Below are positions 1 to 36,404 of a stretch of 36,404 nt of DNA, piece by piece (within the stretch, counting starts at the first letter, position 1; every line of letters starts with the position of its first letter). Position numbers and translations under genes: made by a program. The stretch spans positions 1 to 36,404 of the forward strand of contig JAIXPV010000586.1 in the NCBI GenBank assembly GCA_027486105.1, written 5' to 3'. The notes under the pieces are model-generated. The model was not told where the DNA came from and did no database searches. It saw only the letters and a list, made by a program, of their open reading frames with translations. This stretch comes from Runella sp. (GTDB taxonomy: Bacteria > Bacteroidota > Bacteroidia > Cytophagales > Spirosomataceae).

Positions 1-384
1 CGTAGGACGCAGTCCTTTAAAAAGATAAACATCAATGCCATTGGACGAAAAAACGTTGGCTGTCACCTGAGCAAAAACATCCGATTTGATGCGGCAATCG
101 TGGGCAATGGCTACGCTAATTTTTTGTCCTGCAAAGGTTTTATTCAAATAATTGGCCAATCCCTGCGTTGCTGCTCCTACCGTATATTGGTTCATGCGGT
201 TTGAGCCAATGCCAATCAAACCACGCAGACCGCCCGTGCCAAATTCTAAATCTTTATAAAATGAGTCAGTAAGTTCAGTAAAATTTTGTTTATCAACCAG
301 TTGCTGAATGTCAGCCTTGGTATCGGCATCATAATTACCGCTAAGCCATAGGTCTACTTTGGTTTGTACAGCAGCTTCGAGCAT
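1..384 (-). CDS. Phosphohexomutase (phosphoglucomutase/phosphomannomutase family), N-terminal part
   Basis: The gene runs off the left edge, so only the first 128 codons are present. Reading down from the ATG at 384, the protein starts MLEAAVQTKVDLWLSGNYDA and reaches FGTGGLRGLIGIGSNRMN near residue 50-70. This is the conserved substrate-entry segment at the start of alpha-D-phosphohexomutases, which interconvert 1- and 6-phosphates of glucose or mannose. The following IAHDCRIKSDVFAQ resembles the family segment just before the phosphoserine loop, although the catalytic serine itself is not evident in the visible part. Which sugar is used cannot be told from this fragment. A Bacteroidota-type promoter lies just upstream (437-466), and the gene diverges from the dioxygenase gene at 768. 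Confidence 0.85.
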   Translation of the reverse strand, partial: MLEAAVQTKVDLWLSGNYDADTKADIQQLVDKQNFTELTDSFYKDLEFGTGGLRGLIGIGSNRMNQYTVGAATQGLANYLNKTFAGQKISVAIAHDCRIKSDVFAQVTANVFSSNGIDVYLFKGLRPT

Positions 385-436
385 AATGTTTTGAGTTTTG
401 TAGTTACAGTTTTGGACAAAAAAGCAGAAACGTCCC

Positions 437-466
437 CAAATTTAACGACTCATCCGAATCTTGCAA
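437..466 (-). promoter_or_regulatory. Promoter of the phosphohexomutase gene (Bacteroidota type)
   Basis: On the minus strand TTG (466-464) is followed after exactly 19 bases by TAAATTTG (444-437), which matches the Bacteroidota sigma-70 consensus TTG-N19-TAnnTTTG. Transcription should start near 430-433 and give a leader of about 47 bases before the ATG at 384. The rest of the 385-767 gap is A/T-rich and shows no gene; no equally good promoter was found for the plus-strand gene at 768. Confidence 0.65.
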
Positions 467-767
467 CTTTATGTTTTATTTAACGCCAATTTTATGCCGC
501 CAAAATAACCTTCTGTTGGCTTTAATCCTGTAAAGACACTACCCTCATTTTTTCTTTTTCGGAGATAAATCTACCATTACGCTCATTTTTTTCTCAATTC
601 TATTCCGCTTGACGGCACAAATTTGAAAAAAAAATCGTTTTAAAAAGTGGATACACGGCCTAAACTGTCTATAAAAGCAGTAACGTTTAGTGATACCGTT
701 GGTATGACTTGCTAGGATACTCAATACGTTAGAAAATCGTTTTATTTACTTAATAGCCATCAATACA

Positions 768-1607
768 ATGCAGTTACAGCCGATTGACAAACGCTCGGGA
801 CTTACCCCCGAGGAGTTCAGAGAACAATACCTTTTGCCCGCCCGCCCAGTCGTTTTTCGCGACCTTGCGGCCGATTGGCCCGCTACCCAAAAGTGGACAT
901 TTGAGTACTTAAAACAAAATTACGGACACTTAAAAGTCCCACTTTTCGGCAATGACTTCCACGATGCTGGCAAAGGCTACATGAGTCCCAAAGTTCACAT
1001 GCCTTTTGCCGAATACCTCGATTTGATTCAAGCGGGGCCTACCGAACTACGGATGTTTTTGTATAACATCTTCCAACACGCCCCCGAACTCGTCGACGAT
1101 GTCAGAATGCCGACCATCATGCCAGGGTTCGTCAAAGAATACCCTTTTATGTTTTTTGGAGGACAGGGCGCAGTGGTAAAATTACACTATGATATCGACT
1201 GCTCTTCGGTTTTTCTGACCCAGTTTCAGACCCGAAAACGGGTAACGCTGTTTGCTCCCGACCAAAGTCGTTTTTTGTATCAACATCCTTTTACGGTGCA
1301 GAGCCACGTAGATGTTTTGCAGCCTGATTATGAAAAATTCCCCGCCTTCAAAAAAGCGGTGGGCTGGGATACCGTGCTCGAACACGGCGAGACCATTTTT
1401 ATCCCCTCTACTTTTTGGCACTTTATCCAGTACGTAGACGGCGGTTTTTCCATCGCTCTTCGAGCCAACGACAGCGTGTTTACCCGGCTACGTGGTGTGT
1501 CAAACATTGTCCGGCATTTTGTGGTCGATAAGGGCATGAACAAGCTGCTTGGCCCCCGGTGGAAACATTGGAAAGAAGAAAAAGCCGCCGAACGCGCCAT
1601 GGCGTAG
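768..1607 (+). CDS. JmjC/cupin-8-like Fe(II) and 2-oxoglutarate-dependent dioxygenase
   Basis: The 279-residue protein has the layout of cupin-like JmjC-fold oxygenases. The N-terminal ARPVVFRDLAADWPATQKWT (residues 25-44) is typical of the family. The iron-binding facial triad can be read as H140-x-D142 in KLHYDIDCS and H218 in STFWHFIQYVDGGFS. The basic residues in TRKRVTLF (about 155-162) sit where 2-oxoglutarate is usually held. Such enzymes hydroxylate protein or tRNA substrates; the substrate here is unknown. There is no signal peptide, so it should be cytoplasmic. The gene stands alone, with a divergent neighbour upstream and a convergent one downstream across a strong hairpin. The family call is firm, the target is not. 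Confidence 0.85.
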   Translation: MQLQPIDKRSGLTPEEFREQYLLPARPVVFRDLAADWPATQKWTFEYLKQNYGHLKVPLFGNDFHDAGKGYMSPKVHMPFAEYLDLIQAGPTELRMFLYNIFQHAPELVDDVRMPTIMPGFVKEYPFMFFGGQGAVVKLHYDIDCSSVFLTQFQTRKRVTLFAPDQSRFLYQHPFTVQSHVDVLQPDYEKFPAFKKAVGWDTVLEHGETIFIPSTFWHFIQYVDGGFSIALRANDSVFTRLRGVSNIVRHFVVDKGMNKLLGPRWKHWKEEKAAERAMA

Positions 1608-1662
1608 TATGAGCCCCTCCCAAGGCATTTTCGGAAAGTTGGGACACGGGGTATCATTTTAC

Positions 1663-1703
1663 AAAAAAGTAAGCGTTAAGCAGATACTCCGCTTAACGCT
1701 TAC
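1663..1703 (-). terminator. Intrinsic terminator between convergent genes
   Basis: A perfect 13-bp inverted repeat, GTAAGCGTTAAGC (1669-1681) and GCTTAACGCTTAC (1691-1703), encloses a 9-base loop. Read on the minus strand the stem is followed by six T (complement of 1663-1668), the classic layout of a rho-independent terminator for the gene ending at 1727. It may also stop readthrough from the plus-strand gene ending at 1607. Confidence 0.85.
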
Positions 1704-1726
1704 CAAATAATGCTTCGCTTTCAATC

Positions 1727-2179
1727 TTATCTCACCCCTACCTGCACTTCGGTGATGTTGTTTTCAGGCGTTTCAAAATCCATATTGATGTACATTTCCC
1801 GGCACTCATCGGTCATGTGAAGTCCTTGGGCATGGAGTTGACGAATGAGGGTTTCGTAGATTTTGGGCAGTTGCTCCCATGGCCCTTCCAATACGGCGGA
1901 GACACACTTAAACCCCGCAATTCGCCGCCACTCGAACTCCGACGAAACCACTTCTTTTTCTTGAATAGGAAGCGCTATTTCCAACAGAAATTTTGTATAT
2001 GGCTGCCCGTCGGTACCATAATAATTCCAGTGAATGCCCCCCGTAACCATCAAATCAAGGCGCACCGCTTCGCGGTAGAGACTTTTGGCCACGTGAGCCA
2101 CGTGGTTTGATAATTCTGGCAGGGTGGTTTCGACGCGAAAAACCAGGGCATTGTACGGTTTTGATTCTTTGATATTCAT
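1727..2179 (-). CDS. GyrI-like / AraC effector-binding domain protein
   Basis: This is a 150-residue protein with no DNA-binding part. It looks like a stand-alone GyrI-like small-molecule-binding domain: an opening beta strand (SKPYNALVFRVETTLPEL), a central helix, and the closing segment MYINMDFETPENNITEVQV, which matches the usual ...NPEENVTEIQ... ending of the family. These domains bind hydrophobic ligands, and some act as drug hydrolases or gyrase inhibitors. It lies 18 bases downstream of the VOC gene on the same strand and is followed by a strong terminator. It is therefore probably the last gene of a short operon headed by a WYL regulator. The specific ligand is unknown. Confidence 0.7.
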   Translation of the reverse strand: MNIKESKPYNALVFRVETTLPELSNHVAHVAKSLYREAVRLDLMVTGGIHWNYYGTDGQPYTKFLLEIALPIQEKEVVSSEFEWRRIAGFKCVSAVLEGPWEQLPKIYETLIRQLHAQGLHMTDECREMYINMDFETPENNITEVQVGVR

Positions 2180-2197
2180 GGCTGTATGGGTGGTTGT

Positions 2198-2626
2198 TTA
2201 GTTTTGAGGATAGTCGAAATTCACCATCCATTTGATGCCAAATTTATCGGTCGTCATTCCGAAATAAGCCCCCCAGAAGGTATCCTGAAGCGGCATTTCA
2301 ACTTCTCCCCCTTCGGCCAATCCGTGAAAGATTTTTTCGGCTTCTTCTTTGCTTTCAGCCCCGATAGCCAACGACAGATTGTTTCCCAGCGTAAGCGTAT
2401 GACCCATAGATTCGAGGGCGTCGGTTCCCATCAGAATCGTATTGCTGCCAATCGGCAAAGCCACATGCATGATTTTGTCCTGATCGGCGGCTGATAATTT
2501 ATCCGCCTCTGGGGTGTCTTTAAAACGCTGAAGTCCGACAAATTCTCCCCCAAAAACTGATTTGTAAAAGTTAAACGCCTCTTCTGTGTTTCCTAAAAAG
2601 TTCAAATACGGATTGACTGTTGCCAT
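2198..2626 (-). CDS. VOC family protein, PhnB-like
   Basis: The 142 residues start MATVNPYLNFLGNTEEAFNF, the standard opening of PhnB-like members of the vicinal-oxygen-chelate superfamily. They continue with FYKSVFGGEF and end DTFWGAYFGMTTDKFGIKWM, also diagnostic. The length is that of one complete two-module VOC domain. Despite the PhnB name, a role in phosphonate use is not implied; most members are of unknown function. The gene has its own -7 box at 2677-2684, and the GyrI-like gene follows after 18 bases. The upstream WYL regulator ends at 2720, so partial co-transcription is possible. Confidence 0.85.
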   Translation of the reverse strand: MATVNPYLNFLGNTEEAFNFYKSVFGGEFVGLQRFKDTPEADKLSAADQDKIMHVALPIGSNTILMGTDALESMGHTLTLGNNLSLAIGAESKEEAEKIFHGLAEGGEVEMPLQDTFWGAYFGMTTDKFGIKWMVNFDYPQN

Positions 2627-2676
2627 GGTTGTGTTTTGTTTAAAGTTATTTAAAATGACTGATTATTTAACTTCAA

Positions 2677-2704
2677 CAAAGGTACAACCCGTTAGTGACA
2701 ACGG
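2677..2704 (-). promoter_or_regulatory. Promoter -7 box with overlapping inverted repeat upstream of the VOC gene
   Basis: TACCTTTG (2684-2677, minus strand) fits the Bacteroidota -7 box TAnnTTTG; no well-placed TTG exists 19 bases upstream. Instead an inverted repeat, CCGTT-AGTGAC-AACGG (2689-2704), sits in the -14 to -30 region, where an operator would lie. An operator for the neighbouring WYL regulator is an inference only. Confidence 0.4.
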
Positions 2705-2719
2705 TATGTCAGTAGGGTT

Positions 2720-3664
2720 TTAGGAAAGATAATGCTCCTGAATTTCGAGGGCCAAGGTGTGCATCATGTCTTTCATTTTTAGGGGGCTTTCTACGCTAAC
2801 GTGCTTACCAAACGTCAGCAGCCAACGGCCCATTCCTTCAAAAAATTGCGTCATAAATGTCATTTTGACGTATTTGTCGTGTACTTCTTCCGAGAGGAAT
2901 CCCCACGTATAGCGTTGCTCCTGCATAAACATCGCCGCTCCTTTGTGCACCCAAATGGTCACTTCTTCGAGCTGCTCCTCTACGCGCAGGCGGTCAAGGT
3001 AGGCTTGCAGGGTAAGTAAGTTTTGTTTCGGAAAAAACACCTCTGTATTGGTCAGGTTCTGAATCCGGTCAACCCTAAAATCACGGTAATCGTCCCGCAG
3101 CCGACAATAGGCAATCAAATGCCAATGAGAACCGTAATGCACCAAACCGATCGGTTCAATTTCGCGCTGTGTACTCTGGCTATGAAAATTGGTAACGTAA
3201 TCAATCCCCAGTACCTGCTGCCGCACAATGGCCTGTTGAATCTGATTGAGCAGATGTACCGAAAAAGGCTCCGCGCGCTGCCGTGCCAGCACCTCCACCC
3301 GCGACTCGAGGTCTTCTAAGTGTTCTTTTTCGTTTCGTTTCAGCACGGATTTGATTTTGTAAAACGCGGAATCAAACCCTTGCCGCAACGACTCATCAGC
3401 CATTTTTCCAATCAATTTGGCCCCAAACAGCAGCGCACTGGCTTCTTCGTTGGTAAACATAACGGGCGGCAGATGGTAGTCTTCCAAAAAATAGCCCACG
3501 CCCGCCTCAGCCCCAATGGGTACGCCGGCTTCTTCCAAGGCCCGGATGTCGCGGTAGACGGTGCGTAAACTCATTCCGAAACGGTCGGCAATTTCTTGCG
3601 CTTTTACGACGCGTTTGGATTGTAACTGAATCAAAATGGCGGTAAGTCGGTCGATACGGTTCAT
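2720..3664 (-). CDS. WYL-domain transcriptional regulator (YafY/DeoR-type HTH)
   Basis: The 314-residue protein opens with an HTH_11 winged helix. Its recognition-helix region is DRFGMSLRTVYRDIRALEEA (residues 28-47). A WYL domain follows around residues 140-215, containing IGLVHYGSHWHLIAYCR and YRDFRVDRIQNL, and then a WCX C-terminal extension. Such one-component regulators sense small molecules, or in some cases nucleic acid signals, through the WYL pocket. The gene is co-directional with, and upstream of, the VOC and GyrI-like genes, a common Bacteroidota arrangement. That suggests it controls them, although the operator is not proven. The upstream gene at 3774 diverges from it. Confidence 0.88.
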   Translation of the reverse strand: MNRIDRLTAILIQLQSKRVVKAQEIADRFGMSLRTVYRDIRALEEAGVPIGAEAGVGYFLEDYHLPPVMFTNEEASALLFGAKLIGKMADESLRQGFDSAFYKIKSVLKRNEKEHLEDLESRVEVLARQRAEPFSVHLLNQIQQAIVRQQVLGIDYVTNFHSQSTQREIEPIGLVHYGSHWHLIAYCRLRDDYRDFRVDRIQNLTNTEVFFPKQNLLTLQAYLDRLRVEEQLEEVTIWVHKGAAMFMQEQRYTWGFLSEEVHDKYVKMTFMTQFFEGMGRWLLTFGKHVSVESPLKMKDMMHTLALEIQEHYLS

Positions 3665-3773
3665 AAGAGGAAAGGCTGTTTGACGAAATGACGGGCAGAA
3701 TTTGCGGTAACATTTTGCAAACTGCCGATTCCGTTATAGTATTGAGTATGATTTTCAAAATTCATAAAAAACC

Positions 3774-4229
3774 ATGACTTCACGCCTTTTTTCGTTTCTT
3801 TTTCTGCTTTTATTCATGGCTTGCCACCGCCCCGCCGACAACGTACAGGAGGCACAAACCCGCCTCACGAGCGTACCGAAATGGGAAATTCAGGAAATAT
3901 TGATGGACGAAGCCCCCATCTTTAAGGACGGAAAAAGCGTACCGCACATCAGCGGGGTAGAATTTGATACCTACATGGATTGGGTGCGGTTTTTGCCCGA
4001 CGGCAGTTTTGAGGGCCATTTTAAAGGAGCCACCGACACCAAAAAATTTCAGTGGGAAGCCTATGTGAAGCAAAACGTCGTTGCGCTACGAGATACGAGC
4101 ACCAAAACAGGCGGCTGGAATATCTACCCGCGCAATGTGTATGAAGATGGGTTTGAAATGGAAACCCGCAGCAGCGTATATGACCCACCACGGGTAACCA
4201 AGCTGACGCTGAAGTTTAAGCCGCTCTGA
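3774..4229 (+). CDS. Hypothetical lipoprotein
   Basis: This 151-residue protein has a short hydrophobic signal (LFSFLFLLLFMACHRP) ending in a lipobox with the acylated cysteine at residue 17, so it should be a lipoprotein. The mature part has no motif I recognise. It is rich in aromatic and charged residues (for example MDWVRFLPDGSFEGHFKG), resembling small lipocalin-like beta-barrel lipoproteins common in Bacteroidota. It stands alone between a divergent WYL regulator and a convergent lipoprotein gene. The start at 3774 places the signal peptide correctly. Confidence 0.7.
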   Translation: MTSRLFSFLFLLLFMACHRPADNVQEAQTRLTSVPKWEIQEILMDEAPIFKDGKSVPHISGVEFDTYMDWVRFLPDGSFEGHFKGATDTKKFQWEAYVKQNVVALRDTSTKTGGWNIYPRNVYEDGFEMETRSSVYDPPRVTKLTLKFKPL

Positions 4230-4286
4230 AAACAAGCCACGATTTAAGCATAAAAGATACTATTGGTGGCGTAACAGATCAGCATC

Positions 4287-5585
4287 TCATTTATCAAATT
4301 CAATCACATACTCCGACTTGTATTCGCTTTTTTCGGGTTTGATGTACTTGATATAGAGGCGCGCCTTCTTGCCCAAACGCATACAAGTATGTTTGTTGGC
4401 GATGTCTTCGGGGGTATTCATGGGTTGAAGCGAGGGATACCACATAATAAAACCAGGCTTGTCGAGCAACAATTGGGGTTTTGTCCATGCTTGAGAATTG
4501 TTGCCCTCACCCAAGTCTTTGTTTTTATTGAACGAAATATACACGCTGCTGCCTTTCCAAGAGCTGCCTGTTACTTTGCCCATCAGCATCACCCAACAGT
4601 TGAGGTAAGTGTTCCAACTCACCGACGGCCCCCAGTGAAACCCACCCGTGGGCGAAGAAGCAGGGCCGCCGCCTTCGCTCATCGGGATTTGTAATGAAGC
4701 AATGGGCGCACCAAAACCATTGTAGGCCGCGCTAAACTCTTTTCCGTTCCAACGCAGGGCTTTGCCAACTGGGTTGTCTAAATCTTTGAGCGCAATACGC
4801 GCCACGCTGATACACTGACCTTTATGTTCGTCTTCGCGCTGGTAGGAGGCCTCATCGTATACGCCTGGGAAGCCGTATTCTCCATAAAACAGGTACAAAT
4901 AGTCGCCCACGGCCACTGCCGAGGGGTCGCCTACGCCGCCCGCAAAGGTTTTGGAGGTATTATGTGGTTTGAGAATCATGCGGGGTTGGAGGTCTTCGAT
5001 AAATAGCCCTCGGTTGTCCCAGCTACGCCCGCCGTCCACCGACTTCATGATGCCGATACGACACACGGCGGCGGGAGATTTTGGCCCCGTGAGTCCTTCG
5101 GGCCATTTATGGTCAATGTAGCCTTCGCCCGTTTTGGCGTCGTAGGGAAGAGTGGCGGGGTAGTTTTCGTTGTGATAAACGGCATAAAGGGTTTTTCCTG
5201 TGGCATCGTTGGGGTCTTGATAGACCGTCTCAAACCATGCCGCTCCGTGCAGTCCCTCCTGCCCGATGGGCACATTTGGCGGCATTTGGGGTTCGGTAAA
5301 GTCCTCGGCTTTGCGCCTGAAGGCTTCTTCGGCGTGGCGGCCATCTGCAAATTTTAAGTCGTGGGCCTCTCCCCAAACGGGGTCTTCGCCGTATTTGCCG
5401 GGAAAAATACGAAACGTATCTCCCACCCAAGCCTCGGCCATGTTGCAGTCTACAAAGTTGTTGAAATACACCGTATCGGCAGCAATGAGTTTGAATTTGG
5501 GCGCAAAGGAAGAGGTTTCTTCTTTGCCAGGCTGACAAGCAGCCATCCATAAAGCTACGCCCATCATTAAAAGGTATGGTTTCAT
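4287..5585 (-). CDS. Secreted lipoprotein with predicted beta-propeller fold
   Basis: The 432-residue protein has a signal peptide ending in the lipobox WMAAC (acylated cysteine at residue 17). The mature part alternates short strand-like blocks with surface loops and contains an Asp-box match, SVDGGRSW (residues 182-189), as in sialidase-type propellers. GGVGDPSAVAVGDYLYLFYG (about 216-235) looks like another blade. This suggests a glycan-acting or glycan-binding propeller anchored to the envelope. No catalytic set can be assigned, so enzyme activity is not claimed. The gene lies 52 bases downstream of the end of the decayed TPR gene, on the same strand. Confidence 0.6.
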   Translation of the reverse strand: MKPYLLMMGVALWMAACQPGKEETSSFAPKFKLIAADTVYFNNFVDCNMAEAWVGDTFRIFPGKYGEDPVWGEAHDLKFADGRHAEEAFRRKAEDFTEPQMPPNVPIGQEGLHGAAWFETVYQDPNDATGKTLYAVYHNENYPATLPYDAKTGEGYIDHKWPEGLTGPKSPAAVCRIGIMKSVDGGRSWDNRGLFIEDLQPRMILKPHNTSKTFAGGVGDPSAVAVGDYLYLFYGEYGFPGVYDEASYQREDEHKGQCISVARIALKDLDNPVGKALRWNGKEFSAAYNGFGAPIASLQIPMSEGGGPASSPTGGFHWGPSVSWNTYLNCWVMLMGKVTGSSWKGSSVYISFNKNKDLGEGNNSQAWTKPQLLLDKPGFIMWYPSLQPMNTPEDIANKHTCMRLGKKARLYIKYIKPEKSEYKSEYVIEFDK

Positions 5586-5637
5586 TGTGCAAAAGGTCTA
5601 TGATACTTTTCAGGTAAAAGGCAATAGAAGTGGGATT

Positions 5638-7794
5638 TTACCAATTGGTTTCTTTTGGTACCCATTTTTTTAGCTCTGGAATGATATACTCCTCATACGC
5701 GGCGGCGTTGTCTGTGCTTTGACTTTCTATTTCAGAACGGAGTTCATTGACAAGCTGATACTTGAACGATCCGTAATCGGGAAGTTGATTTTTGTCTTTC
5801 AAGTGCTGAATAAAAATATCGGCCTTTTGTAATACTACTTTGGTAAATACGCCCGCCACAACGGCCATCGGAATGGATAAAAATGCACCTGCTGTAGCAA
5901 TACCCGTTGTGACAGATACCAACGCGCTGGTAGAAACTGTAAAAAGCTCTTTTGAAGATTCTTCGGTTAGTTTTTCCCAAAGCGTGGCGTTGATTTCGGA
6001 AGTGCTGGCCTTGGCCTGTTTGAAAACCTTTAAGTAATGGTACAAACTGTGCGTGGCCAATACGCCCAACTGCTCGCGGCAGTAGAAATATTTAAGGTAG
6101 TATTCAAAATACACCGCGTCGGTATCCCAAGTTCTAATGAGTTCGGCAATGCGGAGTTCTAAGGCTTCGCTGTTGGAGGCAAGGGTTTTGAGTTCGGCAA
6201 AATCTTTCTCGGCTTGGTTCTGTCGCCAACGACTTTGTTCGGCTACGGGGTCGGCGCAAAGCTGCTGGTGATACTGCTTGTCGAGGGTAATGAGGGCTTT
6301 GGCAAACAACTGCGTACGGAGGCGAAGTAAAGCTATTTCGCTGAGAGTAAATGCCTCCCAAAGCGGGGGCGATTGGTAAGGCGCATCGCCTTCTTGGCGC
6401 ACCAACTGCACCGCTTCCACGATTTCGGTGTGCAGCAGGTAAGCGTGAATGGGTGCTAAAAAATCGGGTTCATCGAGAGGGAGGGCACGGGGCGCAAAGC
6501 CGTGCAAAAACTGAGGTTGGGGTTGGTTGAGTTCCCAGCGACGGATACGTTCTATTTTTTTGTCTAAGTCCTCGCGCCGACCGAGTTTTTCGAGCGTAAG
6601 CACTTGCATGTAGGCAGCGGGCGGAAACTGCAAAAATACTTTGGTGAAGCAGTGGTACGCTTGCTCAACTTGCCCCGTATAAAAAAACAACAAACCCGCG
6701 TAGTACATTTCTGTTTGTGCAGCGGACGAGGCCGTGGTTGCCTTAAACGACTCGTAAAAATCCTGCGCTTTTTCGAGGGCGTTGGCGCGGATGCTTTCGG
6801 TGGGTTCTTGAAATGCCTCCGCCGAGCGCAGGTAGTAGTATTCCTCGCGCAGACTGAGTTCGTGGTCGAGTTGGTTGTCAAGGATTTCGTCAAAAATTTG
6901 GAAAGCCGTACCTACCGTACCCATCTCAAAATGCACGTAGCCAAGCAAGGTGTGGTAAGCGGTGGGCTGCTTGGTGGCGGCCTCTCGCAGCGTATCCACC
7001 TGCGCCAAGTACGCATCCACGACCCGACATTGCGCCTCGGTTTGACTAAATAACCCCTGAAAACTCAACAACGCCTCCGCTATGGGTACTTTCTCCACCA
7101 TCTGCCGCACCACATAAGGAGCAGCGGCCATATCTCGAAAAAATACGGCTAAATGAGAAAATTGTTGAGCAATTATCCCGCCCTCATCCAACGTTACAAA
7201 CCTTACCCAATCGGCTTGGGCAAGGGCATTTTCGCCAATATTTTTGTACACAGCTCCTCGATTGTAGTAACCTGAAGCAAATTCGGGATTTAATTCAATG
7301 GCTTTGGTAAGGTCTTCAATCGCCTTTGCGTATTGCTTTTGGTCATAGTACACACTTCCTCGATTGTAGTAAGCCAAAAGCTCGTCGGGATTTAATTCAA
7401 TGGCTTTGGTGAGGTCTTCAATGGCCTTTGCGTATTGCTTTTGGTCATAGTATGCTGCTCGTCGATTGATGTACGTCGAAGCAAATTCTGAATTTAATTC
7501 AATTGCTTTGGTATAGTCTTCAATGGCCTTTGTGAATTGTTTTTGGTTATGGTAGGCATTTCCTCTGTTGTTGTAAGCAAAAAGCTCGTTGGGGTCTATC
7601 TCAATGGCTTTGGTGAGGTCTTCAATGGCCTTTGCATGTTGCTTTTGGACATTGTACGCATTTCCTCGATTGGTGTAAGCCTTAGTATATTCGGGGTTGA
7701 GTTCAATGGCTTTGGTAAAACAAACAATGGCCAGTTCAAAGTCTTGGTTTTGGTAGGCTTCAAGGCCTTGGTCAAAGTATTCTTAGGCAGTCAT
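5638..7794 (-). pseudogene. TPR-repeat protein gene broken by a stop at codon 4
   Basis: From the ATG at 7794 the frame reads M-T-A-stop-E-Y-F-D-Q-G-L-E-A-Y and then stays open to 5638, about 714 codons after the stop. The stop is TAA at 7785-7783, where CAA (Gln) would restore a normal TPR start (MTAQEYFDQGLEAYQ), so one C-to-T change explains it. Five 34-residue TPR units follow (pattern KAIEDLTKAIELNPE, NRGxAYxxQKQ). A long helical region comes next, then a hydrophobic stretch (VSVTTGIATAGAFLSIPMAV) near the C-terminus. No ATG or GTG reopens the frame near the start; the first alternative start is TTG at 7377, inside the fifth repeat. The gene could be dead, rescued from TTG 7377 (579 residues), or reflect a sequencing error. 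TPR proteins of this kind mediate protein-protein contacts; partner unknown. Confidence 0.65.
7201..7710 (-). repeat. Five tandem 102-bp TPR-coding units
   Basis: The phrase coding AIEL/AIEI-(N/D)-P or its variant recurs at exactly 102-base steps, starting at 7710, 7608, 7506, 7404 and 7302. Large parts of neighbouring units are nearly identical at DNA level, for example the run around caatggcctttgcgtattgc. This fits recent expansion by unequal recombination within the TPR gene. Confidence 0.85.
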
Positions 7795-7804
7795 GGGGCT
7801 TGTG

Positions 7805-7858
7805 CTAATTGAGGTTGGGTAAAACCAAAGAGACGTACAAAAGTGGGTCTTTACTCAT
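7805..7858 (-). pseudogene. Truncated hepT (DUF86 HEPN toxin) 5' end
   Basis: After the degraded mntA frame ends, ATG at 7858 overlaps its stop (ATGA) and reads MSKDPLLYVSLVLPNLN then TAG at 7805. MSKDPLLY is the usual opening of HepT toxins (typically about 110-140 residues), so only the first eight or so codons survive. The start of the TPR gene (7794) follows 10 bases later, so the body of hepT was probably lost by deletion at this junction. No active toxin can be made. Confidence 0.55.
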
Positions 7859-8135
7859 AAAATCAATTGTAAGTCTTTGACGATGTAGGGGCGTAGTGCA
7901 GGCAATACCGACTGTTCGGTCACTAAGTCAACTTTTACGCCCAGCAAATCGCTTAGTTCTAATTCTACGCTATCAAATCAAGTAAATTGATAGTTTTCTC
8001 AAATCTAACTAAGATGTCTAAATCGCTGTCAAGCCGTTGCTCGTTGCGTGCATACGAACCAAAAATACCAACCCTAATCGGGCGATAAGGTCGCAGATGG
8101 TTCAGAATTTGTTGCTTTTGAGCTTCCTTAATCAT
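7855..8135 (-). pseudogene. Frameshifted MntA-type nucleotidyltransferase (antitoxin)
   Basis: From ATG 8135 the frame reads MIKEAQKQQILNHLRPYRPI, then the nucleotidyltransferase signature IFGSYARNEQRLDSDLDILV (GSxxR with SDxD). It stops at TAG after ...INLLDLIA, about base 7974. In the next frame the same protein continues D-S-V-E-L-E-L-S-D-L-L-G-V-K-V-D-L-V-T-E... to a TGA at 7857-7855. A single lost base in the T run near 7980 explains this. In intact systems MntA AMPylates HepT to silence it. Here both partners are damaged, and the overlapping ATGA junction with the hepT stub is still visible. Confidence 0.75.
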
Positions 8136-8172
8136 CTCAGAAAGTGTTTTTTACAATTATACCCCAAAAACA

Positions 8173-11100
8173 TTATTTAAGCCCCAACCCCTCATACACC
8201 ACCTGCATAATGGCCGTGCGGACGTTGAGGGTGGGGATTTTGTTGTTGTCGCGCGTGGGATAGACGCGGTTGGAAAGGAAAACGTAGTTGAGGTTATAGG
8301 CGGGGTCGTTCCAAATCATAATACCCGTATAACCCGTATGGCCGTAGCTCATCGGCGTGGCACTTTTGGGCGCATTACCGCAATCTCTTCCCCGACAAGG
8401 TTTATCAAAGCCTATCCCACGACGCGACTCAGGGAATTGATAACTCGTAAACTCGTTCATGGTGTTTTCGGAAATAAACGACTCACCGCCGTAGCTGCCT
8501 TTTTGGAGGTACAGTTGTGTTACTTTCATGAGGTCGTTGGCGTTACCAAAAAGCCCCGCGTGACCGCTGAGCCCACCCAACATACTGGCGCCTTCATCGT
8601 GTACGCGCCCGTGGATGAGCGTTTCGCGGTAGAAAGTATCCCGCTCACTGGGCACAATTTTGCTCAAATCATAAAAGCGTCGCGGATTGAAAGTCAGCGA
8701 ATTAGCACCTATTTTACGATAAACGTTGGTTTTTAAATAATCTTCAAACGGCACCCCCGTGATGTTTTGCACCACCTGCGGGTACAGAATGAAAGATAAG
8801 TCTGAATAGATGTATTCCTTTTTCTCGTTAAGCGGCGATTCGCGAATGGCATCGAAAATCTTCTTTTGGTATTTTTTGTGCAACCAAAGGCTATCCGTCA
8901 CCTGAACCGTGTACGGCCCATGGGCGGTTTTGCCCCAGCTAAAGGTCTTTTTCTTCCAAGTACCGTCGGCATTTTTGGTATCACGCCAGAATGGAATCCA
9001 CGCTTTCAGGCGCGCCTGGTGCGTCAGCACTTGCCGCCAGACCAAATCGGCTTTGTTGGATTTGTCATAACTGGGCAAATAATCCTTCATCGTTCCGTCC
9101 AGATTGAATTTGCCTTCGCTGTGCAATCGTGCCAAGGCCATGGTCGAGCCAGCAATCTTGGTTACCGACGCAAAATCGTACAAATCCGTCAACTGAACGG
9201 GGCGCGGCGGCACATTTACCATCTTCAACGGAGTTGGATACACATGCGTGCCGTAGGCTTTGCGATAAAATACCTTTCCGTCTTTGGCGAGCTGAACCAC
9301 GATACTCGGCGTTGCTTTTTGGGCAATGGCGTTGTTGGCCAATGAGTCAATCTTGAAGGAAAGCCATTGGCTATTTAACCCCACTTCTTCGGGAATCGTG
9401 TATTTGAGGCGACCGATGGCAGGAATGTCTAAACCCGCACCGTAGCCAAACTGCGCATTGACCGTTACGGGGAGTTTGCCTTTGGCAGGAATGGCTCCAA
9501 ACAACAATTGCGCCGACAATTCTTCGGTAAACGGCGTCAATTGGTAGGCCATCACTAGTGCTTTGGCATTTGAAATATCCTCCAATTTATTGAGCGAATA
9601 CGCATTTCCAAAAACCGTTATGATTGAATTACCGTTGTTGGCCAACTCTTTTACCCACGTGGCCGTAGTGGGCGTGATCCCATAATTTGTTCCAGGACGG
9701 ATGTTGTTGAGGTGCGCTCCTACCAGCACCACATCATAGCTTTTCAGCGCCGCCCGAACACGCGATTGCACGCTGTCGGGGGTTTGAGGATGAATGATAA
9801 AATGGTCTACGTTGGTATATAAAGAAAGTGTTTTTTGGAACGTAGTCAGGTCGCCCGTTGAGGCTGTTTCATTGCGTGTACCCAAGGCCACGATACCATC
9901 TTTGGTGGCCGCTGTGGCAGCAGGCGCATCAGTTAAGGAAACGGAAGCAATCGTTATTTTATCTAAATGCTTAATGGGCAAAATATAGCCTTCATTTTTC
10001 AAAACCGTCAGCGCATTTTCGGTCAGCAGTCGATTGAGCAATTCAGATTCTTTGTCATTAATATCGGCGATCAGATTTTTGGTTTCAATGGGTTTGAATT
10101 TATCTAATCCAACCCACGCTTTGGCGGCCAATACTTTCTTGACCCGCGCGTCTATTTCGGCCTGACTGATGCGCCCTTCGGCAATGGATTTTTTGATTTC
10201 GGCAATGGCGGCGGATACGTTGGGGCTAAATTCTAGCACATCCATACCTGCTTCCAGTCCTTTGGCGTCGCCAGTTCCGTTGGGGAAATACTTGGTTAAG
10301 CCTTTCATGTTCATTGCATCCGAATAAATAAGGCCGTTGAAGTGCAGTTGGTCTTTCAATAAGCCCGTCACGATAGGTTTTGAAAGCGTAGAAGGCACAT
10401 TTTTGGCCGTATCCAATACTGGTATTGCCAAATGGGCCATCATGATGCCGTCGGCACCTTTCTCGATGAGTTTACGGAAAGGGTACAATTCTACGGAGTC
10501 TAACCGCGCGCGGTTGTGCGGAATAACGGGCAATTCAAAATGCGAATCAACGCCCGTATCGCCATGACCAGGGAAGTGTTTGAGCGAACTCAAAATCCCC
10601 CCGTCCTGCATTCCTTTCATGTACGCATACGATTTTTCGAATACTTTTTGGGGATTTTCACCAAACGACCGAAAGTTAATAACGGGGTTGTTGGCGTTGT
10701 TGTTAACGTCGACCGAAGGGGCAAAATTGATGTGGATGCCCAAGCGTTTTTTTTGTGCCGCCAGCGCTTTGCCCATTCTATAAATCAGGTCATCATTGCC
10801 CTGAATCGCCCCCAGCGTCATCTGGTATGGGAAGCGCACCGCACTGTCTAGGCGCATGGCCAAGCCCCATTCGGAGTCCATTGCCACCAGCAGCGGCACT
10901 TTGGAAATCGACTGATAGTAATTGGTCAGTTGCGCCTGTTGCACCGGAGCACCCTGAAAGAAAATAACGCCACCCACTTTGTAGTCGCGAATATACTGCG
11001 CCACCACGCGCGGGTTTGAGAAAGTAGTGTCGATGATGACTCGTTTGGGATTCATGGGATACCCGTGGGCCGCCACCATAATCAGCTGCGCTATGCGCTC

Positions 11101-11238
11101 GTCGGGCGTCAGGCTATTAAAGACCGAATCTACCCAGCGTTGGTTAGGGTTTTGCAAAAAAGGTGGTGTAATTTGGGCAAAAGAGGAAGTTGCAATGCAA
11201 AAAAATGAAAAGAGAAATAAAAACAGAGGCTTTTTCAT
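8173..11238 (-). CDS. GH3 beta-N-acetylglucosaminidase (NagZ-like) fused to a class C beta-lactamase-like domain
   Basis: The 1021-residue protein has a signal peptide (cleaved near residue 22, ...TSSFAQ) and a GH3 N-terminal domain to about residue 380. It contains the NagZ loop KHFPGHGDTGVDSH (220-233) with the catalytic His/Asp dyad, and the nucleophile Asp307 in YSDAMNM. A GH3 C-terminal domain spans about 400-600. The last 400 residues are a serine beta-lactamase/DD-peptidase fold with SVTK (691-694), YSD (811-813) and HTG (967-969). NagZ removes GlcNAc from muropeptides, so the fusion suggests cell-wall turnover or recycling in the periplasm; the substrate of the serine domain is unknown. 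The same fusion is known from other Bacteroidota. Start ATG at 11238 gives an intact signal peptide. Confidence 0.9.
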   Translation of the reverse strand: MKKPLFLFLFSFFCIATSSFAQITPPFLQNPNQRWVDSVFNSLTPDERIAQLIMVAAHGYPMNPKRVIIDTTFSNPRVVAQYIRDYKVGGVIFFQGAPVQQAQLTNYYQSISKVPLLVAMDSEWGLAMRLDSAVRFPYQMTLGAIQGNDDLIYRMGKALAAQKKRLGIHINFAPSVDVNNNANNPVINFRSFGENPQKVFEKSYAYMKGMQDGGILSSLKHFPGHGDTGVDSHFELPVIPHNRARLDSVELYPFRKLIEKGADGIMMAHLAIPVLDTAKNVPSTLSKPIVTGLLKDQLHFNGLIYSDAMNMKGLTKYFPNGTGDAKGLEAGMDVLEFSPNVSAAIAEIKKSIAEGRISQAEIDARVKKVLAAKAWVGLDKFKPIETKNLIADINDKESELLNRLLTENALTVLKNEGYILPIKHLDKITIASVSLTDAPAATAATKDGIVALGTRNETASTGDLTTFQKTLSLYTNVDHFIIHPQTPDSVQSRVRAALKSYDVVLVGAHLNNIRPGTNYGITPTTATWVKELANNGNSIITVFGNAYSLNKLEDISNAKALVMAYQLTPFTEELSAQLLFGAIPAKGKLPVTVNAQFGYGAGLDIPAIGRLKYTIPEEVGLNSQWLSFKIDSLANNAIAQKATPSIVVQLAKDGKVFYRKAYGTHVYPTPLKMVNVPPRPVQLTDLYDFASVTKIAGSTMALARLHSEGKFNLDGTMKDYLPSYDKSNKADLVWRQVLTHQARLKAWIPFWRDTKNADGTWKKKTFSWGKTAHGPYTVQVTDSLWLHKKYQKKIFDAIRESPLNEKKEYIYSDLSFILYPQVVQNITGVPFEDYLKTNVYRKIGANSLTFNPRRFYDLSKIVPSERDTFYRETLIHGRVHDEGASMLGGLSGHAGLFGNANDLMKVTQLYLQKGSYGGESFISENTMNEFTSYQFPESRRGIGFDKPCRGRDCGNAPKSATPMSYGHTGYTGIMIWNDPAYNLNYVFLSNRVYPTRDNNKIPTLNVRTAIMQVVYEGLGLK

Positions 11239-11343
11239 GTAAATCAGCGATAATGCCGGTGTTGATGGTTATTGATAGTCAAAGGTTGAAAAAAGGTAGG
11301 CATAAGTCAAATCTCGTTGCCAAAAAGATTGTGACCTCCCACA

Positions 11344-11379
11344 AAAAGCCCCACCAAAACCAACTTCGGTGGGGCTTTT
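11344..11379. terminator. Bidirectional intrinsic terminator
   Basis: A perfect 12-bp inverted repeat, AAAAGCCCCACC (11344-11355) and GGTGGGGCTTTT (11368-11379), has a 12-base loop, a GC-rich stem core and A/T tails on both sides. It would end minus-strand transcripts from the ELWxxDGT gene (stop at 11689). The remaining 11239-11688 gap is A/T-rich; I see no gene in it. Confidence 0.85.
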
Positions 11380-11688
11380 ATCTATTTATTAGTAATGCTT
11401 TATTTAGGGGTTTGTGCTTCTTAGGTAGCTGTAAAATGTAGAATAAAAAATAAAAAAATATCAATACAAATTACTTATAATCAAACTATTGCAATTTTCA
11501 TTAAGTTTAAAACTCACATCAATCAGGCCATCTTTATTACTTAAATAAATGCGCAAAATTAATTTATACTTCACACTGAGGCGCTAAGTTTTAGATAATC
11601 AACTTTTATACTCTTTGCGCTACTGCGACTTTGCGTGAATAAATTTGCTTAATTACTTAGATAATTTCATTTACAAAAAAAGGAGTCT

Positions 11689-14600
11689 TTAATCGGTTCC
11701 ACATCCTTCAATCTGCGCTTTGAATACCGCCCCCGCTTTGACCTCAAAGCCCGGTCTAAATTCTACGGACTTGCCCGCCTGATAGATTACATCGCTATAG
11801 GTGTTCAGTAGATTTGCGGCTTCAATTCGATGCTCTACCTTAAAATGATGGATAGCTCCTAAAGCCGTTGTTTCGCCGGGATTGCTAAAGATATACTCCT
11901 GCGGGCATTCGGGGCGCATACTCCACAACTCCCTGCCAACATCGGCCCGATAAGCCGAAAAATAAACCCGGCCGTTATGGGCCGAAACTAATTGCGGCGA
12001 AGAGCTGCGGATTCCCGCATCAATGTCCGTCAATCGTACTGTACCTGAGACAGTTCCGTCCGAACGGTACAATTCGTAGCTTTTTTGTTGGGAGCCAGAA
12101 GCAAGAGAAGATTCGTAGGCATTCAAATACAACGAACTATCTCCTTTCGTCATTCGATAGTCAGAAAACAACGTACTTTTCAGTGGTTGGGTCCCCTGAG
12201 CGGTGCCGTTTGATTTCCAGAGTTGTTGGTTAGCAAGAAAATAAAGCTCATTTTTAAAAGTTACCAACGAAAAAGGATTAGAACTGCCTGTTCCTGAGGT
12301 AATATCTTTGACCAATGCTGTCCCTGCCGCCGTACCATCCGACTGCCACAGTTCAGTTCCGTTTGTTGCATCTGATGCTCTAAAAAAGAGTTTTCCATTA
12401 TAGACAATCAACGGCCCGTAGGATTCTTCAAAATAGGGGTTTCGTCCAAAACCGCTGGTCGGCCCCGAATAAATGTCTCTGACCAGCCTCGTGCCCATGG
12501 CTGTACCATCCGACCGCCAAAGTTCATAGCCTAAACTGTCGGTATTAGCAATAAAGTAAAGGGTATCATTATACACTACAAAACCATAAGGCATTGAACT
12601 CGACGCCCCCGCATTAATATCCTTGACCAACGTAGTAGTTGAATCAGTGCCATTTGTGCGCCACAATTCAACGCCAACGTTGGCAGCTCCCTGAGCTGCA
12701 AAATACAGAAATCCTTTATAAGGAATCATTTTTACGGAGGAATCTGCCGCCGAAAAGCTCTGGGCGGGTACTCCCGCTATTTTATCAGTTATCTTATAAA
12801 AACCACTTTGACTGCTTTTATAGAGTCCGTTGGATAGAAAATAAAGTTCATTGTTAAGAGTGGCAAACAGTACTTTTTGGGGAGTGGGCGAAAAAGTATC
12901 AAAAACCTTCGTTGGGGCGGTCTGGCCGTTAGTTTTCCACAAATAGCGCCCGTTGACCATCCAATAAAGCTCATTTTGAAAAACGGTAAAATTATTAAAG
13001 TAGGTAGAAAAAACCGTTGTTCCGGCCGAATGCCCCAAGCTTTCCGAGGTGTTTTTGGTAAAGTCAGCGTACAGCGATGCATTGGTAGCGGCGCTATCAG
13101 TCCTCCATAGCTCTGTCCCCGATTTTCCGTCGTTGGCTGTAAAGAACGTTGAATTGTTAAAATGTACCACTCGACCAAACGGACTCACAGAAGAATTGGC
13201 CGTTTCGGTATTCATATCCTGGACCAAGGTGGTATTGGCCTGCGTTCCATCGGTGCGGTACAACTCAAACCCACAAGCGGGGCTGTAAGCCGTAAACAAA
13301 ACACCCGTCCCTAGCGCCATCGGCACCACACGGGCCAGTTCAAGGCCTAAACTTAGATTCAGGCTTTTGACCAAGACTGTTCCTGCGCTCGTACCATCCG
13401 ATACCCACATTTCGGAGGCATCGCTGGGAGAAGACGCCCTCATAAACGCTATTTTATTGCCAAAAGCAAACGTAGCATTGGTTTCAAAGTAAGAACTGAA
13501 GGTAGAATCAGCGATATTTTTTACCAAAATCGTACCTACTGTGGTGCCGTTCGTTTTCCATAATTCTCGACCATTGATGCCATCATTTGCAAAAAAGAAA
13601 AGGGTGGCTCCAGCCACGGTGAAGCCTGGATTTGAACCAAAAGTCACATCATTATAGGCTCCCGAGCCCAGATTGATGTCTTTTAGCAAGGTGGTTCCAG
13701 CGGTGGTCCCGTCTGATTTCCACAACTCAAACCCTTTCACACCTTCCGAAGCGATAAAGAATAATTGATTGTTAAACACCACGGGGTTTGTCACGTGTCG
13801 CAAAGAATCTTTCACTACTTGGGTGCCCAAGGCCGTACCGTTGGATTTCCACAACCGGGTAGAAACGCTATCATAAGCCGTAAAATACAACTGATTATTA
13901 AGGACTTGTAAATTTCTCGGCCCACTTCCAATCGTTCCAGTATGAATATCTTTCACCAAGACCGTTCCTGCACCGTTGGATTTCCATAATTCGCAACCAT
14001 TAGCGCCATTGGCTGCCTGAAAAAACAAAGTGGTATCAACGACTGCAAAATTAGCTGGGTAGCTCCCCAAAACCCCAGTGTTAATATCTTTCACCATCAC
14101 GGTTCCTGTAGCCGTGCCATCCGTCCGCCACAATTCTGCTCCGTTTACCCCATTATTGGCCTGAAAATACGCCTTTGTTCCAATTACTTTAAACGACTTT
14201 GGATTACTGTCTGCACTTCCAGGGTTAATATTTTTAACCATGTAAGTACCCGCAGCTGTCCCGTTCGTACGCCACAATTCAACGCCCGTACTATCTTGCA
14301 AAAAACTGAAATACAGCACATTATTTAAAACACCCAGTACATTCATGTAAGAATTTCCTGAGGCAGTATTAAACAATTCGGTGGTCCCTGTGATAGAACC
14401 ATTGGTTTTAAACAAGCCGTAGCCACTGCCGTGTTTATGCGCCAAAAAAACCAGCAACCCATTAAAATTCGTCAGATTGGTGGGCGATTGTATATAATCC
14501 CCGGTGGCCGTCATATCTAGCAAAACTGTTCCACTGGGTGTACCGTCAGTTTTGTACAGCAACGTCTCTTTTTCAGACGAGGCAGTATAATAAACCGCTC

Positions 14601-14730
14601 CACTGATGTTGACTGCATTGGCTACGTCCATCGTACTCGCGTTTGTGCCATACACATCCTTGAGTAGTTGTTGTCCATATGATTGAACGAATAAAAGAAG
14701 ATAAAAAATGGTTGTGCAAAATTGTTTCAT
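11689..14730 (-). CDS. Secreted ELWxxDGT-repeat protein with C-terminal 3-coathanger stack domain
   Basis: The frame is open to 14766, but the ATG at 14730 places the signal peptide MKQFCTTIFYLLLFVQSYGQ at the N-terminus, giving 1013 residues. About 17 repeats of the type ELW(K/R)(T/S)(D/N)GT..GT..(V/L) occur at roughly 45-60 residue steps, the hallmark of ELWxxDGT proteins thought to form beta-propeller-like structures. The C-terminus ends VIYQAGKSVEFRPGFEVKAG followed by AVFKAQIEGC, matching the 3-coathanger stack domain of Bacteroidota surface proteins. It is therefore probably exported and held at or beyond the outer membrane. Binding partner or function is unknown. It is monocistronic, with its own promoter and a downstream terminator. 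Confidence 0.85.
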   Translation of the reverse strand: MKQFCTTIFYLLLFVQSYGQQLLKDVYGTNASTMDVANAVNISGAVYYTASSEKETLLYKTDGTPSGTVLLDMTATGDYIQSPTNLTNFNGLLVFLAHKHGSGYGLFKTNGSITGTTELFNTASGNSYMNVLGVLNNVLYFSFLQDSTGVELWRTNGTAAGTYMVKNINPGSADSNPKSFKVIGTKAYFQANNGVNGAELWRTDGTATGTVMVKDINTGVLGSYPANFAVVDTTLFFQAANGANGCELWKSNGAGTVLVKDIHTGTIGSGPRNLQVLNNQLYFTAYDSVSTRLWKSNGTALGTQVVKDSLRHVTNPVVFNNQLFFIASEGVKGFELWKSDGTTAGTTLLKDINLGSGAYNDVTFGSNPGFTVAGATLFFFANDGINGRELWKTNGTTVGTILVKNIADSTFSSYFETNATFAFGNKIAFMRASSPSDASEMWVSDGTSAGTVLVKSLNLSLGLELARVVPMALGTGVLFTAYSPACGFELYRTDGTQANTTLVQDMNTETANSSVSPFGRVVHFNNSTFFTANDGKSGTELWRTDSAATNASLYADFTKNTSESLGHSAGTTVFSTYFNNFTVFQNELYWMVNGRYLWKTNGQTAPTKVFDTFSPTPQKVLFATLNNELYFLSNGLYKSSQSGFYKITDKIAGVPAQSFSAADSSVKMIPYKGFLYFAAQGAANVGVELWRTNGTDSTTTLVKDINAGASSSMPYGFVVYNDTLYFIANTDSLGYELWRSDGTAMGTRLVRDIYSGPTSGFGRNPYFEESYGPLIVYNGKLFFRASDATNGTELWQSDGTAAGTALVKDITSGTGSSNPFSLVTFKNELYFLANQQLWKSNGTAQGTQPLKSTLFSDYRMTKGDSSLYLNAYESSLASGSQQKSYELYRSDGTVSGTVRLTDIDAGIRSSSPQLVSAHNGRVYFSAYRADVGRELWSMRPECPQEYIFSNPGETTALGAIHHFKVEHRIEAANLLNTYSDVIYQAGKSVEFRPGFEVKAGAVFKAQIEGCGTD

Positions 14731-14885
14731 AACGTTTAATTCAAGCCCGTACTGCCAAACTACCACATGTTAAATAATAAACTCGCATTCTAATATACGA
14801 TAAAAATTAGGAATTGAAACACCATTTTATATACTATAATACTACAACAGACGGGATATATATTAAACAAAATATACCTAAACGA

Positions 14886-14915
14886 CAAATTTAAAATATT
14901 TCATTTAAAAACAAA
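14886..14915 (-). promoter_or_regulatory. Promoter of the ELWxxDGT gene
   Basis: On the minus strand TTTG (14915-14912) is followed after 18 bases by TAAATTTG (14893-14886), close to the Bacteroidota consensus. It predicts an untranslated leader of about 150 bases before ATG 14730, which is long but plausible. The surroundings are very A/T-rich, so a chance match is possible. Confidence 0.5.
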
Positions 14916-15105
14916 CTTAAAATATCATTGCGTATCATCGGCTGGGGGTATTTTTCTAAAAAAGACAAAAGAGTTATTTTAGGTAGAAGATTTGGTTTTA
15001 AAAGGCAATAATCCAGCAGCTACTTAGTGGGTGACTACCAAGTAGTGTACCTAGTAAACCATCGTTTTGTGGTATCAAACTGCTTTATTGCACGGTTAGT
15101 CAGTA

Positions 15106-15276
15106 ATGACTTTAACCACTTTTGACGGCAATGTGACCCATACCATGGAACTCAATCGCCTAAAAGCCGAAAATGAGCATTTACGCAAGCCAATGCCAAA
15201 CAGGAAGAAACCATCAGGGTATTGGGAAGTAACATTAAAAATCTTACTCAAACCAACTCTTCAAATGGGAAAATAA
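15106..15276 (+). other. Small ORF, possible coding remnant
   Basis: A 56-codon frame starts at ATG 15106 and contains the coiled-coil-like MELNRLKAENEHLRK. Just after it the neighbouring frame continues in similar style (NAKQEETIRVLGSNIKNLTQ), as if one base had been gained in a longer coiled-coil gene. Such leucine-zipper pieces occur at the start of many transposase accessory proteins, but no other transposon part is visible. The rest of the 14731-15379 gap holds no recognisable gene. Confidence 0.3.
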
Positions 15277-15321
15277 ATGAGCAAAGAAGGTTACAAAGAC
15301 ACCCTTGATTATCAATAAATT

Positions 15322-15357
15322 AAAAAAGGGAGAACCCATAGAGGCTATCCCTTTTTT
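15322..15357. terminator. Intrinsic terminator downstream of ricT
   Basis: AAAAAAGGGA (15322-15331) and TCCCTTTTTT (15348-15357) form a perfect 10-bp stem with a 16-base loop, flanked by T-rich tracts in both directions. It lies 23 bases past the stop of the minus-strand gene ending at 15380. Confidence 0.75.
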
Positions 15358-15379
15358 ATTGAATTATGACCAAACTGAG

Positions 15380-16624
15380 TTACTTCTTCTCCCCTCCCCC
15401 TCTTGGTGGGTTATTGGTTTTATTGGGGTTGGCGGCATTGGCCTGAGGATTTCCCCCACCTCCGCCTTTTTTCTTTTTGTTTCTATTGCGATTGCCGCTT
15501 TGCTGCTGATCACGGTCACGGCTACTGAATTTTTTATCCATTTTCGCCAAATCGCTATTGATACCAGGAGCTGGCAACAACGACACGAGCTCTTCGATTT
15601 CGAGTACTTCCAACGAAACCGGTTTTTGTCCTTTGGCATTTAGACTCAATATCCGGTTGACGTTTTCCAGCGAGATTGGGTGCCAAGTGGTGCTGTCATT
15701 CTCGTAGCCAAACCACATGATTTTCTTGAAAATATCCGTTTTCTGAAGATGTGCTTTTCCTTTTTGGGTTTGGAGAGGCGCATCTACATGCGGAATATCT
15801 TTGAGGGCATCAATGTAGGTTTCGAGTTCGTAATTCAAACAGCACTTCAATCGCCCGCACTGACCCGACAATTTGGTCGGATTTAGCGACAAATTTTGAT
15901 AGCGTGCGGCAGAAGTGGTGATATTTTTGAAATCGGTCAACCACGTAGAGCAACATAATTCGCGACCACAGGCACCGATACCACCCAAACGCCCCGCCTC
16001 TTGACGAAGACTAATCTGGCGCATCTCGATACGGGCTTTAAATTCTCCCGCCAATACTTTGATTAATTCACGAAAATCCACGCGCTCGTCGGCTGAATAA
16101 TAGAAAGTGGCTTTGGTGTTGTCTGACTGAAACTCTACATCCGAGAGTTTCATATTAAGTTTCATGTCTTTGACCAACTCTCGGGCGCGGTACATGGTAG
16201 TAAGGTCACGAGCGATACTTTGCTCGTGCTTTTCCAAATCGCGCGGAGTGGCTATTCGATAAATGCTCTTCAGGTTTTCGTCATTGGCCACTTTCTTTTT
16301 GACCATTTGCAGGCGAACCAAATCTCCCTGCAATGATACTGAGCCAATATGATATCCAGAGGCCATCTCGCACACGACGTAGTCGCCAGTGTGTAAATCG
16401 AGTTGATTTATGTTGCGAAAATACTCTTTACGTCCGCCCTTAAATTTAACTTCTACGACATCAAACCGTTTCATCACTGGCACATCCATATCGCTGAGCC
16501 AATCAAAAACGTTCATTTTATTACAGCCACCCGTTCCACAAGCGCCATTATTTTGACAACCGGACGTTTTTTCAGTCAGGCCACGCGTACCGCAACCTCC
16601 GGTTGAACATGATTTACAGGACAT
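15380..16624 (-). CDS. ricT: PSP1-domain protein, RicT/YaaT-like
   Basis: The 414-residue protein carries the PSP1 C-terminal domain typical of RicT/YaaT. Conserved Cys motifs GACGRELCCSTWLTDF and GQCGRLKCCLNYE (residues roughly 215-275) are the Fe-S ligand region of this family. The N-terminus is rich in Cys (CKSCSTGGCGTRG, CGTGGC), as is usual in Bacteroidota copies. The C-terminal 60 residues are low-complexity, basic and Asn/Gly-rich (NRNRNKKKKGGGGG). In Bacillus the Ric complex supports RNase Y and phosphorelay functions; the role in Bacteroidota is not settled. It is followed by a terminator and preceded, 107 bases away, by purD on the same strand. Start ATG at 16624 precedes the Cys block directly. 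Confidence 0.85.
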   Translation of the reverse strand: MSCKSCSTGGCGTRGLTEKTSGCQNNGACGTGGCNKMNVFDWLSDMDVPVMKRFDVVEVKFKGGRKEYFRNINQLDLHTGDYVVCEMASGYHIGSVSLQGDLVRLQMVKKKVANDENLKSIYRIATPRDLEKHEQSIARDLTTMYRARELVKDMKLNMKLSDVEFQSDNTKATFYYSADERVDFRELIKVLAGEFKARIEMRQISLRQEAGRLGGIGACGRELCCSTWLTDFKNITTSAARYQNLSLNPTKLSGQCGRLKCCLNYELETYIDALKDIPHVDAPLQTQKGKAHLQKTDIFKKIMWFGYENDSTTWHPISLENVNRILSLNAKGQKPVSLEVLEIEELVSLLPAPGINSDLAKMDKKFSSRDRDQQQSGNRNRNKKKKGGGGGNPQANAANPNKTNNPPRGGGEKK

Positions 16625-16635
16625 AATTTATAGAA

Positions 16636-16693
16636 TAGTGAGTAGTGAGTAGTGGGTAGTGAGTAGTGACGGGGCTGCCCCAGCAGTAGTGAG
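16636..16693. repeat. Heptanucleotide tandem repeat (TAGTGAG)
   Basis: Five consecutive 7-base units (TAGTGAG, TAGTGAG, TAGTGGG, TAGTGAG, TAGTGAC) fill 16636-16670, and a sixth copy follows at 16687-16693 after the palindromic GGGGCTGCCCC. It lies between purD and ricT, upstream of the ricT start, and could vary in copy number by slippage. Confidence 0.8.
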
Positions 16694-16731
16694 TATTTTA
16701 ATACTGACCACAATCCACTAATCACCAGCCC

Positions 16732-18021
16732 CTAGTCGTTATAACGGATTAAATCCAATCCAATATCTTTGCGATAATATTTTCCTTCAAATTGTACCGT
16801 TGCTGCTGCCTTTTGAGACTTACTAACTGCTCCTTCGAGCGAGTTTGCTAAGGCGGTTAAGGTCAACACACGGCCTCCGTTGCTGAGTACCTCGCCATTT
16901 CCATTGGCGACGGTCCCTGCGTGGAAGACGAGCACGTCTTCTATTCTTTCTAACTCTGCAATTTTCTTGCCTTTTTCGTACGCTTCAGGATATCCCCCCG
17001 ATACAAGCACCGTAGTCACGGCTGTTTGCGGCGAAATCAGCAAATCGCTTTCCGCTAGCTTTTGGTCAGCGGCAGCGAGCAAAAGCGTCACAAAATCGGA
17101 CTGAATACGCGGCAATACCACCTCCGTTTCGGGGTCGCCCATGCGCGCATTGTATTCAATCACGTAAGGTTCACCTTTTACGTTCATTAAACCAATAAAA
17201 ATAAATCCGACATATCGGATTCCTTCGGCCTGCAAACCCGCCAAGGTAGGCTTAACGATTTTGTTTTCTACTTTCCGTAGAAAGTTTTCATCTGCAAACA
17301 CAACTGGTGACACGGCCCCCATTCCGCCTGTATTGGGCCCTGTGTCTTTTTCTCCGATTCGCTTATAGTCTTTTGCCTCGGGCAAAATTTTATAGTTGAT
17401 ACCGTCCGTTAATACAAAAACAGACAGTTCGATTCCCCTCAGAAACTGCTCAACGACCACTTTGTTTCCAGCATCGCCAAACTTGGCGTCTACCAGCATA
17501 TCTTGCATGGTAGCTTTGGCAGTGGCGATGTTTTCGGCAATAATAACCCCCTTACCCGCGGCCAATCCATCGGCTTTTAAAACAATGGGCAAAGCGTGTG
17601 ACTCCAGAAAGGTAAGGCCTTCTTCGAGCGTTTCGGAGGTAAATGTGCGAGAAGATGCCGTAGGAATCCCATACTTCAACATGAAGTTTTTGGAAAAATC
17701 CTTGCTTCCTTCCAGTTGGGCACCCAGTCGGTCGGGGCCTACGATTTTGACTCTTGAAAGCTCAGGGCGCGCTTTCAAGAAATCAACAATCCCATTGACC
17801 AGCGGCTCTTCTGGCCCCACAATCACTAATTTAATTTTGAAGTCCGCAATTGCTTTCGCAGTTGCTTCAAAGTCATTATAGCTAAAGGGAAGATTGGTCG
17901 CTACTTGAGCGGTACCTGCATTGCCAGGGGCTACATACAACTCATCACAGTGTGGGCTTTGGGCAATTTTCCAAGCAAAAGCGTGTTCACGTCCGCCCGA
18001 ACCAAGGATTAGAATGTTCAT
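16732..18021 (-). CDS. purD: Phosphoribosylamine-glycine ligase
   Basis: PurD joins 5-phosphoribosylamine and glycine with ATP in the second step of purine synthesis. The protein starts MNILILGSGGREHAFAWKIA, the classic PurD opening, with GPEEPLVNGIVDF, the ATP-grasp segment KADGLAAGKGVIIA, GGMGAVSPV and EYNARMGDPETEVVLP all in order. Length from this start is 429 residues, normal for the family. The frame is open up to an ATG at 18069, but that start would lie within the 19-bp hairpin at 18067-18108 and would add 16 residues absent from PurD, so ATG 18021 is preferred. recQ lies upstream on the same strand and ricT downstream. Confidence 0.95.
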   Translation of the reverse strand: MNILILGSGGREHAFAWKIAQSPHCDELYVAPGNAGTAQVATNLPFSYNDFEATAKAIADFKIKLVIVGPEEPLVNGIVDFLKARPELSRVKIVGPDRLGAQLEGSKDFSKNFMLKYGIPTASSRTFTSETLEEGLTFLESHALPIVLKADGLAAGKGVIIAENIATAKATMQDMLVDAKFGDAGNKVVVEQFLRGIELSVFVLTDGINYKILPEAKDYKRIGEKDTGPNTGGMGAVSPVVFADENFLRKVENKIVKPTLAGLQAEGIRYVGFIFIGLMNVKGEPYVIEYNARMGDPETEVVLPRIQSDFVTLLLAAADQKLAESDLLISPQTAVTTVLVSGGYPEAYEKGKKIAELERIEDVLVFHAGTVANGNGEVLSNGGRVLTLTALANSLEGAVSKSQKAAATVQFEGKYYRKDIGLDLIRYND

Positions 18022-18066
18022 CTTTATAATATAAAAGGGATCGCTACGAGTACGATGTTGAGTATT

Positions 18067-18108
18067 CATAAAATTAAGAACAAACCTGCGTTTGTTCTTA
18101 ATTTTATG
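18067..18108. terminator. Perfect 19-bp hairpin between recQ and purD
   Basis: CATAAAATTAAGAACAAAC (18067-18085) is repeated exactly inverted at 18090-18108 with a 4-base loop. It lies 16 bases past the recQ stop (18124) and 46 bases before purD. It probably ends or attenuates recQ transcripts, but the stem is A/T-rich and has no classic U-run beyond its own 3' arm, so an RNA-processing or protein-binding role is also possible. Confidence 0.65.
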
Positions 18109-18123
18109 GGGTTAGCTTTCCAC

Positions 18124-20364
18124 CTAGTTTGCTACTTCTGACAAGAATTTGATACGCATCAATCGGAGTTCGTCTTCGGTGACGTCTTCTTCCGCCAACT
18201 CATCCATGGCCACTGCAATACTATCTGTTTCGGTTGCCATGAAGTAATCATAAATATCCCGTTGGCGGTCACGGTCCATAATCTGATTGATGTAGTAATC
18301 AAGGTTTAGTTTTGTACCGGAGTAGCAGATGTGCTCAATCTCCTCAATCAACTCGTCCATCCCAAGCCCTTTTGCTTCCGCAATCTCATCCAAATCCACT
18401 TTTCGGTCTATCTGCTGAATAATAAAAATCTTCACTTTAGACTTGTTAGCTGCTGATTTTACAACTACGTCTTTAGCGGTTTCTATCTCATTTTCTTCAA
18501 CGTATTTGGTGATTAAATCAATAAACGGTCTTCCAAATTTCGAAACTTTTCCCATTCCGACCCCATTGATTTGGGCCATTTCTTGGGACGTAGTGGGATA
18601 AGTAGTGGCCATTTCTTCCAACGACGGATCTTGGAAAATCACGTACGGAGGGAGGTTTTTTTCTTTCGCCAACTTCTTACGCAGTGCTTTTAATAAACCT
18701 AAAAGCGCTTCATCGTAGGCATTGCCCCCGCCAGCAGGGGCAAGATCGGTTACATCTTCTTCGTCATTTGCTTTCTGAATCTCACTTTCATCAAACGTAT
18801 GATCTTTGGAAATCGTAATCGGATAAGGGTCTTTGATAAATTTGCGTCCCTTTTCGGTCATTTTTAAGACCCCAAAATTTTCGGAGTCTTTAGACAGAAA
18901 TCCAAAAATCACCAGTTGGCGAATCATCGAACGCCAGAACTCCACACCGTATTCCTCCCCTTCCTCTTCATCTTTAAATTTGCCAGCCCCATACATTTCG
19001 AGCTTGTTGTGCTCATAGCTGGTTACGTAGATGTTGTCGGTTGCGGTAATCAAATCGGCAATGTGGTCTCCATCAAACCGCTCATCGGTTTGGTCAATGG
19101 CTTTAAGGACCAAAACCGCCTCTTCCTGAATCCTGATCCGCTGCGTAGGCTTAACGCAATTGTCGCAAAACCCGCAGTCTTTCTCCATGTACTCCCCAAA
19201 ATAACTCAACAACTGACGGCGGCGGCAGGCGCCGAGGTTGGCGTAGGCCACCATTTCGTTGAGCAAATGGCGGGCATTGTCACGTTCGGTAACGGACTTA
19301 TCTTTGTTGAATTTCTCCAGTTTTTGAATATCGTCGATGCAATAAAACATGACGCAATTTCCTTCCAGACCATCGCGGCCAGCACGTCCTGTCTCTTGAT
19401 AATAGCCTTCCAATGATTTGGGGGCGTCATAGTGAATCACAAACCGCACGTCGGGCTTGTCAATTCCCATTCCAAAAGCAATCGTTGCCACAATCACGTC
19501 GGCTTCTTCATTGAGAAAGGCATCCTGATTGTGCATCCGAGTCGATGAGTCCAACCCTGCGTGATACGGAAGTGCTTTTACATCATTGACATTCAGCAAA
19601 TTGGCAACTTCTTCCACCGTTTTGCGGCTAAGGCAATAGATGATACCCGATTTACCTTTGTTGTTTTTAATGTATTTGATAAGTTGTTTATTAACATCTC
19701 CTAATTTAGGGCGAACTTCGTAGTAGAGGTTTTTACGGTTAAACGATGTTTTAAACATCGCTGCTTCTTCCATCCGTAAGTTTTTGACAATGTCCTGCTG
19801 TACTTTGGGCGTAGCAGTGGCGGTCAAAGCAATAAGCGGCAGCTCAGGGTTGATGTTGTCAATAATTCCTCGGATACGGCGATATTCGGGCCGAAAATCA
19901 TGGCCCCACTCAGAAATACAGTGCGCTTCGTCTACCGCTACAAAAGAAATATTGGCTCTTTGTAGAAAATCAAGGTTCTCCTCTTTGGTCAACGATTCTG
20001 GAGCAATGTATAACAGTTTTAGGGTCCCGTCTAAGGCATCTTTTTTAACTTTATTAATTTCAGCCTTGTTGAGGGTAGAATTCAAAAATTGGGCATTGAT
20101 TCCGAAAGCATTGAGTTGATCCACCTGATTTTTCATCAACGCAATAAGGGGCGAGATAACGATAGCAATACCTTCGGTTGTTATCGCGGGCAGCTGATAG
20201 CACAGGGATTTACCAGCACCAGTAGGCATAATCACAAAGGTATTATTGCCGCCCATGATGCTATTGATGATAGCCTCCTGCTCTCCTCTAAACTGACTGT
20301 AACCAAATATTTCTTTGAGTCGCTCTTTAAGCGTATGCTGTACGCCTGTGTCTACCTGAATCAT
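18124..20364 (-). CDS. recQ: ATP-dependent DNA helicase RecQ
   Basis: RecQ is a 3'-5' DNA helicase for recombination and replication-fork repair. The 746-residue protein has Walker A MPTGAGKS (46-53), the DEAH box (145-148) in VDEAHCISEWGHDFRPEYRR, motif III ALTATATPKVQ and motif VI QETGRAGRDG. The zinc-binding RQC cysteines follow (CRRRQLLSYFGEY...CGFCDNC, about residues 380-405). An HRDC domain lies near 545-615 (LLKALRKKLAKEKNLPPYVI...). A 130-residue C-terminal extension with several acidic patches follows, giving a form longer than the E. coli enzyme (about 610) but usual for Bacteroidota. Start ATG 20364 is the first in frame and places the helicase core normally. Confidence 0.95.
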   Translation of the reverse strand: MIQVDTGVQHTLKERLKEIFGYSQFRGEQEAIINSIMGGNNTFVIMPTGAGKSLCYQLPAITTEGIAIVISPLIALMKNQVDQLNAFGINAQFLNSTLNKAEINKVKKDALDGTLKLLYIAPESLTKEENLDFLQRANISFVAVDEAHCISEWGHDFRPEYRRIRGIIDNINPELPLIALTATATPKVQQDIVKNLRMEEAAMFKTSFNRKNLYYEVRPKLGDVNKQLIKYIKNNKGKSGIIYCLSRKTVEEVANLLNVNDVKALPYHAGLDSSTRMHNQDAFLNEEADVIVATIAFGMGIDKPDVRFVIHYDAPKSLEGYYQETGRAGRDGLEGNCVMFYCIDDIQKLEKFNKDKSVTERDNARHLLNEMVAYANLGACRRRQLLSYFGEYMEKDCGFCDNCVKPTQRIRIQEEAVLVLKAIDQTDERFDGDHIADLITATDNIYVTSYEHNKLEMYGAGKFKDEEEGEEYGVEFWRSMIRQLVIFGFLSKDSENFGVLKMTEKGRKFIKDPYPITISKDHTFDESEIQKANDEEDVTDLAPAGGGNAYDEALLGLLKALRKKLAKEKNLPPYVIFQDPSLEEMATTYPTTSQEMAQINGVGMGKVSKFGRPFIDLITKYVEENEIETAKDVVVKSAANKSKVKIFIIQQIDRKVDLDEIAEAKGLGMDELIEEIEHICYSGTKLNLDYYINQIMDRDRQRDIYDYFMATETDSIAVAMDELAEEDVTEDELRLMRIKFLSEVAN

Positions 20365-20561
20365 CCTCGTGACTTATAAATTTTAGTGGCTTTTACTCTC
20401 CTGATTTACAGGGATTTGTATAGCTTTTGTGGTGAGTTGGAATGTAAAAAAATAACGATTATCCAGAGTTATGACAATCCGTTGTAATCGGACCCTGAAC
20501 TCCAGTATCTAAGTTTGAAATTAGTAAAAATTATCAAATTTGACACAACAAATTTTTAGCC

Positions 20562-20584
20562 GTAAAAAAAAACATTTTTTTTAC
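20562..20584. repeat. A/T inverted repeat in the recQ upstream gap
   Basis: GTAAAAAAAA (20562-20571) and TTTTTTTTAC (20575-20584) form a perfect 10-bp inverted repeat with a 3-base loop. The 20365-20696 gap otherwise holds no gene; a palindrome TCAAATTTGA is at 20534-20543. The repeat may act as a weak terminator for the DUF4293 gene or as bent DNA near the recQ promoter. Confidence 0.4.
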
Positions 20585-20696
20585 TGAACTACCCAAAATG
20601 ACTAACAACATACTGATACCCAAAACCTTGCAGGATTTTTACTTAGCAAAATAGGGAGAAAATTTGTCTAAAAATATCCATAATACGTAGGTTTAT

Positions 20697-21170
20697 TTAT
20701 CGCATCCGCTCCTGCGAACGAACAAATTTCTCGTCGCGACGTATGAAACGGTTGGCAAGGACGTTGGCCAACATGGCTAATATGAGGGAATAAAAACCAA
20801 GTCCGAAATCGCCATTGGCGGTAGGATCAAAAAGATTTTTGGCTTTTCCAAACACAAAATACATGACCAAACCCATTATAATCGTCATAAGTACGGAGTT
20901 GGCGGCACATAATCCCGACTGAAGCAAACGGTTTTTATATTGAGACAACGCAAAAGCGGCCAATGCTGCCACGAGGGCCCCCAGCAAAGTAAGGTACCAC
21001 ACTGGCGTGATAACCGAGCTAGTGCCTTGCTGGTGGATAAGCCGCAGGGATGTCAAATGAACTGATTGGGTTGTATCTAATGCTGTTTTATCCCAAATAG
21101 GCAGGGAAATCATACCGCCCATTCCTACGGCAACCAAAGCTAAAAAAAGTGATTGAATACGCTGTAACAT
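20697..21170 (-). CDS. DUF4293 family membrane protein
   Basis: The 157-residue protein begins MLQRIQSLFLALVAVGMGGM, the typical start of the Bacteroidota-specific DUF4293 family. It has four hydrophobic segments (about residues 8-26, 57-76, 84-107 and 122-141) and a basic C-terminus (RFIRRDEKFVRSQERMR), so it is an inner-membrane protein with a positively charged tail. No function is known for the family. It is read divergently from yifB and lies upstream of recQ on the same strand. Confidence 0.85.
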   Translation of the reverse strand: MLQRIQSLFLALVAVGMGGMISLPIWDKTALDTTQSVHLTSLRLIHQQGTSSVITPVWYLTLLGALVAALAAFALSQYKNRLLQSGLCAANSVLMTIIMGLVMYFVFGKAKNLFDPTANGDFGLGFYSLILAMLANVLANRFIRRDEKFVRSQERMR

Positions 21171-21228
21171 AACTTGTTAGTAGTTATTCTTATTTGTTTT
21201 TAATGATTTAGTAACTAATAAAGGATGG

Positions 21229-21236
21229 CAAAGGTA
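21229..21236 (-). promoter_or_regulatory. Promoter -7 box of the DUF4293 gene
   Basis: TACCTTTG (21236-21229, minus strand) matches TAnnTTTG and would give a leader of about 50 bases before ATG 21170. No TTG is found at the expected 19-base spacing, so confidence is limited. Confidence 0.4.
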
Positions 21237-21377
21237 ATCAATTGACTATAATTTTGATACACCCGCGAGAGGGAAGATTTCAAACCCACTTACCAACGCA
21301 AACGTTAGACTACAGCACATCATTTTGATAGATAAACTTTATTTTTACGAAAAAATCAGCATTTAAAAGAATCAAGT

Positions 21378-22919
21378 ATGCTTTCAAAAACCTTCGGCAG
21401 TGCAGTGTATGGCGTCAATGCCACTATCATTACCATTGAAGTAACAGTAGGTCAGGGAATGCGTTTTTTTATGGTGGGATTGCCCGACAGTGCCGTAAAA
21501 GAAAGTGAACAGCGGGTGGAAGCATCGCTGAAATACTTTAATTACCGCATGCCTCGCCAAAAAGTGGTGGTTAATCTGGCGCCAGCCGATATTCGGAAAG
21601 AAGGCTCAGCGTATGATCTGCCCATCGCACTGTGTGTACTTCAGGCCTCCGACCAATTGGTCACCCACAAAAATCTGGAAGACTACATCATCATGGGAGA
21701 ACTTTCACTTGATGGCAACCTCCGCCCCATCAAGGGGGTATTGCCCATTGCCATCGAAGCCCGTAAATTAGGATATAAAGGGTTCATTCTTCCCGCTGCC
21801 AACGCCCACGAGGCGGCGATTGTCAATAACCTAGACGTGATTCCCGTCGAAAACCTCAAAGATGCCATCGAGTTTTTTGAAGGCACGCAAGACATTACAC
21901 CCATAACCATTGATACCAGGGATATTTTCAATAGCACCCTCAACGAGTATGATGCTGATTTTGAACATGTTCAGGGACAGGAGAACATCAAACGCGCACT
22001 CGAAATTTCGGCCGCGGGTGGGCACAATGCCATTATGATTGGCCCTCCAGGCTCTGGAAAAACGATGTTGGCGAAGCGCATTCCGTCCATTTTGCCACCT
22101 TTAACGCTTCACGAAGCCCTCGAAACGACCAAAATACATTCCGTTGCGGGCAAATTGGGCACCAAAGCCGCGCTTATTTCACGGCGGCCGTTTCGGGCAC
22201 CCCACCATACCGTAAGTGATGCCGCCTTGGTAGGCGGGGGGTCGTTTCCCCAACCAGGCGAAATCTCCTTGGCACATAACGGGGTGCTATTTCTGGATGA
22301 ACTTCCCGAATTTAAACGTACCGTTTTGGAAGTAATGCGGCAACCGCTCGAAGAACGCCGCGTAACCATTTCTCGCACCAAATGGGCCATTGAGTTTCCC
22401 GCTAATTTTATGCTCATTGCGAGCATGAACCCTTGCCCTTGTGGTTATTATAACCATCCTGAAAAAGAATGTGTCTGCCCACCAGGGGCGGTGCAGCGCT
22501 ATCTGAACAAAATCAGCGGCCCGCTCCTCGACAGGATTGATTTGCACGTTGAAGTCACGCCCGTTTCGTTTGACCAAATTGCCTCTACCCGCAAATCTGA
22601 AAACAGCGCCGCCATCCGCGAGCGCGTCATCAAGGCCCGCCAAATTCAAACCGAGCGCTTTAAAGAAAATACAGGTATTTACTGCAATGCTATGATGCCA
22701 TCGCAAATGGTAAAAGAAATCTGTGACATAAATCCTGCGGGCAAGGTCTTGCTCAAAACCGCCATGGAACGCCTCGGGCTTTCGGCGCGGGCGTACGACC
22801 GTATACTGAAAGTATCACGCACCATTGCGGACTTAGCCGCCAGTCCCGACATCAAAATTGAACATTTAGCCGAAGCCATTCAGTACCGAAGTTTGGACCG
22901 GGAAAGTTGGGCGGGGTAG
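21378..22919 (+). CDS. YifB/ComM family Mg-chelatase-like AAA+ ATPase
   Basis: This 513-residue protein matches YifB/ComM throughout. It has an N-terminal Lon-protease-like ChlI fold ([20 protein letters not shown], about 33-52), then the AAA+ core with Walker A GPPGSGKT (222-229) and Walker [13 protein letters not shown] (about 298-309). The Zn-like Cys cluster [20 protein letters not shown] and the C-terminal Mg-chelatase helical domain ([20 protein letters not shown]) complete it. ComM is a hexameric branch-migration helicase that helps integrate DNA during natural transformation. No other competence gene is in the window. It has a start typical of the family and no close promoter match. 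The A/T-rich GmrSD gene starts 36 bases after its stop. Confidence 0.93.
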
Positions 22920-22940
22920 AGCTATATTTATTTTAATGGT

Positions 22941-22948
22941 TAAATTTG
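22941..22948 (+). promoter_or_regulatory. Promoter -7 box of the GmrSD-like gene, near-leaderless
   Basis: TAAATTTG (22941-22948) is an exact TAnnTTTG box ending only 7 bases before the ATG at 22956. Transcription would begin at or within about three bases of the start codon. No TTG is at the normal -33 spacing, so support comes from the box alone. Confidence 0.45.
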
Positions 22949-22955
22949 CACTACT

Positions 22956-24653
22956 ATGTCAAAAATATTCTTCGAACAATCAAGACCTACATTTTCGGAA
23001 ATTATAGGTAACGGAAAAACCTTTGAAGTTCCTAATTATCAACGAAATTATAGTTGGCACTATGATGAGTGGGAGGATTTGTGGTTAGATATTGAAGAGC
23101 TCAACTCAGACGACAATCATTACATGGGTTATGTTGTTCTTAAGCGTACGCCCAATCCTAAACATTATGAAATAATTGACGGACAACAACGAATTACAAC
23201 GCTAAGTATTATTTGTCTGGCATGTATTAGTCTGTTACAAGATTGGATAAACGACAATATTGAGGCTGAAGACAATCGAAAAAGATTAGAATTAATACGA
23301 ACAGGTTATATCGGCTTTTTGGAAGGGCGTACGCTGGTTACTAAAGCAAAGCTAAGGTTGAATCGGATAAATGAATACTTTTTCAGAAGCTACTTAGTTC
23401 AGTTGCGTAAACCCAGCAATATAAGCAGCGAAAAACCTTCCGTTCAAAAATTATACAAAGCTTTTACTTATTTTAAAAAAAAGGTAGAAGAAAAGTTTGA
23501 ATCAAATAAATCTGGCGCGGCTTTGTTTGATTTTGTAGACGGTAATTTAGGTAGTAATTTATTCTTCACACTTATTGAAGTAGGTGATGATACAAATGCT
23601 TACAAAATTTTTGAAACTCTTAATGCACGAGGGGTAAAACTGTCGGCTTCTGATTTACTGAAAAATTATTTATTTTCTCTAATCTTATCTGATTCACCTG
23701 CATTGGTAGAAGATTTAGATATGAAATGGGACGCCATAAACGACATTCTGGGAAATACAGAAGTTACTACCTATTTACGCCATTATTGGAATGCTCGCCA
23801 AAATAAAATCGAACGAAAATCCACCTTATTCAAAGCGTTAAAAAGAAAAGTGGCTAAGCAACAGGAAGCATTGGACTTATTAAACAGCTTGGAAGAAAAT
23901 GTTAGTGTATATGCAGCGTTAAGTGATGAAAATAATGCATTGTGGTCGGATGATGAGAGAAAATCCATTAAAGAGCTGAATTTATTTGACGTAACTCAGT
24001 GCTACTCTTTATTGCTTGTCGCGAAAGAGAAGTTAGCACCTAGCGAATTTGTAAAGCTACTTAAGGATATAGTTGTCATAAGTTTTAGGTATAACATCAT
24101 AGGCGGACAAAATCCTAATGAGTTGGAAAGAGTATATAACGACGCTGCCAACAAAGTGTTCAGGGGAGAACTAACAGCCGCAAAGGCAATTTTTAAATCA
24201 TTGGAAAGCGTATATATAGCGGATACAAATTTCAAAAATGACTTTGCTACAAAATCAATTAATACAAATAAAGCAAATCAACTCGTTAAGTATATCCTCT
24301 CAAAACTCGAAAGACAATACGGAGGAAACGAAATAGATTTAAACGATAAGTCGGTAACGATTGAACATATTCTACCCGAAAAGCCAACGGATGAGTGGAT
24401 TGAGGCGTTCCACAACACAGATACTTCCCAATATATCTACCGAATCGGAAATTTAACATTATTAAAAACCAATACTAATAATACTGTTGGAAGAAAACTC
24501 TTTGCAGTTAAATACCCTGAATACAAAAAAAGTGATTTTAAATTAAACAATTCACATCTTGAGTACGATAAATGGGATGCAAGTACAATAAGCAGCAGGC
24601 AAAGAGACATGGCTACAAAAGCTATCTCCATTTGGAAAATAAATTATTTGTAG
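22956..24653 (+). CDS. GmrSD-type DUF262/DUF1524 endonuclease (predicted phage defence)
   Basis: The 565-residue protein joins the two parts of GmrSD (type IV modification-dependent restriction) in one chain. The N-terminal DUF262 has PNYQRNYSW (26-34) and the ParB-like nucleotide-binding DGQQR (75-79), followed by FETLNARGVKLSASDLLKNY (about 218-238). The C-terminal DUF1524 HNH-type nuclease has IEHILPE (469-475, catalytic His471) and RIGNLTLL (496-503) with a downstream N-x2-N...F..K pattern. The family cuts DNA with sugar-modified cytosines such as glucosylated hydroxymethylcytosine. Target specificity here is unknown. Codon use is visibly more A/T-rich than in the flanking yifB and amine oxidase genes. 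It sits in a tight slot (36 bases after yifB, 12 bases before the convergent gene), which suggests horizontal gain. No partner genes are nearby. Confidence 0.88.
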   Translation: MSKIFFEQSRPTFSEIIGNGKTFEVPNYQRNYSWHYDEWEDLWLDIEELNSDDNHYMGYVVLKRTPNPKHYEIIDGQQRITTLSIICLACISLLQDWINDNIEAEDNRKRLELIRTGYIGFLEGRTLVTKAKLRLNRINEYFFRSYLVQLRKPSNISSEKPSVQKLYKAFTYFKKKVEEKFESNKSGAALFDFVDGNLGSNLFFTLIEVGDDTNAYKIFETLNARGVKLSASDLLKNYLFSLILSDSPALVEDLDMKWDAINDILGNTEVTTYLRHYWNARQNKIERKSTLFKALKRKVAKQQEALDLLNSLEENVSVYAALSDENNALWSDDERKSIKELNLFDVTQCYSLLLVAKEKLAPSEFVKLLKDIVVISFRYNIIGGQNPNELERVYNDAANKVFRGELTAAKAIFKSLESVYIADTNFKNDFATKSINTNKANQLVKYILSKLERQYGGNEIDLNDKSVTIEHILPEKPTDEWIEAFHNTDTSQYIYRIGNLTLLKTNTNNTVGRKLFAVKYPEYKKSDFKLNNSHLEYDKWDASTISSRQRDMATKAISIWKINYL

Positions 24654-24665
24654 CCATTTATCTCT

Positions 24666-26036
24666 TTACGTCACATCCCTATATAACTCCTCTACAACCC
24701 TACGGCCCGACTCAATCGCACCGTGAACTGTGCCGCTGTGGCCGCCGTAGTGCGTAGCTTCGCCCGCAAAATAAACTTTGCGCTGTACAGGCAACGACAG
24801 CGTTTGGCGGGTTAGGAGTCCGCCGCCACCCACGATGGGGTATGAATAAGCGCCCTTAATAAACGGGGCTTTACCCCAATCCATGAGACGGGCATTGGTA
24901 AGGGCACCAGAGGCAACACCTTTTCCATAAATCACATCTAACTCTTTGATGATACTTTGAATCGCCGCCGCGCTCGATTGCGCACTGAGGGCTTCGGCTC
25001 TTTCACCCATCGTCAAACCCGTCAAAACAAAGGATTTTGTGCTGCGCCCGTTTGAACTTACCCGATATTCGGGCACTGCGCCAGAAGTATACACTGAATC
25101 GGTGGCAGCATCCCAAAAACGTTGATTAAACTCCAATATTACTTTAATTCCCGCCCCCATACCAATACTCCTAATAGAAGCAATCTTAGATTCTGGAAGC
25201 GCGGGAGTAAACTGTAAATCAGTGCTTTGTAATACAGCAAGCGGCACCGTTATAATCACTTTGTCTACATAACGCCGCTGGGCTTGGGCATCTTCCAACA
25301 TGATGCGTTCGTTGGTATAATCAATACGCTTGATTTGCGTATTAAGTACAACTCTTGGCAGTATGTTTTTGAATTTTTCTTCTAAAACCGAAGTTAACGA
25401 GCGGTTTGCGAGCAAAAACTCTCCCTCTCCCGCAGACCAAGCTTGGCGCTCCTCCGTCGTACCCAAAACACTCAGGCGGTTGGCCGACGTACCGTGGGCA
25501 TTGGCCACCAAAGCATCGGCGATGTGCCGCACTCCTGTCGCTAATTTGGCCGATTCCATGTATTGAAGCAAGGTAGTGTCGGCGCCCGAATAATTCATAG
25601 CCTGTTGAGCCAAAGACACGGCGGCTTTGAAATCGGCGTTATTGCCCCATTGGGTTTCGGAAAGAACTTGATTACCAATTTGATAGAAATCTATCGAGGT
25701 GTTGGGCACAAAAGAAGCACCCGATTCTTTGACCCAATCGTACCACAGCGAGCGGTTTCCTTGAATTTTTTCGGCACCCAGTTCAATATCGAAATCTGTA
25801 AAACCTTTCAGCGAACGAATTCGTCCGCCAATCTGGTCAGCCGCTTCATAAATGGTATAATTTGCTTTCTTTTCTGCCAACAAATAGCCAGCATACAGCC
25901 CCGCCGCCCCCGCTCCGATAATAGCAATCTGTCCTTTGTACTCTCGCTCCGCATAGGGATCTTCTTCTTTACAACTGCCAAAGGCAATGGCTCCAGTGGT
26001 AAGGACGGTATTTTTGATAAAATCGCGACGTTGCAT
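24666..26036 (-). CDS. Tat-exported FAD-dependent amine oxidase
   Basis: The 456-residue protein starts MQRRDFIKNTVLTTGAIAFG and then SC. This combines a twin-arginine signal with a lipobox-like cysteine at residue 22, so it should be exported folded with FAD bound. The dinucleotide-binding GAGAAG (41-46) is followed by YEAADQIGGRIRS. The C-terminal FAGEATHYGGHSGTVHGAIE is the flavin-contact motif of monoamine oxidases. It should oxidise an amine (or related substrate) to an imine with release of peroxide; the substrate is not predictable. It is convergent with the GmrSD gene and 78 bases downstream of folK. Confidence 0.88.
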   Translation of the reverse strand: MQRRDFIKNTVLTTGAIAFGSCKEEDPYAEREYKGQIAIIGAGAAGLYAGYLLAEKKANYTIYEAADQIGGRIRSLKGFTDFDIELGAEKIQGNRSLWYDWVKESGASFVPNTSIDFYQIGNQVLSETQWGNNADFKAAVSLAQQAMNYSGADTTLLQYMESAKLATGVRHIADALVANAHGTSANRLSVLGTTEERQAWSAGEGEFLLANRSLTSVLEEKFKNILPRVVLNTQIKRIDYTNERIMLEDAQAQRRYVDKVIITVPLAVLQSTDLQFTPALPESKIASIRSIGMGAGIKVILEFNQRFWDAATDSVYTSGAVPEYRVSSNGRSTKSFVLTGLTMGERAEALSAQSSAAAIQSIIKELDVIYGKGVASGALTNARLMDWGKAPFIKGAYSYPIVGGGGLLTRQTLSLPVQRKVYFAGEATHYGGHSGTVHGAIESGRRVVEELYRDVT

Positions 26037-26114
26037 AGTGGTGAGTTAATGAGGATTCAGTGGTGCTTTTTCTTACGTTTGAAAGTTCTCGTTCTCTATT
26101 TTTCAATGGCACAT

Positions 26115-26603
26115 TTAGTCAAAAACGCTTACTTGGCTATCATCCGTACATTGGTTAAGCAATTCTTGGTTGGTCTTGTGTAAAACGGGGTGTACAAAAT
26201 CAGGGGCGATTTCGACCAAGGGCACCAATGTAAAACGACGTTGGTGCAATCTGGGATGAGGTAAATGTAGGTTTTCCGTATCCAAAACCAGGTCAGAATA
26301 ATAAAGCATATCAATGTCAATCACTCTAGCCCCCCACCGTAAACGCCGTTCGCGACCCAGCTGTTTTTCAATTTCAAGCGTTCGACTCAGCAATTCTTCA
26401 GGCGTCAACATCGTTTCAATGCTAATTACCTGATTCAAAAAAGCGGGTTGGTCGGTCACTCCCCACGGAGCCGTTTCGTACAAATGCGACTGCGATATAA
26501 CTGGTGCAATACGTTCCGAAATCAAGTCCGTTGCTTTCGCTAAGGTGGCTTCTCGCTCGCCCAAGTTTGCCCCTAACAATAAAAAAACTGATGGTTGATT
26601 CAT
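26115..26603 (-). CDS. folK: 2-amino-4-hydroxy-6-hydroxymethyldihydropteridine pyrophosphokinase
   Basis: FolK transfers pyrophosphate from ATP to the pterin in folate synthesis. The protein shows the standard order: SVFLLLGANLGEREATL, SHLYETAPWGVTDQPAFLNQ, the catalytic block LGRERRLRWGARVIDIDMLY and LHLPHPRLHQRRFTLVPLVE. The frame opens at 26624, but the ATG at 26603 gives MNQPSVFLLLGANLG, the family's usual start, so 162 residues are proposed. It lies divergently from the esterase gene at 26687, with 83 bases between the starts. Confidence 0.93.
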   Translation of the reverse strand: MNQPSVFLLLGANLGEREATLAKATDLISERIAPVISQSHLYETAPWGVTDQPAFLNQVISIETMLTPEELLSRTLEIEKQLGRERRLRWGARVIDIDMLYYSDLVLDTENLHLPHPRLHQRRFTLVPLVEIAPDFVHPVLHKTNQELLNQCTDDSQVSVFD

Positions 26604-26686
26604 GCCGTAAAGGTAGGAAAACAAAAATAATGAAAAGAAACGGCCGCCTTCTGTCTTTCAATAAAAATTGCTAACGCTTCACGAAC

Positions 26687-27592
26687 ATGAACATTATTAC
26701 TAAAATAAAGGTAACGGTATTTGGTATTTTGTCGGCGCTGACCTGCCTTGCACAGCAAGAAATCGCACTTTACCCAAGCACCGTGCCCAACGCAAAAGAC
26801 GTTGTAAATGAAGAAGTCAGAACGACTTCAAACGTCGTATCCAAAGTTTCTCAACCTACCCTCACGGTGTTTTTACCTCCAAAAGGCAAAGCTACAGGTG
26901 CAGCCGTAATCATCTGCCCAGGAGGCGGTTATGGCGTTTTGGTCATCACAAGAGAAGGCTACGATGTGGCCGAGGCTTTTACCAAGCAGGGCATCGCGGC
27001 ATTTGTGTTAAAATACCGACTGCCAAGCGACAAGACCATGATTGACCCTTCCATCGGCCCACTGCAAGATGCGCAGCAGGCCATCAAAACCATTCGCCAA
27101 CGCGCCGTTGAATGGAACATCGACCCCAAGAAAATCGGCATCATGGGCTTTTCCGCAGGCGGGCATTTGGCCGCCACAGCAGGAACGCATTTTGAGAAAC
27201 CCGTCCTTCCCACAACCGACAGCATCAGCGTCCGACCCGATTTTATGATTTTGGTATACCCCGTCATAAGTTTCATGGAAGGTATTGGACACAGAGGTTC
27301 GGGAATGAACCTTCTGGGCAAAAACGCTTCTTCCGAGCAAATCAAGCTTTTTTCCAACGAACTTCAGGTAACTTCTTCAACACCACCCGCTTTCATCACC
27401 CACTCAAGCGACGACACCGTGGTGCCCGTTTCCAACAGTCTGCTATTTTACGAAGCCCTCCAAAAAAACAGCATTGCAAGCGAGCTGCACATTTATTCAA
27501 AAGGGGAACATGGCTACTTAAAAGTTCCTGCCTTTGATGAGTGGTTTGGCCGTTGTCTGCACTGGATGACCACGGCGGGTTTTGTAAAGTAG
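26687..27592 (+). CDS. Secreted alpha/beta hydrolase (acetyl-esterase/BD-FAE type)
   Basis: The 301-residue protein has a signal peptide (cleaved near LTCLAQQ, residue 22) and an alpha/beta-hydrolase core. Its oxyanion loop is ICPGGGYG (76-83), the nucleophile Ser156 lies in GFSAGGH, the acid is Asp242 or Asp243 in HSSDDTVVP, and the catalytic His275 is in KGEHGYL. This matches bifunctional acetylxylan/feruloyl-type esterases that remove acyl groups from plant polysaccharides in Bacteroidota, so it should act on acylated glycans in the periplasm or outside. No other polysaccharide-utilisation genes surround it, and the substrate is inferred from the family only. Confidence 0.82.
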   Translation: MNIITKIKVTVFGILSALTCLAQQEIALYPSTVPNAKDVVNEEVRTTSNVVSKVSQPTLTVFLPPKGKATGAAVIICPGGGYGVLVITREGYDVAEAFTKQGIAAFVLKYRLPSDKTMIDPSIGPLQDAQQAIKTIRQRAVEWNIDPKKIGIMGFSAGGHLAATAGTHFEKPVLPTTDSISVRPDFMILVYPVISFMEGIGHRGSGMNLLGKNASSEQIKLFSNELQVTSSTPPAFITHSSDDTVVPVSNSLLFYEALQKNSIASELHIYSKGEHGYLKVPAFDEWFGRCLHWMTTAGFVK

Positions 27593-27720
27593 GAGGTATG
27601 AGGCTGGAAATAGGAGATAGGAAGTAAGAAATATGAACCCATTATTACTCTCTGCCTCTTATTTTCTACTTCTGACCTCCTACTTCTTATTTCATCTTTC
27701 TTCCCTCCCCTTTCCAACCT
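27587..27720. repeat. Purine/pyrimidine inverted-repeat spacer
   Basis: AAGTAGGAGGT (27587-27597, including the esterase stop) is inverted at 27675-27685, and flanking purine-rich (left) and pyrimidine-rich (right) stretches extend it into a long imperfect hairpin. The spacer lies between the esterase and the ECF sigma gene and holds no gene. Confidence 0.55.
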
Positions 27721-27762
27721 TTTCCTTCCGTTGGCTGCTCTTTGAGATTGAAAGCCAAATTC

Positions 27763-28281
27763 ATGACCGAAAAAGAACTGATTCAACGCTGTCTTTCCGA
27801 CGACCGTGCCGCCCAACGTCTTCTGTACGACCGTTATAAATCGGCCATGTACACGTTGGCCTACCGCATCACGGGCGATTTTGACGAAGCCAACAGTGCC
27901 TTGCAGGACACGTTTTTGTCGGTGTTTCGCAACTTGGCCCAATATCGCGGCGAGGCTACGCTAGGCGCTTGGATTAAGTCGATTTTGGTTCGAAAGGCGT
28001 ATCACAATGCCCAAATAAAACGGCAATATATTTTGATGGATGAAATCCCGACCGACACCACAACCATCGACTGGGGAAACGACTCTATTGAGGCCGCGCA
28101 TTTAGAAAAAGCCATTTTGAACCTGCCCGAAGGCACGCGAACCGTATTTGTATTGACCGAAATCGAAGGCTATACCCACCGCGAAGTAGCCGAAATGCTG
28201 GGCGTGTCGGAGGGAACCTCTAAGTCGCAATTGTTTTACGCAAAAAAACGGTTGAGAGAAATGTTGAAGAATACACCGTAA
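27763..28281 (+). CDS. ECF-type RNA polymerase sigma factor
   Basis: The 172-residue protein is a sigma-70 ECF factor with only regions 2 and 4. Region 2 covers LLYDRYKSAMYTLAYRITGD and FDEANSALQDTFLSVFRNLA. Region 4 is the C-terminal HTH THREVAEMLGVSEGTSKSQL, followed by FYAKKRLREML. The frame is open from a TTG at 27742, but ATG 27763 (MTEKELIQRCLSDDRAAQRL) matches the family start. It is followed on the same strand by a membrane-anchored anti-sigma candidate and three envelope proteins, so it probably responds to a cell-surface signal and directs this operon. No promoter of its own was identified. Confidence 0.92.
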   Translation: MTEKELIQRCLSDDRAAQRLLYDRYKSAMYTLAYRITGDFDEANSALQDTFLSVFRNLAQYRGEATLGAWIKSILVRKAYHNAQIKRQYILMDEIPTDTTTIDWGNDSIEAAHLEKAILNLPEGTRTVFVLTEIEGYTHREVAEMLGVSEGTSKSQLFYAKKRLREMLKNTP

Positions 28282-28330
28282 GGAACAGGGCTTGCCTCTG
28301 CCCGAAAAGGGTATTAGGATTACCTCTGAA

Positions 28331-28427
28331 GAGTGGTTTGGGATGCTCAAATTCCAACCGTCAGTTTCAAAGAAGCCTTTAAGGTTTTACATTCAAAACA
28401 GTGCTTTCGGATTCTCAAATCCGAACC
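28331..28427 (+). repeat. Two copies of an imperfect hairpin repeat before the anti-sigma gene
   Basis: Two 27-base segments starting at about 28331 and 28401 agree at 22 of 27 positions and share GGAT-n-CTCAAAT-n-C-n-AACC. The second copy forms a perfect 8-bp hairpin, TTCGGATT (28406-28413) with AATCCGAA (28418-28425). The 28282-28448 gap holds no gene; these look like members of a dispersed intergenic repeat family. Confidence 0.5.
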
Positions 28428-28448
28428 AATAAACAGACAAGACGCAGG

Positions 28449-29009
28449 ATGAAAAATTCATTGAAAGATACACTTCCGCAGTATTGCCCGCCTGAATCGG
28501 TCTGGGAAAATATTGAGCAGGCTCTCAATGAAGCGCCTTTGCAGGAAGCCCTGAGCAAGCTACCCACCTACGAGCCGCCCGTTCAGGCTTGGGTGGAGAT
28601 TGCCGCACAACTGCCAAACTCACCAAGAACGTGGTGGCGATATGCGGCCGCCGCCGCCGTGGTGTTGGCGGTAGGAATTGGTGGGTATGTGGCCATGCAA
28701 CCAAACGCCGAAAAGGCAGCTATTTCGTATTCACAGGAAAAAATCAATCCCAAAACAAGGGTCGCCCCAGACGAAACCATTGACCAACAATACGCTCAAT
28801 TACAGGCACTTTGCAAAGACAAAGTAACGATTTGTGAAAAGCCTGAGTTTAAACATCTCAAACAAGAACTCGACAATCTTACGGCGGCAAGCAACCAACT
28901 CAAAGACGCGCTCGGCTCGTACAATACTGATGCAACTTTGTCGGCTCAACTTTCTGAAATTGAGCAAGAACGCGCCGATATTCTTCGAAAACTTAATGAA
29001 AGAATATAA
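28449..29009 (+). CDS. Putative anti-sigma factor, single-pass membrane protein
   Basis: Starting at ATG 28449 (MKNSLKDTLPQYCPPESVWE), the 186-residue protein has a cytoplasmic N-terminal helix-rich part of about 70 residues. One membrane segment follows (YAAAAAVVLAVGIGGYVAM, about 77-95), then a periplasmic coiled-coil-like tail (FKHLKQELDNLTAASNQLKD, LSEIEQERADILRKLNERI). The topology and the place directly after an ECF sigma gene are those of Bacteroidota anti-sigma factors. No ZAS-type zinc motif is visible, so the role is inferred from context. The frame also opens at 28401, but that start lies inside the intergenic hairpin repeat and adds 16 atypical residues. Confidence 0.65.
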   Translation: MKNSLKDTLPQYCPPESVWENIEQALNEAPLQEALSKLPTYEPPVQAWVEIAAQLPNSPRTWWRYAAAAAVVLAVGIGGYVAMQPNAEKAAISYSQEKINPKTRVAPDETIDQQYAQLQALCKDKVTICEKPEFKHLKQELDNLTAASNQLKDALGSYNTDATLSAQLSEIEQERADILRKLNERI

Positions 29010-29028
29010 TCACTACAGCCAAATAGCC

Positions 29029-29841
29029 ATGAAAAAACGAATCATTTTCAATCTGTGGAGATTCCCGCCCCCTTTACAAAAGGATTGGCAGTCATCAGGC
29101 TATGCTCATAGCGCCCGAAGGATTCCGTTCATTTTTACATTATTCATTTTGCATTTTACAATTTGCGGTTTAAATGCTTCTGCGCAAACCTTGCAGGTAG
29201 TGACCAAAACGGTCGAGAAAACATTTGCGGCTGACCGATACCCCAAAGTTAGGGTGTGGGGCGAGCGCAGCGACATTGAAATAACGCCCTGGAACCACAA
29301 TGAAATCAAAGCCGTCGTTGAACTGACGGCCAAACATCCCGACCGGCACACGGCCGAAAAAGATCTCGAAACCCTGCATTACACCGCCGATAAATCGGGC
29401 AGAGCGGTGAGCCTGCGCAATTTTGTGGTATTGACCAAAAACGGAGCCAAGCCCCAATCCAACCTCAAAGCACGCTTTACACTGTTTGTGCCAGCAAATT
29501 GTGCGGTAGAAATTCAGAACAGTTTCGGCAAAACAACCGTCAAAGGACTCCAAACGGTGACGCAACTGCAAACGGAGTTTTGCACGGTAGAACTAACCGA
29601 CCTGCGCGGAAACATCACCGCTCGCACGCAATTCGGCGCTTTGAAAGCCGACAACCTCAGCGGCACACTCAGCGTAGTGGCGGAGCGCACCGACCTGCTG
29701 CTCCAACAAATCAAGGGCGAATGCCGCGTACGGGCGCAACACGGAAGCCTTGACATTCAGACCGATAAGTCGCAGGTAAAACTAGACGTAGAAACCAAAA
29801 ACACTGAACTCCGCAACGGCACCACCGTGGCCAAGCATTAA
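29029..29841 (+). CDS. Secreted adhesin-like protein (DUF4097-type beta structure)
   Basis: From ATG 29029 the protein has 270 residues. An unusually long basic N-region (MKKRIIFNLWRFPPPLQKDW...SARR, about 33 residues) precedes the hydrophobic core FIFTLFILHFTICGLNASAQ, cleaved near residue 53. The mature part is a series of short strand repeats (EIQNSFGKTTVKGLQTVTQL, VELTDLRGNITARTQFGALK, SGTLSVVAERTDLLLQQIKG), as in DUF4097/GIN-type beta-helix adhesin heads often coded after ECF sigma/anti-sigma pairs. It begins 19 bases after the anti-sigma gene. The open frame extends back to 28834 inside that gene but out of its frame, so the later start is used. Confidence 0.7.
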   Translation: MKKRIIFNLWRFPPPLQKDWQSSGYAHSARRIPFIFTLFILHFTICGLNASAQTLQVVTKTVEKTFAADRYPKVRVWGERSDIEITPWNHNEIKAVVELTAKHPDRHTAEKDLETLHYTADKSGRAVSLRNFVVLTKNGAKPQSNLKARFTLFVPANCAVEIQNSFGKTTVKGLQTVTQLQTEFCTVELTDLRGNITARTQFGALKADNLSGTLSVVAERTDLLLQQIKGECRVRAQHGSLDIQTDKSQVKLDVETKNTELRNGTTVAKH

Positions 29842-29859
29842 CTTAAACAGTCCGAAAGT

Positions 29860-31167
29860 ATGCAAAAGTTATTATTTTTTTATTTGATAATCACCAGTTC
29901 CTCTTTACTGATGGGGCAAATAGACAGCACTCACCTCAAACATACTCAACAAGCAGGAACACTTGAAAAACAGGAATTTGTTTCTGCGGCTGATTATATT
30001 TTCAAAACTCATGAAGAAAATACGTGGTTACTAAAAGCCAATTATACTGGTACACTTACCGGCCGCTCTGTCAAGGGTGATTTAGAATACACGCTGGAGA
30101 TGGGAGGAGAAGTAAAATTAAGCCCTTCCTTCTCCATCAATGCTTTGATGGGATATAATCACAAATCCGAAGAAGTTGTTCGAGGGTTTGTCTATGGGCA
30201 GATAGAGCCAAGGTGGTATTATAACATGGCCAAACGTATTTCTAAAGGCCAAAGTGCCAATAATTTTTCGGGAAGTTACTTTTCCGCTAAAATCATGAGA
30301 TTTACCAAGCGCCATCCTGAAGAAAGCCAAACCCAGATTATTCCCCAAGATCGCTTCCTGCTTTCTTATGGTAAGCAGTATCGAATGTTTAAACACGGAT
30401 TTTTCGATTTCAGCCTAAATGCTGGTTGGCAAAAAGACAGAAAGTACACTCCCCAATATGTTTATGACAATCTCAGACAAAGGTATCAACTCACGGGTTC
30501 ACAACTAACCCCCCAACATGGTTTTGTGGTAAGTTCTGAAATTAGGTTAGGACTGACTTTGAGCAAATTAAGTCCAAAAACGAATGTTACTACTTGCGAT
30601 ATTTTTAGATGTTTTGAAGAAGAGTATCGCATGTTTAAGATAGATATGACAAAGCTTTTTTATATAGCGCCAAACAATGCAACCATCTCTTTATCAACAG
30701 CCTATGAACAAAAAATCAAACAGTCAGCATGGTCACTTAATCAGGAATTTCGGATGGATTATGGCTATCATTACAATCATACTGTTTTTTCTGCCACTAG
30801 CTCTAGTACTGAAGAAAGTAATGGTTTTACCTTGCGCTATGTCATAGAACCTCGATACTATTACAGTCTCAAAAAAAGAATCTATCAGGGCAAGTCTGCC
30901 AACAACCTTTCTGGTACCTACGTAGCGCTACACCATGTCAACACCTTTTATTATACTTTTTTGAACTTGAGTGCGGCTGATGCTCATTTACGCGCCCGTT
31001 TTGTTTCCGCCCTAGGGGCCGTTTGGGGCGTACAGCACCGGCTTTTTTCAAAAGGATTTGTAGATGCAAAAATTGGCGTTGTGCGCAAACTCAACGAACG
31101 ATTTCACGATTTTATCATCCCAGGTGTTAACCCTATTTTAGATATTAAGGTCGGCTTCGCCCTCTAA
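29860..31167 (+). CDS. Predicted outer-membrane beta-barrel protein, paralogue A (internally duplicated)
   Basis: The 435-residue protein has a signal peptide (cleaved near residue 20, ...SLLMGQ) and a start-of-mature motif HTQQAGTLEKQEF shared with the next gene. Two halves repeat the same pattern. First PRWYYNMAKRISKGQSANNF (118-137) then YGKQYRMFKHGFFDF and a closing EIRLGLTL. Again PRYYYSLKKRIYQGKSANNL (331-350) then WGVQHRLFSKGFVDA and DIKVGFAL at the very end. The alternating aromatic strands and the terminal F-A-L fit an outer-membrane barrel. Function unknown. It follows the adhesin-like gene by 18 bases and precedes its paralogue by 12 bases. Confidence 0.65.
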   Translation: MQKLLFFYLIITSSSLLMGQIDSTHLKHTQQAGTLEKQEFVSAADYIFKTHEENTWLLKANYTGTLTGRSVKGDLEYTLEMGGEVKLSPSFSINALMGYNHKSEEVVRGFVYGQIEPRWYYNMAKRISKGQSANNFSGSYFSAKIMRFTKRHPEESQTQIIPQDRFLLSYGKQYRMFKHGFFDFSLNAGWQKDRKYTPQYVYDNLRQRYQLTGSQLTPQHGFVVSSEIRLGLTLSKLSPKTNVTTCDIFRCFEEEYRMFKIDMTKLFYIAPNNATISLSTAYEQKIKQSAWSLNQEFRMDYGYHYNHTVFSATSSSTEESNGFTLRYVIEPRYYYSLKKRIYQGKSANNLSGTYVALHHVNTFYYTFLNLSAADAHLRARFVSALGAVWGVQHRLFSKGFVDAKIGVVRKLNERFHDFIIPGVNPILDIKVGFAL

Positions 31168-31179
31168 ACCTCCATAGCC

Positions 31180-32616
31180 ATGAAAAAATTATCCCTCTTC
31201 CTTTATTCTACTTTCTACCTCCTAAGCTACACCTTCGCCCAAACCGACTCCGTCCGCATTACCCACACGCAGGAGACTGGAACGCTCGAAAAACAGCGTT
31301 TTATAGACCAATATGATTATGTCTTTATGACCAAAGAGCCTACGAAGTGGATGGTGAAGGGGTATGGGAATGTAAATAATTTACTCGGTTCTGAAATTTT
31401 CCAAGGTGGGTATATAAAAAGGACGGTTGATTTTAGAGTGGGCGTAGAACGAAAGTTAAGTCCTTCCTTTTCTATTGCCATAGAAGCAGCTCGAAATCCT
31501 ATTTCTACGTTTAGAAAAAATGGCTTTTTTGATTATTCAGATTACTATTCAACCAGCCGCAAACGGTGGGTTACATCCGCCGAACTGAGGTGGTACTATG
31601 ACATGGCAAGCCGCATCAGACAAGGAAAAAACAGCAACAATTTTTCGGGGAATTATCTGTCGCTCAGATACGAAAGAGTCTGGCAAAATGAAAATTCTGT
31701 TGCTACGGGGTTTTCAGGCACACATGGCAAATGGAATACCGACTATTTCGGCAGTTATTACCATTCTCAACTCAGTCTGAATTATGGTATCCAACGACGT
31801 TTTTTCAGATACGGTCTTATTGATTTTTCGATTGGATTAAATCGAAACACTGACCAGCTAATCCACCGAAAATATACTTTTTTAAATGGGGACAATTCAA
31901 TCAAGCAACCTATAGATTGGAATAACATTCAAAGCAGTTCTACATCCACTCCGCAGCACAATTGGTCCATCACGACTAATTTTAAAGTAGGTTTAGCCTT
32001 GGCTGACTTTAAAAAAGCCTCAGAAGTCGCCCCCAGACAAGTCTTCCAAACACTTGAAAATGAAAATCAAATGTTGAAAATTAGTTGGCCCAGAATATTA
32101 CTCAGCACTTCTGCTCAGACATTTAATGGAAGTATTGGTTACGAACAAAAAATTGCCAAATCTGCGTTTTCAATCAACACTTATTTGAATTTCTCCTTCT
32201 ATAACTCTTTTATAAAAAACACCACAATATACGATCCTGCGACAAAAACAAACTTTACAAGTAATAGTCAAAGCTCAAGCATTGGCGGCTTTTTACATCT
32301 TCAGCCACGTTGGTATTTTTTGATGAATCGTCAGGTGGCTCTGGGAAAAACTGGTACTAATTTATCAGGAGTTTATGCGGGCTTGAACAATGTTGGTTTT
32401 GGTTCATACGGGTTTTCAAAAAACGACCTATACAAAAACACGTTTAGGTTCTCTCCCATTTTTGTAAATACAGGCTTGTTAATGGGCTATCAACGGAAAT
32501 TATTTCAAAAGGGCTTCATTGACATAAACCTCTCAAAAGGGCTAATTAACCGTCATCCTTATTTACTTGGTCCAAGCAACTTCATTTTTGACTTCAAACT
32601 CGGCTTTGCCCTCTAA
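31180..32616 (+). CDS. Predicted outer-membrane beta-barrel protein, paralogue B (internally duplicated)
   Basis: This 478-residue protein parallels the preceding gene: signal peptide (to about residue 20, ...SYTFAQ), HTQETGTLEKQRF, then two homologous halves. The first contains LRWYYDMASRIRQGKNSNNF and YGIQRRFFRYGLIDF and closes with FKVGLALADF. The second contains PRWYFLMNRQVALGKTGTNL and MGYQRKLFQKGFIDI and ends DFKLGFAL. It is longer than paralogue A through loop insertions. A membrane barrel is predicted, but transport or sensing roles are open. Context in the ECF operon suggests envelope function under sigma control. Start ATG 31180 lies 12 bases past paralogue A's stop. Confidence 0.65.
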   Translation: MKKLSLFLYSTFYLLSYTFAQTDSVRITHTQETGTLEKQRFIDQYDYVFMTKEPTKWMVKGYGNVNNLLGSEIFQGGYIKRTVDFRVGVERKLSPSFSIAIEAARNPISTFRKNGFFDYSDYYSTSRKRWVTSAELRWYYDMASRIRQGKNSNNFSGNYLSLRYERVWQNENSVATGFSGTHGKWNTDYFGSYYHSQLSLNYGIQRRFFRYGLIDFSIGLNRNTDQLIHRKYTFLNGDNSIKQPIDWNNIQSSSTSTPQHNWSITTNFKVGLALADFKKASEVAPRQVFQTLENENQMLKISWPRILLSTSAQTFNGSIGYEQKIAKSAFSINTYLNFSFYNSFIKNTTIYDPATKTNFTSNSQSSSIGGFLHLQPRWYFLMNRQVALGKTGTNLSGVYAGLNNVGFGSYGFSKNDLYKNTFRFSPIFVNTGLLMGYQRKLFQKGFIDINLSKGLINRHPYLLGPSNFIFDFKLGFAL

Positions 32617-32676
32617 ACCTCCACAGCCATGAAAACCACCCCTTTAGAGAAGGTCTTCTTTAAAATGTCACTTTGA
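32592..32676 (+). repeat. Duplicated gene junction with a truncated third start
   Basis: The end of paralogue B plus spacer (cggctttgccctctaaacct then ccacagccATGAAAA) repeats the paralogue A/B junction at about 31150-31186 almost exactly. The ATG at 32629 then opens only 15 codons (MKTTPLEKVFFKMSL) before TGA. This looks like the scar of a third tandem copy that was lost. Confidence 0.6.
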
Positions 32677-32732
32677 TTATTTATCACTGAACCACGCCCA
32701 AAAGCATCCCTGCATTTTTTGGCGTTTTTATG

Positions 32733-32740
32733 TACTTTTG
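32733..32740 (+). promoter_or_regulatory. Promoter -7 box of the MNT/HEPN pair
   Basis: TACTTTTG (32733-32740) matches TAnnTTTG and predicts transcription from about 32747, 10 bases before the ATG at 32757. This argues against an earlier start in the same frame at 32730. No TTG is at the usual -33 distance. Confidence 0.4.
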
Positions 32741-32756
32741 TCAAAAAGACATTGGT

Positions 32757-33095
32757 ATGAGTCACCGCGCTATTCCTTCCGAACTCAAATCGTTGCTGGC
32801 AGATCTTAAAAAAGGGCTATTGGATTTATATGGTGAACGTTTACATCAGGTGATTCTCTTTGGCTCCTATGCCCGTGGGGAACAGCGTGAGGAGTCGGAT
32901 GTAGATGTACTGGTAGTTCTGAATGATGAAAAAATCCATCCTCTTACCGAAATAAGCAACATGTCGTTGATGAACAGTGATTTAGGATTAAAATATGATA
33001 AATGGATTTCAACCATCCCAGTAGTCAAAACTCGGTTTTCTTCATTGAAACTACCGTTATATGAGAATGTAAGAGAAGACGGTATAGAATTATGA
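32757..33095 (+). CDS. Minimal nucleotidyltransferase (MNT antitoxin)
   Basis: From ATG 32757 (MSHRAIPSELKSLL) the protein has 112 residues and one nucleotidyltransferase domain. It shows ILFGSYARGEQREESDVDVL, carrying the GS-x2-R and SDxD catalytic signature. A third acidic position may lie near YDKWIS. Small MNT proteins of this kind modify and silence their HEPN partner. The stop overlaps the start of the HEPN gene (ATGA at 33092-33095), a typical toxin-antitoxin junction. The frame also opens at 32730, but the predicted promoter overlaps that part. Confidence 0.85.
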   Translation: MSHRAIPSELKSLLADLKKGLLDLYGERLHQVILFGSYARGEQREESDVDVLVVLNDEKIHPLTEISNMSLMNSDLGLKYDKWISTIPVVKTRFSSLKLPLYENVREDGIEL

Positions 33096-33472
33096 ATTCT
33101 CTGATCATTTTTCAAAAAGCGGAAGACTGTTTGCAGGATGCAACTGATTTTTTGGAGCAAGGGCGTTATGAAGCTAGCGTAAATCGCGCGTATTACGCTA
33201 TTTTTCATTGTATTCAGGTTTTACTTTGGATAGAAAACATTCATACTAAATCTCACGAAGGAGCTCATAATCAATTCCGATTGAAATACATTAAAACGGG
33301 GATTTTTCCATTGGATTCTAATATTTGGCTACAAAAATCTTATGAAAAGAGACGATTTAGCGACTATGATTATGACGACATTATCTCTGAAGAAGCCAAT
33401 GAATCCGTAGAAAATGCCAAAAACTTTTTTAATATAACTTACCAATTCCTGAGTCAAAACTCCCACCTCTAA
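33092..33472 (+). CDS. HEPN domain protein (toxin)
   Basis: The 126-residue all-helical protein has the HEPN core NRAYYAIFH (31-39), in which Arg32 and His39 form the R-x6-H pair typical of HEPN ribonucleases. The N-terminal helix LIIFQKAEDCLQDATDFLEQ and the RYEASVNRAYYAIF block match the PF05168-type HEPN family. With the overlapping nucleotidyltransferase it forms a predicted toxin-antitoxin module: RNase silenced by nucleotidylation. Its stop codon (33470-33472) directly abuts the thrB start at 33473, so translation of the two may be coupled. Activity is inferred from family. Confidence 0.85.
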   Translation: MNSLIIFQKAEDCLQDATDFLEQGRYEASVNRAYYAIFHCIQVLLWIENIHTKSHEGAHNQFRLKYIKTGIFPLDSNIWLQKSYEKRRFSDYDYDDIISEEANESVENAKNFFNITYQFLSQNSHL

Positions 33473-34408
33473 ATGAATTATATAAAAGCATTTGCCCCAG
33501 CCACCGTTGCCAACGTAGCCTGTGGGTTTGATATTTTTGGATTTGCACTCGACGAACCCGGCGACATTGTAGAACTACGCAAACGCGATGAGCCCGGCAT
33601 CATTATCAAAGACATCATCGGCGACGAAGGCCGCCTCCCGCGCGAACCTGAGCGCAACGCCGTGTCGGTAGTGATGCTTAAATTCCTAGAACACATCGGT
33701 TCTACCCAAGGGGTAGAAGTAACACTTCACAAAAACATGCCTTTGGGCAGCGGGATGGGTTCTAGCTCAGCCAGCTCGGTAGTGGGTATTTTTGCCATCA
33801 ATGAGCTGTTGGGCCGTCCGTTGACGCAACGGGAATTGTTGCCGTTTGCCATGGAAGGCGAGCGAATCGCCTGCGGTGCCGCCCACGCCGACAACGTGGG
33901 GCCATCGCTCTTGGGTGGGTTTGTGGTTATTCGCAGCTATTCGCCGTTGGATGTCTTCAAGGTCAAAGTTCCTGACGAACTGTATTGCACGCTGGTCCAT
34001 CCCGACGTAGAAGTAAATACCAAAGATGCCCGTTATATTTTACGCAACGAAGTGTCGCTCAAAAACACTATTTCTCAAATGGGCAACGTAGCAGGGCTGA
34101 TTGCGGGGCTGATGCAAGAAGATTACGACTTGGTCAGCCGTTCGATGGTGGATGTTATCATTGAGCCAGTACGCTCCATTCTTATCCCTGAATTTGACCA
34201 CGTAAAACAAGCCGCCCTCGACAGCGGGGCGTTGGGGTGCAGTATCTCTGGTGCGGGGCCGTCTATGTTTGCCCTCAGCCGTGGCCGCGACACCGCCGAG
34301 CGCGTTGCCAAAACCATGAGCGAAGCCTTCGGCAGCGTGGGCATTACCACCAAAAGTTACGTATCTCAAATCAACCAACAAGGCCCCAAAGTACTGGAAA
34401 CAGCATAG
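33473..34408 (+). CDS. thrB: Homoserine kinase
   Basis: ThrB phosphorylates homoserine on the way to threonine. The 311-residue GHMP kinase starts MNYIKAFAPATVANVACGFD, the family opening. It has the ATP loop PLGSGMGSSSASSVVG (90-105) and the C-terminal GALGCSISGAGPSMFAL motif. Length is normal. Its ATG touches the stop of the HEPN gene with no spacer. In Bacteroidota thrB usually follows thrA and precedes thrC; neither is in view here, so the gene appears to have been separated from its partners or attached to the toxin-antitoxin module. A hairpin (CAGAC-atcgc-GTCTG, 34425-34439) lies just downstream. Confidence 0.93.
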   Translation: MNYIKAFAPATVANVACGFDIFGFALDEPGDIVELRKRDEPGIIIKDIIGDEGRLPREPERNAVSVVMLKFLEHIGSTQGVEVTLHKNMPLGSGMGSSSASSVVGIFAINELLGRPLTQRELLPFAMEGERIACGAAHADNVGPSLLGGFVVIRSYSPLDVFKVKVPDELYCTLVHPDVEVNTKDARYILRNEVSLKNTISQMGNVAGLIAGLMQEDYDLVSRSMVDVIIEPVRSILIPEFDHVKQAALDSGALGCSISGAGPSMFALSRGRDTAERVAKTMSEAFGSVGITTKSYVSQINQQGPKVLETA

Positions 34409-34424
34409 ACCCACCACATTGGGC

Positions 34425-34503
34425 CAGACATCGCGTCTGACCGAAAGCGCGTAAAACAATAATTGGTCGAAACGTACAAACAGGGCAGAAGCAAGGCCTG
34501 CCC
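34425..34503. repeat. Two small hairpins after thrB
   Basis: CAGAC/GTCTG (34425-34429, 34435-34439) with a 5-base loop and GGGCAG/CTGCCC (34483-34488, 34498-34503) with a 9-base loop lie in the 124-base gap before the peptidase gene. Neither has a T-run, so they are more like dispersed intergenic repeats than strong terminators. Confidence 0.5.
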
Positions 34504-34532
34504 CTACATATTTTTAATTATAAAATTATATC

Positions 34533-36017
34533 ATGCTTTCTTCAAAACTCAAAACCGCCATATTTCTGCTATTCGCCACCTCATCGGTTTCTGCGCAATC
34601 GCTCAAAAAACTGCCCGAAACCAAATATTCACGGGCCGAAGTAGAAATGAACATGCGCTTTTTGGCCTCCGACGAGTTGCAGGGGCGGCGCACGGGTGAG
34701 CAGGGCAACTTAGTTGCGGCTCGGTACCTCGCGGAGCAGTTTCGGTTTATGGGCATCAAGCCAGCTCCCGGACAAACCACTTATCTGCAACCCGTTCCGT
34801 TTGTGATTCAAAAGAGTGCCAAAGAAGGACTTTTGATTGCCAACAATGATACCTTACACTCGGGTAAAGAATTTGTCATTTTGGGAGGAGGTCCCGCCAA
34901 CTTCAGCGCCGATGTGGTTTTTGTGGGCTATGGACAAGCCGCCGATTATACAAAAGATGTGAAAGGCAAAATCGTGGTAGCGCAGGTAGGCACGCCCGAA
35001 TCAAAAACACCGCAGGAAATCTTTGCCGCCGCCAACGATAAGCGCAAACTTGCCACCGAAAAAGGAGCCGCCTTGCTCATTGAACTGTTTACCGCCCAAA
35101 TCCCCTGGAACTTAGCTTCCCGGTATTTCGGAAATGAAAAACTGAGTTTGGACAATGGAACAAGCACGGGCGTAACGCACCTTTGGGTCAATGGCCAGCA
35201 AAAAAAATATACAGATTTATTTAAAAGTGGTGCCTCATCGGCCAAGTTTTACACCACCGGCCGTGACCAACAAAATATCCTTTCGTATAATGTGGTGGGG
35301 GTAATTGAAGGAACCGACCCCATGCTCAAAAACGAATACATTGTGGTATCGGCCCACTTTGACCACGTAGGCATGGGCAAAAAAGGTGGCAATACCTACA
35401 CCCCAGCCGACAGTATTTTCAACGGTGCCCGCGACAATGCTTTCGGGACGGTGGCCATGCTGACCGCCGCTAAGACCTTATCCCTCCAACCCGCTAAACG
35501 TTCTATTTTGCTGATTGGCTACACGGCTGAGGAAGTGGGATTGTTGGGGAGCAAATATTATGCAGAGCACCCGTTGGTACCGCTGAATCAGTGCGTTTTT
35601 AACCTCAACAGCGACGGAGCCGGCTACAGCGACAAAACGCTCGTATCGGTCATTGGTCTCGACCGCACCAACTGCAAAGCAGAAATCGAAGCAGGTTGCA
35701 AAGCCTTTGGATTAGGCGTTTTTGGCGACCCTGCCCCCGAGCAGGGCCTTTTCGACCGCTCAGACAACGTAAACTTAGCGGCCAAAGGCATTCCCGCCCC
35801 GGATTTCGCACCAGGATTCAAAAGCTTTGACGGTGAGATTGCCAAGTATTACCACCAAGCCACCGACAATCCCGACTCGGTAGATTTTGATTATCTCTTA
35901 AAATTCTGCCAATCGTTTGCTTATTCGGCCCGGCTCATTGCCAACAAGCCCGTTCGTCCTTACTGGATTGCTGGCGATAAGTATGAGCCCGCCGCCAAGG
36001 CGCTTTATGGGAAATAA
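34533..36017 (+). CDS. Secreted M28-family zinc aminopeptidase with PA domain
   Basis: The 494-residue protein has a signal peptide (cleaved after ...SSVSA, near residue 21). A protease-associated insertion (about residues 100-250) includes VVFVGYGQAADYTKDVKGKI. The M28 zinc ligands follow in order: H275 in VSAHFDHVG, D301 in GARDNAFGTV, the E333/E334 pair in TAEEVGLLG, D361 in NSDGAG and H441 in KYYHQATDN. M28 enzymes remove N-terminal residues from peptides in the periplasm or outside the cell. The full set of ligands indicates an active enzyme. It stands alone, in the same orientation as thrB. Confidence 0.92.
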   Translation: MLSSKLKTAIFLLFATSSVSAQSLKKLPETKYSRAEVEMNMRFLASDELQGRRTGEQGNLVAARYLAEQFRFMGIKPAPGQTTYLQPVPFVIQKSAKEGLLIANNDTLHSGKEFVILGGGPANFSADVVFVGYGQAADYTKDVKGKIVVAQVGTPESKTPQEIFAAANDKRKLATEKGAALLIELFTAQIPWNLASRYFGNEKLSLDNGTSTGVTHLWVNGQQKKYTDLFKSGASSAKFYTTGRDQQNILSYNVVGVIEGTDPMLKNEYIVVSAHFDHVGMGKKGGNTYTPADSIFNGARDNAFGTVAMLTAAKTLSLQPAKRSILLIGYTAEEVGLLGSKYYAEHPLVPLNQCVFNLNSDGAGYSDKTLVSVIGLDRTNCKAEIEAGCKAFGLGVFGDPAPEQGLFDRSDNVNLAAKGIPAPDFAPGFKSFDGEIAKYYHQATDNPDSVDFDYLLKFCQSFAYSARLIANKPVRPYWIAGDKYEPAAKALYGK

Positions 36018-36032
36018 GTGATTGTTTTTTGC

Positions 36033-36054
36033 TAATTTTGTTAAAATAACAAAA
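36033..36054 (+). promoter_or_regulatory. Promoter -7 box and palindromic operator of the MazE/MazF-like pair
   Basis: TAATTTTG (36033-36040) matches TAnnTTTG. It overlaps a perfect palindrome, TTTTGTTA-AAA-TAACAAAA (36036-36054), that ends two bases before the antitoxin ATG at 36057. An operator over the transcription start is what an autoregulated toxin-antitoxin operon would have. Confidence 0.55.
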
Positions 36055-36056
36055 AG

Positions 36057-36251
36057 ATGGTAGAGGCTCAAACCAGAAAAAAAGTACACGAATTGATTGA
36101 CAGTGTAGAAGATGAATCTATTTTGGAAATAGTTGTGGCATTATTAAAAAGAGAAATAGAACGCGAATACACTGCCAATGATTACCGTAAAGCCGCTGTC
36201 ATGAATGGCAGCCGGGTCGTTGCTAAATCATTCAAAAATTATGAAGGGTAA
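36057..36251 (+). CDS. Antitoxin candidate of a type II TA pair
   Basis: This 64-residue protein (MVEAQTRKKVHELIDSVEDE...) is mostly helical and charged, with the short hydrophobic block ILEIVVALLKREIE and a disordered-looking C-terminus, like small antitoxins. It overlaps the next reading frame by 11 bases (36241-36251), where a MazF/PemK-like protein starts. I do not recognise a specific family, so the assignment rests on size, overlap and the palindromic promoter. Confidence 0.6.
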   Translation: MVEAQTRKKVHELIDSVEDESILEIVVALLKREIEREYTANDYRKAAVMNGSRVVAKSFKNYEG

Positions 36252-36404
36252 GGTATCCCAATGGGAGGTTGTTGAAGTTAATTTTCAAATGCCCGATGGA
36301 CGTTTTCTTCCTCATCCTGCTTTAGTTGTTTCAAATGATGAACTCTTCCTTGATGAAGAGTTTTTCTATGCCGTATTAATGACAACCAAAAATTATTTTC
36401 CAAA
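36241..36404 (+). CDS. MazF/PemK-like toxin, N-terminal part
   Basis: The frame starts at ATG 36241 and runs off the right edge after 54 codons. It reads MKGKVSQWEVVEVNFQMPDG, then RFLPHPALVVSNDE and FFYAVLMTTKNYF. The layout V-x-V-x-F ... D-G-x4-P-x-P-A-L-V-V-S matches the opening of the PemK/MazF endoribonuclease fold, which cleaves mRNA. It overlaps the antitoxin candidate by 11 bases. Completeness cannot be judged here. Confidence 0.65.
   Translation, partial: MKGKVSQWEVVEVNFQMPDGRFLPHPALVVSNDELFLDEEFFYAVLMTTKNYFP

Follow-up and report, generated by a model that had tools for sequence, protein, structure and literature searches.

The locus raises the question of how a single AT-rich gene for a restriction-like nuclease came to stand between two genes of ordinary composition, and what it does there. 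The window analysed here is a stretch of 36,404 nucleotides from Runella sp. (contig JAIXPV010000586.1). By ORF call, the gene occupies positions 22956-24653 of the forward strand and encodes a protein of 565 aa. The slot is bounded on the left by yifB (21378-22919, forward strand; TIGR00368, E 4.5e-192), which is separated from the gene by 36 bp, and on the right by a convergent flavin amine oxidase gene (24666-26036, reverse strand; PF01593), the end of which lies 12 bp past the end of the nuclease gene. The preliminary description had called yifB a transformation helicase gene, which is too strong, as it is shown here as a gene for a YifB-family AAA+ protein (TIGR00368). The reading preferred for the locus, to which a probability of about 0.7 was given, is that the gene encodes an anti-phage nuclease that acts alone as one protein and belongs to the HEC-06 subgroup of the fused GmrSD family; the nearly leaderless gene would have settled once in this slot, to be kept in some lineages and lost in others.

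The gene was identified as a fused GmrSD-type (DUF262-DUF1524) nuclease gene using Pfam, PADLOC and an AlphaFold model. Both expected Pfam domains were detected above cut-off in a single chain, which bore out the first description of the protein: the DUF262/GmrS NTPase-like domain (PF03235, GmrSD_N; residues 14-240, positions 22995-23675, forward strand; E 2.5e-38, 132.6 bits) and the DUF1524/GmrD His-Me finger (HNH) nuclease domain (PF07510, GmrSD_C; residues 422-554, positions 24219-24617, forward strand; E 1e-26, 93.9 bits). Members of the GmrSD family display the motifs QR, DGQQR and FxxxN in GmrS, and (E/D)H(I/L/V)xP, GNLxLLxxxN and K in GmrD (PMC4619093). In the GmrS part, Q29-R30, D75-R79 and F219-N223 were invariant in the homologue alignment; D75-R79 is the nucleotide-binding motif DGQQR (residues 75-79, positions 23178-23192, forward strand) and F219-ETLN the conserved FxxxN motif. 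The longer motif P26-x-Y28-Q29-R30 was conserved in the alignments of 13 and 24 homologues, with Y replaced by F in some of them. The GmrD part contains EHILPE (residues 470-475, positions 24363-24380, forward strand) with the catalytic-type H471 and with E in place of the consensus Q, GNLTLLKTNTN (498-508) and K519. E470, H471, G498 and N499 were invariant in both alignments, and N508 in that of 13 sequences; N499, within GN, and N508 (positions 24450-24452 and 24477-24479, forward strand) complete the H-N-N signature. The AlphaFold model had a mean pLDDT of 86.7. In a fold search with this model, DndI (PDB 9jfl) was the nearest solved fold (TM 0.73/0.70, E 1.7e-18), followed by SspE.

The best PADLOC model was HEC-06 (PDLC04154; E 1.7e-207, positions 1-567 of the 569-position profile), with the model 'Orf5' as a close runner-up (E 1.1e-185). 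HEC-06 is reportedly the Hma-embedded candidate of Payne et al. 2024. Judged by its profile match, the protein is a further member of this known single-protein defence family, with which it shares the layout of one gene, one protein and a match over the full profile. It differs in that the Runella gene stands alone after yifB, outside any Hma or other defence cluster, and in its near-leaderless promoter. The term 'solitary', which had been applied to it, holds for the locus and not for the genus, since gene-carrying relatives hold 4-5 DUF262 proteins.

The promoter is predicted from a sigma-A -7 box of the type TAnnTTTG, TAAATTTG, at positions 22941-22948 of the forward strand, on the basis of its sequence, the position of such boxes in Flavobacterium and its conservation. 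Seven bases separate TAAATTTG from the ATG at 22956, which is the first possible start because an in-frame TAA lies inside the box (22941-22943). In Flavobacterium psychrophilum (PMC9723704) and F. johnsoniae (PMC6847099) such a box lies at -12 to -5, and transcription is therefore predicted to start at about 22953, leaving a leader of about 3 nt. Leaders of this length are infrequent in the phylum but have been described: leaders under 10 nt account for 3.7% in B. thetaiotaomicron (PMC7366714), leaderless ones for 5.5% in F. psychrophilum (PMC9723704), and in F. johnsoniae 13% lack a leader longer than 10 nt (PMC6847099). Across 415 genes of the host's family, TAnnTTTG was enriched upstream of starts with a peak 20-40 nt before the start, and to judge from these sequences it is a real promoter element in the family; only a handful of the 415 genes, the nuclease gene among them, had it within 10 nt of the start. 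No -33 element was evident upstream of the gene. Box and spacing were kept in the three other Runella copies (G006, G009 and G012), including that of G006, which is 90% identical and has diverged in sequence farther upstream. The near-leaderless promoter thus stands as a conserved sequence feature, and the box probably serves as the promoter of the gene. The idea that it is common to the HEC-06 family was rejected, as homologues at other sites have no box within 10 nt.

The distribution of the gene was established by comparing the slot in relatives. It was found between yifB and the amine oxidase gene in four of 13 Runella genomes, namely G000 (the window), G009, G012 and G006; G009 and G012 encode proteins 98.6% identical to that of G000 on the amino acid level, and G006 one of 89.7%. 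In seven genomes, including G002 and G011, the amine oxidase gene comes directly after yifB. The slot region is rearranged in one genome (G004), and in another (G010, L066) it contains a pair of degenerate transposase-like ORFs and, after them, a short second copy of the yifB 3' end. A match beside yifB was found in 0/188 other Spirosomaceae genomes, coordinates having been compared where both were listed. The gene is thus accessory and sits at a precise slot, as had been proposed; it is neither present in all relatives nor of normal composition. In searches of more than 1300 genomes, the best relative outside the four carriers was 44% identical. A phage or plasmid origin was rejected, as relatives on plasmids, phage records and viral contigs were at most 41% identical and provided no near relative or donor. 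Pieces of a GmrSD relative were observed in G002 (L130, C4:511378-513284); they are 51% and 37% identical over short stretches and may be what is left of a decayed copy.

The age of the gene was estimated from its divergence. In the comparison of G000 with G006, synonymous change has reached saturation in the nuclease gene (pS 0.76) as well as in yifB and the amine oxidase, esterase and DUF4293 genes (0.68-0.74), while dN amounts to 0.054 in the nuclease gene, 0.059 in yifB and 0.167 in the amine oxidase gene. Saturated synonymous sites together with a low dN mark the nuclease gene as one that has long been in place under constraint of the housekeeping kind, and not as a recent insertion. It is old, evolves vertically and is under strong purifying selection. 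Within the close trio (G000, G009, G012), its synonymous divergence is lower than that of yifB (0.14-0.19 vs 0.36-0.49), so that occasional transfer between close species may have taken place.

A tree of four flanking genes placed G006 outside the group formed by G002 and G000/G009/G011/G012, with a node support of 91/96 on DNA and no resolution on protein. On the DNA tree, the non-carriers G002 and G011 fall inside the clade of the carriers, and three changes are required whichever way they are counted, either a single gain with two losses or two gains with a single loss. The gene has apparently been lost at least once. Two gains are compatible with these data because the deep node with G006 as sister is well supported on DNA only. 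Separate arrivals of related alleles at the slot, at least one in the G006 lineage and one in that of G000/G009/G012, for example by recombination via the conserved flanks, would account for both the two gene-free genomes inside the clade and the three changes. This history is nevertheless judged improbable, as the junctions are alike (40 and 42 nt past the last yifB codon), the promoter box and its spacing are the same, and no source allele was seen. A single settlement in the ancestor of several Runella species, followed by strong purifying selection in carriers and loss in some lineages, would explain the same pattern and is preferred.

The gene had been described as A/T-rich and inserted after yifB. 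Its GC content is 34.3%, compared with 50.5% and 48.8% in the two adjacent genes and mostly 44-53% in the remaining window genes. The four copies have a GC content of 31-35% and a GC3 of 0.23-0.33, and the carriers' flanking genes have 44-51% GC. A second AT-rich stretch (GC 35-40%) was observed in the window at 29860-33472, where two long ORFs (at 29860 and 31180) gave no Pfam match; the ORFs at 28834 and 29860 are highly variable among relatives (28-91% identity or absent), and 29860-like ORFs are duplicated in G011. Synonymous third-position changes were polarised by majority in G000/G009/G012, which makes a crude test on three genomes. Changes from AT to GC were 3.3-fold rarer in the nuclease gene than in the four flanking genes (22/378 vs 129/679 sites, p=8e-10), this being one gene whose overall synonymous change is below that of the flanks, and changes from GC to AT were equally frequent (39/186 vs 157/726, p=0.92). 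At equilibrium, a GC3 of about 0.22 is expected for the gene and of 0.46-0.48 for its neighbours. This deficit, in combination with equal change in the opposite direction, means that the gene is not ameliorating. As it is also AT-rich in every carrier, the argument from AT-richness to recent insertion fails. The kept AT-richness may stem from selection favouring AT-rich codons or from GC-biased fixation being absent in a gene of the accessory kind. It is suggested, tentatively and with considerable doubt, that a long-resident defence gene may be held at an AT-rich equilibrium of its own because AT-to-GC changes fail to fix, for instance through absence of GC-biased conversion in a presence/absence gene or selection for low expression.

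The slot after yifB had also been proposed as a recurrent insertion site. Conserved neighbouring gene pairs were surveyed in genera represented by five or more genomes (Runella with n=12, including the window genome, which was added by hand). The yifB 3' junction was occupied in 5/12 Runella genomes, in 2/4 of g9 and in 2/8 of g17, in total 9/24 genome-junctions from genomes that are not phylogenetically independent, vs 6/117 for the control junctions not touching yifB. The yifB 5' junction was variable too in g53 (6/17). The contents of the 3' junction are mixed: GmrSD, transposase, Uma2, AAA_14/DUF4143 (PDC-S01), acyltransferase, DUF4349, OmpH and DUF6438, with BREX once. In g53 (L177-L207), a Uma2-family gene of 185-229 aa directly follows yifB in 14/21 genomes and other genes do so in the rest. 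In G120 and G142 (L169, L175), a PDC-S01 gene with a GC content of 0.42 lies 8 bp after yifB and separates it from the gene that is its immediate downstream neighbour in the other g17 genomes. In G030 (L073/L225), brxB and brxC of BREX begin about 0.8 kb after yifB; an insertion is not demonstrable in this case because the gene that normally comes next in the family did not turn up within 20 kb. Simple counting of PADLOC hits returned numerous matches at the 3' side, including AbiEii and PDC-S27 (no genome attached), vs one weak match at the 5' side. These raw counts were set aside because they are inflated by likely housekeeping look-alikes, such as cysteine desulfurase taken for DndA/SspA, SNF2 helicase for DpdE/ZorD and SMC-like ATPase for mad3. 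A defence island was rejected as well, few other defence genes being present around 12 homologues. It is concluded that the yifB 3' junction tolerates insertions; a dedicated defence hotspot is not concluded. The proposed recurrent site is therefore weakly supported, the junction being more variable than its neighbours and its contents mostly non-defence.

Recent acquisition of a foreign gene, with AT-richness as the mark of its insertion at a defence hotspot by yifB, would fit the gap in GC content to the adjacent genes (34% vs about 50%), the presence in only four Runella genomes and the variable junction. It is however very improbable. The saturation of synonymous sites in the gene, as in its flanks, largely refutes it, and neither the substitutions, which are not heading towards the host GC content, nor the lack of any relative above 44% identity outside the carriers in more than 1300 genome searches, nor the mostly non-defence slot contents agree with it. 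Of the earlier picture of an AT-rich inserted gene, the AT-richness and the accessory status stand and the recent arrival does not.

With regard to function, the reading as a long-resident anti-phage nuclease was compared with known systems. HEC-06 proteins are reported to be antiviral (PMC12988326) and to act as single proteins, unlike TgvAB (PMC11411939); TgvAB of Vibrio cholerae also has a GmrSD-like nuclease, made of two proteins instead of one. Eco94GmrSD and BrxU/HEC-05 (GmrSD type IV) share with the Runella protein the DUF262-DUF1524 fusion and the DGQQR and H-N-N motifs, but they belong to another subgroup and have glucosylated or hydroxymethylated cytosine as substrate. At least three cytosine modifications each make DNA a substrate for BrxU (PMC8565348), which was not among the fold-search matches of the AlphaFold model. 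DndI (9jfl), of the IscS-DndBCDE-DndI system, is the closest solved structure over the full length; its domains come in the same order and carry the same motifs, and the structural alignment shows about 18% identity, but it has dndBCDE partners that the Runella locus does not have. SspE has the same domains and a similar HNH region, but it is longer, belongs to SspABCD-SspE and gave a weak sequence match. DndI and SspE are NTPase-gated nickases of anti-phage systems, and DndI senses phosphorothioate (PMC11662687), not modified cytosine. A phosphorothioate partner system was rejected: no dndC was found above cut-off in six Runella genomes, including three carriers that are 99-100% complete, and no dnd or ssp genes stand beside the nuclease gene among the window genes scanned.

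In the preferred reading, the DUF262 domain, with its PxYQR, DGQQR and FETLN motifs, would bind and hydrolyse a nucleotide and thereby gate the C-terminal His-Me finger nuclease, which would nick or cut DNA recognised as foreign. The gene's own TAnnTTTG promoter would give a nearly leaderless mRNA. The enzymatic activity, the DNA target and the phage protection are predictions; an attack on modified phage DNA is plausible from family membership, and such DNA would be the likeliest target because HEC-06 proteins are reported antiviral, BrxU cuts DNA with modified cytosine and the carriers searched lack dndC above cut-off. A further and very improbable reading, a DndI/SspE-like effector that tells phosphorothioate self DNA from foreign DNA, can draw on the DndI fold and on the match of P26-x-Y28-Q29 to the PT-sensing P23-x-Y25-Q26 of DndI, but is opposed by the lack of dndC above cut-off in six Runella genomes and of adjoining dnd/ssp genes, by the damage that DndI causes in cells without PT (PMC11662687) and by the QR of this motif being shared by DUF262 proteins at large.

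Close relatives whose slots are empty or occupied (G011 vs G009 and G012) make natural pairs for comparing the protection that a lone HEC-06 protein may give in Bacteroidota. AT-richness is routinely taken as evidence for recent horizontal transfer of defence genes. This locus speaks cleanly against that practice, and with matched controls, as an AT-rich gene kept between two GC-normal genes. If this were true in general, defence genes would in many cases be AT-rich at a steady state, and their composition would not point to recent transfer.
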